Program-made: the position numbers and the translations under genes
Assembly (NCBI RefSeq): GCF_026537325.1
Contig: NZ_JAFNMJ010000001.1
Coordinates: 682,001-746,000 of the forward strand
Direction: 5' to 3'
Source: Bifidobacterium sp. B4142
GTDB taxonomy: Bacteria > Actinomycetota > Actinomycetes > Actinomycetales > Bifidobacteriaceae
Length of the DNA stretch: 64,000 bases
Part shown: piece after piece, positions 1-64,000 of the stretch
How positions within the stretch are numbered: position 1 is the stretch's first letter
Layout: every line of letters starts with the position of its first letter
The notes under the pieces: model-generated
Told to the model about the DNA's origin: nothing
What the model saw: only the letters and a program-made list of their open reading frames with translations
The model's database searches: none

Positions 1-1170
1 ACTGTGTCAGTCATCGGTCTGATTCCGGCGAAGGCGGCCGGAGGCCCCGGTCTTCTGGCCCTGCAGCGTGCTCGAAAGGAGAGCGCAGGTTCAACCGCGA
101 TAGCCCTCCCAGCTATGATGGTTCTGACCATTGTCATCTCACTTGTGGCTGCCCTGCAGGCTGGTTCCATCGGCGGGGCGGTTCTGAGCTTGTACCCCTT
201 GAAGGCCGATGTTATGGCTACTTCCCTTGATCCGGATGCCGAAAACCGCGATCCATCCGAGCTGATCAGTGGGATGCCTGAGGTTCGAGACTTTGTCACC
301 TACCAGACTCAGCAATGGGCTATGGAAGGATCGCAGGGCCAGGCGGCAACGGTGGTATGGGAATCTGCAGATCAACTGCGGGGTCAGAATTCGTCGGGCA
401 TTCAGTTCTCCCCGGTTAAAGGGAATTTGGCTGACCTAGGTCCAGGGCGAGTCGCAGTGAATCAGGATTCCTCCTATTCCATAGGTGACACCGTCTGTCT
501 TCTTGATCGTCATGATCGACGGCATGAGGCACGGATCGTTGCTCTTGTTCAGTCGCCTAAGGGCATCCCACAACTATCTGCAAGCAATAACTATCCTCAG
601 TTTCTGACTGTGGATGATAACCTGCCTCGATTGGGGGAAGACCCACATACGATCATTCCCATTTCAGCTGCCAATCAGACTGATGCGCATAGGATTGTCA
701 CTCTTCTGAAGGGTGGCCTTCAGGGCGACTTCGCAGTGCAGACCAGGCAGGAATATATAGACGACTTTATTCAACGAGGCCTGTCCGGGCAGACGGCCTT
801 GACGGTCATGATCGTCGGCGGGACCGTTCTTGCCCTGATCTTCATGATGCAGTCTATCGCTATTTTGGCCTGGGAGCGCAAGCGGCAGAACCAGCGGCTC
901 AACAAGATTGGTGTTGTCTGGAGTTCAATAACCTGGTCGGGGGTGATGGAGACGCTGACCGATGTGGCCGGTGGCGCAGTAATGTCTCTGCTGGCGATTG
1001 TCATCGTCGAAGGCTGCATAGCCTTGAGTTTCGTCCAGGCCGGCATGTCTGTGGCTCTGACTCCTGTGCCCGTAGGCCGGTTCCTCCTAGTGACTGTTGT
1101 TCTGTTGCTGGTGGCGGTGTTCACATCCTGGCTGTGCAGTCTGCAATCCAGGAAGGCGGAAGAAGGCTAA
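1..1170 (+). CDS. ABC transporter permease, FtsX/MacB-like, 5' end cut by window
   Basis: C-terminal part of an FtsX-type ABC permease. The frame is open to the first base, so the gene probably begins upstream; the GTG at position 4 is only the first start codon visible. A membrane segment lies near residues 33-60 (AMMVLTIVISLVAALQAG), followed by an extracytoplasmic domain of about 200 residues and three closely spaced segments near residues 265-290, 318-345 and 358-380. That is the usual TM - large loop - 3 TM half of an FtsX/MacB permease. Such permeases work with an ABC ATPase, which would have to lie upstream. The substrate cannot be told. The next gene, a glycosyltransferase, follows closely on the same strand, so the two may be cotranscribed. 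Confidence 0.7.
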   Translation, partial: TVSVIGLIPAKAAGGPGLLALQRARKESAGSTAIALPAMMVLTIVISLVAALQAGSIGGAVLSLYPLKADVMATSLDPDAENRDPSELISGMPEVRDFVTYQTQQWAMEGSQGQAATVVWESADQLRGQNSSGIQFSPVKGNLADLGPGRVAVNQDSSYSIGDTVCLLDRHDRRHEARIVALVQSPKGIPQLSASNNYPQFLTVDDNLPRLGEDPHTIIPISAANQTDAHRIVTLLKGGLQGDFAVQTRQEYIDDFIQRGLSGQTALTVMIVGGTVLALIFMMQSIAILAWERKRQNQRLNKIGVVWSSITWSGVMETLTDVAGGAVMSLLAIVIVEGCIALSFVQAGMSVALTPVPVGRFLLVTVVLLLVAVFTSWLCSLQSRKAEEG

Positions 1171-1223
1171 ACTCGTCAGGAGGTTTGTCCCGCAGTAAGC
1201 CAAAGTTGCGGGTCGGTGTCACA

Positions 1224-2258
1224 ATGGAGAGCATGGGAAAGACCTTGAATAAGGCGGCCATGGTCGTCGTAACCTATAAGCGTCAGGAATTGCTGACAGG
1301 CCTGTTCGACTCGATTCTCCAACTTACCCAAGCCCCATGGCGGATTGTGGTGGTGGATAACGAGAATTCGGCAGACACGCGAACCATAGTTGAGCAGTTT
1401 TCTGAACGTGTGACAGGACGTTGGGGCAGGACCATCATCGACGGCTCCGGCAATCAAGATCGTGTGGTTTATCTGCCACAGGACCAGAATGGCGGCGGCG
1501 CGGGAGGCTTCTCCGCCGGTGTGGGGAAAGCATACGAGCTCGGTGCCGAATGGTTCTGGGTCATGGATGATGACGTTGCAGTAGAACCTGAAGGACTTGA
1601 CTCGCTGGCCCAATGGAGTGACCGCTATCAGGTGGTGCAGGGTTCCCGGCTGGATTATGATGGCGGTTCCTTCTATTGGCAGTATCATTTTCTCACTGCC
1701 TTGGGTATTCCAGACCCGATCGCCCCAGGTGATTTCGGACCATCAGGATGTCGGCCTATGAACACCATGTGCTTTGAAGGGGGATTCTTCTCCAGGCAGA
1801 TTGTGGATCAAATCGGTCTGCCTGATCCGCGCTTCTTCATCTATTGGGATGACACCATCTATGGGTATTTGGCATCCAAGGTCACACAGCCTGTGGTCAT
1901 ATCAGATGTAGTCATGCGCCGGACTCGCAACTTAGCTAATTGGAACATCGCTGGGGTGCGCCAGCTCAATTCCACGTCTGACATGAACCGTTATCACATC
2001 ATGCGCAACCGGGGCTTCATGGCCAGGTATTTCATGGTTCACGGGGACTATCGACCTCTGGCTTTCTCCCTGGGAACCCTAGCAACAGCTCTCAAGGAAG
2101 TCATCCGCCTTCTGGCTGTTGATCGTAGCCACATCATGACTGGTATTCCTGCCATCCTGAAGGGATGGGTGGATTCGCGCCAGATACTGCATGATCCCGA
2201 ATGGAGGCCCATGGAACCGCTTAAGAGACAACCAGCCGGGGAAATACAACGCGCCTGA
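1224..2258 (+). CDS. Glycosyltransferase family 2 (galactofuranosyltransferase-like)
   Basis: GT-A type glycosyltransferase. The N-terminus AAMVVVTYKRQELL is the nucleotide-sugar binding strand of family 2, and WFWVMDDDVAVEPEG near residue 110 carries the DDD metal-binding motif. The GGGAGGFSAGV loop before it is typical of GlfT-like galactofuranosyl or rhamnosyl transferases. No membrane anchor is seen, so it is probably cytoplasmic or peripheral and acts on a lipid-linked or cell-wall glycan acceptor; the real acceptor is unknown. The frame is open back to 1134, inside the preceding gene, but ATG 1224 places the Rossmann strand at the usual distance from the N-terminus. ATG 1233 is an alternative. 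An AGGAGG at 1178-1183 is too far away to decide the start. Confidence 0.75.
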   Translation: MESMGKTLNKAAMVVVTYKRQELLTGLFDSILQLTQAPWRIVVVDNENSADTRTIVEQFSERVTGRWGRTIIDGSGNQDRVVYLPQDQNGGGAGGFSAGVGKAYELGAEWFWVMDDDVAVEPEGLDSLAQWSDRYQVVQGSRLDYDGGSFYWQYHFLTALGIPDPIAPGDFGPSGCRPMNTMCFEGGFFSRQIVDQIGLPDPRFFIYWDDTIYGYLASKVTQPVVISDVVMRRTRNLANWNIAGVRQLNSTSDMNRYHIMRNRGFMARYFMVHGDYRPLAFSLGTLATALKEVIRLLAVDRSHIMTGIPAILKGWVDSRQILHDPEWRPMEPLKRQPAGEIQRA

Positions 2259-2271
2259 ATAGGTTTGACTG

Positions 2272-3042
2272 CTACTTTTCTTGACTTCCTGCCTGGAAGT
2301 AATCCATGGAACCGATTGGTCCAGCTAGATGGAAACCATCATTCCCATAGATTACCTTGGTGACTGCGGTGTTGGCCATGTCAGGGATAGGGCAATCGTC
2401 GTCGATGGCCACAAGGAACTGTTGAAGGCACATGCCTGAGGAGACCACCAGGACAGGCCCGCCGCCCTCTTCGATTGCGGACTGGGCGATGCGCGTCAGC
2501 ACAGCGATCATTCTGCTGCGGACCTGGGCCGTGGTCTCAGCCCGATCCTGTTCTTCCAGTCCGGCGGACAGGACGTCCTGGGCATCCAGCCGGTGGAAGG
2601 TGTCCTGCATATGGACGGAGATGTTTCTGCCGTAGGTTGCCTTGGCTGTAGTGAAGTCCTTGAACCCCATGGCGGCGCAGACCTGGTCAAGAGTGGTGCG
2701 CTCGTCCCGGCCCTCGAAACTGCCGAAATTATCCTCGCGCAGGTCAGGGTCAACGCCCACGCACAGGTCCCCATTGCCCGACATGTCAAGGGCCAGACGG
2801 GCGGTTTCATATTGTCGGCTCAGATTGCCGCTCCAGGCTGCCTGGAAACGAATGGGCCGCAGACCCCGGCCGAACTGGCGCACGTCCTCGCGACCTTGCC
2901 TGGTCAGGGGAAAATCGGACCAGCCCTGCATCAGGTGCATGACATTGGCCGTTGTTCTGCCGTGTCGGGTCAGGTAAAGGGTGGCCGGACCAGCTTCAGT
3001 GCTCGTTTGGGTGGTGGACTGTGATGATGCTCCATTGTTCAT
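2272..3042 (-). CDS. Histidine phosphatase family protein (phosphoglycerate mutase-like)
   Basis: Cytoplasmic phosphatase or mutase of the histidine phosphatase superfamily. The N-terminal LYLTRHGRTTAN contains the RHG motif whose His forms the phospho-enzyme. The second Arg region (LTRQGREDVRQFG), the acid region (REDNFGSFEGRDE) and a late segment VLVVSSGMCLQQFL also follow the family. In the last segment the second catalytic His, normally in a VSHG motif, is replaced by Ser (VSSG), so catalytic ability is uncertain. It is 256 residues, a normal length. It converges with the glycosyltransferase gene, leaving only 13 bp between them. The physiological substrate is not predictable from sequence. 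Confidence 0.75.
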   Translation of the reverse strand: MNNGASSQSTTQTSTEAGPATLYLTRHGRTTANVMHLMQGWSDFPLTRQGREDVRQFGRGLRPIRFQAAWSGNLSRQYETARLALDMSGNGDLCVGVDPDLREDNFGSFEGRDERTTLDQVCAAMGFKDFTTAKATYGRNISVHMQDTFHRLDAQDVLSAGLEEQDRAETTAQVRSRMIAVLTRIAQSAIEEGGGPVLVVSSGMCLQQFLVAIDDDCPIPDMANTAVTKVIYGNDGFHLAGPIGSMDYFQAGSQEK

Positions 3043-3093
3043 AGGTCATCACCCTACACGGCCCCCTTGCCTGATCACGGGGTACAGCCATGG

Positions 3094-3873
3094 TCAGGAC
3101 CTGATAAAGCGGCCTTTGTCGCCCCAGGTCCATGTGCCGCCTCCGGCTCCGATCTGAAAGTTCATTTTGGCTATGCCCAGATCAACGGCGGAACCATAGG
3201 CGACCGAGGGGTCCAATGTGGCGATCGCATCGCCTGAGCCCTTGTCCCAAGCGAATAGCACTGGCTGCCCATTCATGGCTGAAGGAGCCTTGGCGGCGGC
3301 AGCCACGCCGGCCTTGAACCATTCCGGAGCATCTTGGCGATCCTGCGCGCTCATGGATGAAGTCAGCTCCTCGTAGCTCTTGGAGGTTCGATGCTCGCTC
3401 TGACGTTGGCAAAGCTTGTCGAAGTCCTGGTTGCCGTAGCCGACCTGGTCGGCCGGATAGCCGATGGTGACCACTAGATAGAGCGACTGGCCGGGGGCGA
3501 TCCGGCAGTGGCGCTCGGCCGCCTGGCGGTCCCAGCTGCCCGACACCCATCCTGTCCCCAGTCCGTATAAGGTGGCGGCAAGAACTATGCGCTCGCCATA
3601 AAAGCCGGCTTTTTCCAGGCTCTTTTGATCATCTTTGGGTCCGACTAGGGCAAGGTAGTTGGCCGCATTGGCCAGGTGGCCGGAAGCGTTGTCGGCCGCG
3701 AAGGCGTCGGGTTTGCCCAGAACCAGCTGCATGTCCAGGCCGCTCAGCGTGTTCAGAGCGTTCAGAGTGCTGCCCAGCTGCCTGGCTAGTTCGGGATCGA
3801 TGGGCTTGGGATCGTATTCTCTGGCGGTGATTCGCACGTTGACTGCGTCAATAAGCTGTGTATGTTCGGTCAT
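3094..3873 (-). CDS. Nitroreductase family protein (FMN-dependent)
   Basis: Nitroreductase-fold flavoprotein of 259 residues if started at ATG 3873 (MTEHTQLIDAVNVRITAREY). The opening segment with a conserved Arg in RITAREYDPKP, the FMN-binding region around the middle (GFYGERIVLAATLYGLGTGWVSGSW) and the proline-rich C-terminal half (PSAMNGQPVLF) match the family. Such enzymes reduce nitro compounds, quinones or flavins with NAD(P)H. The open frame runs upstream to 4023, but the extension is low-complexity and overlaps the region used by the divergent ppgK gene, and an AGG lies just upstream of 3873. Function beyond the fold is unknown. Confidence 0.7.
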   Translation of the reverse strand: MTEHTQLIDAVNVRITAREYDPKPIDPELARQLGSTLNALNTLSGLDMQLVLGKPDAFAADNASGHLANAANYLALVGPKDDQKSLEKAGFYGERIVLAATLYGLGTGWVSGSWDRQAAERHCRIAPGQSLYLVVTIGYPADQVGYGNQDFDKLCQRQSEHRTSKSYEELTSSMSAQDRQDAPEWFKAGVAAAAKAPSAMNGQPVLFAWDKGSGDAIATLDPSVAYGSAVDLGIAKMNFQIGAGGGTWTWGDKGRFIRS

Positions 3874-3969
3874 AACCTCATTATTCCACCCAATTCTTTT
3901 CACTGCATGTAGTTGCACAAGGCCGGCGGAATGGTCTGCGCTTGGTCCGGATTGTGCCGCTGCCGAGGG

Positions 3970-3996
3970 TTGCAGAGACAGGGCTTGGGGTACAAT
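3970..3996 (+). promoter_or_regulatory. Putative sigma70-type promoter of ppgK
   Basis: TTGCAG at 3970-3975 and TACAAT at 3991-3996 are separated by 15 bp and lie about 50 bp before the ppgK start. The -10 is good; the spacing is one to two bases short of ideal, so this is tentative. Confidence 0.35.
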
Positions 3997-4046
3997 CGCT
4001 ACCGTGCCGGTTCGGACCCTCATCTTTGATCAGCTAAGGAGCAGCA

Positions 4047-4817
4047 ATGATTGAAACAGCGCAGGCTTTTGGAGTGGATATTGGTGGATCCGGCATCAAG
4101 GCTGCCCCTGTTGACCTGACGATCGGCGATTTTGCAGAGCCGCGCAAGAAAATTCTGACCCCGGAGCACTCGACGCCGGAGGCTGTAGGAGTCGTGGTCA
4201 AAGAGCTCCTGGACCGCTTCGAAGTTTCCTCGGACGTACCTGTGGGCATCGCTTTTCCGGCACCTGTTAAGCCTGACAAGCCGCTCGATTTCATGGCCAA
4301 CCTGGATCAAGCCTGGGTGGGAACCAATGTTCAGGAGGTCCTTTCCAAGGCCTGCGGCAGGCCCGTCAGCGTTGTCAACGACGCAGATGCGGCCGGCCTT
4401 GCCGAGGTACAGTACGGAGCGGCCAAGGGACAGAGGGGTCTGGTCATCGCCACTACGCTGGGTACCGGCATCGGCACGGCTCTGATCTACAACGGTGTTC
4501 TGATCCCCAACAGTGAGTTGGGCCACCTGACGCTGGACGGCAAGGACGCAGAGAAGTACGCGGCCTCTTCGGTGCGCGACCGCAAGAAGCTGAGCTATAA
4601 GAAGTGGGCCAACCGTCTGACCAAATACTACCGACTGCTTGAGCACTACTTCAATCCCGATTTCTTCGTCGTCGGCGGCGGTGTCAGTCGGATGAGCGAG
4701 AAGTTCCTGCCTCACATTGACATCAAGACTCCCATCGTGGCTGCCAAGCTGCGCAATCAGGCTGGCATTGTCGGCGCCGCCTATCTGGCTGACCTTCGGC
4801 AAAAGCGTCTGGGGTGA
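4047..4817 (+). CDS. ppgK: Polyphosphate glucokinase (ROK family)
   Basis: Phosphorylates glucose to glucose 6-phosphate using inorganic polyphosphate (and usually ATP) in the cytoplasm. The N-terminal phosphate motif GVDIGGSGIKAA, the catalytic Asp region VVNDADAAGLAE near residues 110-121 and the glycine loop ATTLGTGIGTALIYNG are the markers of actinobacterial PpgK. The 256-residue length and the basic C-terminal helix region (RDRKKLSYKKWANRL), proposed in the family to hold polyphosphate, also fit. ATG 4047 is preceded by AAGGAG at good spacing. The gene reads divergently from the nitroreductase gene, so the start region between them holds its own promoter. Confidence 0.92.
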   Translation: MIETAQAFGVDIGGSGIKAAPVDLTIGDFAEPRKKILTPEHSTPEAVGVVVKELLDRFEVSSDVPVGIAFPAPVKPDKPLDFMANLDQAWVGTNVQEVLSKACGRPVSVVNDADAAGLAEVQYGAAKGQRGLVIATTLGTGIGTALIYNGVLIPNSELGHLTLDGKDAEKYAASSVRDRKKLSYKKWANRLTKYYRLLEHYFNPDFFVVGGGVSRMSEKFLPHIDIKTPIVAAKLRNQAGIVGAAYLADLRQKRLG

Positions 4818-4891
4818 AGCAGGGCTTTTCTGCGACCAACCTGTTTGGGGCGTTCCGGCCACTGCTGGATCGCATGAGGAGCTGAAGAATC

Positions 4892-6073
4892 GTGCATTTT
4901 TCTCACCGTACAGGGTCTGACCGCCTCAATCGCATTGCTCTGGCCGAGTCAGGAGCACGCTCCCAAGGGCTCAAGCTGGGCAGGCTGAATGATTCCAACC
5001 CTACCCGTTTCGGACTGGCCCCGTCGTTCCTGCCCCAAGTCTATGAGGCCGAACCGAGAGGACCTCGTGTGGCCCGCCAGGCCCTGGCTGAGTTTCTGAC
5101 CAGGCGTCAGGAAGCGAATCAGAGCGTGGACGGTGCGGCGGTCGATCCTGATGACCTCTACCTGCTCTCCTCAACATCCCAGGCTTATTCCTGGCTGATG
5201 AAGCTTCTCTGCGATCCGGGTGATGCCATTCTGGAGCCCAGGCCTGGATATCCCCTGATCGAATCCATCGCCGGTCTGGAATGTGTCCGGACAATTCCAT
5301 ACCGCCTGGCCTACGACGGATCATGGGTCCTTGACCTGGCCACGGTCAGACAGGCTCTGGAAGGACCTGAGGGCGATTGTATCCGCGCTTTGGTCCTTAT
5401 CAACCCCAACAATCCCACAGGTTCCTACATTCACCCGGAAGAACGCCGGTCGCTGCTGGAACTCTGCCAGCGGCAGGGGGTGGCCATCATAGCGGATGAG
5501 GTCTTCTTCGATTACCCTCTGGACCCCTTGCCGGGTCGTGCCCGGCTGGCTGGTGAGGATCGGGTGCTGACCTTCGCCTTGGACGGATTCTCGAAGAGCC
5601 TGGCAGCTCCCCATGCCAAGGTGGGCTGGATCCAGGTTTCCGGGCCGGCCGACCAGGTTGCCGAGGCCAAGCGCCATCTTGATCTGATAGCGGATGATTA
5701 CCTGCCCATGAGTCTTCTGATCACCAGGGATATGGAGGCCATGCTCTCGGATATTCCTGGCCAGACCAGCCGAGTGGGTGAACGTGTCAGGGGCAATCTC
5801 GAAATCCTGAGACAGACACTGGTTCTAAAGGAGTCCTGTCTCTCTCTGCTCAGGCCTGAGGCTGGCTGGAACGTTCTTCTTCGCTTCCCTCAGGTCATCG
5901 ACGAGGAGGAGCTGATCCTTCGCTTGATCGGGTCCTACGGGCTGACTGGCCAGCCCGGATACTTTTTCGACATGCCAGGGAATGGGTATCTGGCCCTGTC
6001 GCTCCTGCCTGAACCCTCGGAATTCCAGCGGAATGCTGACTCAGTCGTGTCGGCGATTGAAAAAAAATTGTGA
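4892..6073 (+). CDS. Pyridoxal-phosphate aminotransferase, class I/II
   Basis: Fold type I PLP enzyme of 393 residues. LINPNNPTGSYIHPEE is the substrate/PLP Asn-Pro motif, IIADEVFFDYPL supplies the Asp that binds the pyridine nitrogen, and FSKSLAAPHAKVGW contains the Schiff-base lysine at residue 235. The amino donor and acceptor are not evident; sequence resembles AspC/YbdL-type aminotransferases. The start is a GTG at 4892 with GAGGAG about 10 bases upstream. It follows ppgK by 74 bp on the same strand and may be cotranscribed, but there is no obvious functional link. Confidence 0.8.
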   Translation: MHFSHRTGSDRLNRIALAESGARSQGLKLGRLNDSNPTRFGLAPSFLPQVYEAEPRGPRVARQALAEFLTRRQEANQSVDGAAVDPDDLYLLSSTSQAYSWLMKLLCDPGDAILEPRPGYPLIESIAGLECVRTIPYRLAYDGSWVLDLATVRQALEGPEGDCIRALVLINPNNPTGSYIHPEERRSLLELCQRQGVAIIADEVFFDYPLDPLPGRARLAGEDRVLTFALDGFSKSLAAPHAKVGWIQVSGPADQVAEAKRHLDLIADDYLPMSLLITRDMEAMLSDIPGQTSRVGERVRGNLEILRQTLVLKESCLSLLRPEAGWNVLLRFPQVIDEEELILRLIGSYGLTGQPGYFFDMPGNGYLALSLLPEPSEFQRNADSVVSAIEKKL

Positions 6074-6204
6074 CTGTGGGCCGTTTGCTGGCTGGTTTAC
6101 TCCGATAATAAGTTCTAAGTGACCATTCATCATGGAAGGGGGAGATTGGTTAGGCTCAATGATGAGCTACTGACTGCAGGGTTGCACAGGAAGGAAAGAC
6201 GATA

Positions 6205-7580
6205 ATGGGGAACGGAAATAAGGGTCAGAGGAGAAATCCAGCTGAGGGGGTTGGCGCTCGAGTCGGGGAAGACATCAAGGCAATGGCCTCCGCAGATGAG
6301 ACCGGAGGCGCCGCAGCGGACCGGGGCATTGACGCGAACCTGGCTCCGGACACGGGCAGAAGGCTCAACAATGCGGAGAAGGTCCGCTTTGCCATTGGCT
6401 TTGTCCTGGTATCCCTGCTCTGGGCTGCGCCCTTTACCATGGGATCCGGGGTCCTCCTGCCGCAGATTTTCAATTCCCTGCATGGGGTCAGCGCTGAAGC
6501 GGCTCTGGGGACAATGAATTCGATCGGCTGCGTGTTCGCCTTAGTGGCCAACGTTGTTTTCGGTGCTCTCTCAGACATGTCGAGGTTCCGAGTCGGCAAG
6601 CGCACCCCTTGGATCGTGTTGGGCGGAATTATCGGCGCCCTTGGTTTCTGCTGGTTATCCAGTCCCATACGCTCGCCATGATCATCCTCGGCTGGTGCAT
6701 TGTGCAGGTGGGCATCAACTGCCTGATAGCCCCGGCCGTGGCAGTCCTTTCAGACAGGATTCCTGAGTCGACCAGGGGAACCTATTCGGCACTCTATGGC
6801 GCCAGCCAGGTCATCGGCCAGCAGCTGGGAACCATCATCGGCAGCTCCTTCATAGCCAGCATCCATACAGGCCTTGTAGTCGCCATGATCATCTTCCTCT
6901 TCTCTGGTATCCTCACTGTGTTGATCTGGCCCCGGGAGAAGTCGGCTGCCAACACGGTCGTGGAACGAACCTGGGCAGATGTCGGCCGGTCCTTCATACC
7001 GCCCACCAAAAATTGCCGCGACTTCTACCTGGCGCTTCTGGGCAGGTTCACTTTCGTCGTCGGATGCTTCATGATCCAGGGCTACCAGCTCTACATACTG
7101 CAAAAGTACTGTCACCTGAGCGATGCCCAGGCCGCATCCACACTCAGGATCATGGCCCTGATCTCGGTGGTGACCACCATCCTGGCCTCCGTGGTTTCGG
7201 GCCCGCTTTCGGACTTTCTGCACAGGAGAAAGGTGATTGTAGCCACTAGCTGTCTGATTCTCGCTATCGGCATACTCTTCCCATTCCTGATGCCAACTGC
7301 AACGGGTATGTACATTTACGCCGCCCTTGCTGGAATCGGCAATGGCTGCTACATGTCAGTCGACCAGGCGCTGAACGTCGATGTGCTGCCGAACGCCAAG
7401 GAAGCAGGCAAGGATCTGGGTATCCTCAACCTGGCCAATACGATCGGTCAGGTGATCGCTCCCGGGTGCACCACGCTGGTCATTGGACTCTTCGGCGGCT
7501 ACAGGATGATCTTCCCGGTCGCCATCGCCTGCTTGCTGGTGGGAACAGTATTCATCATGATGATTCGCAAGGTCAAGTGA
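6205..7580 (+). pseudogene. MFS sugar transporter, frameshifted
   Basis: Twelve-helix major facilitator protein in two overlapping frames: 6205-6681 carries the N-terminal extension, the first helices and the MFS loop motif GALSDMSRFRVGKR, and the downstream frame carries the rest to 7580. Homology passes from one frame to the other at the sequence coding WL then IQSHTLAM, near 6655-6657, as if a single base were missing after TGGTT. No slippery heptamer is visible, so this is a mutation or sequence error rather than a programmed shift. The joined protein would be about 458 residues. ATG 6205 has GGAAAG upstream. It precedes the beta-glucosidase by 70 bp, suggesting uptake of beta-glucosides or oligosaccharides. 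If the frameshift is real, the transporter is inactive. Confidence 0.8.
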
Positions 7581-7650
7581 GTCTGAAAACCTGTAATCCG
7601 GACCTGTACTGAGCAGCGGCCCGGCCAATCAAACCCGAAAGGAAAAAGAC

Positions 7651-9888
7651 ATGACAGAAGAATCGCATACCAAAGCCAAGGATTTGGAACTGCAAGAGGA
7701 GGCCTCGCTGACCTCCGGATCCGACTCCTGGCACCTGCAGGGACTGACCGACAAGGGCTATGAAGGCTATATGATCACCGACGGTCCCTATGGCCTGCGC
7801 AAGGCCACTGGCTCCGACGTCTACGGATCGGTCCCGGCCACCTGCTTCCCCCCGACTGCGGGACTGGCCTCCTCCTGGAACCCGGATCTGACCTATCAGG
7901 TGGGCCAGGCCATGGGCGAGGAGTGCGTCCAAGAGAAGGTGGCCGTAATCCTGGGACCCGGTATCAATATCAAGCGCAGCCCACTGGGCGGTCGTAATTT
8001 CGAGTTTTACTCGGAGGATCCTGTGCTGGCCGGTCATGAAGCCGCAGGTCTGGTCGAAGGGGTCCAGTCCAAGGGGGTGGGAACCTCTCTGAAGCACTTT
8101 GCAGCCAACAACCAGGAAACAGACCGGCTCAGGGTCAGCTCTGACGTGGACATGCGCACCCTGCGCGAGATCTATCTGCCGGCCTTCGAATATGTGGTCA
8201 GGAATGCCAAGCCATGGACCATCATGTGCGCCTACAACAAGCTCAACGGGGTCTTCAGCTCAGAGAACCGCTGGCTGCTGACGGACGTTCTGCGTGGTGA
8301 GTGGGGCTACCAGGGCATGGTCATGTCCGACTGGGGTGCTGTCCACAACAGGGTCAATGCTTTGCAGGCCGGGCTCAACCTCGAGATGCCGCCTTCCCGC
8401 ACTGACGACCAGGTAGTCCAGGCCGTACAGGCTGGCAAGCTGGACAAGGAACAGCTGGACCAGATGGCCCAGGGGGTCCTGGACCTGATCGAAAAGGCCC
8501 GTCCGGCCATGTCCCGACAGGATTATCGCTACGACGTCCAGGAACACAACAACATGGCTCGTCGAGCGGCCCAGGAGTCCATCGTCCTCTTGCGCAACGA
8601 GGACCGGATCCTGCCCCTTGACCCGAAGGAGAAGATCGCCGTCATCGGTGAGTTCGCCCGGACTCCGCGCTACCAGGGCGGAGGCTCCTCGCACATCACA
8701 CCCACCGAGGTCTCCTCGGTCCTGGGTGGCTTCAAAGAGGCTGGCATAAATGTGGACTTTGCTCCCGGGTTCACGTTGGACGAGAAGGAACAGGATCCTG
8801 CTCTGACCCAGCAGGCGCTTGAGGTAGCGCGCGGAGCCGACACCGTGGTGCTCTTCCTGGGATTGCCTGAATACGCCGAGTCCGAGGGCTTCGACCGCAC
8901 CAGTATGGATCTTCCCGACAATCAAGTGGCTCTGCTCAGGGCCGTGTCCGAGGTCAACGACCGGGTGGTTGCCGTCCTTTCCAACGGAGCAGTGGTGACG
9001 GTTGCCGATTGGATGGACAATACCAAGGGTCTGCTGGAGACCTGGTTGCTGGGCCAGGAGGGCGGACGCGCCGTGGTGGATGTGCTGACCGGTGCCGCTA
9101 ACCCCTCGGGTCATCTGCCTGAAACCATTCCGGTCCGGCTGGAGGACAACCCCACCATTACCTCCTTCCCTGGCGAGGAGGGTCACTCCCGCTATGGCGA
9201 GGGCGTCTACGTGGGGTACCGCTACTACGACACTTTCCAGCGACCGGTGGCCTTCCCCTTCGGATTCGGGCTGTCCTATGCCGACTTTGCACTGGAACAG
9301 ATTGCGGTGACCAAGACCGGAGCCAACTCGGCTCGGGTGGAGGTGACCGTGACCAACACCTCGCAGGCGGATGGCGCTCAGACCGTGCAGGTCTATGTGG
9401 CCCCCTGCTCCAGCCGGGTGAATCGGCCCAGCCATGAGCTCAAGGCCTTCACCAAGGTCTTCCTGAAAGCCGGACAGTCCAGCCGAGTGAGCATGGACCT
9501 GACGGAGCGCGACTTCGCCTACTGGTCAACGGTCATGGATGGCTGGCATGTGGAGGCGGGCACTTACCGCATCCAAGTGGGCACCTCCAGTCGCGATCTG
9601 GTTGCGGAGCAGGACCTGCAGGTGGATGGCGACGGCCGCTTTATTCCGTTGAATGCTGAATCGACCATGGCGGAGTGGCGTGAGAATTCGATCGGCGGGC
9701 CCATCCTGCGCGATCGTATCGAGCAGGACGGCATACCTCTGCCCGACGATCCCAATACGGCCCAGCTCTTTGACACCATGCCCCTGGCCTCGGTGATCAC
9801 CCTGTCGGGCGGTGATGGCAATGGCATCGTGGCCGACATGGTCGACCGGTATCACCAGGCCCTCAAGCAGCAGGGTCTGGACTCCTGA
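7651..9888 (+). CDS. Beta-glucosidase, glycoside hydrolase family 3
   Basis: Retaining GH3 glycosidase of 745 residues with no signal peptide, so it acts in the cytoplasm on imported beta-glucosides. The (beta/alpha)8 domain comes first, with the substrate Asp-Gly-Pro region (MITDGPYGLRK), KHFAANNQE, and the nucleophile Asp227 in VMSDWGAV. The alpha/beta sandwich domain follows (about residues 300-520) and a fibronectin type III-like domain ends it (about 570-650), then a tail of about 90 residues. The start ATG has AAAGGAAAAAG upstream. It directly follows the MFS gene, so the pair looks like one transport and hydrolysis operon. The exact sugar linkage cannot be told; beta-glucosidase is the commonest activity for this architecture. 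Confidence 0.9.
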   Translation: MTEESHTKAKDLELQEEASLTSGSDSWHLQGLTDKGYEGYMITDGPYGLRKATGSDVYGSVPATCFPPTAGLASSWNPDLTYQVGQAMGEECVQEKVAVILGPGINIKRSPLGGRNFEFYSEDPVLAGHEAAGLVEGVQSKGVGTSLKHFAANNQETDRLRVSSDVDMRTLREIYLPAFEYVVRNAKPWTIMCAYNKLNGVFSSENRWLLTDVLRGEWGYQGMVMSDWGAVHNRVNALQAGLNLEMPPSRTDDQVVQAVQAGKLDKEQLDQMAQGVLDLIEKARPAMSRQDYRYDVQEHNNMARRAAQESIVLLRNEDRILPLDPKEKIAVIGEFARTPRYQGGGSSHITPTEVSSVLGGFKEAGINVDFAPGFTLDEKEQDPALTQQALEVARGADTVVLFLGLPEYAESEGFDRTSMDLPDNQVALLRAVSEVNDRVVAVLSNGAVVTVADWMDNTKGLLETWLLGQEGGRAVVDVLTGAANPSGHLPETIPVRLEDNPTITSFPGEEGHSRYGEGVYVGYRYYDTFQRPVAFPFGFGLSYADFALEQIAVTKTGANSARVEVTVTNTSQADGAQTVQVYVAPCSSRVNRPSHELKAFTKVFLKAGQSSRVSMDLTERDFAYWSTVMDGWHVEAGTYRIQVGTSSRDLVAEQDLQVDGDGRFIPLNAESTMAEWRENSIGGPILRDRIEQDGIPLPDDPNTAQLFDTMPLASVITLSGGDGNGIVADMVDRYHQALKQQGLDS

Positions 9889-9906
9889 TACCGTAGTCGG
9901 CTGGGC

Positions 9907-12165
9907 TCAGGGTGCTAGGAACCAGACGGCTACGTTCATGGCCTGACTGGGGTCGAAGTGCTCCAGCAGGACTATGGCGTTGACCAAGGCCAGGACCAGA
10001 CCAGCCAGGCACCCCAGTGTCAGCAGGCTCATGACGGCCGCTTCCGCTGAGGGGCGGCCGTCTTCATATGTCGAGGATGCGGCGGCCATGGCCACAACGG
10101 CGACCAGGCAGACCAACCAGGCGAAATCAATGGTGTAGCGCACCGAAAATCCACCCAGATAGGAGTCTGCAGCCATGACCAAGGCTGCCAGAGCCAGGGC
10201 CAAGACCAAGGCGGGCATCCATCCCCGACGCTGTAGCTCTTTTCGCACCCGGGGCAGAGCAAGAAGAGCAAGGGCCAGTGCGAGTGACGGGGTGGTGACC
10301 AGGAGCCCGCCCAGGCCAGGCTCGGTGAAGTGCCAGACCCGCATGGGAGCGGGGGAGAATTGCAAGTAGGGGAAGACCGGCAGGGTGGTCAAAGGTTGCA
10401 GCAGGTAGTAGCTAAAGATCTGAAGCAGGCCCTGGATGCCGGGATGGTAGTTGGTCAGATCCAGGACGGTCATCTGATACCGGTTGCCGAAATCCAGCAG
10501 TGACCCGAAGCGCCAACGGTTGTACCAGAGCAGAGGGGCGGCGACCAGGAGGACCGGCAAGAGGCAGCAGGCCAGCAGGGACAGTGCCCGCCTCCGGGAC
10601 ATGCCAGCCGGATGGCGTCCACGCGTGAACAGGGCCTTGACGACTGCCCTTATCTCCTTGACAAACAGGGGCAGCGCCAGCAGGCCGGCAGCGAGGAAGG
10701 TGGGCCGACAGCCCAGGGTGGCAGCCACTGACAGCGATCCCAGAAAGAGCCGAGATTTGGACAGATGCCAGGGTTGGTCCCCGTCCTCCACAGTCCACAT
10801 CCGTGTTGATCCACGCCCCGAACGCTCACCGGCGTTTGCAGCCTGTCGCTGAACCCGTCTGGCCCCCATCCAGAGCCAGAGCCCGGTCATGACCGCCAGC
10901 AGGGAGGCATCGAAAGGGATCGTATAGAAGTTGCGGCGGCACCAGAGGTAGACCATGCCGGATCCTCCCAGCATGGTTATAAGGGCCATGCCGACCACGG
11001 CCAGATGGACCCGTGGGAACCAGCGGGCCAGCAGGCGGATGGTAGCTAGGGCCGTCATGACGGTGGCCGTCGCGACCAGCAGGGCCGCAGCCGAACTGGT
11101 GGGCAGGGCATAGCCGCCTGGATGCACCAGGCTGGTTATCACTCGGTAGGGCAGGAAGAGCAGCAGCACTGGCAGGACACCGAAGTAGGAATACCAGTGG
11201 CCGCCCCGGTAGACGTAGTCCCAATATATGGGTTGCTGGTCCTGGGCCAGCAGCGCGTTACGGGTGGCTATGTCGAAGGGGTTGGCTGCCTTGGCCAGAC
11301 CCGGCGCTTGGCCAAGATCCAGCCAGGGGCGTCCATGCAGAAGGGCCTGGGCTACGTGGTCGTACTGGTTGAAGTCGTATACGTAGGCGTTCGGCTGGTG
11401 ATAGGCCATGGGAGTGAAGGTGGACAGATCGTGCTGGATGTTCCAGCAGGACCAGGCTGCCAGCGGAGCCAGAATCAGGGCCAGGACCAGACGTTGGCTC
11501 ACCGAGCCTGTATCCAACCGGGTCCGCCAGAGGATCGAGCCGGGCAGGTAGCCCAGGATCAGTGCCGCCAGACAGGTCAGCAGCAGTATCCGCGCCAAGT
11601 TGAAGTCCAGGGGGACCACCTTGGCTGGGGTCACTCCTGTCAGTTCCAGTCGGGAACCGATGGGTTCCTGTATCCACAGGCGCATGGCCTGGATCCGGGT
11701 GCCGCTGGGTTTTCCGCGGACGCGCAGGTAGTGGCTACGGGCCTGACCGGGGCAGATCAGCCCTCGGGTGCCCTGGATCCATCCCTTGCCGCCGGCCGGG
11801 CGCAGGTCCAGACGTACATGGATCTGCGACAGGAATGAACCCTCGACATCCTCTGCCAGATGGGCCTGAACAAAGGATGCCTGTCCATCGGCATCAGGGA
11901 CATCTACCCAGGCGCCAGCCGGATCGGTGACTTTCAGTCCCCCGCCTGGCAGAGGGGACAGCCCTGGTCCCAGCCGACCTAGTGGGGAGTGGGGATCGGC
12001 CGTAGTCTGTGCCGGAGAGTTTGATGTGGAGCCCATCAGCGACTGCCAATGGGCCAGATTGAATACTCCCAGTTCGAGGATGAGTACCGCAGCAAGCGCT
12101 ACCAGCAGGCGAATGGTCGTGCCCCTAGCCGGGGTGGGTCGTCGCAGGGCTGGCAGAGTCATCAC
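9907..12165 (-). CDS. Large polytopic membrane protein, possibly glycosyltransferase-like
   Basis: A 752-residue integral membrane protein. It has one N-terminal membrane helix (IRLLVALAAVLILELGVF), an extracytoplasmic domain of about 150 residues, then about ten more hydrophobic helices spread from residue 190 to the end. The HGRPWLDLGQAPGLAKAANPFD segment after an early helix, with acidic residues in the first loop, and the WYSYFGVLPVLLLFLPYR region recall GT-C type lipid-linked glycosyltransferases, but no diagnostic motif is certain. The role may be in cell-envelope glycan assembly. It converges with the beta-glucosidase (18-bp gap) and diverges from the next gene. The first of two adjacent ATG codons is used. 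Confidence 0.6.
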   Translation of the reverse strand: MMTLPALRRPTPARGTTIRLLVALAAVLILELGVFNLAHWQSLMGSTSNSPAQTTADPHSPLGRLGPGLSPLPGGGLKVTDPAGAWVDVPDADGQASFVQAHLAEDVEGSFLSQIHVRLDLRPAGGKGWIQGTRGLICPGQARSHYLRVRGKPSGTRIQAMRLWIQEPIGSRLELTGVTPAKVVPLDFNLARILLLTCLAALILGYLPGSILWRTRLDTGSVSQRLVLALILAPLAAWSCWNIQHDLSTFTPMAYHQPNAYVYDFNQYDHVAQALLHGRPWLDLGQAPGLAKAANPFDIATRNALLAQDQQPIYWDYVYRGGHWYSYFGVLPVLLLFLPYRVITSLVHPGGYALPTSSAAALLVATATVMTALATIRLLARWFPRVHLAVVGMALITMLGGSGMVYLWCRRNFYTIPFDASLLAVMTGLWLWMGARRVQRQAANAGERSGRGSTRMWTVEDGDQPWHLSKSRLFLGSLSVAATLGCRPTFLAAGLLALPLFVKEIRAVVKALFTRGRHPAGMSRRRALSLLACCLLPVLLVAAPLLWYNRWRFGSLLDFGNRYQMTVLDLTNYHPGIQGLLQIFSYYLLQPLTTLPVFPYLQFSPAPMRVWHFTEPGLGGLLVTTPSLALALALLALPRVRKELQRRGWMPALVLALALAALVMAADSYLGGFSVRYTIDFAWLVCLVAVVAMAAASSTYEDGRPSAEAAVMSLLTLGCLAGLVLALVNAIVLLEHFDPSQAMNVAVWFLAP

Positions 12166-12185
12166 GGTTTTATTCTAACGGCGAC

Positions 12186-18201
<6,016 letters not shown>

Positions 18202-18270
18202 TTGTGACATTCGCAATATCCGACCAGCCGAGCCCTGGCAACGGATGGCTGGGCGCGATATGGTGACGGC

Positions 18271-19467
18271 ATGGAACAAGCAGAGCATCGCAAGGAAGGG
18301 ACCCGGAATCTAGAGGAGCTGCCTCGAAGAATCAAGGGGGAGGTCTATGAGCGGCTCAGTCGGGTCATCGATCCGGAACTGGGTCGATCCATCACTGATC
18401 TGGGCATGATCACCGACATCATTGTCGAGCCAGCCAGGGATGCCCAAGCCGACTACGAGGTGACCGTGCGGGTGGAGCTGACCATCAAGGGATGCCCGTT
18501 GTCGACCACTATTACCAACCAGATCAATGGAACCGTGACCTCATATCCGCGAGCCCGGCTGCGCCCGCATATCGATGTCTCCTCGATGAGCCGGGAGAAG
18601 CTGGACAACCTGGTGGCCGATCTCAAGGCCGCCCGGCGCAGCAATCCCTTTTCCAAGCCTGGCGTGGGTACCCGCATCTTCGCCATCGCCTCGGGCAAGG
18701 GGGGCGTGGGCAAGTCCTCGGTGACGGTCAACCTGGCGGCCACGCTGGCTGCCCTGGGCTATGACACGGCCGCCATTGATGCGGACATCTACGGATTCTC
18801 CCTGCCTGGGCTCTTTGGCGTACACAGTCGGCCCACCAATCTGCACGGTATGCTGATGCCGGTCACCGCATGGGGTGTCAAGCTGATATCCATTGGTATG
18901 TTCGCTGGGGCGGACCGGGCCATCCTCTGGAGGGGTCCCCGCCTGCAGCGCTCGCTGGAGCAGTTCCTCTCTGATGTCTGGTGGGGCGACCCCGATGTGC
19001 TCCTGCTGGATCTGGCCCCAGGCACCGGGGACATGGCCCTATCCGTAGCCCAGGCCCTGCCCAACAGCCGGCTGATTGTGGTCACCACTCCCCAGCCCTC
19101 AGCCTCGCAGGTGGCCGTGCGTTCAGGTTTGGTGGCCCTCCAGCTACCTACCAAGGTCCAGGGTGTGATCGAAAACATGTCCTGGTACGAGCATAATGGG
19201 GAACGGCTGCGCATCTTCGGTCAAGGAGGCGGCCAGCGTGTAGCCGACCAGCTGACCCGGGATCTGGGGTATCAGGTGCCTCTGCTGGAGCAGTTGCCCC
19301 TGCAGACCGACCTACGCGAGTCAGGGGAGTCCGGCCGTCCGGCTGTCTTGAGGTCAGATGGCTCCCTGGATGATTCGCCGCTGACCGAGCGATTCGTGGA
19401 TCTGGTCAAGACCCTGATGGAAGGTTCGGAGCCTGGCGATGCTCGTCGGGCCGCCGGTGAAGACTGA
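18271..19467 (+). CDS. Mrp/ApbC-type P-loop ATPase, Fe-S cluster carrier
   Basis: Cytoplasmic ATP-binding protein of the Mrp/NBP35 family, thought to carry and deliver iron-sulfur clusters. The N-terminal ~110 residues form a DUF59/MIP18-like domain (RVIDPELGRSITDLGMI). The deviant Walker A AIASGKGGVGKSSVTVNLAA follows, then switch regions (AIDADIYGFSLPGLFG; LLLDLAPGTGD). The CxxC motif that holds the bridging cluster in many Mrp proteins is not evident in the C-terminal part, so the carrier function is inferred from family. 398 residues is typical for the fused form. It lies 69 bp after ligA and converges with an MFS gene. Confidence 0.85.
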   Translation: MEQAEHRKEGTRNLEELPRRIKGEVYERLSRVIDPELGRSITDLGMITDIIVEPARDAQADYEVTVRVELTIKGCPLSTTITNQINGTVTSYPRARLRPHIDVSSMSREKLDNLVADLKAARRSNPFSKPGVGTRIFAIASGKGGVGKSSVTVNLAATLAALGYDTAAIDADIYGFSLPGLFGVHSRPTNLHGMLMPVTAWGVKLISIGMFAGADRAILWRGPRLQRSLEQFLSDVWWGDPDVLLLDLAPGTGDMALSVAQALPNSRLIVVTTPQPSASQVAVRSGLVALQLPTKVQGVIENMSWYEHNGERLRIFGQGGGQRVADQLTRDLGYQVPLLEQLPLQTDLRESGESGRPAVLRSDGSLDDSPLTERFVDLVKTLMEGSEPGDARRAAGED

Positions 19468-19512
19468 CTTTAAAACAAGGTTACTAGTCCGGTGCCGTGC
19501 CTTACCCTGAGG

Positions 19513-20859
19513 CTAGACGGCGGCCGGGCTCTTTTGGCTGGTGATCTGCCGAGAAGGGATGGCCAGGAACCATGGAACTGCCAGTACGACCAAGCCAATG
19601 GCGCACATAGCCAGGAAGGGAATGACCTCATGTCCGGCCAGGATGTAGGAGGCGAACATGGGTCCCACGATGTAGCCCAGGGAGGCGGCCGTGTTGAGCA
19701 GGCCGAACATACGTCCGCTGAATGATGGTCCGGCCAGCTCAGCGGCCACCACCGGCTGGGAGATGCCCATCATGACTTCGCCCAGCCCGAAGATGGTGAT
19801 GCCCAGGGAGGCCACGCTCAGGGCGCCGGGAGTGGAATCCAGGCGCAGACCCAGGACGATGATCACCCAGGCCGCAGCCCAGAAGACCGGCACGGTACGC
19901 AGCAGGCGTACATGGTTGGCGTCCTTGAGCCGGGGCAGCAGCACGATGTTCATGATGACCACCGAGAAGGTGTTGACCACGTCCACCACCGACAGGGACC
20001 AGCGGGGGATGTGCGGATCAGAGATCAGGGTGGTGACCAGACCGGCGTCGAACTGGGAGTAGCCGAAAAGGTCCATGAAGAAGGTGCCCAGGGTCAGCAG
20101 TGCCATGGAGGCCAGTACCCTGGTCAGGGAGCTGGTCCGCCCGCCGAAGGTCCCGTTGGCGGTTACGCTTTCGGCGCTGTCTGTCTGGCTGGCCTTTAGG
20201 GCATGGGTTGCCCCGGCGGATTCCTGGACGACCTCCCGCTCTGCCTTGGCCTTGAGCTCAGCCGTCAACTGTCGCAGCTGCCAGTGTCGTTCGATGACCA
20301 GTAGGGACAGGCTGAGCAGGGCGAATCCCAGGGCCCTGCCGCCAAAACCAATGCGATAGAGGAAGTCCTGACCGCCTGCGGCCAGCAGTCCGCCCACGGC
20401 AGCTCCTAGGCCGATGCCCAAGTTGAGCTCAGCCTGGTTGATGCCGTAGACGATCCGGTGCTGCTCCCTGGTGGAGATCTGCGTCAGAATGCTGGCCCAG
20501 GAGGTCTGCATGCCCATCCCCAAGCCCGAGACGAAGGCTCCCGCCACTGCTGCCCGGTAGTCGTGGGCCATGGTGAAAATCAGGGGGCCGATGACCGAGA
20601 AGATCATGGCCGTGTGCATGGCCAGCCAGGAGGAGCGACGATCCGAGACCCAGCCGATGATGGGGTTGGAGATCAGCGACCCGACCGAGCTGATGGTCAC
20701 CAGGAGGGCGGCCTCGCTCATGGTGGCACCCAGGGAATGGGTGGCGAAGAGCAGTTCGATGGGCATAACCAGACCGATGCCGAAGTTGCACATGAGGTCC
20801 ACGATGAGCATGGCTCGCAGATATACGGGCAACTCCATGAACTCACGCAGCCAGCGCAT
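19513..20859 (-). CDS. MFS transporter, probable drug/metabolite exporter
   Basis: Major facilitator protein of 448 residues with about twelve hydrophobic helices. The loop between helices 2 and 3 reads GWVSDRRSSWLAM, a MFS motif A variant. A hydrophilic central loop (residues about 195-235: ELKAKAEREVVQESAG) separates the two six-helix halves. The pattern is that of the multidrug efflux type but the substrate is unknown. It converges with the Mrp gene, only 45 bp apart, and faces a ~200-bp intergenic stretch before glnA that should hold its promoter. Confidence 0.75.
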   Translation of the reverse strand: MRWLREFMELPVYLRAMLIVDLMCNFGIGLVMPIELLFATHSLGATMSEAALLVTISSVGSLISNPIIGWVSDRRSSWLAMHTAMIFSVIGPLIFTMAHDYRAAVAGAFVSGLGMGMQTSWASILTQISTREQHRIVYGINQAELNLGIGLGAAVGGLLAAGGQDFLYRIGFGGRALGFALLSLSLLVIERHWQLRQLTAELKAKAEREVVQESAGATHALKASQTDSAESVTANGTFGGRTSSLTRVLASMALLTLGTFFMDLFGYSQFDAGLVTTLISDPHIPRWSLSVVDVVNTFSVVIMNIVLLPRLKDANHVRLLRTVPVFWAAAWVIIVLGLRLDSTPGALSVASLGITIFGLGEVMMGISQPVVAAELAGPSFSGRMFGLLNTAASLGYIVGPMFASYILAGHEVIPFLAMCAIGLVVLAVPWFLAIPSRQITSQKSPAAV

Positions 20860-21028
20860 CGGTTTCCACTTCCATCGGATCTGTTTTCGTACCTCTCCTC
20901 ATTCTGGCCTGACCGCCTGCCGGGATGCCGGGGCTGGCGTGTTGCCATCAACGGGTGGATGCCGATAGTCCTGATACGCAAAGAGGCCCAACCCTTCGGC
21001 ATGAAGGATCAGGCCCTATGTGTGAACT

Positions 21029-21044
21029 GGCCGGTCAGCCGGCC
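21029..21044 (-). terminator. Hairpin downstream of glnA
   Basis: GGCCGG at 21029-21034 pairs with CCGGCC at 21039-21044 around a TCAG loop, 17 bp past the glnA stop. The stem is strong but there is no clear U-run on the minus strand, so termination efficiency is uncertain. Confidence 0.4.
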
Positions 21045-21061
21045 TCAGTCGTCATACGAAC

Positions 21062-22498
21062 TCAGATGTGGAAGTAGAGCTCGTACTCCAGGGGGGTGGG
21101 GGCCAGACGGGTCTGGTCCAGTTCACCGCGCTTCAAGTCCAACCAGGTCTGGATCAGATCGTCGGTGAAGACGTCGCCCTCGCTCAGGAAGTCGTGGTCC
21201 TCTTCCAAGGCGTTCAGAGCCTCCTCCAGGGAGCCGGGCACCTGCTTGATCTGGGCATGCTCTTCGGGAGGCAGCTCATAGAGGTCCTTGTCGATGGGGG
21301 CCGGGGGCTCGGTGTGGTTGAGGATGCCGTCCAGTCCTGCCATCAGCTGGGCCGAGAAGGCCAGGAAGGGGTTGCAGGAGGGGTCGGGGGCGCGGAACTC
21401 GATCCGCTTGGCAGCCGGCGAGGTGCCGGCCAGAGGGATGCGGATGGCCGCCGAACGGTTCCGCGCCGAGTAGACCAGGTTGACCGGGGCCTCGTAGCCG
21501 GGCACCAGCCGCTTGTAGGAGTTGGTGGAGGGGTTGGTGAAGGCCAGAACGGACGAGGCATGCTCAATCAGGCCGCCCACGTACCAGCGGGCGATGTCGG
21601 AGAGTCCGCCATAGCCATTCTCGTCATAGAAGAGGGGCTTGCCATCCTTCCAGAGGGACTGATGGCAGTGCATGCCAGTCCCGTTGTCACCGGCGATGGG
21701 CTTAGGCATGAAGGTGGCCGCCTTGCCGGCCAGGGCAGCGGTTTCGTGAACCACGTACTTGTACTTCATCAGGTCGTCGCCAGCGTGCAGCAGGGTGTTG
21801 AAGCGATAGTTGATCTCCTGCTGGCCGGCGCCGCCCACCTCGTGATGGGAGCGCTCCAGGATCAGGCCCACCTTCTGCAGGTTGGCCACCATGTCGTCGC
21901 GCAGATCCTGGTAGTGATCGATGGGCGGCACGGGGAAGTAGCCCCTCTTGACCCGGTTCTTGAAACCGATGTTGTCGGAGCCGTCTTCCTCGACATCCAC
22001 GCCCGAGTTCCAAGGGGCCTCGATGGAGTCGACCTCGTAGAAGGAGCGCTGCATGCTGTTCTCGAAGCGGACCTTGTCGAAGATGAAGAACTCAGCCTCA
22101 GGAGCAAAGGATGCCGTGTCGGCGATGCCGGTGGAGCGAAGATAGGCCTCAGCCTTGGAGGCGATCTGCCGGGGGTCGCGCGAGTACGGTTCGTCGGTCA
22201 CCGGGTCCACGATGGAGAATGCCACGTTCAAAGTGCGGTGGCGGCGGAATGGATCCAGATAGGCTGTTTCAGGGTCTGGAATCAGCTTCATATCGGATTC
22301 GTTGATGGCTTGGAATCCTTGGACGGAGGAGCCGTCGAAGGCCATGCCGTCAGTGAAAGCGTCTTTCAGGAATTCACTGGCGGGCACGGTGAAGTGCTGT
22401 TGTACCCCGATCAGGTCCGTGAACCTGACTGAGACGTATTCCACGCCCTCCTGGTTGATCAGAGCTTCGCAATCGGCCTTTGATTTCAGTTCTTTCAC
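21062..22498 (-). CDS. glnA: Glutamine synthetase type I
   Basis: Makes glutamine from glutamate, ammonia and ATP; the dodecamer acts in the cytoplasm and is the main entry of ammonia. At 478 residues it is a GSI enzyme. Visible signatures are the beta-grasp start ([15 protein letters not shown]), [16 protein letters not shown], the ATP/metal region [19 protein letters not shown] and the glutamate loop. Tyr in [10 protein letters not shown] is the adenylylation site, so this is the GSI-beta form regulated by adenylyltransferase. It begins after a 136-bp gap behind the DUF4191 gene on the same strand and likely has its own promoter because a hairpin lies between. Confidence 0.96.
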
Positions 22499-22586
22499 TG
22501 AACTGCTCCTTTCCTGAAAACCGTAACATCCAGTCTAGGGGACCGGTTTTTCGGCAATGCGCCGTTGAGGTTACAGGGGTGTTTCA

Positions 22587-22630
22587 TGCGAAGGTCCCAG
22601 CGCCTCCTTGGAGGAGATGGGACCTTCGCA
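22587..22630 (-). terminator. Long perfect inverted repeat after the DUF4191 gene
   Basis: TGCGAAGGTCCC at 22587-22598 pairs perfectly with GGGACCTTCGCA at 22619-22630, and an inner CCTCC/GGAGG stem extends it. It starts 5 bp beyond the DUF4191 stop, in the terminator position for that minus-strand gene, and isolates glnA from it. Confidence 0.65.
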
Positions 22631-22634
22631 ACAG

Positions 22635-23369
22635 TCAGCGCCCACGCATGGCCTTGCGGTTGACGCGTATCTTGGTTGGATCAATGCCCTTGGGCATTCC
22701 CAGCGCATTCTGCCGCTTTTGCAGGGTGACCAGCCTGTCGTTCAGGGTCTCCAGCTCGGTGGCGGTCAGCTTGATCTTCTTTTTGACCACGGTGCGCTGG
22801 AGCTTGTTCAGCGGAACCTGGTCGGGGCCGTGACCCACGCTGATCCGGTAGATCGGGATGGCGGACCCGCGGGTGATGCGGCGGATCTTCTCCTCCTCGC
22901 GGTTCATGGCCTTGTTGACGCGGTTGTAGTCGCCCTCGGCTATCAGATAGACCCCGGTGCGGCCGGTGCCCCTCCAGACGGCATCCTTGGTCTTGGCATC
23001 AATCCAGACGGGTTCCTGGGGGAAGGAGAAGCCTGCCTTGGAGATGCTGCTCAGCACGGCGGCGGCAGCGCCAGGACGACCCTCCATTTTAGCGTAGCCT
23101 ACCCGGTCAGAGCGCCTTGTCAGGGTCATGGTGGCCAGAAGCAGGCCGACCATGATGCCCAGAAGCACGGTAAGAATCCAGGACAGCCAGCCAAAGTGAG
23201 CCAACAGGCAGATCACCACTGCTATCAGTGTGGGCACCAGAATGGCCGCGGCCAACAGCCAGGGAAGAGCCTTGTCCTCTTCATAAGTGAATCGGTAGAT
23301 CTTGACGATCTGGCTGATCGTGCTGGTCTTCTTTTTTGCTTTTTTGCCCTTGGTGTCCTCTGTAGCCAT
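22635..23369 (-). CDS. DUF4191 membrane protein
   Basis: Actinobacterial membrane protein of 244 residues. The N-terminus is rich in Lys/Thr (TKGKKAKKKTST), followed by two membrane helices near residues 38-60 and 64-82, then a soluble C-terminal domain containing KMEGRPGAAAAVL, WIDAKTKDAVWRGTGRTGVYLI and GMPKGIDPTKIRVNRKAM. This arrangement fits DUF4191. In mycobacteria the family is encoded between the lipoate genes and glnA; here its neighbours are lpd and glnA, a reduced form of that synteny. The function is unknown. Confidence 0.8.
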   Translation of the reverse strand: MATEDTKGKKAKKKTSTISQIVKIYRFTYEEDKALPWLLAAAILVPTLIAVVICLLAHFGWLSWILTVLLGIMVGLLLATMTLTRRSDRVGYAKMEGRPGAAAAVLSSISKAGFSFPQEPVWIDAKTKDAVWRGTGRTGVYLIAEGDYNRVNKAMNREEEKIRRITRGSAIPIYRISVGHGPDQVPLNKLQRTVVKKKIKLTATELETLNDRLVTLQKRQNALGMPKGIDPTKIRVNRKAMRGR

Positions 23370-23417
23370 GCCATCCTCACTTGGAAACGTTCGCTGGTTG
23401 ACCAGTCTACCGCATGC

Positions 23418-24905
23418 CTACCGCATGTTCAGGGGTCTGCCATCAGCCTTAAGCAGGGCCTCTCCAATGGCTTCGGAGAACGTGGGATGTGGGTGAATGA
23501 GCCCGGCCGCCCGGTGCAAGGGGATCTGGTTGCCCACCAGCTGCTGGGCTTCAGCGATGTTCTCGGATGCCTGGGGGGAGACCACCTCCAGACCGACCAC
23601 CATCTGCTTCTCCAGATCAGTGGCTTGGCAGGCCGTGATCAGGCTGAGGGTGCCCTGCAGGCCGCTCATGCGCATGCGCGAGTTGGCCATCATGGGGTAG
23701 ATGGTCTCCTTGATCTGGTTCAGCGATGGATCGTCCTCGGCCTCCTGGCGGCTGAAGCCCACAGCTGCTGCCTGGGGGGAGGAGAAGACCACGCGGGGAA
23801 TGGTGGCCTCGTTGACCGGTTCAGGATCCAGGCCAGAGGCGGCATCGGCCAGGGTTATGCCCTGCTGGAAGGCCCTGTGGGCCAGATGGTGACCTGGGGT
23901 GATGTCACCCAGGGCCCAGACACGGTCACGGCTGGTGCGCCCCTGGGAGTCAGTCAGAACCTGGCCATGCTCGTCCAGGTCGATGCCCAGCTCTTTCATA
24001 TGCTTAGGGTTGGTATTGGGATCTCTGCCGATGGCCACCAGGACCAGATCAGTCTCGATCGCTCCCGCATGGCCCTTGTCGTCGGACGGCTGGTAGTCGA
24101 CCTGAATGCCCCCGTCTGCGGGCAGACGGTGCCCTCCCGAGCAGCGGGCATGGGTGATGATCTGAATCCCCTGACGCTCCAGTTCCCGGGTCATGATCTG
24201 GCCTGTTCGCCGACCCCAGTGGGAGAGCACCCGGTCATGTCTGATCATCAGGGTCACCTGGCAGCCGGCTTGGTTCCAGATAGTGGCGAATTCCAGGGCC
24301 ACCGCACCTGAACCGATAATCAGCGCCCGGTGGGGGAAGGGCTTGAGTGCTAGAGCCCGGTCGGTGTCGATGACAAGATCATCGAAAGGGAGTTCTTCCA
24401 GGGCTCTGGCATGAGACCCAGTGGCCAGGATCGTGTCGCAGGTAGTCAGACGGGTTCGATTGCCGTCAGCAGCGGCCACCTCCACCAGGCCGTCACCGAC
24501 AATGGTGCCGTGGCCGTGCACCACGGTGATGCCACGCTGCTTGAGCAGGTTTGACAGACCGCCGGTCATGGCATCGACCATCCGGTCCTGATAGTCCTGA
24601 AGCTTCTGATAATCGATGTTGGCCGACTCGATATTGATCCCCATGGCTGCCCCAAGGCTAGCCTGTTCCAGAACCTGGGTGGCTGTCAGCAGGGCCTTGG
24701 TAGGGATGCATCCGCGGTTCAGGCAGACGCCGCCAACGACAGGGTCTTGCTCAACCAAGGCCACACGTCCGCCCAGCTCTGCCGTGCGAAGGGCCGTGGC
24801 ATAGCCGCCTGGGCCGGATCCGATGATGATGGTGTCGTACTGGCGGCTGTCGGCATCCCATGGGTCAAGAGACTTTGTAGCGGGTTGGTTGATCGATTGC
24901 TGCAT
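23418..24905 (-). CDS. lpdA: Dihydrolipoyl dehydrogenase-like flavoprotein
   Basis: Class I pyridine nucleotide-disulfide oxidoreductase, 495 residues. FAD motif DTIIIGSGPGGYATALRTA, redox pair GGVCLNRGCIPTK (Cys-X4-Cys), NAD motif ALIIGSGAVALEFATIW and the C-terminal dimerisation domain with HPHPTFSEAI, which supplies the catalytic His of LpdA proteins. It should reoxidise dihydrolipoamide, yet no E1/E2 subunits are nearby and most bifidobacteria lack pyruvate and oxoglutarate dehydrogenases. It might instead serve a glycine cleavage system, or act as a quinone or thiol reductase. The start is ATG 24905. The frame is open further upstream but that extension overlaps a hairpin and does not resemble the family. 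Confidence 0.88.
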   Translation of the reverse strand: MQQSINQPATKSLDPWDADSRQYDTIIIGSGPGGYATALRTAELGGRVALVEQDPVVGGVCLNRGCIPTKALLTATQVLEQASLGAAMGINIESANIDYQKLQDYQDRMVDAMTGGLSNLLKQRGITVVHGHGTIVGDGLVEVAAADGNRTRLTTCDTILATGSHARALEELPFDDLVIDTDRALALKPFPHRALIIGSGAVALEFATIWNQAGCQVTLMIRHDRVLSHWGRRTGQIMTRELERQGIQIITHARCSGGHRLPADGGIQVDYQPSDDKGHAGAIETDLVLVAIGRDPNTNPKHMKELGIDLDEHGQVLTDSQGRTSRDRVWALGDITPGHHLAHRAFQQGITLADAASGLDPEPVNEATIPRVVFSSPQAAAVGFSRQEAEDDPSLNQIKETIYPMMANSRMRMSGLQGTLSLITACQATDLEKQMVVGLEVVSPQASENIAEAQQLVGNQIPLHRAAGLIHPHPTFSEAIGEALLKADGRPLNMR

Positions 24906-24975
24906 AACAATACATGCTAGCCGTACCGGCTGGGAGAATGAAGACCATTGGCATAATGCGGAGTGAATACGGAGA

Positions 24976-25004
24976 CCGCCCGGAACCCTAGGGGCACCGG
25001 GCGG
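24976..25004 (-). terminator. GC-rich hairpin after the DUF3043 gene
   Basis: CCGCCCGG (24976-24983) pairs with CCGGGCGG (24997-25004). It lies 42 bp beyond the DUF3043 stop and before the lpd start on the minus strand, a terminator or processing hairpin position. No strong U-run follows. Confidence 0.45.
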
Positions 25005-25045
25005 GTTAACCGACCCGCCGGCCGGCGTGCAAGGACGATTGCTCG

Positions 25046-25672
25046 TCAGTCGGGCCAGTGCCCCCGCTTGCTCTGCTTGGGCTTGGGAACCCGCCAGCGC
25101 CGGACCATCATGGCCCGTTGCCAGGCGTAGGAGGCCGATCGTGAACCCTTGGCCACCGAGCGTTCGCCGAACTTGCCGATCAGCAGGCCCTTGAGCTTGC
25201 GCCACATCAGCCAGGTGTCGATCAGGGCCACGATCAGGTAGCCATAGAGAAGGACGGTCACCACCATGGTGAAGGCAGCATAATGCTGCGGACCCACGAA
25301 CATGCCCATCAGGGTGGCCACGAACATAAGAATGATGGCCGGGAAGATCCATTCCAGCAGATTGAAGCGGGCATCCACATAGTCGCGGATGTAGATTCTC
25401 CAAGGCAGGCGCTCCGATTTGGGCATGTGGTTGATATCGCCGGTCCTCATGGCCTCGTACTGAGCATCCTCACGGGCTCGGATCCGGGCCTTGGCAGCCT
25501 TGCGCGAGGCCTTGCGGTCCTTGGGGACCAGCGGGCGCAGGTTCCTGGCCTCGGCCTGCTTGCGCTTGGGCGTAGGCCGTCCCTTGCCCCGTGCCTCTTC
25601 AGCGGAGGCCGTCTGGTCCGCCTCCGCCTCTTTGTCCCGTCGATCCTTGCGTGAGAAGGGGTTCCATGTCAT
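25046..25672 (-). CDS. DUF3043 membrane protein
   Basis: Actinobacterial membrane protein of 208 residues. A highly charged N-terminal half (FSRKDRRDKEAEADQ and KRKQAEARNLRPLVPKDRKA) is followed by RLPWRIYIRDYVDARFNLLEW, the family hallmark, then two membrane helices (about residues 113-133 and 137-155) and a basic tail. DUF3043 proteins are widespread in actinobacteria with no proven function. It reads divergently from the M20 peptidase. Confidence 0.82.
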   Translation of the reverse strand: MTWNPFSRKDRRDKEAEADQTASAEEARGKGRPTPKRKQAEARNLRPLVPKDRKASRKAAKARIRAREDAQYEAMRTGDINHMPKSERLPWRIYIRDYVDARFNLLEWIFPAIILMFVATLMGMFVGPQHYAAFTMVVTVLLYGYLIVALIDTWLMWRKLKGLLIGKFGERSVAKGSRSASYAWQRAMMVRRWRVPKPKQSKRGHWPD

Positions 25673-25735
25673 GCGAACAGGTTACGGTGACGCCTAGACT
25701 CGCAAGCATTGATTCACAAGCAATTATAGGAGGTA

Positions 25736-27115
25736 ATGATGGCGGAACTGGGCCTGGAGACGATCCGTACCCGTGTGCAAGACGATAGGAGCCGGATCGT
25801 CGATCTGCTCAAGGACAAGATCGCCCTGGCTTCGGTTTCGGCCAAGGGGATTACCGGGGATCACATGCGGCGATCAGCCGACTATGTGGCCGGGCAACTG
25901 CGGCAGGTGGGTGTAGATGCCCGTGTGGTCCAGGCCACCAATCCTGACGGGACCCCTGGTGCTTTCGAGGTCATCGGATCCCGGCAGGTGGACGACAAGG
26001 CCCCGACCGTTCTGCTCTATGCCCATCACGACGTGCAGCCGGTGCCCGACCCCTCCCAGTGGACAACCGATCCCTTTACCGGTGTGGAGAAGGAGGGACG
26101 GCTCTACGGACGCGGATCGGCCGACGACGGTGGCGGCATCGCCATCCACTCGGGTGCCCTGCATGCCCTGGGCAAGGACCTGCACGTCAACGTCAAGGTC
26201 TTCATCGAAGGCGAGGAGGAGATGGGCTCGCGCAGTTTCATCCCCTTCCTCCAAGCTCATCGGGACGACTTCGCCTCGGACCTGATCATCGTGGCCGACT
26301 CGGGCAACTGGTCGGCGGACACCCCCAGCCTGACCACCTCACTAAGAGGGAATGCGGACCTGGATGTCACGGTCACAGCCTTGGAGCACCCGGTCCATTC
26401 CGGGCAGTTCGGCGGGCCCATCCTGGATGCTAACACCCTGGCTGCCATGCTGATCTCCTCCATGTATGACGACCATGGGGAACTTGCCGTGCCCGGCCTG
26501 GAGGGTGGACAGCCCGTCGGCGGCCTGCAGCGTGACCTGGATCAGGCTCAGCTGCGTGCGGATGCCGGCGTGGTGGACTCCTACCGGCTGGCCGGAACCG
26601 ACTCCCTGGCCTCCAGGCTCTGGACCAAGCCTGCGGCGGCTGTGATCGGCTTCGATGCCCATCCGGTGGAGGGCTCCTTCAACGTGCTGGCCGACAAGAC
26701 CCGCTTCCGCATTTCGCTGCGGACTGCGCCCACCCAACGGCCTGAGCAGGCCGCGCAGGCTCTGGCTGATTTCCTGGTCGCCCATGCCCCTCATGGGGCC
26801 AAAGTGGAGGTCACCCCCAGCGACATGGGCATGGGATGGGCCATGGACGCCGATAGCCCGGTGGTCCGGCAGGCCGAGGAGGCCATGCGGCAGGCCTTCG
26901 GACGCGACCCGGTCAACAAGGGCGAGGGCGGATCCATCCCCTTCATCCCCGAACTCAAGCGCCTCTTCCCTGAGGCCCAGGTCCTGGTGACCGGCCCCGA
27001 GGATCCCCAGTCCAACGCGCACAGTCCGAACGAGTCCATTTCCCTGCAGGGGCTGGTCGACAACATCATCACCGAGGCCCTCCTGCTGGATTCCCTTGAC
27101 CATCGTATGTTCTAG
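25736..27115 (+). CDS. M20 family metallopeptidase (dipeptidase)
   Basis: Zinc-dependent dipeptidase of 459 residues in the cytoplasm. The metal motifs are visible: LLYAHHDVQP (first His and catalytic Asp), YGRGSADDGGGIA (bridging Asp), IEGEEEMGS (general-base Glu and ligand Glu), and the C-terminal DPQSNAHSPNESI holding the last His ligand. A dimerisation lid domain lies between. It resembles ArgE/DapE/CPG2-type dipeptidases and most likely hydrolyses small peptides. AGGAGG at 25728-25733 precedes ATG 25736; ATG 25739 is the adjacent alternative. Confidence 0.88.
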   Translation: MMAELGLETIRTRVQDDRSRIVDLLKDKIALASVSAKGITGDHMRRSADYVAGQLRQVGVDARVVQATNPDGTPGAFEVIGSRQVDDKAPTVLLYAHHDVQPVPDPSQWTTDPFTGVEKEGRLYGRGSADDGGGIAIHSGALHALGKDLHVNVKVFIEGEEEMGSRSFIPFLQAHRDDFASDLIIVADSGNWSADTPSLTTSLRGNADLDVTVTALEHPVHSGQFGGPILDANTLAAMLISSMYDDHGELAVPGLEGGQPVGGLQRDLDQAQLRADAGVVDSYRLAGTDSLASRLWTKPAAAVIGFDAHPVEGSFNVLADKTRFRISLRTAPTQRPEQAAQALADFLVAHAPHGAKVEVTPSDMGMGWAMDADSPVVRQAEEAMRQAFGRDPVNKGEGGSIPFIPELKRLFPEAQVLVTGPEDPQSNAHSPNESISLQGLVDNIITEALLLDSLDHRMF

Positions 27116-27123
27116 AATGCCAG

Positions 27124-27222
27124 GTGACACGGGGGCCGTATGCTCAAGGGCGTGCGGCTGAGAGGAGGCTCAGCCTCAACCGGACGAACGTTTACCGGGT
27201 AATGCCGGCGCACGGATGTCAC
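27124..27222 (+). promoter_or_regulatory. TPP (thi-box) riboswitch
   Basis: P1 is closed by GTGACA (27124-27129) and TGTCAC (27217-27222). The conserved CTGAGA is at 27158-27163 and the pyrophosphate-side CCGGGTAATGCCGGCG at 27195-27210. These are the defining elements of the thiamine pyrophosphate aptamer. A GC hairpin (27245-27249 with 27259-27263) lies right before the Shine-Dalgarno of ykoE, so control is probably at translation initiation. The downstream genes encode a thiamine-precursor ECF transporter, which fits the ligand. Confidence 0.9.
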
Positions 27223-27283
27223 TGGACCCGTGCCTGAACGGGATGGCGCTCATAGGGGGCGCCCCGAGGAAAGGCACAAGATC

Positions 27284-27958
27284 ATGACTGATGGTCATTT
27301 CATGAACAATACTGTTTCCGGACCGGAGTCGGAGTCTGACAAGACTCCCTCCCAAGTCAGGATCCCCTCCAGACGGTGGAGGGTGGTGGATATCGCTGTT
27401 GCCTCGGTCATCGGGGTGGCTTCCGCCGTCATCTACTGGGTGGTCGCCATGGTGACTACCATTCCCTGGTCCTTCTTGGACGGGGTTGTGCCTGGTCTGG
27501 GCGGTATTCTCAACGGCCTCTACCTGTTCGCCGGGCCCTTGGCATTGGTCATCGTACGCAAGCCAGGTGCAGCGGTCTATGCCGAGCTGGTCGCCGCCAT
27601 CCTGGAGTCGCTGCTGGGCAGCCTTTGGGTGCCTGTGGAGACCATACTGATCGGTCTGCTTCAGGGCTTCATGGCCGAACTGGTCTTCATGCTGCTGCGC
27701 TACCGGCGTTGGAACATGTCCACGGTGGCACTGTCGGGCGCTGCCGCTGGTTTCGGCTGCTGGCTGTATTCCTTCTGCACGCACCTACAGGCCATCAACC
27801 TGACCGGCCCCTATGGGGTGATCTATCTGATAGCCACCCTGATTTCGGGCGCGCTGATCGCCGGAGTTCTGGTTTGGTACCTCTATAAGGCCATTGCCGC
27901 CACCGGGGCTCTGGACCGTTTCGCCTCCGGCCGCGATATTCGGACGGCCGGGAAGTAG
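27284..27958 (+). CDS. ykoE: ECF transporter S component, YkoE family (thiamine precursor)
   Basis: Substrate-binding membrane subunit of an energy-coupling factor transporter, 224 residues. After a hydrophilic N-terminus (about 40 residues) there are five to six membrane helices (IAVASVIGVASAVIYWVV, GILNGLYLFAGPLALVI, and others). PGAAVYAELVAAILESLLGS is the YkoE-type motif. YkoE proteins take up hydroxymethylpyrimidine or thiamine, and the TPP riboswitch just upstream supports this. ATG 27284 is chosen because GAGGAAAGG lies 9 bases before it, although the frame is open to 27230. The ATPase/T-component gene follows within 11 bp. Confidence 0.9.
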   Translation: MTDGHFMNNTVSGPESESDKTPSQVRIPSRRWRVVDIAVASVIGVASAVIYWVVAMVTTIPWSFLDGVVPGLGGILNGLYLFAGPLALVIVRKPGAAVYAELVAAILESLLGSLWVPVETILIGLLQGFMAELVFMLLRYRRWNMSTVALSGAAAGFGCWLYSFCTHLQAINLTGPYGVIYLIATLISGALIAGVLVWYLYKAIAATGALDRFASGRDIRTAGK

Positions 27959-27968
27959 AGGTCTGGGC

Positions 27969-30458
27969 GTGTACCAGAGCATCCAGGACAATCCCTACCA
28001 ACCCGCGGCCTTGGAACTGCGCGGTTGGGGGTACCGCCATGCCTATCGGAACCACTTTGCTGTCAGGGATCTTTCCCTGAGTATTCCTGCGGGTCAGCGG
28101 GTGCTTCTGCTGGGAGCCTCCGGCATTGGCAAATCGACCATCCTTGAGGGTGTGGCCGGGCTGCTGGGCGATCATGCCCCGCAGAGCGGTCAGGACCAGG
28201 TCGAGGATGACGAAGGCGGGGTGACCCAGGGTCAGGTCCTCATCGACGGCAATCCCGCCGTATCCAGCCGTGGGCGTGTGGGTCTGGTCCTGCAGGATCC
28301 GGATGCTCAGGCCATCTTTCAGCGGCTGGGTGACAATGTGGCCTTCGGGCCGGAGAACATGGGGTTGCCCCGCGAGGAGATCTGGCCACGGGTGCGGAAG
28401 GCCATGGCCGAGGTGGGTCTGGCTGACCTGCAGCTGACCCGATCCACCATGCATTTGAGCGGAGGGCAGATGCAGCGTCTGGCCCTGGCCGGCGCTCTGG
28501 CCATGCAGCCTGGGTTGCTTCTGCTGGATGAGCCAACGGCCAACCTGGACCCGGTCGGTGTCAAGCAAATTGTCGGTGCCGTCAGGAAGGTCTTGGATCG
28601 GCAAGGCTCCACCATGGTTCTGGTCGAGCACCGGGCAGGGCCTTGGATGGATATGATCGACAGGGTCATCGTGCTCGGGCTGGGCGAGGTTGAAGACAGC
28701 GTCGGTGGATCGGGTGTTGCAGCCTATCGCAAGACAGTGATCATGGCCGACGGCAGCCCCCAGGAGGTCTTCACTGATCCTGGATTGGATCTGGCCTCCC
28801 TGGGCATCTGGGTTCCTGAGGCCTATAGGAGTGCCAAGGATTCGCTCCCTGAGCTTGGACGTGCTCGGTCTGGGCAATCCGGCCACGGTCATGATGGTCA
28901 TCAAGTCTTGTTGACCGCCCGGGATCTGGCGGTTGGTCGTCAGGGCAAGGCAGTGGCCGAGCACATCGATCTGGAATTCAGGGCCGGGCAGGTCACTGCC
29001 CTGGTCGGAGCCAACGGAGCCGGCAAGTCCACGCTGGCCATGACCCTGGCTGGTTTGCTGGAGCCCGTGGCCGGTTCGGTGCTTGCCCATGCCCATCTGC
29101 TTCGAGGACCCCAGGGGCAGACGCCTACCGAGCCGGAGCCTATTCGATGGACCTCTTCCCAGCTGGCCGCGCGTATCGCCTATGTCTTTCAGAATCCCGA
29201 GCACCAGTTTGCCCGGGGCACGGTCCTGGAAGAGGTCAAGCTGGCCCCCATTCGCACCGGCATGACCGAGGACCAGGCCCAGGCCCGCACCCTGGAGCTG
29301 CTGGGTCGCTTCAGTCTGAGACAGTACGCCCGCGCCAACCCTTACACGCTCTCCGGTGGCGAGAAGCGGCGGCTCACTGTGGCCTCGGCCCTGGCCGCTG
29401 CACCACAGATGCTGATTCTTGACGAGCCCACCTTCGGCCAGGACAGGAACACCTGGGTCAGCATGGCCCAGCTGATTGCAGACCTGCGCGACCAGGGAGC
29501 CTGCATCATTCTGGTCACCCATGACCGGGAACTGGTTCAGACCCTGGATGCCCGCCTGGTGGAAATGACGCCTCCGGGAGCCCAGAAGGCCGTCTGGCCT
29601 GCAGTCGAGTCAGATATGCAGGCTCGCCACAAGACTGTTACGGCCAGACTGACCGTCACGCCCATGGATCAGCGGGACGAACCTGTCAAGCCAGCCAGCC
29701 GATCGCCATACATAGCCTCTATCAATCCAGCCTTTCGTCTGATCGGGGCCTTTCTGGCGGCTCTGCCCCTGCTGATCAGCCTGGACCCGGTTTCGGCCAC
29801 GACGGCCCTGATCCTGGAGTTCCTGCTGCTGGGCGCGGCAGGCTTCACGCCCCTGCGCGTGGTCAGGTCTACCTGGCCTATCTTCCTGGGGGCACCGGGT
29901 TCGGCCCTGGCAATCATCCTCTATGGCAAGAGCGGCGGCGCCACCTTCTGGCAGTGGGGAATGATCCACATCACCCAGCGGTCGCTGGACCTGGCCCTGG
30001 CTACTGCGTTGCGAATCCTGGCCATCGGGATCCCCGCCATCATCACCGTGCTGGGAATAGACGCCACCGACCTGGCCGATGCCTTCAGCCAGGTGCTCCA
30101 CCTGCCTGATCGCTTCGTCTACGGCGGGTTGGCCGGCATGCGGCTTTTCACTGTTCTCAAGGACGACTGGTCGGCCCTGACGGCCTCGCGCCGCAGTCGC
30201 GGACTGGGCGATGAGAATCGTTTCAAGGCTTTCATGCCTCAAGCCTTCGCGCTGCTGGTCCTGTCCATCAGGCGTTCGACGACCTTGGCCACGGCCATGG
30301 AGGCCCGGGGCTTCGGCGGCAGCACTCCACGAACCCATGCCAGGGTTTCCCATGTCAGAACTCGTGATGCGGGCTTCCTGCTCATCTGTCTGGCTGTGCC
30401 CGCAATCTCCCTGACCATGGCTGCGCTGACCGGCTCCATCGCCTTCTTCGGCAACTGA
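27969..30458 (+). CDS. Fused ECF transporter ATPases plus T component (YkoD-YkoC type)
   Basis: One 829-residue protein joins the whole energising module of the thiamine ECF transporter. ATPase 1: Walker A GASGIGKST, signature LSGGQMQRLALAGAL, Walker B LLLLDEPTANLD. ATPase 2 (about residues 310-550): GANGAGKST, LSGGEKRRLTVASAL, MLILDEPTFGQD. The C-terminal ~270 residues are the membrane T component (FRLIGAFLAALPLLISL and further helices) with the coupling motif ASRRSRGLG. In Bacillus subtilis ykoD and ykoC are separate; here they are fused. Start GTG 27969 has AGAGG seven bases upstream. It ends at a convergent terminator shared with sod. Confidence 0.9.
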   Translation: MYQSIQDNPYQPAALELRGWGYRHAYRNHFAVRDLSLSIPAGQRVLLLGASGIGKSTILEGVAGLLGDHAPQSGQDQVEDDEGGVTQGQVLIDGNPAVSSRGRVGLVLQDPDAQAIFQRLGDNVAFGPENMGLPREEIWPRVRKAMAEVGLADLQLTRSTMHLSGGQMQRLALAGALAMQPGLLLLDEPTANLDPVGVKQIVGAVRKVLDRQGSTMVLVEHRAGPWMDMIDRVIVLGLGEVEDSVGGSGVAAYRKTVIMADGSPQEVFTDPGLDLASLGIWVPEAYRSAKDSLPELGRARSGQSGHGHDGHQVLLTARDLAVGRQGKAVAEHIDLEFRAGQVTALVGANGAGKSTLAMTLAGLLEPVAGSVLAHAHLLRGPQGQTPTEPEPIRWTSSQLAARIAYVFQNPEHQFARGTVLEEVKLAPIRTGMTEDQAQARTLELLGRFSLRQYARANPYTLSGGEKRRLTVASALAAAPQMLILDEPTFGQDRNTWVSMAQLIADLRDQGACIILVTHDRELVQTLDARLVEMTPPGAQKAVWPAVESDMQARHKTVTARLTVTPMDQRDEPVKPASRSPYIASINPAFRLIGAFLAALPLLISLDPVSATTALILEFLLLGAAGFTPLRVVRSTWPIFLGAPGSALAIILYGKSGGATFWQWGMIHITQRSLDLALATALRILAIGIPAIITVLGIDATDLADAFSQVLHLPDRFVYGGLAGMRLFTVLKDDWSALTASRRSRGLGDENRFKAFMPQAFALLVLSIRRSTTLATAMEARGFGGSTPRTHARVSHVRTRDAGFLLICLAVPAISLTMAALTGSIAFFGN

Positions 30459-30499
30459 TCGTCAGGGGTTTCCGCAGGTCTCAGATATAGAGGAACCCT

Positions 30500-30535
30500 G
30501 GCCCTTTCCACCTCCCGCAGAGAGGGGAAAGGGCC
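30500..30535. terminator. Bidirectional terminator between ECF transporter and sod
   Basis: GGCCCTTTCC (30500-30509) pairs perfectly with GGAAAGGGCC (30526-30535), with partial outer pairing. It lies midway between two convergent stop codons, so it can serve both strands. Confidence 0.65.
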
Positions 30536-30567
30536 AAGGTTTGCCTGTGGTTGGAAGCGCTGGTCTT

Positions 30568-31188
30568 TTACCTGGCCAGAGTGGTGTTGATGTTGCGCAC
30601 CTCGTCGAAGCGCTTGGAGGCATCCTCCCAGTTGACGATGTGCCACCAGGCCTTGACGTAGCTGGCCCGGTCGTTCAGGTACTCCAGGTAGTAGGCGTGC
30701 TCCCAGAGGTCCAGCAGGACCAGCGGGAAGATGGTGACGGGCAGGTTGCCCTGGTGGTCGTACATCTGTAGGGTGACCAGGCGCTCGCCCAGGGTATCCC
30801 AAGCCAGGACGGCCCAGCCGGAGCCCTGGATGCCTGCGCACATGGACTCGAAGTAGGTCTGGAAGCCCTGGAAGGACCCGAACTGGTCTTCGATGGCGGC
30901 CTTAAGTTCGCCAGTAGGCTCCTGGCCGTCGGCCGGGGCCATGTTCTTCCAGAAGATGGAGTGGTTCTTGTGCCCGGCCAGGTTGAAGGCCAGGTTCTTC
31001 TCCAGCAGGTTGGACTGAGCCACGTTGCCGGACTCGGCCGCGTCGTGGATCTGCTCCAGGGCCTTGTTGGCCCCGTTCACATAAGCCTGATGGTGCTTAT
31101 CATGGTGCAGCTCCATGATCTTGCCGGACACGTACGGCTCCAGTGCCGAGTAGTCGTAGGGCAGATCGGGAAGTGTGTATACGGGCAT
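30568..31188 (-). CDS. sodA: Superoxide dismutase, Mn/Fe family
   Basis: Dismutates superoxide to hydrogen peroxide and oxygen. At 206 residues it is a full-length cytoplasmic Mn/Fe-SOD. Metal ligands are visible: H28 (MELHHDKHH), H76 (AGHKNHSIFW), D160 and H164 (DLWEHAYY). The Mn-type gating residue is Gln146 (YDHQGNLP) and Gly72 precedes the second ligand region, so manganese preference is likely. SOD is absent from most bifidobacteria but reported in the bee-gut B. asteroides lineage. The gene is convergent with the thiamine transporter and divergent from the SpoU methyltransferase; its promoter lies in the 220-bp region 31189-31408. Confidence 0.95.
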   Translation of the reverse strand: MPVYTLPDLPYDYSALEPYVSGKIMELHHDKHHQAYVNGANKALEQIHDAAESGNVAQSNLLEKNLAFNLAGHKNHSIFWKNMAPADGQEPTGELKAAIEDQFGSFQGFQTYFESMCAGIQGSGWAVLAWDTLGERLVTLQMYDHQGNLPVTIFPLVLLDLWEHAYYLEYLNDRASYVKAWWHIVNWEDASKRFDEVRNINTTLAR

Positions 31189-31408
31189 ATCGTCTCCTCA
31201 CAATGATTCTGGCCAAGCCAGATGTGCCATGGTCGGTCTGCGCCATACCAGCAATGGACGTGGTCGACCCGACCGGTTCTTTTACCCTAGCCTTTTGTTC
31301 GCCGAGCACAAGGGGCGCAGACCTTTCTTTCAGTGAAATTTCCCACAGATGCGGGCTCATGAAGGTCCGTCAGCCGTGCTCTCGACTGCCGGGGTTAGAG
31401 TTGTGCTC

Positions 31409-32329
31409 ATGCCCTTTGATGAATCCCTTCTCGACAATCCCCGTGCCCAACGAATTCGTCGCTTGGCTGAACTGCAGGATCGGCGGGCCCGGCAGCGTCA
31501 TGGCCGCTTCCTGATAGAGGGGCCGCAGAGCGTGCGCGAGGCGGTCCGCTGGCGTCCCGACCTGCTGACCGACCTCTATATTCAGGTGGATGAATCCTCT
31601 CCTGTAGCCCAGGGCGGCCATCCGCAGCCACTCAACGAGACCGTAGGGGCCATCATGGAGCAGGCTCGAGAGCTGCCTGACTGCTACGGACACTTCGTCT
31701 CGGCCCGGGTCATGCGTGCCATCAGCGGCAATGTCCAGGGAATCCTGGCACAGGCGCGGACTGATGGATTTTTGGCTCAACCGACAGATCTTGAGGATCC
31801 CCAGCACTTGCCGGGGGAGGGGCCCGACCTGGTGGCGGCCTTCTGGCAGATTCGTGATCCAGGCAATGCCGGAACCGTCATTCGCACCGCCGATGCCGCC
31901 GGTTGCCGGGCGGTCATCCTGGTGGACCAGTGCGTGGAACCCACCAATCCCAAGGTTATTCGTTCTACGGCCGGATCGGCCTTTCATATACCCCTGATGA
32001 GCATGGGCACCGAAGACTTCCTGGGCCTGTGCAGACGACAGGGTCGGTCCATGGTGGCCGCGGATGTCTATGGCACGCCGGACAAACCCGTCCGCTCCCT
32101 GACTGATTTGATGGCGAGCGGTGCCCTGGCCAAGCCAGACTCGTCGGGTCAACCCATGGCCCTGCTTTTCGGCAATGAGGCACGTGGACTGCCCAGTGGG
32201 TTGCTGCAGTCCATGGATCAGATCGTTCGCATACCCATATACGGGCGGGCTGAATCACTCAATCTGGCCACCTCGGCGGCGGTGCTGCTTTACGCCATGG
32301 CCATGTCGAGTCGTATTGAAAGAATGTGA
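31409..32329 (+). CDS. SpoU/TrmH family RNA 2'-O-methyltransferase
   Basis: Methylates a ribose 2'-OH in rRNA or tRNA with S-adenosylmethionine. The N-terminal substrate-binding domain (RHGRFLIEGPQSVREAV) is followed by the SPOUT knot with motifs WQIRDPGNAGTVIRTADAAG (motif 1), LLFGNEARGLPSGLL (motif 2) and IPIYGRAESLNLATSAAVLLY (motif 3). ATG 31409 gives 306 residues and begins MPFDESLLDNPRAQRI, the usual N-terminus; the longer frame from 31349 is not supported. It precedes pheS, a synteny common in actinobacteria. Confidence 0.9.
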   Translation: MPFDESLLDNPRAQRIRRLAELQDRRARQRHGRFLIEGPQSVREAVRWRPDLLTDLYIQVDESSPVAQGGHPQPLNETVGAIMEQARELPDCYGHFVSARVMRAISGNVQGILAQARTDGFLAQPTDLEDPQHLPGEGPDLVAAFWQIRDPGNAGTVIRTADAAGCRAVILVDQCVEPTNPKVIRSTAGSAFHIPLMSMGTEDFLGLCRRQGRSMVAADVYGTPDKPVRSLTDLMASGALAKPDSSGQPMALLFGNEARGLPSGLLQSMDQIVRIPIYGRAESLNLATSAAVLLYAMAMSSRIERM

Positions 32330-32398
32330 AGGCGTCAACGACCGGGATTTCCGCTGATTTGCGGCCCGGACACGGCATTGGCAACAGTGGAAAGGTCC

Positions 32399-33466
32399 AT
32401 GGTGGCACAGGAAGAATTCGACCCCGCGGCGATGACCGACGAGGTCAACGAGGGCATCGGCAGGATTCGCGAAGCCTCCGATCTGGAAGAACTCAAGGCG
32501 ATCAAGGCCAAGTATGCAGGGACAGGTTCAGCCCTGGCCGGATCCGGCCGGATCATCGGAAGGCTGCCAGCGGATCAGAAGAAGACCGCCGGCCGTTTAG
32601 CGGGCAAGCTCAAGGCTGACTTCGGCCGCGCCTACGGGCTCAAGGAGCGGCAGTTGCGCCAGGAGGAGGAGTCCCGCCGCCTTGCTGCCGAGCAGGTGGA
32701 TATGACCCTTCCGGTCGAGCGTAAACCTCAGGGCGCACGTCATCCGCTGTCCAAGCTCATGGAGGACGTGGAGGATTTCTTCGTCTCCATGGGTTGGAGT
32801 ATCGCCCAGGGCCCCGAGCTGGAAGCCGAATGGTACAACTTCGATGCGCTCAACTTCGGCCCTGACCATCCTGCCCGTCAGATGCAGGACACCTTCTACG
32901 TCAAGGGCAGCCAGGCCAGGGACGCCGCCGGCTTCGTCGGCTCCAACATGGTCATGCGCACCCATACCTCGCCCGATCAAGCCCGTTCCCTGATAACCCG
33001 CGGTGTACCGCTTTACGTGGCCTGCACGGGCAGGGTCTTCCGCACCGATGAACTGGATGCCACCCACACCCCGGTCTTCCATCAGTGCGAGGCCATCGCC
33101 GTCGATGAACACCTGACTATGGCCGACCTCAAGGGCACCCTGGACAAGCTCGCTGTGGCCATGTTCGGTCCTGAGGCCCGGACCAGACTACGGCCCTCGT
33201 ACTTCCCCTTCACCGAGCCCAGCGCCGAGATGGACCTCTGGTTCCCTGACAAGAAGGGCGGCCCCGGATGGATTGAATGGGGAGGCTGCGGCATGGTCAA
33301 CCCCAACGTTCTGAGATCAGCCGGCGTGGATCCGCAGCGCTACTCAGGCTTCGCCTTCGGTGTGGGCATGGAGCGCACCCTGCTCCTGCGCCACGACATC
33401 AACGATATGCACGACCTGGTCGAAGGCGACGTGCGGTTCAGCCAGCAGTTCGAGATGGGGGAGTGA
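32399..33466 (+). CDS. pheS: Phenylalanyl-tRNA synthetase alpha subunit
   Basis: Catalytic subunit of the (alpha-beta)2 enzyme that charges tRNA-Phe. The N-terminal coiled-coil is followed by the class II core, with motif 1 around HPLSKLMEDVEDFFVSMGW, motif 2 FRTDELDATHTPVFHQCEAI and motif 3 GFAFGVGMERTLLLRH. It is 355 residues from ATG 32399. A TTG at 32378 and the following GTG are alternatives, since AAAGG lies only four bases before 32399. pheT follows after 7 bp. Confidence 0.95.
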   Translation: MVAQEEFDPAAMTDEVNEGIGRIREASDLEELKAIKAKYAGTGSALAGSGRIIGRLPADQKKTAGRLAGKLKADFGRAYGLKERQLRQEEESRRLAAEQVDMTLPVERKPQGARHPLSKLMEDVEDFFVSMGWSIAQGPELEAEWYNFDALNFGPDHPARQMQDTFYVKGSQARDAAGFVGSNMVMRTHTSPDQARSLITRGVPLYVACTGRVFRTDELDATHTPVFHQCEAIAVDEHLTMADLKGTLDKLAVAMFGPEARTRLRPSYFPFTEPSAEMDLWFPDKKGGPGWIEWGGCGMVNPNVLRSAGVDPQRYSGFAFGVGMERTLLLRHDINDMHDLVEGDVRFSQQFEMGE

Positions 33467-33473
33467 CTGTCAG

Positions 33474-36080
33474 ATGCCAATGGTAGATATCGACTGGCTC
33501 AAGGAGCATGTGCAGGTCCCTGAGGATCTGACCTATGAACAGCTGGCCAAGGACCTGGTCCGGGTCGGACTGGAGGAAGAGGACATCCACCAGTCCACTG
33601 TGACCGGCCCAATCGTAGTCGGCTATGTGGTGGATGCCGAGCCTGAGCCTCAGAAGAACGGCAAGACCATCAACTGGTGTCATGTTGATGTGGGCGAGCA
33701 GTACAATGCCGTGGACGACCAGGGTCGCAAGGTGCCGCGTGGCATCGTCTGCGGGGCCCCCAACATGGTTGCGGGTGAGAAGGTGGTGGTAACTCTGCCA
33801 GGGGCCGTCCTGCCCGGTGACTTCCGCATCGAACCACGCAAGACCTACGGTCATATCTCGGACGGCATGTGCGCCTCCGAGCGTGAGCTGGGACTGGGTT
33901 CGGACCATCAGGGCATCATCCTGCTACGCAACTACGGGTTCACCCCCGAGCAGTACGAGCAGCTCAAGCCTGGTGACGATGCCATGAGCCTCCTGCATAT
34001 GAATACGCCCGTGCTTGAGATCAACATCACCCCTGACCGTGGCTACGCCTTCTCCTACCGGGGGGTTGCCCGCGAATACCACCACTCCACGGGCGCCGAG
34101 TACACGGATCCGGTGATTGAACTGAACAAGACGGTGCCGGCCTCGGCAGCCCAGGAGGATCAGGCACCGCTGGCCGTGCGCGTTCAGGATGAGAATCCTA
34201 TTCACGGTCAGCCAGGCTGTGATCGGTACTACCTGCGTGCCTTGACCGGGTGCGACCCCAAGGCGGCGACTCCCAGCTGGATGCGTCGTCGGCTGGTTCG
34301 GGCCGGCATGCGCTCCATCAGCCTGCCGGTGGACATCACCAACTACGTCATGCTGGATCTGGGCCAGCCCCTGCACGCCTACGACCTGGACAAGCTCAGC
34401 GGGCCTATCGTGGTGCGCAGGGCCAGGCAGGGCGAGCACCTGACCACTCTGGATGGCAAGGATCGCGAGCTCAGCACCGAGGATCTGCTCATCACCGACT
34501 CGCCCCAGGGGCAAGAGGGATCTCGCATTCTGGGTCTGGCCGGCGTCATGGGCGGTCTGTACGGAGAAGTGACCGATCAGACGAAGAACATTCTGATTGA
34601 GTCCGCTCACTTCGACCAGGTGACCATCGCCCGGACCGCCCGTCGCCACAAGCTGCCCTCGGAGGCCTCCAAGCGCTTTGAGCGCGGGGTCGATCCGCAG
34701 ATGCAGCCAGCCGCCGCAGCCATGGCCGCTGACCTGCTGCATCGCCTTGCCGGTGGGCAGGACCTGGATGCTCCGCTGGATATGGATCAGACCAAGCCCA
34801 TGCCGGTCATCGACTTTGCCGTCAGCGAGGTGGCACGTCTGACCGGACTGGAGGTGGAGCCCCAGCGCATCGTGGCCATTCTGCGTGATATCGGCTGTAC
34901 TGTCCAGGGCGATCCTCAAGATCGGCTGTCGGTGACTCCTCCAACCTGGAGGCCCGACCTGGGTGAGGGCTGCGACCTGGTCGAGGAGGTGGCCCGTCTG
35001 GTGGGTTATGACCGCATTCCCGTCACCGTGCCATCACCCAAGGTGTCCGGAGCGGTTGGTCTGACCGATCGCCAGCAGCGCCGCCGTTGGGTGGCTGACA
35101 CCCTGGCCGAGTATGGACTGACCGAGGTTCTGGACTACCCGTTCGTCGGTAACAATGATTTCAAGGCCTTCGGCATGGATCCTGATGAGGTCCATGTCAA
35201 CAGCGTGGAACTCGCCAACCCCATGGCCGCTGACAGGCCCTACCTGCGCCAGAGCCTGCTGCTGCCGCTGGCCAACACCGTGGAGCGCAACCTGCGACGT
35301 GGCAACACGGATGTGCGTCTCTTCGAGATCGGCTATGTCTTCCGTCGCGATCCCAAGGCTCCTGCGGTGCCCACCCTTCCGGGCGGTGTGCGGCCCAGCG
35401 ACGAGGATCTGGCCCGCCTGGACCAGGGTCTGCCAGAGCAACGGCTGCATGTGGCGGCCTTGCTGACCGGCCGTGCCCAGGAGGACGGCTGGCTCAAGGA
35501 CAGCAGGGATGTGGACTGGACCGATGCAGTCGAATCCGCTCGGCGTGTCCTGGATAGGCTGGGAGCGCATTATCGGCTTGAGCAGCCCTCGGCCGAGCAG
35601 GTGCCCGACCAGTGGCATCCGGGCCGTACCGCCAGGCTGGTCCTGGATGACGGCACGCTTGTCGGCATGGTGGGCGAGTTGCATCCTCGGGTTGATCAGG
35701 CTCTGGGCTTCCCTGCCCACTCGGCCGCCTTCGAGCTGAGTATGGACATGGTGCTGGACCATTTGGACTACACCCCCCTGCAGGCCAAGCCCGTGTCGAC
35801 CTTCCCGCCGGTCCGTCAGGATCTGGCCTTCACCGTGCCGGACACGGTCTCGGCAGCCGACCTGACTTCCGCCATCAGAGAAGCGGCTGGGTCTAGTCTT
35901 GAATCCATCGAGCTGTTCGACGTTTTCACTGGCGATCAGATCGGTGAGCATGCAAAATCGCTGGCCTTCGCAGTCACCTTCCGCGCCCCGGACCGCACCT
36001 TGACGTCCGAGGACAGCGAATCCCTGCGCCAGGCCATCGTTGACAAGACTGCAGGTCTGGGCGCCGTGCTGCGTGCCTGA
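33474..36080 (+). CDS. pheT: Phenylalanyl-tRNA synthetase beta subunit
   Basis: Beta subunit, 868 residues, carrying tRNA binding and editing. Domains in order: EMAP/OB-fold tRNA-binding domain (about 40-160), B3/B4 editing domain (about 225-400, SLPVDITNYVMLDLGQPLHAYD), B5 helix-turn region, and the catalytic-like core ending with the ferredoxin-anticodon binding domain (STFPPVRQDLAFTVP). ATG 33474 (MPMVDIDWLKEHV) is preceded by GGGGGAG at 10 bases. It forms an operon with pheS. Confidence 0.95.
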   Translation: MPMVDIDWLKEHVQVPEDLTYEQLAKDLVRVGLEEEDIHQSTVTGPIVVGYVVDAEPEPQKNGKTINWCHVDVGEQYNAVDDQGRKVPRGIVCGAPNMVAGEKVVVTLPGAVLPGDFRIEPRKTYGHISDGMCASERELGLGSDHQGIILLRNYGFTPEQYEQLKPGDDAMSLLHMNTPVLEINITPDRGYAFSYRGVAREYHHSTGAEYTDPVIELNKTVPASAAQEDQAPLAVRVQDENPIHGQPGCDRYYLRALTGCDPKAATPSWMRRRLVRAGMRSISLPVDITNYVMLDLGQPLHAYDLDKLSGPIVVRRARQGEHLTTLDGKDRELSTEDLLITDSPQGQEGSRILGLAGVMGGLYGEVTDQTKNILIESAHFDQVTIARTARRHKLPSEASKRFERGVDPQMQPAAAAMAADLLHRLAGGQDLDAPLDMDQTKPMPVIDFAVSEVARLTGLEVEPQRIVAILRDIGCTVQGDPQDRLSVTPPTWRPDLGEGCDLVEEVARLVGYDRIPVTVPSPKVSGAVGLTDRQQRRRWVADTLAEYGLTEVLDYPFVGNNDFKAFGMDPDEVHVNSVELANPMAADRPYLRQSLLLPLANTVERNLRRGNTDVRLFEIGYVFRRDPKAPAVPTLPGGVRPSDEDLARLDQGLPEQRLHVAALLTGRAQEDGWLKDSRDVDWTDAVESARRVLDRLGAHYRLEQPSAEQVPDQWHPGRTARLVLDDGTLVGMVGELHPRVDQALGFPAHSAAFELSMDMVLDHLDYTPLQAKPVSTFPPVRQDLAFTVPDTVSAADLTSAIREAAGSSLESIELFDVFTGDQIGEHAKSLAFAVTFRAPDRTLTSEDSESLRQAIVDKTAGLGAVLRA

Positions 36081-36105
36081 CCGGGCATCAAGGGGACCGA
36101 GGGAC

Positions 36106-36714
36106 ATGACGGATTCTCAAGAACAGGGCACAGCCGGTGGACCCGACCGCCAGGATCATGATGGGGGCGACCAGCCCTTGTACGGCGCGCGCGCCGATCG
36201 TTATCCAGGATGGAATCCGTACATCTACGGTCGCCCAGACCCCGAACCCAAGGCCAAGGAATCCGATTCGTCCCAGGGCAACCCCGCCAATAGGCCCATG
36301 CCCATGGCGGGGCAGTCGGGTCCCGGCCGCGGCGGAAATCCTGGCAATCCTCAGGCCCGTCCCGGTGCGCCAGGATGGCTTCCCCAGGGCATGCCCGATC
36401 TGAACGACCCCTCCCAAAATCCGGTCTACGGCCACTGGGATCCCTGCGCCATCATCGCCTTCCTTATGGCCCTCTTCCTGCCCATGCCTGTGATTCCCGC
36501 CTTGCTCGGCGGCGTTTCCATGTATCGGACCCGCCGACTGCATATGAAGGGCTATGGGCTGGCCATGGCTGCCCTGATCATTAACCTGCTCTTTACCTTG
36601 GCCTGGATCTGGCTTCTGGTCAACGGGGTCTCCCTGAACGACTTCTACCAACAGATGGTGCCGTCGCCCTCGACGGGTGGCGGCGGCTCAGGCGGGGACG
36701 GTGTCAGCGCCTGA
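36106..36714 (+). CDS. DUF4190-type small membrane protein with disordered N-terminus
   Basis: A 202-residue protein. Residues 1-105 are hydrophilic and rich in Gly, Pro, Asn, Asp and Gln (disordered, cytoplasmic). WDPCAIIAFLMALFLPMPVIP and GYGLAMAALIINLLFTLAWI form two membrane helices with a YRTRRLHMKG loop between, the DUF4190 pattern. A Gly/Ser tail follows. ATG 36106 is used because the frame upstream overlaps pheT. Function unknown; such proteins often sit near septum or envelope components, but nothing here shows that. Confidence 0.65.
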   Translation: MTDSQEQGTAGGPDRQDHDGGDQPLYGARADRYPGWNPYIYGRPDPEPKAKESDSSQGNPANRPMPMAGQSGPGRGGNPGNPQARPGAPGWLPQGMPDLNDPSQNPVYGHWDPCAIIAFLMALFLPMPVIPALLGGVSMYRTRRLHMKGYGLAMAALIINLLFTLAWIWLLVNGVSLNDFYQQMVPSPSTGGGGSGGDGVSA

Positions 36715-36737
36715 GATCTAAGCAGGGGGTCATTCAG

Positions 36738-37328
36738 ATGGGTTTGGATATCAATATTGTCGTATTCGACGGGTTTGAGCCCTTGGATGTTTTCGGCCCC
36801 TTTGAGGTTTTCATCAATACTGATGGCGCCCGGGTGCGACTTTTCTCCTTGGAGGGCCCTGGAGTGAAAGTCGGGGAGGGCGGTGTCAGGGTCGAAGCTG
36901 TAGGACCCGAAGCGATCGATCCCAAGGGAGTTTTGCTGATACCTGGCGGGTCCGGCACGCGAACTCTGGTTGGAAACGACCGATGGATTGGGCAGTTGGC
37001 AAGCCTGGCCGCCCAGTCGCCCCAGGTAATGACGGTCTGCACAGGATCGGCTCTCTTGGCTGCCGCCGGTGTGCTCGACGGTCGGCGTGCGACCTCCAAT
37101 GACTTGGCCTTTGACTGGGTCGTCAGCACGGGGAAGCGTGTGAACTGGGTCAAGGATGCCCGTTGGGTGGTCGATGGCAAGTTTCGTGCCTCTTCGGGTA
37201 TCTCGGCCGGTATTGACATGGCACTGGCCTTTGTGGAGGGCACATGCGGGCCCGAGGCTGCGGACAGGGCCAGTACGCAAATGGAATACATCCGAAACCG
37301 AGATTCCGGTTATGATCCCTTCGCATAG
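36738..37328 (+). CDS. DJ-1/PfpI family protein (isonitrile hydratase-like)
   Basis: Class I glutamine amidotransferase-like fold, 196 residues. INIVVFDGFEPLDVFGPFEVF is the N-terminal signature of the AraC-associated/isonitrile hydratase branch, and the nucleophile elbow is VMTVCTGSALLAAAG with Cys near residue 98. The Asp in LDVFGPFE replaces the usual Glu, as in isonitrile hydratases. No helix-turn-helix domain follows, so it is an enzyme or stress protein rather than a regulator. It lies 23 bp downstream of the DUF4190 gene on the same strand. Confidence 0.75.
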   Translation: MGLDINIVVFDGFEPLDVFGPFEVFINTDGARVRLFSLEGPGVKVGEGGVRVEAVGPEAIDPKGVLLIPGGSGTRTLVGNDRWIGQLASLAAQSPQVMTVCTGSALLAAAGVLDGRRATSNDLAFDWVVSTGKRVNWVKDARWVVDGKFRASSGISAGIDMALAFVEGTCGPEAADRASTQMEYIRNRDSGYDPFA

Positions 37329-37375
37329 GTGACAGCGTCGCGCAGCTATAGCATGTGCATAGCGACACGCCGAAT

Positions 37376-37413
37376 TGTATAAATATGCGTTTTACTGCAT
37401 GAGTATGTATGAT
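37376..37413 (+). promoter_or_regulatory. argC promoter region with ArgR-type operator candidates
   Basis: A -10-like TGTATAAAT sits at 37376-37384. ATGC...GCAT palindromic elements overlap it (37384-37400), and TGCATGAGTATGTATG follows at 37396-37411. TGCAT/ATGCA-rich half-sites are typical of ArgR boxes, and argR itself is in this operon, so autoregulated control is likely. Exact box limits are inferred. Confidence 0.4.
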
Positions 37414-37436
37414 GGTGCCCGATGAAGGGAGCACTC

Positions 37437-38531
37437 ATGCGGCAATACACGGTGGCTGTAGCGGGAGCTTCGGGGTATGCCGGCTCGGAAATGATCCGTC
37501 TATTGGCAGCGCATCCAGCCTTTCAGGTATGCACGGTCACCGGTCACGGCTCCGCTGGTCGACTGTTGGGGGAGTTCTCGCCCAACCTTCCGGAGTCGCT
37601 GGCCTCGCTGCAGATTCAGGATACGAAGCCGGAGATCTTGGCCGGCCATGATCTGGTGGTTCTGGCCCTGCCCCACGGGGCTTCGGGTCCCTTGGCCGAG
37701 CAGCTGGATCCGCAATCGCTGATGGTCGACCTGGGCGCTGATCACCGGCTGGAGAATCCGGAGGACTGGCAAGACTATTATGGCGGACCTTTCTCAAGCC
37801 CGTGGACCTACGGGATGCCTGAGCTGCTCAATCCGGGTGGCGGTCGTCAGCGTCAGTTGCTTGGGCAGACCCGGCGGATCGCTGGTCCCGGCTGCAATGT
37901 CACGGCAGTCACCCTGGCCTTCCAGCCTGCTTTGGCCGCCGGACTGGTGCAGACCAATGATCTGGTTGCTGACCTGGCAGTCGGCTATTCGGGTGCCGGA
38001 CGCTCAAGCGGCAGAATGGATCTACTGGCAGCCCAGGCCATCAATTCAGCCCATCCCTATTCGGTCGGCGGCACCCATCGGCATATCCCTGAGATTCTGC
38101 AGAACCTGCGTAAGGCCGCAGCTGCGGATCCGAACCTCGGAGGTCTTGGGAAACAGCCCATCAGTTTGGGGCTGACCCCCATACTGGTCCCCATGTCAAG
38201 GGGGATTCTGGCTGTGGTCTCGGCCAAGCTGAGCGAGCGTGGACGGAGCATGGGGATGGCTGATATTCGTGCCGTTTGGGAAGAGATCTATGCCCAGGAG
38301 CAGTTCGTCGATCTGCTCCCCGAGGGCAGGCTCCCCTCCACGGCCGACGTGTACGGCTCCAACCGGGCCCAGGTTCAGGTCGCTGTGGACCAGCGCGCCG
38401 ACCGCCTCTACGCTTTCGCCGCCATCGACAACCTGACCCGGGGCACCGCAGGCCAGGCCCTCCAGGCCGTAAATCTGGCCCTGGGCCTGCCCGAGGAGAC
38501 CGGATTGACAACCATAGGAGTTGCACCATGA
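37437..38531 (+). CDS. argC: N-acetyl-gamma-glutamyl-phosphate reductase
   Basis: Third step of arginine synthesis: NADPH reduction of N-acetylglutamyl phosphate. NAD(P)-binding start YTVAVAGASGYAGSEMIRLL and active-site Cys in RIAGPGCNVTAVTLAF. 364 residues from ATG 37437 with GAAGGGAG upstream; ATG 37422 is possible. First gene of the arginine cluster; its stop overlaps argJ in ATGA. Confidence 0.95.
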   Translation: MRQYTVAVAGASGYAGSEMIRLLAAHPAFQVCTVTGHGSAGRLLGEFSPNLPESLASLQIQDTKPEILAGHDLVVLALPHGASGPLAEQLDPQSLMVDLGADHRLENPEDWQDYYGGPFSSPWTYGMPELLNPGGGRQRQLLGQTRRIAGPGCNVTAVTLAFQPALAAGLVQTNDLVADLAVGYSGAGRSSGRMDLLAAQAINSAHPYSVGGTHRHIPEILQNLRKAAAADPNLGGLGKQPISLGLTPILVPMSRGILAVVSAKLSERGRSMGMADIRAVWEEIYAQEQFVDLLPEGRLPSTADVYGSNRAQVQVAVDQRADRLYAFAAIDNLTRGTAGQALQAVNLALGLPEETGLTTIGVAP

Positions 38532-39697
38532 GCATCACCTACCCTGCAGGCTTCCGGACTGGCACCGCCATCGCCCATCGTCCGGGAGGTTCACAGCGCC
38601 GAAACCTGGCCTTGGTCGTCAACAGCGGACCCATGGACACGGCTGTTGGGGTCTTTACCCCCAATCGTTTCCGGGCCGCTCCGGTCATCTGGACCAGCCG
38701 AATCCTTGAAGAAGGCCATGCTGGAGCCGTGGTCATCAACTCCGGCAATGCCAACGCCTGCACTGGTCCCGAGGGCCTGGACCAGGCCAGGGCCATGGCT
38801 GAGCGGACAGGAGAGCAACTGGGTCTGCCCGCTGATCGAGTTGCTGTCTGCTCCACCGGGATCATCGGCCATCTGCTGCATCTGGATTCCATATTGACCG
38901 GCATTGACCAGGCTGCCCAGGATTTGTCGGCCAGTCAGGAGGCCGGCGAAGAGGCCGCCAAGGCCATACTGACCACCGACACCTGCACCAAGACCGTGGC
39001 TGTGGACGGATCCGGCTGGCGGCTGGGCGGCATGGTCAAGGGTTCCGGGATGATCGCCCCGCAGTTGGCCACTATGATCTGTGTAATCACCACCGATGCC
39101 ATTCTGGAGCCGGAAGAGGCACTCCAAGCCTTGTCGGAAGCTTGCCAGCTCAGCTTCAACCGGATCGACGTGGACGGGTGCATGTCCACCAACGACACCG
39201 TCCTGCTGATGGCCTCCGGGGCCTCTGGTGTGCGGCCTGATCCCGACCAGTTCCAGGAGAAGCTGGGTCAGGCCTGCGCGGATCTGGCCCATCGGATTGT
39301 GGCCGACGGCGAGGGCAGTAGGCATCGGATCCGTATCCGGGTGGATGGTGCCGAGAGTGAGGATGCAGCCCTTGCCTGCGCCCGGGCGGTCTCCGGCTCA
39401 ACACTGCTCAAGTGCGCGGTGGCCGGCGAGGATCCCAACTGGGGCCGAGTGGTGTCCTCCCTGGGCACCGTGCCGGTTTCGACGGCGGCCTATGACCCGG
39501 CCCATGTGGATGTCAGCTTCAACGGCATCAAGGTTTGCCGGGGCGGCCGTCCCGGCCAGGACCCGGAGCTGGTCGACCTGCATGTCCCAGAGGTCCATAT
39601 CGATATCGACCTTGGTCAGGGTGACAGCCAGGCCACGGTATGGACCGATGATCTGACCCACGAATACGTGACCATCAATGCCGACTACCACACCTGA
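38528..39697 (+). CDS. argJ: Bifunctional ornithine acetyltransferase / N-acetylglutamate synthase
   Basis: Transfers acetyl from N-acetylornithine to glutamate, recycling the acetyl group and possibly also using acetyl-CoA. The self-cleavage site is A-T182 in [16 protein letters not shown], where Thr182 becomes the nucleophile of the beta chain. 389 residues. It overlaps argC by 4 bp with TAGGAG upstream. Presence of argJ means argA and argE are not required. Confidence 0.96.
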
Positions 39698-39768
39698 TGG
39701 GAAGACCGATCAGGCGCGCTGCCAAGAGCTGCAGCAATCGGAAGATGGTCATAAGGAAGGGGAAGAGG

Positions 39769-40716
39769 ATGGCGGATGACGAGCAGGAAGCCGAAGCTGA
39801 AAAGGCCTTGGACGACGCCCGCAAGGCCCAGGTGCTCATCGAGGCCCTGCCCTGGCTGGAGGAGTTCGCCGGCCAGCGGATCGTAGTCAAATACGGTGGC
39901 CATGCCATGGTGGACGACCATCTGCGGCAGTGCTTTGCCCAAGACATGGTCTTCCTGAGGCAGGTGGGCATGCATCCGGTGGTGGTGCACGGCGGCGGCC
40001 CGCAAATCTCCAGCATGCTCCAGGCCCTGGGCATCCCCTCGGTCTTCCGCGGCGGCCTACGGGTGACCACACCGGAGACCATGAAGGTGGTTCGTATGGT
40101 GCTGACCGGACAAGTGGGCAGGGATCTGGTCGGGGCCATCAATGCCCACGGTCCCATGGCTGTAGGCCTGTCGGGTGAGGATGCTGGCCTGTTCAGTGCA
40201 GCCCGCCGTACCGGCATGGCGGATGGTCAGCCGGTTGATTTGGGCCTGGTGGGCGAGGTCGTGGGCGTGGATGCCTCGGCCGTCGAAGACCTGATCGATG
40301 CCGGGCGAATTCCCGTCGTCTCCTCTGTGGCTCCTGACGAGCAGGATCCCACCCAGGTGCTCAACGTGAATGCCGATGCGGCCGCATCCGCTCTGGCAGT
40401 AGCTTTGGGGGCCCGGAAACTGGTCATCCTCACCGACGTGGAGGGCCTGTATGCCAACTGGCCCCAGGCCGACTCCCTGGTCTCCAGCATCGGGGTGGAC
40501 CATCTTGAGGACATGCTGGAGGACATGCATGAGGGGATGCGCCCCAAGATGGAGGCCTGCCTGCAGGCCGTGCGCTCCGGGGTGGGCGAGGCCCACGTCA
40601 TCGACGGGCGGCGGCCGCATTCCATGCTCAACGAGATCTTCACCCGCAACGGCATCGGCACGGTGGTCGTACCGGGCAAGGACATGATCATGAGGAGGAG
40701 CCATGACGAAGGCTGA
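39769..40716 (+). CDS. argB: Acetylglutamate kinase
   Basis: Phosphorylates N-acetylglutamate; the usual feedback target of arginine. Motifs: [24 protein letters not shown] and [17 protein letters not shown]. An N-terminal helix upstream of the core ([22 protein letters not shown]) is the extension found in arginine-inhibited hexameric forms, so feedback control is likely. ATG 39769 follows a purine-rich GGAAGGGGAAGAGG. The 3' end overlaps argD by 14 bp. Confidence 0.95.
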
Positions 40717-41998
40717 TGCACCTATGAGAACTCCCGAGGGGCCGCAGAGCAGTCAATGGGCAGACCGCTATGACCGCGTCCACATGCAGGTCTTCGGTCG
40801 GCCGGGCAGGGTCATGGACCATGGTCGAGGCGCCTGGATCTGGGACCTGGACGGCAACCGCTATCTGGACATGATGGCCGGCATCGCGGTCAATGCCCTC
40901 GGTTACGCCCATCCTGACTGGAACAAGGCATTGGCAGAGCAGGCCGGAAAGATGGCCCACATCAGCAACTTCTTCGCCTCCCAGCCTCAGATCGAGCTGG
41001 CCGAACGACTGCTGGACCTGGCTCAGGCACCGGAGGGATCCCGCGTCTTCTTCGCCAACTCGGGAACCGAGGCCAATGAGGCGGCTATCAAGCTGGCCAG
41101 GCTGCATGGCGCTCACTTGGGCGGGCATCCCGGCCGTATCATGGCGCTGACCCATAGTTTCCACGGCCGCAGCATGGGATCCTTGAGTCTGACATGGAAG
41201 CCGGCCATCCGTGAGCCCTTCCAGCCCCTGGTCCCGGGTATGGGCTTCCTGCCGGCAGAAGACGGCGAAGCTATAGAGAAGGCCTTTGCACAGGGGGAGA
41301 CCTCAGAAGAGCCGGTGGCTGCCGTCATTCTGGAGCTTATCCAGGGAGAGGCCGGGGTGCTGCCGCTGAATCCTGACTACGTTCGGCAGGTGCGTGAGCT
41401 CTGTAGCCAGCATGGAGCCCTGATGATTCTGGACGAGGTGCAGACCGGCATGGGCAGGACCGGCCACTGGTTCGCCTTCCAAGACCAGAGCCTGTCCGGA
41501 GGAGCCTGCCCGGACGTGCTCACCTTCGCCAAGGGGGTGGCAGGCGGATTCCCCATGGGCGGGATGATCACCTTCGGCCCTGGGCCGTCAGGTCTGCTGA
41601 CCCCGGGCATGCACGGGTCCACCTTCGGCGGCAATCCTCTGGGATCGGCTCTGGCGCTGACCACCTTGGATACCATCCAGCAGGAGGGCCTGTTGGAGCG
41701 GGCGCGGCAGATGGGGGAGAGGCTGCGCGCCGGCCTTACCGACTGTGGCAATCCCCTCTATACCCAGGTTAGAGGCAGGGGACTGCTGGATGCGGTCCAG
41801 CTGAGCGCTCCCTGTGCCGGGGATCTGGCCTCTTGGGCCCTGGACCATGGGCTGATCGTCAACGCTGTGGCCCCCGATGCCCTGCGTCTGGCCCCGCCCC
41901 TGATCATCCAGGCCGATCAGATCGACCTGGCAGTGGATATCCTGTCCAAGGCTCCGGCCAGTCTCGCGGACAAGGGCTTGCGGCAGGATGATCAGTGA
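40703..41998 (+). CDS. argD: Acetylornithine aminotransferase
   Basis: PLP enzyme converting N-acetylglutamate semialdehyde to N-acetylornithine, 431 residues, class [21 protein letters not shown] binds PLP phosphate, [20 protein letters not shown] holds the catalytic Asp and [19 protein letters not shown] the Schiff-base Lys. Start ATG 40703 has GAGGAG directly upstream. Within the arg operon. Confidence 0.95.
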
Positions 41999-42045
41999 GA
42001 TCAGCCATCAATGACGTGCATAATCATAGCGATAGGGAGGCAGAG

Positions 42046-43020
42046 ATGAACAACGGTTTGCGGCACATGCTGCGTGACGACGACCTCAACCACGAGGAGC
42101 AGTTGGAGGTTCTCCGACTGGGCATGGCTTTCAGGGCAAATCCCTATTTATCTCAGCCTTATAAGGGGCCTCAGGCCGTGGCCATCATCTTCGACAAGCC
42201 CAGCACGCGCACCAGAACCAGCTTCTGCGTGGGTGTGGCCCAGCTGGGCGGCTATCCCATGGTCATCGATAGCTCTGGCTCGCAGCTGGGCCGTGGCGAG
42301 CCCGTGGCGGACACCTCCAACGTGCTGACACGGATGACGTCCACCATAGTCTGGCGCACCTTTGGCCAGGATCGGGTGGAGACCATGGCTGCCCATGCCA
42401 CCGTGCCCGTCATCAACGCGCTGACCGATTCCTTCCATCCCTGCCAGGTTCTGGCCGACTTCCTGACCTTGGCACAGCACCGGGGCGGGGTCGACGCCCT
42501 GGCCGGCATGACCATCGCCTACCTGGGCGACGCAGCCAACAACATGGCCAACTCCTATCTGCTGGCCGGGGCAGTAGCCGGCATGAACGTGCGGATTGCC
42601 GGACCCAACGGCTTCCTGCCCGATCCAAACCTGGTGGAACAGGCGCGGACCCTGGCCGCTGAAAACGGCGGATCCATTCTGGTCACCACGGATCCGGTCC
42701 AGGCCGTGGAGGACGCTGACTGCGTCTTCACCGACACCTGGGTCTCCATGGGCGAGGAGGACCAGTACGCCATCCGCTCCCATCCCTTCCTGCCCTATCA
42801 GGTCAACGCCGCACTTATGGCCCATGCCCGCCCGGATGCACTCTTCCAGCACTGCCTGCCCGCCTACAGGGGCCGGGAGGTGACGGCCGAGGTCATTGAC
42901 GGCCCCCAGTCCGTGGTCTGGGACGAGGCCGAAAATCGGCTGCACGCCCAGAAGGCCCTGATGACCTGGCTGGTGGCCCGCTCCCGGGGTGACGAATCCC
43001 TCCTGCAGGGGGTGTGCTGA
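42046..43020 (+). CDS. argF: Ornithine carbamoyltransferase
   Basis: Makes citrulline from ornithine and carbamoyl phosphate. Carbamoyl phosphate motif FDKPSTRTRTSF and the ornithine region HCLPAYRGREVT are plain; FHPCQVLADFLTL also fits. ATG 42046 follows AGGGAGG; the open frame to 41995 is not required. 324 residues, normal. The stop overlaps the argR start by one base (TGATG). Confidence 0.96.
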   Translation: MNNGLRHMLRDDDLNHEEQLEVLRLGMAFRANPYLSQPYKGPQAVAIIFDKPSTRTRTSFCVGVAQLGGYPMVIDSSGSQLGRGEPVADTSNVLTRMTSTIVWRTFGQDRVETMAAHATVPVINALTDSFHPCQVLADFLTLAQHRGGVDALAGMTIAYLGDAANNMANSYLLAGAVAGMNVRIAGPNGFLPDPNLVEQARTLAAENGGSILVTTDPVQAVEDADCVFTDTWVSMGEEDQYAIRSHPFLPYQVNAALMAHARPDALFQHCLPAYRGREVTAEVIDGPQSVVWDEAENRLHAQKALMTWLVARSRGDESLLQGVC

Positions 43021-43556
43021 TGCGTCCGACGACCAAGGTGGCCCGGCTGGATGCCATCCGTCAGGCTTTGAGCCGACATAGGGTCAACTCCCAGCAGCAG
43101 CTGTCAGCCCTGCTGGCTGATCAGGGCATTGAGGTGACCCAGGCCACCCTGAGCCGGGACCTGGACGACCTGCATGCCACCAAGTTGCGGTATGCAGACG
43201 GCAGCATGGCCTACTGGATTCCCGCCACCACCGACCAGCAGGCCATGGAGGCGGCTGCCGCAGAGGGGCCTGAGGTCGAGGGGGAGAACAAGACCGATGC
43301 CTACCTGGCCAAGATTCTGACTGGGCTGATTACCTCAGTGGCCCGGGCCCGCAACCTGCTGGTGGTCAGAACCCCGGCCGGCGCTGCCCAGTATGCAGCT
43401 TCTGCCCTGGACCGCCAGCCCATCAATGGAATCCTGGGCACCATAGCCGGGGACGACACGATTCTGATCATCGCTGCAGACGATGAATCGGCTTCATCCC
43501 GGGCCGACTGGCTCATGACTATCGTCTCCGGCCAGGAGGATGCCAGAGCCCGATGA
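43020..43556 (+). CDS. argR: Arginine repressor
   Basis: Hexameric arginine-responsive repressor, 178 residues. Winged helix region (ALSRHRVNSQQQLSALLADQ, VTQATLSRDLDDLHATKL) with SRDL recognition helix, and C-terminal oligomerisation/arginine-binding domain (RNLLVVRTPAGAAQYAASALD and GTIAGDDTILIIA). Lying inside the operon between argF and argG, it should give autoregulation of the whole cluster. Confidence 0.95.
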   Translation: MRPTTKVARLDAIRQALSRHRVNSQQQLSALLADQGIEVTQATLSRDLDDLHATKLRYADGSMAYWIPATTDQQAMEAAAAEGPEVEGENKTDAYLAKILTGLITSVARARNLLVVRTPAGAAQYAASALDRQPINGILGTIAGDDTILIIAADDESASSRADWLMTIVSGQEDARAR

Positions 43557-43615
43557 TGGCTGAAAGCATGAACTGAATATTGACAAGTGTGAAATTAGAA
43601 GGAAAGAGGATCGCC

Positions 43616-46314
<2,699 letters not shown>

Positions 46315-46407
46315 GCTTTCTGGTTTCCGCCAGACCGGTGGCCGCGTTAAAATTCCGAACGGCAATTCCCCAAGAGGGAGGGTAAAGAGCGAAAGGCGGC
46401 GGCGAAC

Positions 46408-47139
46408 ATGAATCCGGTGGCACTGGTCCAGGCCTGGTGGGCCAAGCAGCACATCACTCTGGCCAAGGAGCCACCCGGCTCACGCCAAGGGCTGTGCTCG
46501 CCACCGGATCAAGGCCGCGACCTGGAGCCGCTGACCATGCTGGTGGTGGGCGACTCCATGGCGGTCGGCTGTGGAGTGCAGGACCAGAGCCAGGGCTTCG
46601 TCCCTGACATAGCCGCCTGTCTGGCCACCCGGCTGGGACGTCCGATATCCTGGTCGACTCTGGGTCGGCTGGGGGCCACCATCCGCAGGGTGCGCTACCG
46701 GTTCCTGCCTGCTCTGCAGGAACATCCTGATCTGCTGGTCCTGTGTGCAGGTTCCAACGACATCATGGCCAACCGCACCGGTGAGCAGTGGCGGGATGAC
46801 TTGGCTGCCAGCATCGAGCTAGCCAAAAACAAGGGTCGCCAGGTGCTGGTCCTGAGCTCCGGTCAACTTTATCGGGATCCTGCCCTGGGCCGGGCGCTCA
46901 GGGCCGAGGTGGAGCGTCGGATAGCCCGGCAGACGCAGATCAGCCGTCAGGTCTGTCAAGAGGCCTCGGTGCCCTTCGTGGATGCCACCCGCGACGACGT
47001 CGGCACCGACCGATCCGACTTCTGGGGCATTGATCACTTTCATCCAGGGGTGCAGGGGTACAGACGCATGGCTGCCTGCGTAGTCGGCCACATTCCCCAA
47101 GACTTAATTGATCAGTTGTCCGTGACTGCGCATTCCTGA
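46408..47139 (+). CDS. SGNH/GDSL hydrolase family protein
   Basis: Serine esterase/lipase-like fold of 243 residues without signal peptide. Block I MLVVGDSMAVGCGV (Ser), block III LLVLCAGSNDIMA (Asn) and block V GIDHFHPGVQGY (Asp and His) form the SGNH catalytic set. Could act as esterase, thioesterase or acetyl-hydrolase; the substrate is not shown. It has a 93-bp gap behind argH, so it may be separately transcribed. Confidence 0.8.
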   Translation: MNPVALVQAWWAKQHITLAKEPPGSRQGLCSPPDQGRDLEPLTMLVVGDSMAVGCGVQDQSQGFVPDIAACLATRLGRPISWSTLGRLGATIRRVRYRFLPALQEHPDLLVLCAGSNDIMANRTGEQWRDDLAASIELAKNKGRQVLVLSSGQLYRDPALGRALRAEVERRIARQTQISRQVCQEASVPFVDATRDDVGTDRSDFWGIDHFHPGVQGYRRMAACVVGHIPQDLIDQLSVTAHS

Positions 47140-47367
47140 CCTGAACGCAGCGATTACGCTGAGGGGTTCCTGCTGGTTTAGCAGTCAGTAGTCAATCAAC
47201 AGCGGCTGGTTCGAAACGAATAATCAGCCCGGCTTCATTCCCGGGGAATTCCATCTTGGTACGGCCTTGTCTACGGCGGTCCAGGGTCCTGCCGTGTCGG
47301 TATCTGCTGCAAGAATAGTGGGGTTTAGCGTACATTCATCTAAATATCCGATAGGGAGTAGCCTCTC

Positions 47368-48699
47368 ATGTCGCAAGTCACCGATTTCAGGCAGGCGGGT
47401 TTCGACTCGCTTTTCGACGAACTCAAGTGGCGCGGTCTCATTGCCCAGTGCACGGACGAGTCCGAGCTCAGGAAGGTGCTGGCCGACCCCTCGGTGACCT
47501 ATTATTGTGGGTTTGACCCCACTGCTCCCTCACTGCACGTGGGCAATCTGGTCCAGCTGCTCAACATGCGTCACCTGCAGGCGGCCGGTCTGCATCCCAT
47601 AGCCGTTGTGGGCGGGGCCACCGGGCTTATTGGCGACCCTCGGCAGTCGGGTGAGCGCACTCTGAATCCCAAGCAGACCGTGGCCGAGTGGACCGAGCGT
47701 CTGCGTGGCCAGATCGGGCGTTTCCTGGATATCGAGGGAGACAATCCGGTCCGGTTCGTCAATAACTACGAGTGGACCGGGTCCATGAGCACCATCGACT
47801 TTCTGCGTGACGTGGGCAAGAACTTCCGCATGGGCACCATGCTGGCCAAGGACACAGTGGCCCGCCGTCTGGACTCTGACGAGGGCATCTCCTTTACCGA
47901 GTTCAGCTACCAGGTGCTTCAGGGCAACGACTTCCTAGAGCTCTTCGACCGCTACGGATGCAGTCTGCAGCTGGGCGGCAGCGACCAGTGGGGGAACCTG
48001 ACCAGCGGTCTGGACCTGATTCGCAAGGTGCGCAATGCATCCGTCAATGTCATGACCAGCCCATTGATCACTGACTCCCAGGGCAAGAAGTTCGGCAAGT
48101 CCGAGGGCAACGCGGTCTGGCTGGATTCCACCATGTTCAGCCCCTACCGCTTCTACCAGTTCTGGTTCAACCAGCCTGACGACCAGGTGGTCAAGCTGCT
48201 GAAGACCTTCACCTTCCTGCCCAAGGCCGAGATCGAACGTCTGGAAGAGCGGACAGTTCAGGATCCGGGTGCTCGCGAGGCCCAGAAGGTCCTGGCCTGG
48301 CAGGTGACCTCCTATGTGCACGGCGAGCATGCCGCCCAAGGGGCCATTGATGCCTCGGGCGCCCTGTTCGGTCGTGGCAAGACCCTGGAGGAGCTGGACG
48401 AGGATGTGCTGGATTCCGCGCTGGACGGTCTCAAGGTCGATGATGGTCATGGCGGACGTGTCCTGCCCGAAGCCAGCGAGGGCCAGCGTCTGGTTGAGGC
48501 AGGGGTTGCGGCCGGGCTCTTCCGCTCGGTCTCCGAGGCGCGTAAGACCGTGGCCTCGGGCGGCTTCTACCTGAATAACCAGCGGGTCGAGGATCCGGAT
48601 CAAGTTTTGGAGAACAAGGACTTTCTGCATGGGCGCTTCGCCCTGGTTCGCAGAGGAAAGAAGGCCCTGGGCGCGCTTGAGCTTCGGGCCGGCAATTAG
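47368..48699 (+). CDS. tyrS: Tyrosyl-tRNA synthetase
   Basis: Class I synthetase, 443 residues. HIGH motif variant [14 protein letters not shown], the KMSKS variant [13 protein letters not shown] and the C-terminal S4 domain ([18 protein letters not shown]) are present. ATG 47368 has ATAGGGAG upstream. The 228-bp leader 47140-47367 shows no convincing T-box. It heads the conserved actinobacterial block that continues to tlyA. Confidence 0.95.
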
Positions 48700-48722
48700 G
48701 AACGCAGGAATTAAGGACACTG

Positions 48723-50861
48723 ATGGCAGAAGAACACAATCATTCCCGGGGCGATCGCGGACGGGGTCGGGGCGGTTCGCGCCCAGGCGGCTTCCGGTCA
48801 GGCGGCCGCCGCTCTTCGGGTTTCCACAAGGGCGGGTCGCACTCGGGCGGATACCGCTCCGGAGGCTATCGTTCGGGAGGTTACCGTTCCGGCAACTTCC
48901 ACAGCCATGACAGCGAGGGTGGCGAAGAGCGTCGTTCCGAGAATAGGAATGGTCAGCGGTCCTTCCGCGGACGCGGGCACGACCGGTTCGAGCGCGACCA
49001 TCGTGGATACAGGCATGACCGTCAGGATGGTCACGGCAGCTTCCGCAGGGATTCCGACCAAGATCGCCATTTCGACAGGCGTGATGACCGCCACGGCCGT
49101 CGGCAGGATGGTAACCGTCCACGTCGTGATTTCCATACCAACGGGAATGGCGGATATGCGCATCATGACCATGATAACGACCGTGGTCGGTCGGGGTATG
49201 GCGATCGCCATTCCGGTCGCGGCTACCAGCGGCACGGCCGCGATCGTGATCGTGGCCAGGGCTTCCGCGGCGATGGCCATTGGGGTGATGACCGGAGGTT
49301 TGACCGTCGGCAGGATGAGCGGTCTGGCGGTGATCGCCCATGGAAGAACCGTTCCCGTGATGACCGCCCGCGTCAGGACCGTTCGCATGGGGACCGTTTC
49401 TACGGCAACCGCTCCTATGGTAACCGTTCCCGCGATGACCATCGTCAAGGCGGTTATCGGAGCGACCGTTCCCATGGCGACAGGTACCAGGGCCAGCATG
49501 GTCGTGATGATCGCCGTCGTGATGACCATCGCTATGACGACCGCCGCGGGGCCTATCAGCGTGACCGCCAGAATGGCTATGACCGCGGTCGCCGCAATTC
49601 TGACGGGACCATCTCCTATCCCTCGCAGAACCCCTACACGGATCGTCGGCCTGGCGAGCCCAAGATGCCCAAGGGCCTGGAATGGTCCATGCTCTCCAAG
49701 GATGATCGCCTGCGCCTGCGCGGACTGAGCAAGGAACACGCGGAGAACATCGGCCTGCACATCCTGGCCGCCTATGCGCTGGAGGAGACTGATCCCCAGG
49801 GGGCCCTTGCTCATGCCAAGTGGGCTGCACGGCAGGCTTCGCGGATCGATCTTGCCCGTGAGACTCTGGCCCTGGTGGCCTATCGTCAGGGCGACTACAA
49901 ACTGGCCCTCAAGGAGTTCCGCACTGCACACCGTATGAACGGCTATTCTGATTATCTGCCCTTCATTGCCGACTGCGAGCGTGGCCTGGGCAATCCTCGC
50001 AAGGCCATTGAGGAGGCCACCTCCGAAGAGGGCAGCCAGCTGCAAGGCGAGTCCAAGGCGGAGATGTTCCTGGTTTATGCCGGAGCACTGGGCGATCTGG
50101 GCCTGTGGGACAAGGCCATCGAGACGGTTCAGGCCCTGGTCAAGGCCCGCGGGCTCAGCGGCGACTACCGAATGCGTGCCGTGCAGGCCGAGCAGAACTT
50201 CCTTGAACAGGCTGGCCGCAGCCAGGAGGCTCTGGAGCTGGAACCTCTGCTGGATCGCCTGGAAGCTGAGTATGCCGACGAGGATGAGGACGAGGATGGT
50301 CAGAAGGACGGACAGTTTGAGGAGATCCTGATCGACTACGACCTGGAGCACCTGGATCCGGCCATGATGGAGGATCTCTCCATTGACTCGGATGGCGGTG
50401 AGGAGGACTCGGATGAGGCTGAAGTTGAGACTGAGGCCGCTGAGTCTGATGTCACCGATGCATCCGATCAGGGTGCCGATAACAGCAAGGTTGAGGAATC
50501 TCCTGAATCAGTAGGTTCGAACGATTCAGCGGAATCAACTGACACAGTAGATTCAACTGAGTCAGCTGATTCATCTCCAATGTCCGAATCCGGAATGCAG
50601 GAATCGTCGGATGCTGTGAAGCAACCCGAGGGAGAGCCTTCTCGCCTTGATGTGGAAGCTTCGGGGGATGGCTCTCAAAGCGACCAGACTGGCGACGAAA
50701 CAGACGCGACTGTTGCCGATGAACCGGCTGCTGATGATGGTGATCTGTCTGGCAAGGACGCAGGATCCGAAGCCGATACTGCCGATCATCAAAATAAAGA
50801 GTCCAAGGATGAGCAGGTCAAGGAGTCGGATACGTCTGATGAAGCCAAGGCCGAATCATGA
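48723..50861 (+). CDS. Three-part protein: Arg/Gly/Asp-rich repeat N-terminus, TPR core, acidic tail
   Basis: A 712-residue protein whose middle (about residues 313-525) is the TPR-like core found between tyrS and the HAD gene in actinobacteria (the M. tuberculosis Rv1691 position). It contains AAYALEETDPQGALAHAKWA and ALVAYRQGDYKLALKEF. Residues 1-310 are low complexity: SGGYR repeats near 42-60, then long runs of DR/HD/RGY-type dipeptides, strongly basic and nucleic-acid-binding in character. Residues 530-712 are acidic, rich in Ser, Asp and Glu. RNA or ribosome association is inferred from composition and from neighbours in translation, not shown. The stop overlaps the HAD gene by 4 bp. 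Confidence 0.75.
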   Translation: MAEEHNHSRGDRGRGRGGSRPGGFRSGGRRSSGFHKGGSHSGGYRSGGYRSGGYRSGNFHSHDSEGGEERRSENRNGQRSFRGRGHDRFERDHRGYRHDRQDGHGSFRRDSDQDRHFDRRDDRHGRRQDGNRPRRDFHTNGNGGYAHHDHDNDRGRSGYGDRHSGRGYQRHGRDRDRGQGFRGDGHWGDDRRFDRRQDERSGGDRPWKNRSRDDRPRQDRSHGDRFYGNRSYGNRSRDDHRQGGYRSDRSHGDRYQGQHGRDDRRRDDHRYDDRRGAYQRDRQNGYDRGRRNSDGTISYPSQNPYTDRRPGEPKMPKGLEWSMLSKDDRLRLRGLSKEHAENIGLHILAAYALEETDPQGALAHAKWAARQASRIDLARETLALVAYRQGDYKLALKEFRTAHRMNGYSDYLPFIADCERGLGNPRKAIEEATSEEGSQLQGESKAEMFLVYAGALGDLGLWDKAIETVQALVKARGLSGDYRMRAVQAEQNFLEQAGRSQEALELEPLLDRLEAEYADEDEDEDGQKDGQFEEILIDYDLEHLDPAMMEDLSIDSDGGEEDSDEAEVETEAAESDVTDASDQGADNSKVEESPESVGSNDSAESTDTVDSTESADSSPMSESGMQESSDAVKQPEGEPSRLDVEASGDGSQSDQTGDETDATVADEPAADDGDLSGKDAGSEADTADHQNKESKDEQVKESDTSDEAKAES

Positions 50862-51922
50862 CCGTCTTCCTCAAAGGAACTGAAGACGCCCCGGCAAAGA
50901 TCTACCGTCTGGCTCTGCTGGATCTGGACGGAGTGGTCTACCGGGGCGCTGACCCTGTTGAGCATGCGGCCGAGGGGATCGACCGAGCCCAGACGCTTGG
51001 CATGCGCATGGCCTACACCACCAACAACGCATCCCGGTTTCCCAATGTGGTGGCCGATCAGCTGCGAGGATTTGGGCTGACCCTGGACGATGGCCAGGTC
51101 ATTACCTCAGCCGTCGTCGCCGCACGAATGTTGCGCCGATACCTGCCGGAGGGTGCCCGGGTGCTGGTCATCGGGTCCGATCATCTGCGCGAGCAGATCC
51201 GCATCAACGGTATGGTGCCCGTGGATAAGGCTGCAGATCAGTCAGAGGCCATCATCCAGGCTTGGTATCCCGAACTGAGCTGGCAAGACCTGGCCCAGGC
51301 CGCCTTTGCCATTGAAAACGGTGCACGTTACTTCACCACCAACAAGGATCAGACCCTGCCCAGGGAGGGCGGTATGGCGCCCGGCAATGGGGCCATGCTC
51401 CAACCGGTGATTCTGGCTACTGGCAAGCAGCCGGAGGACTCGGCGGGCAAGCCGGAATCGGCCATGTACGACGAGGCCCGGCAGCTCTTGGCCAGCAGCC
51501 AGGAGGAGATCCTGAACGTTGACCTATGCCTACCTGTGGGCGATCGTCTGGACACTGACATCGAGGCAGCCAACCGGGGCGGGTACGACTCTATGCTCGT
51601 CCTGACGGGTGTGGCTCGAACACCCTCCATTCTGACTGCACCTGCCAAGTGGCGGCCGACCTATCTGGCTGAAGACTTGCGTGGCCTGGCCGAGTCGCAA
51701 CCGCAGCCCAGCAAGGAGGCAGATCAGATCTGGCACTGCGGCGACCAAACCGCAAGGGTGGATGATGACGGGCATGTCACCCTCCGTGCTCTTGAAGGCG
51801 GTGGTGACCCCCTGCACGACTTGGATGCTGTGCGAGCCTGCGCCTGTGCGATCTGGGAATATCAGGATTGTGGTGGCGATATGGATTCGCTGGATTTGCC
51901 TGCCTTTGACATCGGGGCGTAG
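50858..51922 (+). CDS. HAD-IIA family hydrolase (NagD-like phosphatase)
   Basis: Phosphatase of 354 residues. Motif I LALLDLDGVVYRG, motif II region MAYTTNNASRFP, motif IV LPVGDRLDTDIEAANRGGYD; the cap domain between (VLVIGSDHLREQIRING, YFTTNKDQTLPREGGMAPGNGAML) is that of the HAD-IIA group. Likely hydrolyses small phosphates such as p-nitrophenyl-like or glycolytic esters; the substrate is unknown. Follows the TPR gene by overlap and precedes the small acidic protein and tlyA, the conserved actinobacterial order. Confidence 0.85.
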   Translation: MTVFLKGTEDAPAKIYRLALLDLDGVVYRGADPVEHAAEGIDRAQTLGMRMAYTTNNASRFPNVVADQLRGFGLTLDDGQVITSAVVAARMLRRYLPEGARVLVIGSDHLREQIRINGMVPVDKAADQSEAIIQAWYPELSWQDLAQAAFAIENGARYFTTNKDQTLPREGGMAPGNGAMLQPVILATGKQPEDSAGKPESAMYDEARQLLASSQEEILNVDLCLPVGDRLDTDIEAANRGGYDSMLVLTGVARTPSILTAPAKWRPTYLAEDLRGLAESQPQPSKEADQIWHCGDQTARVDDDGHVTLRALEGGGDPLHDLDAVRACACAIWEYQDCGGDMDSLDLPAFDIGA

Positions 51923-51927
51923 CGCTC

Positions 51928-52248
51928 ATGTCGGAAGAGGTCAAATCAGGACAGCTTGGAGCGAGTGGATCTTCGCAAGGTTCCAATGACTACAGGCTGT
52001 CTGAGCAGTCCAGCCAGACCGAGCAGCCTGTTGAGTCTGAGGATTCTGGAGGGTCCTCACAGGCAGAAGACGAGAATACAACTGCGTCAGTACCTCAAGA
52101 GCCCATGGATAAGCAAGCCATGGCCCCCCTTTTGGAGCGTTTCCCTGATTTGGCGAAATTGGACGATCTGGATGATGCCCAACAGGTTGAGATGCTCGGC
52201 AAGGTGCTGGCCGGGCTTCAGCAGGATCTGAATCGGGAGGGCAAGTGA
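51928..52248 (+). CDS. Small acidic hypothetical protein
   Basis: 106 residues, rich in Ser, Gln, Glu and Asp (SSQGSNDYRLSEQSSQTEQP), with a helical C-terminal segment (MAPLLERFPDLAKLDDLDDAQQVEMLGKVLAGLQQDL). Its place between the HAD phosphatase and tlyA matches the short conserved hypothetical of the actinobacterial cluster (Rv1693 position). Overlaps tlyA by 4 bp (GTGA). Function unknown. Confidence 0.7.
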   Translation: MSEEVKSGQLGASGSSQGSNDYRLSEQSSQTEQPVESEDSGGSSQAEDENTTASVPQEPMDKQAMAPLLERFPDLAKLDDLDDAQQVEMLGKVLAGLQQDLNREGK

Positions 52249-53054
52249 ACGATGAGGATACGGTTGTCAGCGCTGGGGATGGTCGCCGAAGAACCGTGGC
52301 TCTTGCCCGCGACCGACTTGACCGTATCCTGCCTGCACAGGGGCTGACGAATTCGCGGGCCAGAGCCCAGGCGCTGATTCGTCAAGGCCGGGTTACGGTC
52401 AATGATCATCCGGCATCAAGGCCTGCTCAGAGTGTCCAGCCAGGTGATGTGATTTTTCTGGACCCGGGCGATGACTACGCCTCCCGTGGAGCACTGAAGC
52501 TGGAGGGTGCCCTGACGACTTTTGCGGCGCAGGGGATGCCCGATCCGCAGGACAGGCTCTGCCTCGATATCGGGGCGTCTACGGGTGGTTTCACTGATGT
52601 TCTGCTCAGGCATGGTGCCAAGCGGGTTATAGCCCTTGATGTGGGCCACGGACAGTTGTTGGGTCGGATTGCTGCTGATCCTAGGGTGGTTGACATGAGC
52701 GGTGTCAACATACGCGAAGTTCAGCCGGGCGACCTGCCGTATCGCCCGGAATACGTGGTCTCTGATGTGTCCTTCATCTCGCTGACCTACGTCATTCCCG
52801 TCCTCCCTGCTTTGCTGGCACCTATTGCTAACTGCTTGTTGCTGGTCAAGCCCCAGTTTGAGGTCGGACGTAGCCTGCTGGGCCATCATGGCATTGTGAC
52901 GGACGAGGACCGCAGGCAAGAGGCTCTGGAGCGCGTCTTAGCCTGTGCATGTGAGCATGGATTTGTTGTCCGAGCTACCACCCCATCGCCCATAAGAGGA
53001 GCTCATGGCAACGTGGAATATCTGCTTTGGCTGTCTTGGTCACAGTCGGCCTGA
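52245..53054 (+). CDS. tlyA: TlyA family RNA methyltransferase
   Basis: S4 RNA-binding domain at the N-terminus (RLDRILPAQGLTNSRARAQALIRQGRVTVN) followed by an FtsJ-type SAM domain (CLDIGASTGGFTDVLLRHGA, ALDVGHGQLLGRI, SDVSFISLTYVIPVL). TlyA methylates 2'-OH of rRNA in 16S and/or 23S and makes ribosomes sensitive to capreomycin. 269 residues; start GTG 52245. In other actinobacteria nadK and recN follow; here a tRNA and an island do. Confidence 0.92.
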   Translation: MNDEDTVVSAGDGRRRTVALARDRLDRILPAQGLTNSRARAQALIRQGRVTVNDHPASRPAQSVQPGDVIFLDPGDDYASRGALKLEGALTTFAAQGMPDPQDRLCLDIGASTGGFTDVLLRHGAKRVIALDVGHGQLLGRIAADPRVVDMSGVNIREVQPGDLPYRPEYVVSDVSFISLTYVIPVLPALLAPIANCLLLVKPQFEVGRSLLGHHGIVTDEDRRQEALERVLACACEHGFVVRATTPSPIRGAHGNVEYLLWLSWSQSA

Positions 53055-53092
53055 AGCCTGCAGTTCCCCACCTCCTGCGCGACACACCAGAC

Positions 53093-53120
53093 TGGACAGA
53101 ATCCAAAGTTGCGGTAGTAT
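53093..53120 (+). promoter_or_regulatory. Putative promoter of tRNA-Arg
   Basis: TGGACA at 53093-53098 and TAGTAT at 53115-53120 with a 16-bp spacer, about 40 bp before the tRNA. TATAAAT at 53118 is an alternative -10. Confidence 0.4.
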
Positions 53121-53160
53121 AAATGAGTTGTCAAAAACGAGTTCCTCGTCAAGATGATAT

Positions 53161-53234
53161 GCGCCAGTAGCCCAACGGATTAGAGCAGCTGACTACGGAT
53201 CAGCAGGTTGCAGGTTCGAATCCTGTCTGGCGCA
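53161..53234 (+). tRNA. tRNA-Arg (anticodon ACG)
   Basis: Acceptor stem GCGCCAG (53161-53167) pairs with CTGGCGC (53227-53233), discriminator A at 53234, no encoded CCA. The anticodon stem GCTGA/TCAGC encloses loop CTACGGA, giving anticodon ACG (53195-53197), Arg. The T arm has GGTTCGAAT. It is the integration site of the island that follows and is kept intact. Confidence 0.95.
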
Positions 53235-53241
53235 CAAGAAA
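53188..53241 (+). repeat. Island left attachment repeat (attL), tRNA-Arg 3' half
   Basis: 54 bp from the anticodon arm through the tRNA 3' end. A diverged copy of equal length is at 63215-63268, in the same orientation. Outside the anticodon loop about seven of 42 positions differ. Confidence 0.6.
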
Positions 53242-53327
53242 CCCTTGGAAACATTAGCTTCCAGTGGTTATTTAATATCAGGATCATTCCCTTTCAGACA
53301 CGATTAGACACGACGGGCGAAAATGCT

Positions 53328-54148
53328 TTAGTTCAGTTGCCTGTCTCGCTGTTGTTCCATGATCTCGGCCACTTCATCCAGACGGTCAGGCCAGAGCGGC
53401 GCATACACATTCAGGGTTATGCTGGCGTCCGCATGACCCAAGGCGTTCTGGACTGTTTTCACGTCTGCCCCTGCAGCGATGGATAGAGATGCGAAAGTGT
53501 GGCGGAGACTATGTATTGTGAGCCCAGGTATCTCAAGTCCGCTCCCGGCCACCGCTTTCACACAGATGCGGTTATACCAGTTCTTTATGTTGATGTGTTC
53601 TCCGCGTTTGGGGCGGAAAACGAAGGCTTCGGATGGTTTCCCTGAGCAGAGCCTTTTGGGGGGGAAGACGAGGAAACGGGAATCGCAACCCGCCTGCGTT
53701 CCCACGTTTTCGGAGATCCTAGAACCGGTTTGCCTTTGTCGTCTTCCGTCCAGGTTCGTAGGACGCTGACCCGCCGCTTCTCGAAGTCCATATCTGAGAC
53801 TTTCAGTGCTGTTGCCTCGCTGATTCGCAGACCCACATATGCGAGGAATCGAATCAGGGTGCCGGACATGGTTGGATCAATCTTGTCTGCTTCCTCTGCC
53901 AGGTCTTCTACTTCCGCATAGGTCAGATATATCTTTTCGACTGTGACCTGCTTGCGAGGGAGTTTGATTCCTGACAGTAGGTCGATGGTAAGCCACCGGC
54001 GTTTAGGGGCTGCCGCATATCGGAGCACGCTGCCGAAAGTAACTTCCACTATGCTGTGAATGCTGTTGGGCGACAGTGGCTTGGGTTTGTGGGTGGTTCT
54101 AAATTCGCAAGGGGCTTCGCCTTTGTTGGGATCCTTGATTCCAGGTGT
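53328..54148 (-). pseudogene. Tyrosine recombinase/integrase, frameshifted and N-terminally truncated
   Basis: Catalytic residues are in two frames. 53585-54148 holds the end of the core-binding domain (HSIVEVTFGSVLRYAA, RWLTIDLLSGIKLPRK) and the first catalytic Arg in YVGLRISEATAL. 53328-53705 holds HSLRHTFASL (His-x-x-Arg), GHADASITLN and the nucleophile Tyr in LNVYAPL. The frames change near 53650-53690, close to a run of seven G. Most of the N-terminal arm-binding domain is missing; possible traces lie up to about 54235. Its position next to the tRNA attachment site marks it as the element's own integrase. Confidence 0.8.
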
Positions 54149-54379
54149 TTATGTCCGTCTCCGCTGTGGCGTTCACTGCACGTTGCCGCATCGTAGAAGC
54201 ACATACTTCTTCTGTTCGCCGACAATATCGATTGATGCTTGATGCCTTCAGTTTATGCTTCGAACTCAGCTAGTCCTTGGTTGCCTCCCTGAAAATAATT
54301 CTTCTGAGTGTGTCCGGTACGTACTTGCCGCTTCTCAAATCCCCTCCGACTGCATCCCTGTATGATTAGGCATCATTCA

Positions 54380-54885
54380 GCTTGGGGATATGCATCTTTG
54401 GGTACGATCTTCAATACCTTCATGCCTTTTTACCAGGTGGTGGTGGCAGCGTTCGGGGACAGAGATGTCACGGTGGTGCTGTCGGTTGGCCGTGATTTCG
54501 ACCAGGCCAAGTTGGGCCGGGTTCCTCAGAATATATTCATCCACCAGTCTGTAGACCAGCTGGCTGTCCTTGAGAGGGCTGACCTGTTCATCACGCATGG
54601 CGGCATGAGCAGCGTGAACGAGGTTCTTTACTAAACGGTGTCCATGGCGGTGGTTCCTATGGCCGACGATAGCCGACAGTAGGGGCGAGAATCGCTGAGC
54701 TAGGGCTGGAAACGGTCCTGGTGAGCTACAGGAAGGTCAACGGACAGACGCTGGAGCGTGCAGCCTTGATTCTGGCAGACAAACATATCGCCGACAATGT
54801 CAACATGATCAGCAAGGATATGCGAAAGTCCGGCGGCAACCAGCAAATAGTTAAGGATCTGGACCACATCCTCAACCAAACCTGA
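54380..54885 (+). pseudogene. Macrolide-type glycosyltransferase remnant
   Basis: The C-terminal half of a MGT/UGT-like transferase. The frame gives SLGTIFNTF, VPQNIFIHQSVDQLAVL and ADLFITHGGMSSVNEVLY, which holds the HGGxxS nucleotide-sugar motif, then a stop at about 54632. Similarity continues past it (MAVVPMADDSRQ), and a further frame runs IAELGLETVLVSYRKV to LDHILNQT and a stop at 54883-54885. The N-terminal acceptor domain is absent. It is a dead fragment. Confidence 0.65.
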
Positions 54886-55193
54886 CCAACCCAGTACTCC
54901 GTGCGAAAAAGATAGGACTAACATCCCCACGAGGAAACCTCTGTGCCTGCTTAACATATCAACCATTTCCGCAAAAGAGGCAGGGAAGTGTTGATCCGGC
55001 ATTTAGGAGCTGGTGAAGTTCGTTCGAACAGATAAGAGTAAAAGCACATTGAACAACGAGAAGTTTTTTTATCCAAAATAGCTTGATCCTAGCAATTATA
55101 CCGATCTTCTGATTGCCTGCATGAATTTATTGCCTCACAAATGTGATGATTTCATATTCTTAAATACTATCTGTATTCTATATAATCGCCTTT
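54886..55193. other. AT-rich intergenic stretch, no gene
   Basis: No credible coding sequence. AT-rich with poly-T runs near 55065; it ends in the promoter of gntK. A possible junction scar between the remnant and the sugar-acid module. Confidence 0.5.
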
Positions 55194-55242
55194 TTGACAT
55201 ATTCGTATGACGTATGTAATCTCTTAATTATGAAAGGCGATT
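55184..55242. repeat. 10-bp inverted repeat flanking the gntK promoter
   Basis: AATCGCCTTT at 55184-55193 and its perfect complement AAAGGCGATT at 55233-55242 bracket the promoter. Because the first arm lies upstream of the start of transcription, it looks like two operator half-sites rather than an RNA hairpin. Confidence 0.45.
55194..55222 (+). promoter_or_regulatory. Sigma70-type promoter of the gntK operon
   Basis: TTGACA at 55194-55199, 17 bp, TAATCT at 55217-55222. The spacer holds a direct repeat CGTATG (55204-55209 and 55211-55216), a candidate operator for the FadR-type regulator of the island. This promoter shows that the open frame upstream of 55263 is not translated. Confidence 0.7.
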
Positions 55243-55262
55243 GCAAGGACGCAAGGAGGAAA

Positions 55263-55802
55263 ATGGTTGTACACGTTGTCATCATGGGTGTTGCAGGTTG
55301 CGGTAAGACCACGACAGGTGAGGCTGTGAGCAATCGATTAGGCTTTGTCATGGCAGAAGGTGATGATTTTCATTCGCAAGCCAACATTGAGAAAATGAGT
55401 CGTGGCATTCCACTCACGGATGAGGATCGTTGGCCTTGGTTGAGGGCCATCAATCGGTGGATGATTCGTTGCGATACTCAAGGAAAATCAACTGTGGTCT
55501 CCTGCTCGGCTCTCAAGCGTGCCTACCGTGACATTCTTCGAAATGACGTTCCGGTGCTTTTTGTGCATTTGTCAGGATCTTTGCAGCTGATAGCCGACAG
55601 GCTCGCCAAACGGAGTGGCCATTATATGCCTGCTTCCTTGCTACCCAGTCAATTTGCTGACCTGGAACCATTGGAGGCTGATGAACCGGGCAGCACAGTA
55701 TCAATTGACGGTACAGCGGATGAGGTTGCAGACCAGGTCGTTGATGTCATTGATGAATACCGTCGTGTATCGGAAGGAACTGATGCAGATCGGAAACATT
55801 GA
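55263..55802 (+). CDS. gntK: Gluconokinase
   Basis: Phosphorylates D-gluconate (or a related aldonate) at C6 for entry into the pentose phosphate pathway. P-loop IMGVAGCGKTTTGEAVSNRLG, the substrate region AEGDDFHSQANIEKMSRGIPLTDEDRWPWL and the Arg region SALKRAYRDILR are those of GntK. 179 residues from ATG 55263, with AAGGAGG 4-5 bases upstream. It is the first gene of the sugar-acid operon. Confidence 0.92.
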   Translation: MVVHVVIMGVAGCGKTTTGEAVSNRLGFVMAEGDDFHSQANIEKMSRGIPLTDEDRWPWLRAINRWMIRCDTQGKSTVVSCSALKRAYRDILRNDVPVLFVHLSGSLQLIADRLAKRSGHYMPASLLPSQFADLEPLEADEPGSTVSIDGTADEVADQVVDVIDEYRRVSEGTDADRKH

Positions 55803-55925
55803 AACTTGTGATGTGAACGTGACCTCATTTATGGCGCCCTCCGGGGGTGGGTACTGCCAAGTAAATGAAGTTCAAATAATACGACATCTTTAGAGAAAGG
55901 AAAACAAAGTAATCAAAATGATGTA

Positions 55926-55952
55926 GACATGGTGGAGTCCACGGATCATGTC
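55926..55952 (+). promoter_or_regulatory. Nested palindrome between gntK and the oxidoreductase gene
   Basis: GACATG (55926-55931) pairs with CATGTC (55947-55952), and inside is the perfect palindrome GTGGAGTCCAC (55932-55942). Possible operator or RNA hairpin in a 192-bp gap. Confidence 0.35.
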
Positions 55953-55994
55953 CATAAAAAGTATTGCCTACATACTCTGACAAGGGAGTCAATA

Positions 55995-57092
55995 ATGACT
56001 ACATTAAGAACAGCTATCATCGGTTGCGGCAAAGTCGCCGACTTTCATGCTAAGGCCTTCGTAAACCTGCCTGATTCGCAATTCGTGGCAGTGTATGATC
56101 GCAATCTTCAAAGAGCCCAGAAATTCGCCGAACCGTACAATGTTCACGCCTATGATGACATCAAGGATATGATCAGCAAAGAGCATATAGATGTTGTCAG
56201 CATCTGTACACCCCATCCGGCCCATGCGGCGCCGGCGATTGAAGCTATGAAGGCCGGTGCGCATATTCTCGTTGAAAAACCGATGGCCTCGTCTTTGGAG
56301 GATTGTGATGCCATGTTGGCTGTGGCTGAACAGGAGCACAAGAAAGTCGGAGTAATCTCGCAGCGTAGATTCTATAGACCATGTATGCGCATTAAGCAGG
56401 CGATTGATGCAGGGAAGATCGGCAAACCAGTGCTTGGCGCGGTTCGTATGCTTGGATGGAGAGACAAGCCATACTACGACAGCGATCCATGGCGGGGAAC
56501 TTGGGATGGCGAAGGTGGCGGTGTTCTGGTGAACCAAGCTCCGCACCAACTTGATCTGCTGCTTTGGTACATGGGTGAGGTTGATGAGGTTTATGGCGTT
56601 TGGCGCAATTTCAATCACCCTTATATTGAGGTAGAGGACACAGCCGTCGCCGTGATCAAGTTTAAAAACGGTGCTTTGGGAAATGTTGTAGTCAGCAATT
56701 CCCAAAATCCCGCGTTGTACGGCAAGGTGCACGTGTATGGCGACAACGGCGCAGGGGTCGGCGTGCAGACCGATGGGGGAGCAATGTTCATCGCTGGAAT
56801 GTCAACGATCACTGAACCCCCGTACAACGATTTATGGACCGTTGAAGACGAGGCCGATAAATTGGAATCTTGGAAAAAAGAGGACAGCGACTTCTTCAAT
56901 AGCGTGGATTCGATGCACTATTATCATCAGCTGCAGGTCGAGGACTTCCTGAAGGCTGTCATCGAAGACAGCAAGCCTTTAGTCGATGGATATGAAGGAC
57001 GTCGAACGGTCGAGCTGTTTACCGCCATCTACCAGAGCACCAAGGACGATGCTGTCATCAAGTTTCCACTGCATACCAGTCAGGATCGGTGA
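55995..57092 (+). CDS. Gfo/Idh/MocA family oxidoreductase
   Basis: NAD(P)-dependent sugar or polyol dehydrogenase of 365 residues from ATG 55995 with AAGGGAG upstream. Rossmann motif TAIIGCGKVADFHAKAF, the EKP catalytic motif in HILVEKPMASSLED, and the C-terminal sheet with VNQAPHQLDLLLWYMG, where His is the likely proton donor. No signal peptide. Its substrate is not known, but it lies between gluconokinase and an isomerase, so a sugar acid or lactone is likely. Confidence 0.85.
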   Translation: MTTLRTAIIGCGKVADFHAKAFVNLPDSQFVAVYDRNLQRAQKFAEPYNVHAYDDIKDMISKEHIDVVSICTPHPAHAAPAIEAMKAGAHILVEKPMASSLEDCDAMLAVAEQEHKKVGVISQRRFYRPCMRIKQAIDAGKIGKPVLGAVRMLGWRDKPYYDSDPWRGTWDGEGGGVLVNQAPHQLDLLLWYMGEVDEVYGVWRNFNHPYIEVEDTAVAVIKFKNGALGNVVVSNSQNPALYGKVHVYGDNGAGVGVQTDGGAMFIAGMSTITEPPYNDLWTVEDEADKLESWKKEDSDFFNSVDSMHYYHQLQVEDFLKAVIEDSKPLVDGYEGRRTVELFTAIYQSTKDDAVIKFPLHTSQDR

Positions 57093-57098
57093 TCGGTT

Positions 57099-57977
57099 AT
57101 GAAACTTGGATTTAACGAAGCAACTTCTAGAGATTGTTCTGATTTATCAACCGATTTGAAATTATGCGAACGTGCAGGTTTTGATTCCATTGAAATCCGT
57201 TTGGACATGCTCAGGAACTACATGAAGGATCACGACCTTGATGAGTTATCAGATTTCTTCGCTACGAGCCATCTGAAGCCCCACGCAATGAATGCCCTCT
57301 ATCTGTATGAGAAGCTATTCGCGCAAGACGATGATCCTGCCGAGCGAGAAACCGCCATGGACGATTTCAATCTGGCCTGCCGTGCAGCCCAGCACATCGG
57401 TTACAGATGTCTGATCGTGGTGGTGCCTCTGCATAGAAAGCCGGACGTTGAAGGCCCTTATGATGCGCCGTGGCCAGAAGTATTCTCCAACTGCGTTCGA
57501 ATTCTGATGACCCTAGGGCAGATGGCTGCGCCATTCAAGGTGAATCTGTGCCTGGAGTTGGTTGGACATGAATACAGCGCTGTAAGGACGGTAGAACGGG
57601 CTTGGGATATTGTCAAAGCAGTCGATATGAGCAATGTCGGCCTTTGCTTTGATGCATGCAACCTCTATCTTTATCATCATCTTCAGGATTTTTCTGTAAT
57701 GGAGTTGGTGAATCCGGAGAAGATCTTTGACGTGCACATCAATGACGCGGATGATTCTCCCATGCAAGGATTGATGCAATCCAACAGGGTCTTCTGCGGA
57801 GAAGGAAATATAGATCTGATGGACTTCCTTCGTGTGCTTCAACGCCTTGATTACCAGGGCAATGTGTCCATCGAAACATTCCGGCCCGAGTATTGGAGTT
57901 GTTCGCCGCAGTGGGTGGTGGATAATGCCTATCAGTCCACTCGATCAATGATGCAGAAGGCAGGTATCGTCTTCTAG
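57099..57977 (+). CDS. Sugar phosphate isomerase/epimerase (TIM barrel, AP endonuclease-like)
   Basis: 292 residues, 6 bp after the oxidoreductase. Motifs LCLELVGHEYSA, NVGLCFDACNLYLYHHL, DVHINDADDSP and the final VSIETFRPEYW supply the Glu, Asp and His metal ligands of the IolE/IolI/epimerase group. Such enzymes pair with Gfo/Idh/MocA dehydrogenases in sugar-acid or inositol pathways. The exact reaction is not known. Confidence 0.8.
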   Translation: MKLGFNEATSRDCSDLSTDLKLCERAGFDSIEIRLDMLRNYMKDHDLDELSDFFATSHLKPHAMNALYLYEKLFAQDDDPAERETAMDDFNLACRAAQHIGYRCLIVVVPLHRKPDVEGPYDAPWPEVFSNCVRILMTLGQMAAPFKVNLCLELVGHEYSAVRTVERAWDIVKAVDMSNVGLCFDACNLYLYHHLQDFSVMELVNPEKIFDVHINDADDSPMQGLMQSNRVFCGEGNIDLMDFLRVLQRLDYQGNVSIETFRPEYWSCSPQWVVDNAYQSTRSMMQKAGIVF

Positions 57978-58017
57978 CAACAACAGCTAACGATGCGGTG
58001 AGCAGGGAAATGCGACT

Positions 58018-59508
58018 ATGCCGTCGATTGCTGACCGCATCTTTAGAGGGGACAAGAACGTCAACATACCAGGAGGTACACCGTTGACACCGACAATTTT
58101 TCTTATAGTTTTGGTGCTAGCAGTCGCACTGCTTGTCTACACCACCATCAAGCTGAAGATTCATCCGGTCATTTCCCTGTTCGTCATAGCCGTAATACTG
58201 GGTTTGGTGCTCGGCGGCTCTCTTGGCGACACTATGGACAAGATCAATAAATACTTCGGATCCACTCTAGCGGGCATCGCCATTGTCATCATCTTCGGCG
58301 CCATTATCGCCATGGGTATCCAGGACACTGGTGCAGCCACAAAAATTACTAATTTCTTCATACGAATCTTCCGAGGCAAGCACCTTGAGCTTGCGCCATC
58401 CTCTGCTGCTTTCGTAATGACGTTGGCAGTGTTTGGAAATATTTCCGAGGTCCTGACCGCGCCGATTTCTGCCGTCATAGCCAAGCGCGAGAAGATCACC
58501 ATGGCGCTGATTGCGCCTCTGGTCTGTTTGGGATTGACACTGACCCACGGACTTGTTCCGACACATCCGGGGATTCTAGCAGTGAGCATCATGTTCAAGG
58601 CCAACATCGGCAAGGTGATGGTATGGGGCATCATCATCAGTTTCATCGCTTTCGTTGCCTCTTATCTCATCAGCAGACCCTTCTTGGGCAGAGAATACAT
58701 CGCGCCAAATCCTGGATTCGCGGATGGCTATGAGGAGGCGCCGGAAAACGCCCCGCTCGATCAGCTCTACATCAAGGAAGAAGGCACTCCTTCGACCTTC
58801 TGGTCTTTCATGCCTCTGATTGTGCCGCTGGTTCTGATAGCTGCCGGATCCTTGGGAACACTTGGCGTGAAGAAAGGCAGCACAGCATATGCAGTTTTCA
58901 ATTCCCTGGGCAACACCACATTTGCCCTTTTCGTAGGGGTCGTCCTGGTTGCTCTGCTGGTTGTCGGACGCAAGAACAAGGTGCTCGCCAGCGCTCGCAA
59001 AAGCGATGCATCCTTGTCCGACAAGTCTTCTGCCTTGGAGATCACTATGAACAGCTGGGTGGGTCGTGCCATGAAGACCGCCATCGACCCATTGATCATG
59101 ATTGGCATGGGAGGAGCCTTGGGCGGAATCCTTCAAGATAATGCCATGGTCAAGCAACTAGGCTCCATGATTGTCAACCTCAGCGTTCCTGCGGTTACCA
59201 TTCCCTTTGTGCTGGCGGCGGTGATGATGGGAGCCACAGGTTCGATGACCATAGCAGTCATGATCTCTGCGTCACTGGTCAACCCTATGATGGGCGCTTT
59301 GGGGTTGTCTCCGGTCGTCGCAACTCTTGCTATCGGCTGCGGCTCCATGGTATTCTGGCACGTCAATTGCAGCGGCTTCTGGATGATGACTTCGCTGTTC
59401 AATCTCAATACCAAACAGGGTCTCAAGTATCTGACCACACTGAATGCCTTGGGGGGAATCATCGGTTTCGCTGTGCTTTGCGGAGCTAGCGCCCTGGGTT
59501 GGGTCTGA
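58018..59508 (+). CDS. gntP: GntP family gluconate/aldonate permease
   Basis: H+ symporter with about twelve helices, 496 residues. Family markers: MDKINKYFGSTLAGIAIVII, GALGGILQDNAMVKQL, AAVMMGATGSMTIAVM. It imports gluconate-like acids. Start uncertain: ATG 58018 adds a 22-residue hydrophilic leader, but TTG 58084 has AGGAGG at 58071-58076, 7 bases upstream, and would start at the usual GntP N-terminus; TTG may be the true start. Fourth gene of the operon; its 3' end is at a strong terminator. Confidence 0.88.
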   Translation: MPSIADRIFRGDKNVNIPGGTPLTPTIFLIVLVLAVALLVYTTIKLKIHPVISLFVIAVILGLVLGGSLGDTMDKINKYFGSTLAGIAIVIIFGAIIAMGIQDTGAATKITNFFIRIFRGKHLELAPSSAAFVMTLAVFGNISEVLTAPISAVIAKREKITMALIAPLVCLGLTLTHGLVPTHPGILAVSIMFKANIGKVMVWGIIISFIAFVASYLISRPFLGREYIAPNPGFADGYEEAPENAPLDQLYIKEEGTPSTFWSFMPLIVPLVLIAAGSLGTLGVKKGSTAYAVFNSLGNTTFALFVGVVLVALLVVGRKNKVLASARKSDASLSDKSSALEITMNSWVGRAMKTAIDPLIMIGMGGALGGILQDNAMVKQLGSMIVNLSVPAVTIPFVLAAVMMGATGSMTIAVMISASLVNPMMGALGLSPVVATLAIGCGSMVFWHVNCSGFWMMTSLFNLNTKQGLKYLTTLNALGGIIGFAVLCGASALGWV

Positions 59509-59564
59509 TTAGCCATTCTGGAATCTCGAATACCCAACGGGTCATTTCAGGTGCGGGCTAACCT

Positions 59565-59608
59565 GCATAAACAGGTGCCTGCACCTGTTTATGCCATAAT
59601 TGCATTTT
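59565..59608. terminator. Perfect hairpin terminator after gntP
   Basis: A perfect 14-bp inverted repeat, GCATAAACAGGTGC (59565-59578) and its complement (59581-59594) with a 2-base loop, followed by a T-run (59603-59608). It lies between convergent gntP and the regulator gene, so it ends both. Confidence 0.85.
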
Positions 59609-59634
59609 TTCATTCATTTGCAGAATTTCAAGGC

Positions 59635-60435
59635 TCAGGACTGTTCAGTTGTAGTCCGTACTTCGTCGACGATCCGAGTCATGGCCTCTCTAGCAAGGTC
59701 AGGTTCTCCCTTCCATATCGCTTCTGCCACCTGATCATGCGCCTCCAAAGCTTCCGTTCTGGGTTTGGCTGGGTACATGCCCAGTTCGACCCTGCTGGAG
59801 AGCATGGTGTTGACCAGCGGTGAAAGCGAGGCGAATAACTCATTGCCGCTGTATTTGAGAATTTTATCGTGAAATCGGATATCGAGCTGGTGAAATTCCT
59901 CTAAATTTCCGGATGTCCCGTCTTTGTGCATTTTCATTGCTAAAACCGGCATCAAGGCACGAACTTCAATCGGAGCTCTTCGCGCGGTGTCTTCTGCAGC
60001 TATCGGTTCTACTGCCAAACGTAGTTCAGTTAGGGAAAGCAGCTGTTCCTTACGATGAGAGGAATGTAATTTCCAACGCATGACTTGGGTGTCTAATGAA
60101 TTCCATTGATCAAGGCTCTTGGCAATGAGCCCCACCCTTTTTCTAATATTCACAGCTTGCACGGATTGCAACGTTTGCGCTGTTTCTCTGGCTATAGTCC
60201 GGGACACCGAAAAACGTTGCTGTATGTCTGCCAGGGTAATGCTCGTTGTAGGCGGCCAACGTCCTTCGATGATGTCAATGGCAAGCAGCTCCGCAATATG
60301 AGTAGCATTGGGCCTAACGGATTTTTCGGTGTCGCAGTGGCTGGATGCTCCGCTGCGGGACTTTTGCGAAGCACTCAGTGTTTTGCCGCTTCCCGTTCTT
60401 GTCGGTGACGTTTCGAGACTGCTGGTAGTGCTCAT
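59635..60435 (-). CDS. FadR/GntR-family transcriptional regulator with FCD domain
   Basis: 266 residues. An N-terminal winged-helix (about 45-110: HIAELLAIDIIEGRWPPTTS, LADIQQRFSVSRTIARETAQTL) and a helical FCD ligand domain (RLAVEPIAAEDTARRA, DIRFHDKILKYSGNELF). The D-x-x-H-H-type residues for metal or acid ligand binding are in part visible. The first 40 residues are disordered. It is convergent with gntP and likely controls the sugar-acid operon through the operator-like repeats at the gntK promoter; the ligand would be a sugar acid. Confidence 0.85.
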   Translation of the reverse strand: MSTTSSLETSPTRTGSGKTLSASQKSRSGASSHCDTEKSVRPNATHIAELLAIDIIEGRWPPTTSITLADIQQRFSVSRTIARETAQTLQSVQAVNIRKRVGLIAKSLDQWNSLDTQVMRWKLHSSHRKEQLLSLTELRLAVEPIAAEDTARRAPIEVRALMPVLAMKMHKDGTSGNLEEFHQLDIRFHDKILKYSGNELFASLSPLVNTMLSSRVELGMYPAKPRTEALEAHDQVAEAIWKGEPDLAREAMTRIVDEVRTTTEQS

Positions 60436-60593
60436 ACTTTACAGATTATCAATACCATATGGCCAAAGAGGGTTCCTTCTGGAAGTTTGGATAGACGCAG
60501 GAACGGTATGCCGCAATAGATGCCCGGCCGTCCAGCATTTCATCATAATCCGGGCGGCCGTTGCTCAGAGTACTCTGAAGCGCAGCATTCTTG

Positions 60594-61333
60594 TCATTGC
60601 GCCGTATAGCCACCATCAACAACAAACTCGGATCCAGTGGAGAAGGAAGAATCATCACTGGTGAGATATAGGGCCATGTTGGCTATTTCACGGGTTGAAC
60701 CCAGCCGACCCATGGGGTGCAGTTTCTCGAGATCGCCACGCATCTGGGGATAGGCATCGACCATGCGAGTGCGGGCGTATCCGGGATGAATGGAGTTGAT
60801 CCGGATTGGGTATCTATGCTGAGCGCAATAGAGGGCGGCCGACTTGGTCAGCAGTCGTACCGCGCCTTTGGCGGCGTTGTATGCGTACAGATTGGCTATG
60901 CCAATCAATCCTGTAATAGAGCACATATTAATAATGGAGCCGCCATGCTCCTTATGTGCGCAATAGCATGTTTGACGCCCAGCATGACCCCATCCCAAAT
61001 CTACAGATAGGATTTTATGCCACTCGTCCATTGCAATATGCTCAGCGTCTTCAAAGAAGAGGATGCCCGCATTATTTACCAGTACATGGCTTCGCCAAAC
61101 TTGTCGCGTGTGGCACTGAAGACAGGCTCCCAGCTGTCCTCCTTTGCGACATCTTGAGCTACGAGAACTGCCTTGTCCCTGCCTATGGCGTCTATGGCCT
61201 TCTGTCCACCTTGCTCATCCAGATCGGCGATGACCACCTTGGCTCCCTCCTGCACGAGCAGTTGTGCAGTTGACAGACCGGAGCCCTTGGCTCCTCCTGT
61301 AATGATTGCCGCTTTACCTGTCAATCGTGCCAT
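60594..61333 (-). pseudogene. Short-chain dehydrogenase/reductase, frameshifted
   Basis: The N-terminal frame starts at ATG 61333 (MARLTGKAAIITGGAKGSGL, nucleotide loop) and ends early at 61076; the NNAG motif and later core are in the next frames. The catalytic AYNAAKGAV (Tyr and Lys) and the C-terminal VDGGYTAQ are intact in 60594-61031. Indels lie near 61083 and as a compensating pair near 60965-60990. A sugar or sugar-acid reductase such as gluconate 5-dehydrogenase would fit the neighbours, but the gene appears inactive unless the sequence has errors. Confidence 0.75.
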
Positions 61334-61357
61334 AGTTGACCTCTTTGTCCATGACAC

Positions 61358-62217
61358 CTTCTTTTATTCATGCTACTCGTGTGGCCTATAGCTGGATGGC
61401 GCTTCTATCATGCAAGCTTTAGCTGGATAAAGCGAGTCTGTCGGATTTGGACTTGACGGAGTATTGCTCATAAGGTAGATATAGGAAGAACCCCCCGTAG
61501 TTGTTAGGTCTCTATGCAAGGGCCCTTGGATTGCTAGGGCAGACGCCAAGGTTGTGCTGTTTCCATCTGTAAGGTGGTAAACGATAGGACCGACAGTAAC
61601 TCCTAACTATAAATCCCCCCCCCCCTCCTCCTCCTCTAGAATCCCACCTGTGCAACATTGCGCAAGTATTCTTATAGCCCAGGTATGAGCCCTTCATCGC
61701 GGGAATGGGTAGTATGTAAATCTAGTCCAGAAGAGAGTGTGTCAAAAGTACGTATACAGAATCAAACTTTTCTGTCAGTTCAGCATATGCGTATCCCCTT
61801 GTTTTTGAGAAAACAAATAGAAATTATCACTGGATAATTTGTTTTTCAAATACGTTGAAATTCAGTAACGAAAAGCACGGACATTACCAATTATAGATAT
61901 TGACTATCTTTTTGCAATCTGAAAAGATATCAAGACAAATATCGAGTAGAACTCTATCGTTTTCGTTGAACTCGGGAAAGGCGTTGAGCTTGCGCACAAT
62001 CAGAGTACAGCGATTCAGTTCAAATAAGTCTAGGACACTCTGAGCAGAAATATTAGGAAATATGTTAACGCTTATCACTTCAGCCTAGTTTGCGAGCAAT
62101 GACATGAAGGACGCGGGTGATAAGAGCTAAATCCCATCTGGAACCACCCAATATAGTTTCGAAACACAACCTGCTTTTATAGCAAAATATAGCCAGTTAG
62201 AAATATCTATAGAATCC
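61358..62217. other. Non-coding, AT-rich stretch with homopolymer
   Basis: About 860 bp without a convincing gene. A 64-residue minus-strand frame at 61884-62078 (AQSVLDLFELNRCTLIVRKL) has no ribosome site I can defend and no match I recognise. A run of eleven C at 61615-61625 is followed by TCC repeats. Elsewhere I see nothing. Confidence 0.4.
61615..61625. repeat. C11 homopolymer followed by TCC repeats
   Basis: Eleven C at 61615-61625, then TCCTCCTCCTC. No gene or promoter can be tied to it; it may be error-prone in sequencing. Confidence 0.5.
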
Positions 62218-62943
62218 TCATATTGGTATACGTCCCATACAAGGGTTCGCACTCCTTCTCGATTTCATGGTTCTCGTATGATATCGTTCCTGTCTTGTAA
62301 AAAGTAGGTCCGGTTCGCAGGCGTCAAGGATCTCCACTCGTCGAATGCCGGTCAGCAGCCGGGACCACATGTGTCTTCCAACGGAGTTGCCAGATGAGGA
62401 CGCCGCAGCGCACAGCATCGATTCCATTTCGGACATGCTAAAAGTGGTCTTTTCTCCGACGATCTTCTTGTACTGAGCATCCGTGCTTCGAGGAATGGGT
62501 ATCTTTTACAGCTGTGTTGGACGGGATGATCCAGTTTCTTATTGGCATTATGGAAGACAGAGTGGAGCATCGACCTCAGCTATTTCTTTAGGTTGATGCC
62601 TGCGTCTCCGAGTATTCGCCCCTTACAGTCATGAGATTCGGCTGTGTCCAGTATGCGCGTAATAACATCAGGGATGAACTTCACCAGCCGCTTGTCCTGA
62701 TAGTCTGCGAGGTGGCTTTGCAGGACGTTGATATGCAGTCTGTAGGTCTTTGGAACCGCTATCTCTCTTTTCTTTCCCAAGAAGACGGGTGGGGGGGGGG
62801 ATTATGAATCTAACGTGGCTGTCTTGTTCGCTTCCACCCCGTCTTTCTCTCCTTGCCTCGTTGCATCAGGCGCGGGCTTTCTCTGCGACGGATCCCGATT
62901 TGTCTGCGGTGAAGGTCTTCTTTCGCCGCCGCCCGTCCGGATA
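62218..62943 (-). pseudogene. Second tyrosine recombinase remnant, several frames
   Basis: On the minus strand, from about 62943 downward, fragments of an integrase occur in correct order. An arm-binding type N-terminus is at 62870-62943 (PDGRRRKKTFTADKSG). The core-binding domain is at 62580-62780 (YRLHINVLQSHLADYQDKRL), and the start of the catalytic domain with the first Arg (LLTGIRRVEILDACEPDL) at 62218-62436. The HxxR and Tyr end is missing. A G10 run at 62791-62800 lies between fragments. It is a second, more decayed integrase. Confidence 0.6.
62791..62800. repeat. G10 homopolymer within the integrase remnant
   Basis: Ten G at 62791-62800, preceded by GGGT. It lies at a frame change of the dead integrase and could be the cause or just decay. 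Confidence 0.5.
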
Positions 62944-63214
62944 GTACCCTAGGTATATTTGCTGCTTCTACTGTATCTTGCTTTTGATGACGGGTTACTG
63001 TCCCTGTCTTTGTTCGTTTAGGCGGCCTTGTACTCGAAAGGTATCCCGGCTTCGATAGCTCTTTTACGCTTCAGCTTCTGCCTTCCAAATTTTCTGTGAC
63101 ATTTGGGTGAAAACATCAGACCTTCGGTTGTGTATTAGTCGTGTATTTATGGTGTAAAATCGTTGATTTTCTGGCAATCTGTCAGGATAGTTCCTTATCT
63201 GCTTTTATTGCGCT

Positions 63215-63268
63215 GCTGATCCGTAGTCAGCAGGTGGCAGTTTTGAACCCTGTCTGGTGCACGAGAAG
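63215..63268 (+). repeat. Diverged tRNA-Arg 3' half (attR-like), with inverted anticodon loop
   Basis: Same length and orientation as 53188-53241. The stem GCTGA/TCAGC is kept, but the seven bases of the loop are TCCGTAG, the exact reverse complement of CTACGGA in the functional tRNA. Beyond the arm 35 of 42 bases match, most differences being transitions. No tRNA 5' half precedes it, so it is not a tRNA gene. Confidence 0.6.
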
Positions 63269-63499
63269 TTAATAGTTCCAGAGCTTCAAGGCTGGGGCCA
63301 TTCTTGTTTTCAGAGTCGGGCATATTACTTATACTGGATTCCCCTTCGGACTGACTCTGGCCGCATAGTATTGCGGCAGATAAGAGTCGCTACATTCTCG
63401 GGCCGGTATCTGGTCAGGAGTCCTATGTGCAAGTATGGAAGCTCGATTTTCTGCGTTTTCCATACGTTCAGTGTGTGTTCATCTGTACCGGTAGGATCT

Positions 63500-63768
63500 C
63501 GGCAATCTCTACGGATGCCAGCGGCTTTGTTCGGCGGCGTAGCCATTTTCACTTTCATTGGTTCTCATGACTCGATTTGGCTTTGATATATAACCGGCAC
63601 GGGGGACTGGGAAGACGCACTGAGATGGTCGTTAGGTCTTCGTCAGATATGTGGACAGGATTGGTTCTATATCGTTTTTCGATGTTCCATCTCGTATTCG
63701 GGTCCCATTTTGTTGGGCATCTCGTTATCCACTTCGAAGTAGCCGTTAAATTCCCATCAGCTCCATAG
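63500..63768 (-). pseudogene. Ribbon-helix-helix type antitoxin remnant
   Basis: Minus-strand reading DEDLTTISVRLPS then RLYIKAKSSHEN continues, past two stops, as KWLRRRTKPLASVEIAEIL, which follows the usual antitoxin pattern of a VRLP strand and a helix with SHES/SEWLRR-like text. It sits directly after the toxin-like frame. Two in-frame stops make it non-functional. Identity is a pattern judgement, not a search. Confidence 0.35.
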
Positions 63769-63966
63769 TCAATTCCTGGCAGTTCTGAGCTCTTGTATTA
63801 TATTTTCTGAAGTCATTGTCATGGCGTGATATATAAGCCACTTACCCGATCTGCTCTCTATTGAGTCGCTTTGGTAGATGGCTACCATTTCCAAGAGACG
63901 GCCTTTAGAATCCATGCCTATGGCTATTGAAGGAACGGATCTGTCGATTCTTGCCACGGAGATCAT
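63769..63966 (-). pseudogene. BrnT-like toxin fragment
   Basis: 65 residues ending GRLLEMVAIYQSDSIESR and WLIYHAMTMTSENIIQELRT. The pattern LLE(I/V)...YHAM is that of BrnT/DUF4258-type toxins, C-terminal half. The N-terminal portion is missing: a stop lies just upstream in frame. Followed by the antitoxin remnant, the usual order toxin then antitoxin. Low certainty. Confidence 0.35.
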
Positions 63967-64000
63967 GCCCGATTTTCAGGACAATACTCAGGGATTGGCG

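Follow-up and report, generated by a model that had tools for sequence, protein, structure and literature searches.

How could the anticodon loop of a displaced tRNA copy be turned around exactly? This question is raised by the 64,000-nucleotide stretch of Bifidobacterium sp. B4142 DNA analysed here (the window), where a tRNA-Arg(ACG) gene is followed by a repeat with an inverted loop. Very probably the right repeat is the attR relic of a decayed prophage of the type found in Bifidobacterium asteroides VRA_9sq_n (G005), with a tyrosine integrase that integrated at the anticodon arm of this tRNA, and its loop was most likely flipped by a replication template switch.

The tRNA-Arg(ACG) gene and its displaced copy

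The tRNA gene, recognized by ARAGORN and by its sequence and forming a reconstituted attL, occupies 53161..53235 on the plus strand, and its anticodon arm (53188-53204) reads GCTGA CTACGGA TCAGC with the loop at 53193-53199. The right arm (63215-63231) reads GCTGA TCCGTAG TCAGC. The two loops are exact reverse complements which differ at 7/7 positions, and thus the central observation of the earlier note was verified in coordinates and sequence. The palindromic stem GCTGA/TCAGC described in that note is present on the right as well, where it is 7 bp long instead of 5: the attR core relic (63213..63233, plus strand) contains a perfect inverted repeat, CTGCTGA/TCAGCAG, around the loop. The equal orientation of the repeats given in the same note was verified; the measured duplication of the tRNA-Arg 3' half is direct, 41 nt long and 85% identical, at a spacing of 10027. 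The degraded 3' half itself (63227..63262, plus strand) differs from the G005 copy at 5/36 positions. This direct repeat, together with the homology to G005, bears out the proposal that a tRNA-Arg 3' half was displaced to give the right repeat; the right-hand sequence is tRNA-derived, not native DNA independent of the tRNA. As a DNA hairpin the right core has a predicted energy of -6.7 kcal/mol (-3.7 for the G005 site, -4.7 for the tRNA).

A chance origin of the flipped loop was rejected: with the drift rate taken from the surroundings of the right site (17/63) and substitutions taken as independent, all seven loop sites would reach the specified base with p ~5e-8, a value for the loop alone that bears out the small chance assumed earlier. 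Another tRNA was rejected as the source of the loop too, since the 20-nt flipped arm was matched exactly in 1/27 genus genomes, with no second match. The flipped loop has C at the position equivalent to U33, the base that tRNAs carry in the anticodon loop. When up to 2 mismatches were allowed, 27/27 genus genomes matched, because the tRNA arm read backwards is itself 2 mismatches away. The exact arm gave 0 loci in genome_contigs and 0 in viral_contigs, collections that may not include the strain's own record or those closest to it. Where the 20-nt arm matched within a conserved coding gene, the likeness seems to be a coincidence of codons, and these matches were set aside; the same search also gave a match at G011:C7.

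Several elements behind the tRNA

The tRNA and the right repeat do not bound one 10-kb element. The single tRNA-Arg island supposed earlier contains two different integrases, both broken, which means at least two integration events; the one that brought the integrase adjoining the tRNA is not the one that left the right repeat. The order 3' of the tRNA is a sugar-acid island, half of a different phage integrase, the attR relic of the latter and the arm of a third element.

The first of these, the class-b island (53236..62230), was delimited by homology to G003 and consists of a left arm with a terminator-like hairpin, a broken integrase and sugar-acid genes. The stretch 53000-62230 is about 92.6-92.75% identical to G003 L036, and the left arm is common to G003, G008 and G011 (by eye, also to G031). 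The tyrosine integrase is a pseudogene in two frames (53328..54049, minus strand, PF00589 on both pieces), and no single open frame spans this gene in the window, G003, G008 or G011. According to Pfam the cargo (55194..61357) encodes a gluconokinase-like kinase (assigned as SKI/AAA, which we take to be a gluconokinase), a GFO/IDH oxidoreductase, a xylose-isomerase-like TIM barrel, a GntP permease, a GntR/FCD regulator and an SDR in two pieces. The class-b attR of the window was probably lost in a deletion joining 62230 to 62246; no match to the P arms that accompany the right copies in G008 and G011 turned up in the window or the G003 stretches examined.

The second integrase is of the phage type and is represented by about the first 270 of 496 codons, in several frames (62246..63077, minus strand, with the end set at the G005 ATG). 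The region 62246-63262 shows 69% nucleotide identity over 1027 columns to G005 L039, which encodes an intact 496-aa integrase (PF00589; phrog_1 integrase) with phage genes behind it, and the protein-level match in the window (62451-63071) contains 2 TAG and 2 TAA codons. A phage arm homologous to G005 stands upstream (left) of the window core. On the other side follows a class-c left-arm relic (63263..63471, plus strand), the tRNA-side flank of another island family, with DNA matches which start at 63227 and run to 63395 in G006 (76%), 63322 in G018 (82%), 63321 in G029 (80%) and, in G007 only, to 63471 (72%).

The loop in related attachment sites

The att site of G005 has the canonical loop and a mismatched arm, and its copy is identical to the tRNA over positions 26-75 (50 nt, 100% identity). 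The protein search with the phage-type integrase gave a match in 5/27 genomes, and three other members of the family (G000:C1:537155, G029 and G035) adjoin tRNA 3' halves with an uninverted loop, which are tRNA-Arg(TCT)-like as read by eye. The idea that the right site belongs to a family of tyrosine integrases with sites that have the anticodon arm in common with the tRNA gained support here, since the identical block of G005 and the 3' halves of the three related integrases all include it. It follows from the canonical loop of G005 and these three uninverted sites that the flip is the derived state. The homologous site at the same tRNA is carried by one relative (n=1, G005), the three family sites being at another tRNA, therefore the ancestral state rests on G005 and on the tRNA itself.

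Among the seven tRNA 3'-half copies seen, tRNA-derived sequence runs through the loop in G005 and the window; the other five (G006, G007, G008, G011, G029) are uninformative on the loop, because their match to the tRNA starts at the last loop base or behind it. At the related integrase of G006 (L102) no tRNA half was recognised, and that of B. mongoliense (L103) has one with an illegible anticodon arm; ARAGORN found no tRNA on 10 related-integrase loci. The search for right copies was genome-wide in 19 genus genomes, including the window's own, and covered selected stretches of the other eight; it failed to list the window's own right copy, and degraded copies elsewhere may be missed. Similarly, the DNA search with the junction missed G005, which was recovered by protein search and pairwise alignment.

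Origin of the flipped loop

Most likely the flip is not an integrase product but a micro-inversion that replication produced in a dead att site. At 63214..63226 (plus strand) the window carries TGCTGATCCGTAG, the reverse complement of the ancestral CTACGGATCAGCA, with the inverted loop at 63220-63226, and one template switch copying CTACGGATCAGCA backwards accounts for 8/8 clustered differences, including one arm base on which the earlier note is silent, with 0 residual. An exact-run gain of 8 was obtained in 0/8000 simulations with random positions and in 2/8000 with the same positions and random bases. A looser score, which tolerates residual mismatches and so discriminates less than this stricter test, gave a gain of at least 8 in 1/4000 and 16/4000 simulations.

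The following course of events can be proposed. As a piece of tRNA without function, adjoining an integrase that was dead, the attR relic would have been free to mutate. On the imperfect inverted repeat CAGCTGA-loop-TCAGCAG, with a stem of 5 bp plus one mismatch, a replicating polymerase may have switched to the complementary strand, copied the loop and the right arm backwards and returned to the first strand; the same event would have flipped the 7-nt loop and changed the mismatched arm base from A to T, yielding the perfect 7-bp stem. The A to T change of the left arm fits such a perfection in the same step, but it is a single base within a drifting region (7/19 P-arm sites differ) and could be separate drift. 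We infer replication template switching as the cause, rather than intramolecular hairpin recombination, and likewise the timing of the event.

Recombination of the latter kind, in a hairpin or cruciform, would yield an identical loop inversion, and the arms do fold as a DNA hairpin by computation; flipping the 17-bp arm only, it leaves the arm base to a separate event, although a single change of this kind costs little, and we regard it as really improbable. Still further down in probability stands a sequencing or assembly artefact at the hairpin: library polymerases also switch templates, yet the contig that encloses the site is 1.01 Mb long, and its genome is listed as 99.95% complete.

The two explanations suggested earlier, an inversion made by integrase or an attP with the opposite overlap, found no support, since the G005 site is canonical and a phage arm, not an inverted tRNA half, is found left of the core. 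If integrase had recombined two nearly palindromic cores in the wrong orientation, the hybrid site would have the form rc(C')-rc(O)-C', as the core indeed has, and a 23-nt core copy opposite to the tRNA orientation at a gene breakpoint in G033 suggests that the genus may undergo unusual recombination at the core. Nevertheless an inverted tRNA 3' half (CCTGCAAC...) would be needed where the G005-homologous arm stands, and the flanking sequence keeps its original order on either side of the core, which makes this origin highly improbable. The inverted core of G033, flanked by a truncated APH-family gene and other DNA, was not counted as a parallel case. An attP already carrying the inverted overlap predicts precisely a canonical attL and an inverted attR, provided that integration tolerated the heterology and that, once the attL/attR heteroduplexes had segregated, survival was limited to the daughter whose tRNA worked. 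Some tyrosine integrases (CTnDOT, NBU1) tolerate overlap mismatches, although the available part of the same source calls these typically strongly deleterious (PMC10865867). The canonical G005 prophage, the uninverted readable sites of three more family integrases and the lack of the 20-nt flipped arm in any viral contig, although a record may lack attP, make such an attP quite unlikely; a 36-kb viral contig with a 90% identical integrase has no tRNA-Arg match at all.

As to the order of events, a replication slip might have inverted the attR overlap first, made it incompatible with attL and trapped the phage, which then decayed. If so, anticodon-loop att sites, quasi-palindromes with a 7-nt spacer, would have a built-in one-step route to a grounded prophage, and, should flips precede decay elsewhere, prophages could be trapped in this simple manner. 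The 19-nt flipped block matches the reverse-complemented tRNA with 0 differences, against ~2.6 predicted from the drift of the neighbouring tRNA half (5/36), so an early flip is disfavoured and we consider it unlikely.

Among the matches listed in a literature search, none described a tRNA att site with its overlap inverted. The locus resembles class I anticodon-loop tRNA sites such as that of mycobacteriophage L5, as far as described in the accessible portion of PMC1762012: a phage-type tyrosine integrase adjoins the site (intact in G005, a relic in the window), and the identity block of G005 extends from the anticodon arm as far as the 3' end of the tRNA. It departs from them in that the integrase is dead and the attR overlap mismatches attL at 7/7 positions, whereas attL and attR agree from the anticodon arm on, overlap included, in G005 (50 nt, 100%). 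The stack of several elements that follows a single tRNA, along with the displaced fragment, recalls the tandem arrays of Islander, which in the part available require an own integrase and fragment for each member (PMC4383910); the class-b attR of the window was not found.

The inversion itself has closer counterparts. Inversion of the spacer of an inverted repeat with homogenization of its arms, by intermolecular template switching, is a described mutation type (PMC8604942, seen in part), and the consulted portion of PMC8794818 reports inverted loops of 7-8 nt, one legend giving an example from Actinobacteria. As in the yeast REG2 case of the former and the stem correction with loop inversion of the latter, the spacer here is an exact same-length reverse complement with its flanks in place, and an imperfect arm may have been perfected in the same event. 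In the excerpts at hand, yeast spacer inversions occurred only with arms >9 bp, REG2, the sole arm-conversion case, having started from a 5-bp arm (PMC8604942), and in rRNA loop inversion alone (69 cases) was enriched over simulation but stem correction with loop inversion (6 cases) was not (PMC8794818). To the authors of the latter, no support for their model could be stronger than loop inversion with arm correction, and the window site would be a natural footprint of that sort. It differs from REG2 and the rRNA cases in that it is the att relic of a bacterial phage and goes back to the anticodon arm of a tRNA, its arms are short and its mechanism is deduced from one relative. The site also shows that integrase chemistry need not lie behind an overlap flipped at a tRNA att site, and it is best read as a further case of the described spacer inversion, here in a dead att site.

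The inverted anticodon loop

The only tRNA found in the window by ARAGORN is tRNA-Arg(ACG) at 53161-53235, the anticodon arm of which reads GCTGA CTACGGA TCAGC. Its 3' half is repeated in direct orientation about 10 kb downstream (41 nt, 85% identity), and CTGCTGA TCCGTAG stands upstream of this repeat. It was confirmed that the loop of the right copy (arm at 63213-63233) matches the reverse-complemented tRNA loop exactly, as the earlier note had observed, so that all seven positions differ. The right-copy stem is a perfect 7-bp inverted repeat; over the same span both the tRNA and the copy in G005 (B. asteroides VRA_9sq_n) contain one mismatched base pair. The flipped arm as a 20-mer, GCTGATCCGTAGTCAGCAGG, has an exact match in one of the 27 genus genomes compared and no record in genome_contigs, a collection that possibly excludes the record of the window itself and those closest to it.

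Other matches to the arm were also seen. G033 has a 23-nt exact copy of its core, 9.5 kb from the tRNA and oriented against it, where an APH-family gene is cut short at the 5' end (L121:7190, G033:C1:1066186); the same region carries a HamA and DEAD-box helicase pair (L121:12696-16144), which we take to be Hachiman-like. A 20-nt match inside a conserved coding gene (TLDQQLTTDQ) in G000 (L003:1505, G000:C16:82396), G003, G010, G035 and G036 is apparently a codon coincidence.

Stacked elements and the owner of the right site

The region behind tRNA-Arg is a stack of elements, and a single 10-kb island between the repeats, as had been proposed, is ruled out: two different integrases are present. 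The class-b island (53236-62230) carries sugar-acid genes, judged by Pfam, along with an integrase that is broken, and is 92.75% identical to G003 in a single alignment ending at 62230. Its tRNA-side arm is common to G003, G008 and G011, and in none of the four (the window and these three genomes) does a single open frame span the integrase gene. The stretch at 62246-63262 gives a 69% alignment to a G005 stretch with an intact 496-aa tyrosine integrase and att site; about the first 270 codons are left in the window, the end of the relic being placed at 63077. From 63227 on, the sequence matches the tRNA-side flank of a third island family, found in G006, G007, G018 and G029. G003 shares sequence from about 63.7 kb on (89.8% over 64003-73000), 63699-63953 and 63974-64472 being common also to G001, and from 67898 (locus L004) G008, G011, G013, G014 and G017 share it too; just after this point, at 67977, stands a Lysine_decarbox gene (Pfam), presumably of the LOG family. 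In G016 only about 1.8 kb with one sizeable ORF separates the tRNA from this gene, and this locus serves as a nearly empty site.

Imperfect inverted repeats of poly-C and poly-G (61612-61635 and 62780-62803) flank the 62230/62246 junction. The terminator-like hairpins directly behind the tRNA (53236-53300 and flanks) differ by island family, and at least three families were distinguished by eye among 17 loci and the window. A second copy of 54389-54900 in G003 (L108, G003:C4:203101-223100, reverse strand 605-1116; 86% identical), about 31 kb past the end of the shared island, points to duplication or rearrangement there.

The G005 att site lies about 40 kb from its tRNA. The element between them is a prophage, because in the 19 kb next to the integrase gene, about half of the 40 kb, five of the six selected ORFs match PHROGs, including tape-measure, major tail, minor tail and virion proteins. 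A 36-kb viral contig holds a 90% identical integrase, and the best match in the phage collection is BigBern1 (36.5%). The right copies (CTCAGTACA-TCAGCAGG) in G008 and G011, both with the class-b arm at the tRNA, match the tRNA only from the last loop base on. The window site, by contrast, continues the arm of the phage integrase; G005 has the same arrangement, its site being identical to the tRNA across positions 26-75. Judged from these boundaries, the tRNA-adjacent integrase and the flipped site stem from different events.

Origin and timing of the inversion

At the homologous place G005 has TATACAGCTGACTACGGATCAGCAGG, and 25 of the 76 aligned sites differ from the window. Swapping 13 nt for the reverse complement of CTACGGATCAGCA accounts for eight of these differences with zero residual. 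From the sequence we infer template switching, in which a local switch would have replaced the 13 nt by a reverse-complement copy, flipping the loop and correcting the arm at once. Of 8000 simulations with random positions, 0 attained an exact-run gain of eight; when the observed positions were kept and only the bases randomised, 2 of 8000 did. A looser score permitting residual mismatches was equalled or exceeded in 1/4000 and 16/4000; the strength of the case is in the exactness, since this score discriminates less.

A wrong-way integrase crossover, suggested in the earlier note, is disfavoured: it predicts inverted tRNA 3'-half sequence left of the core, but the phage arm is found there. 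An attP whose overlap was inverted already before integration is possible in principle, as segregation would leave attL canonical and attR inverted; this suggestion fares poorly, however, against the known relatives, which are uninverted, and against the viral contigs, none of which contains the flipped 20-mer. Moreover, mismatches in the overlap are reported to be strongly deleterious as a rule, although exceptions are named (PMC10865867). Integrase relatives occur in five of the 27 genus genomes (protein search, E 1e-30 or better). Three of them, in G000 (G000:C1:537155, L097, G000:C1:537155-538447), G029 (L098) and G035 (L099), adjoin the 3' half of a tRNA whose loop is CTTCTAA and whose stem is CAGA/TCTG, probably tRNA-Arg(TCT) in normal direction; no tRNA half was recognised beside the G006 integrase. 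The readable family sites thus comprise four uninverted loops (these three and G005) versus the inverted one of the window; at tRNA-Arg(ACG) the ancestral state is read from one homologous att site (G005), with one genome per species, and the search for 3'-half copies can miss degraded right copies, the window's own being absent from its results.

Within the template-switch reading, a late flip at an already dead site is slightly favoured, and the bolder possibility that the flip trapped the prophage slightly disfavoured, because the 19-nt flipped block shows no departure from the reverse-complemented tRNA while its neighbours have drifted from G005 (5 of 36 sites in the tRNA half, 7 of 19 in the phage arm).

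Comparison with known inversions

In rRNA, loop inversion has been described, a figure legend naming Actinobacteria; loop inversions on their own were more frequent there than in simulation, and stem correction plus loop inversion (six cases) was not enriched (PMC8794818). In a yeast study, inversions are given for arms >9 bp only, and the single arm-conversion case started from a 5-bp arm (PMC8604942). Spacer inversion with arm homogenization is known there from intermolecular template switching, and the window site would fit the same combination (PMC8604942).
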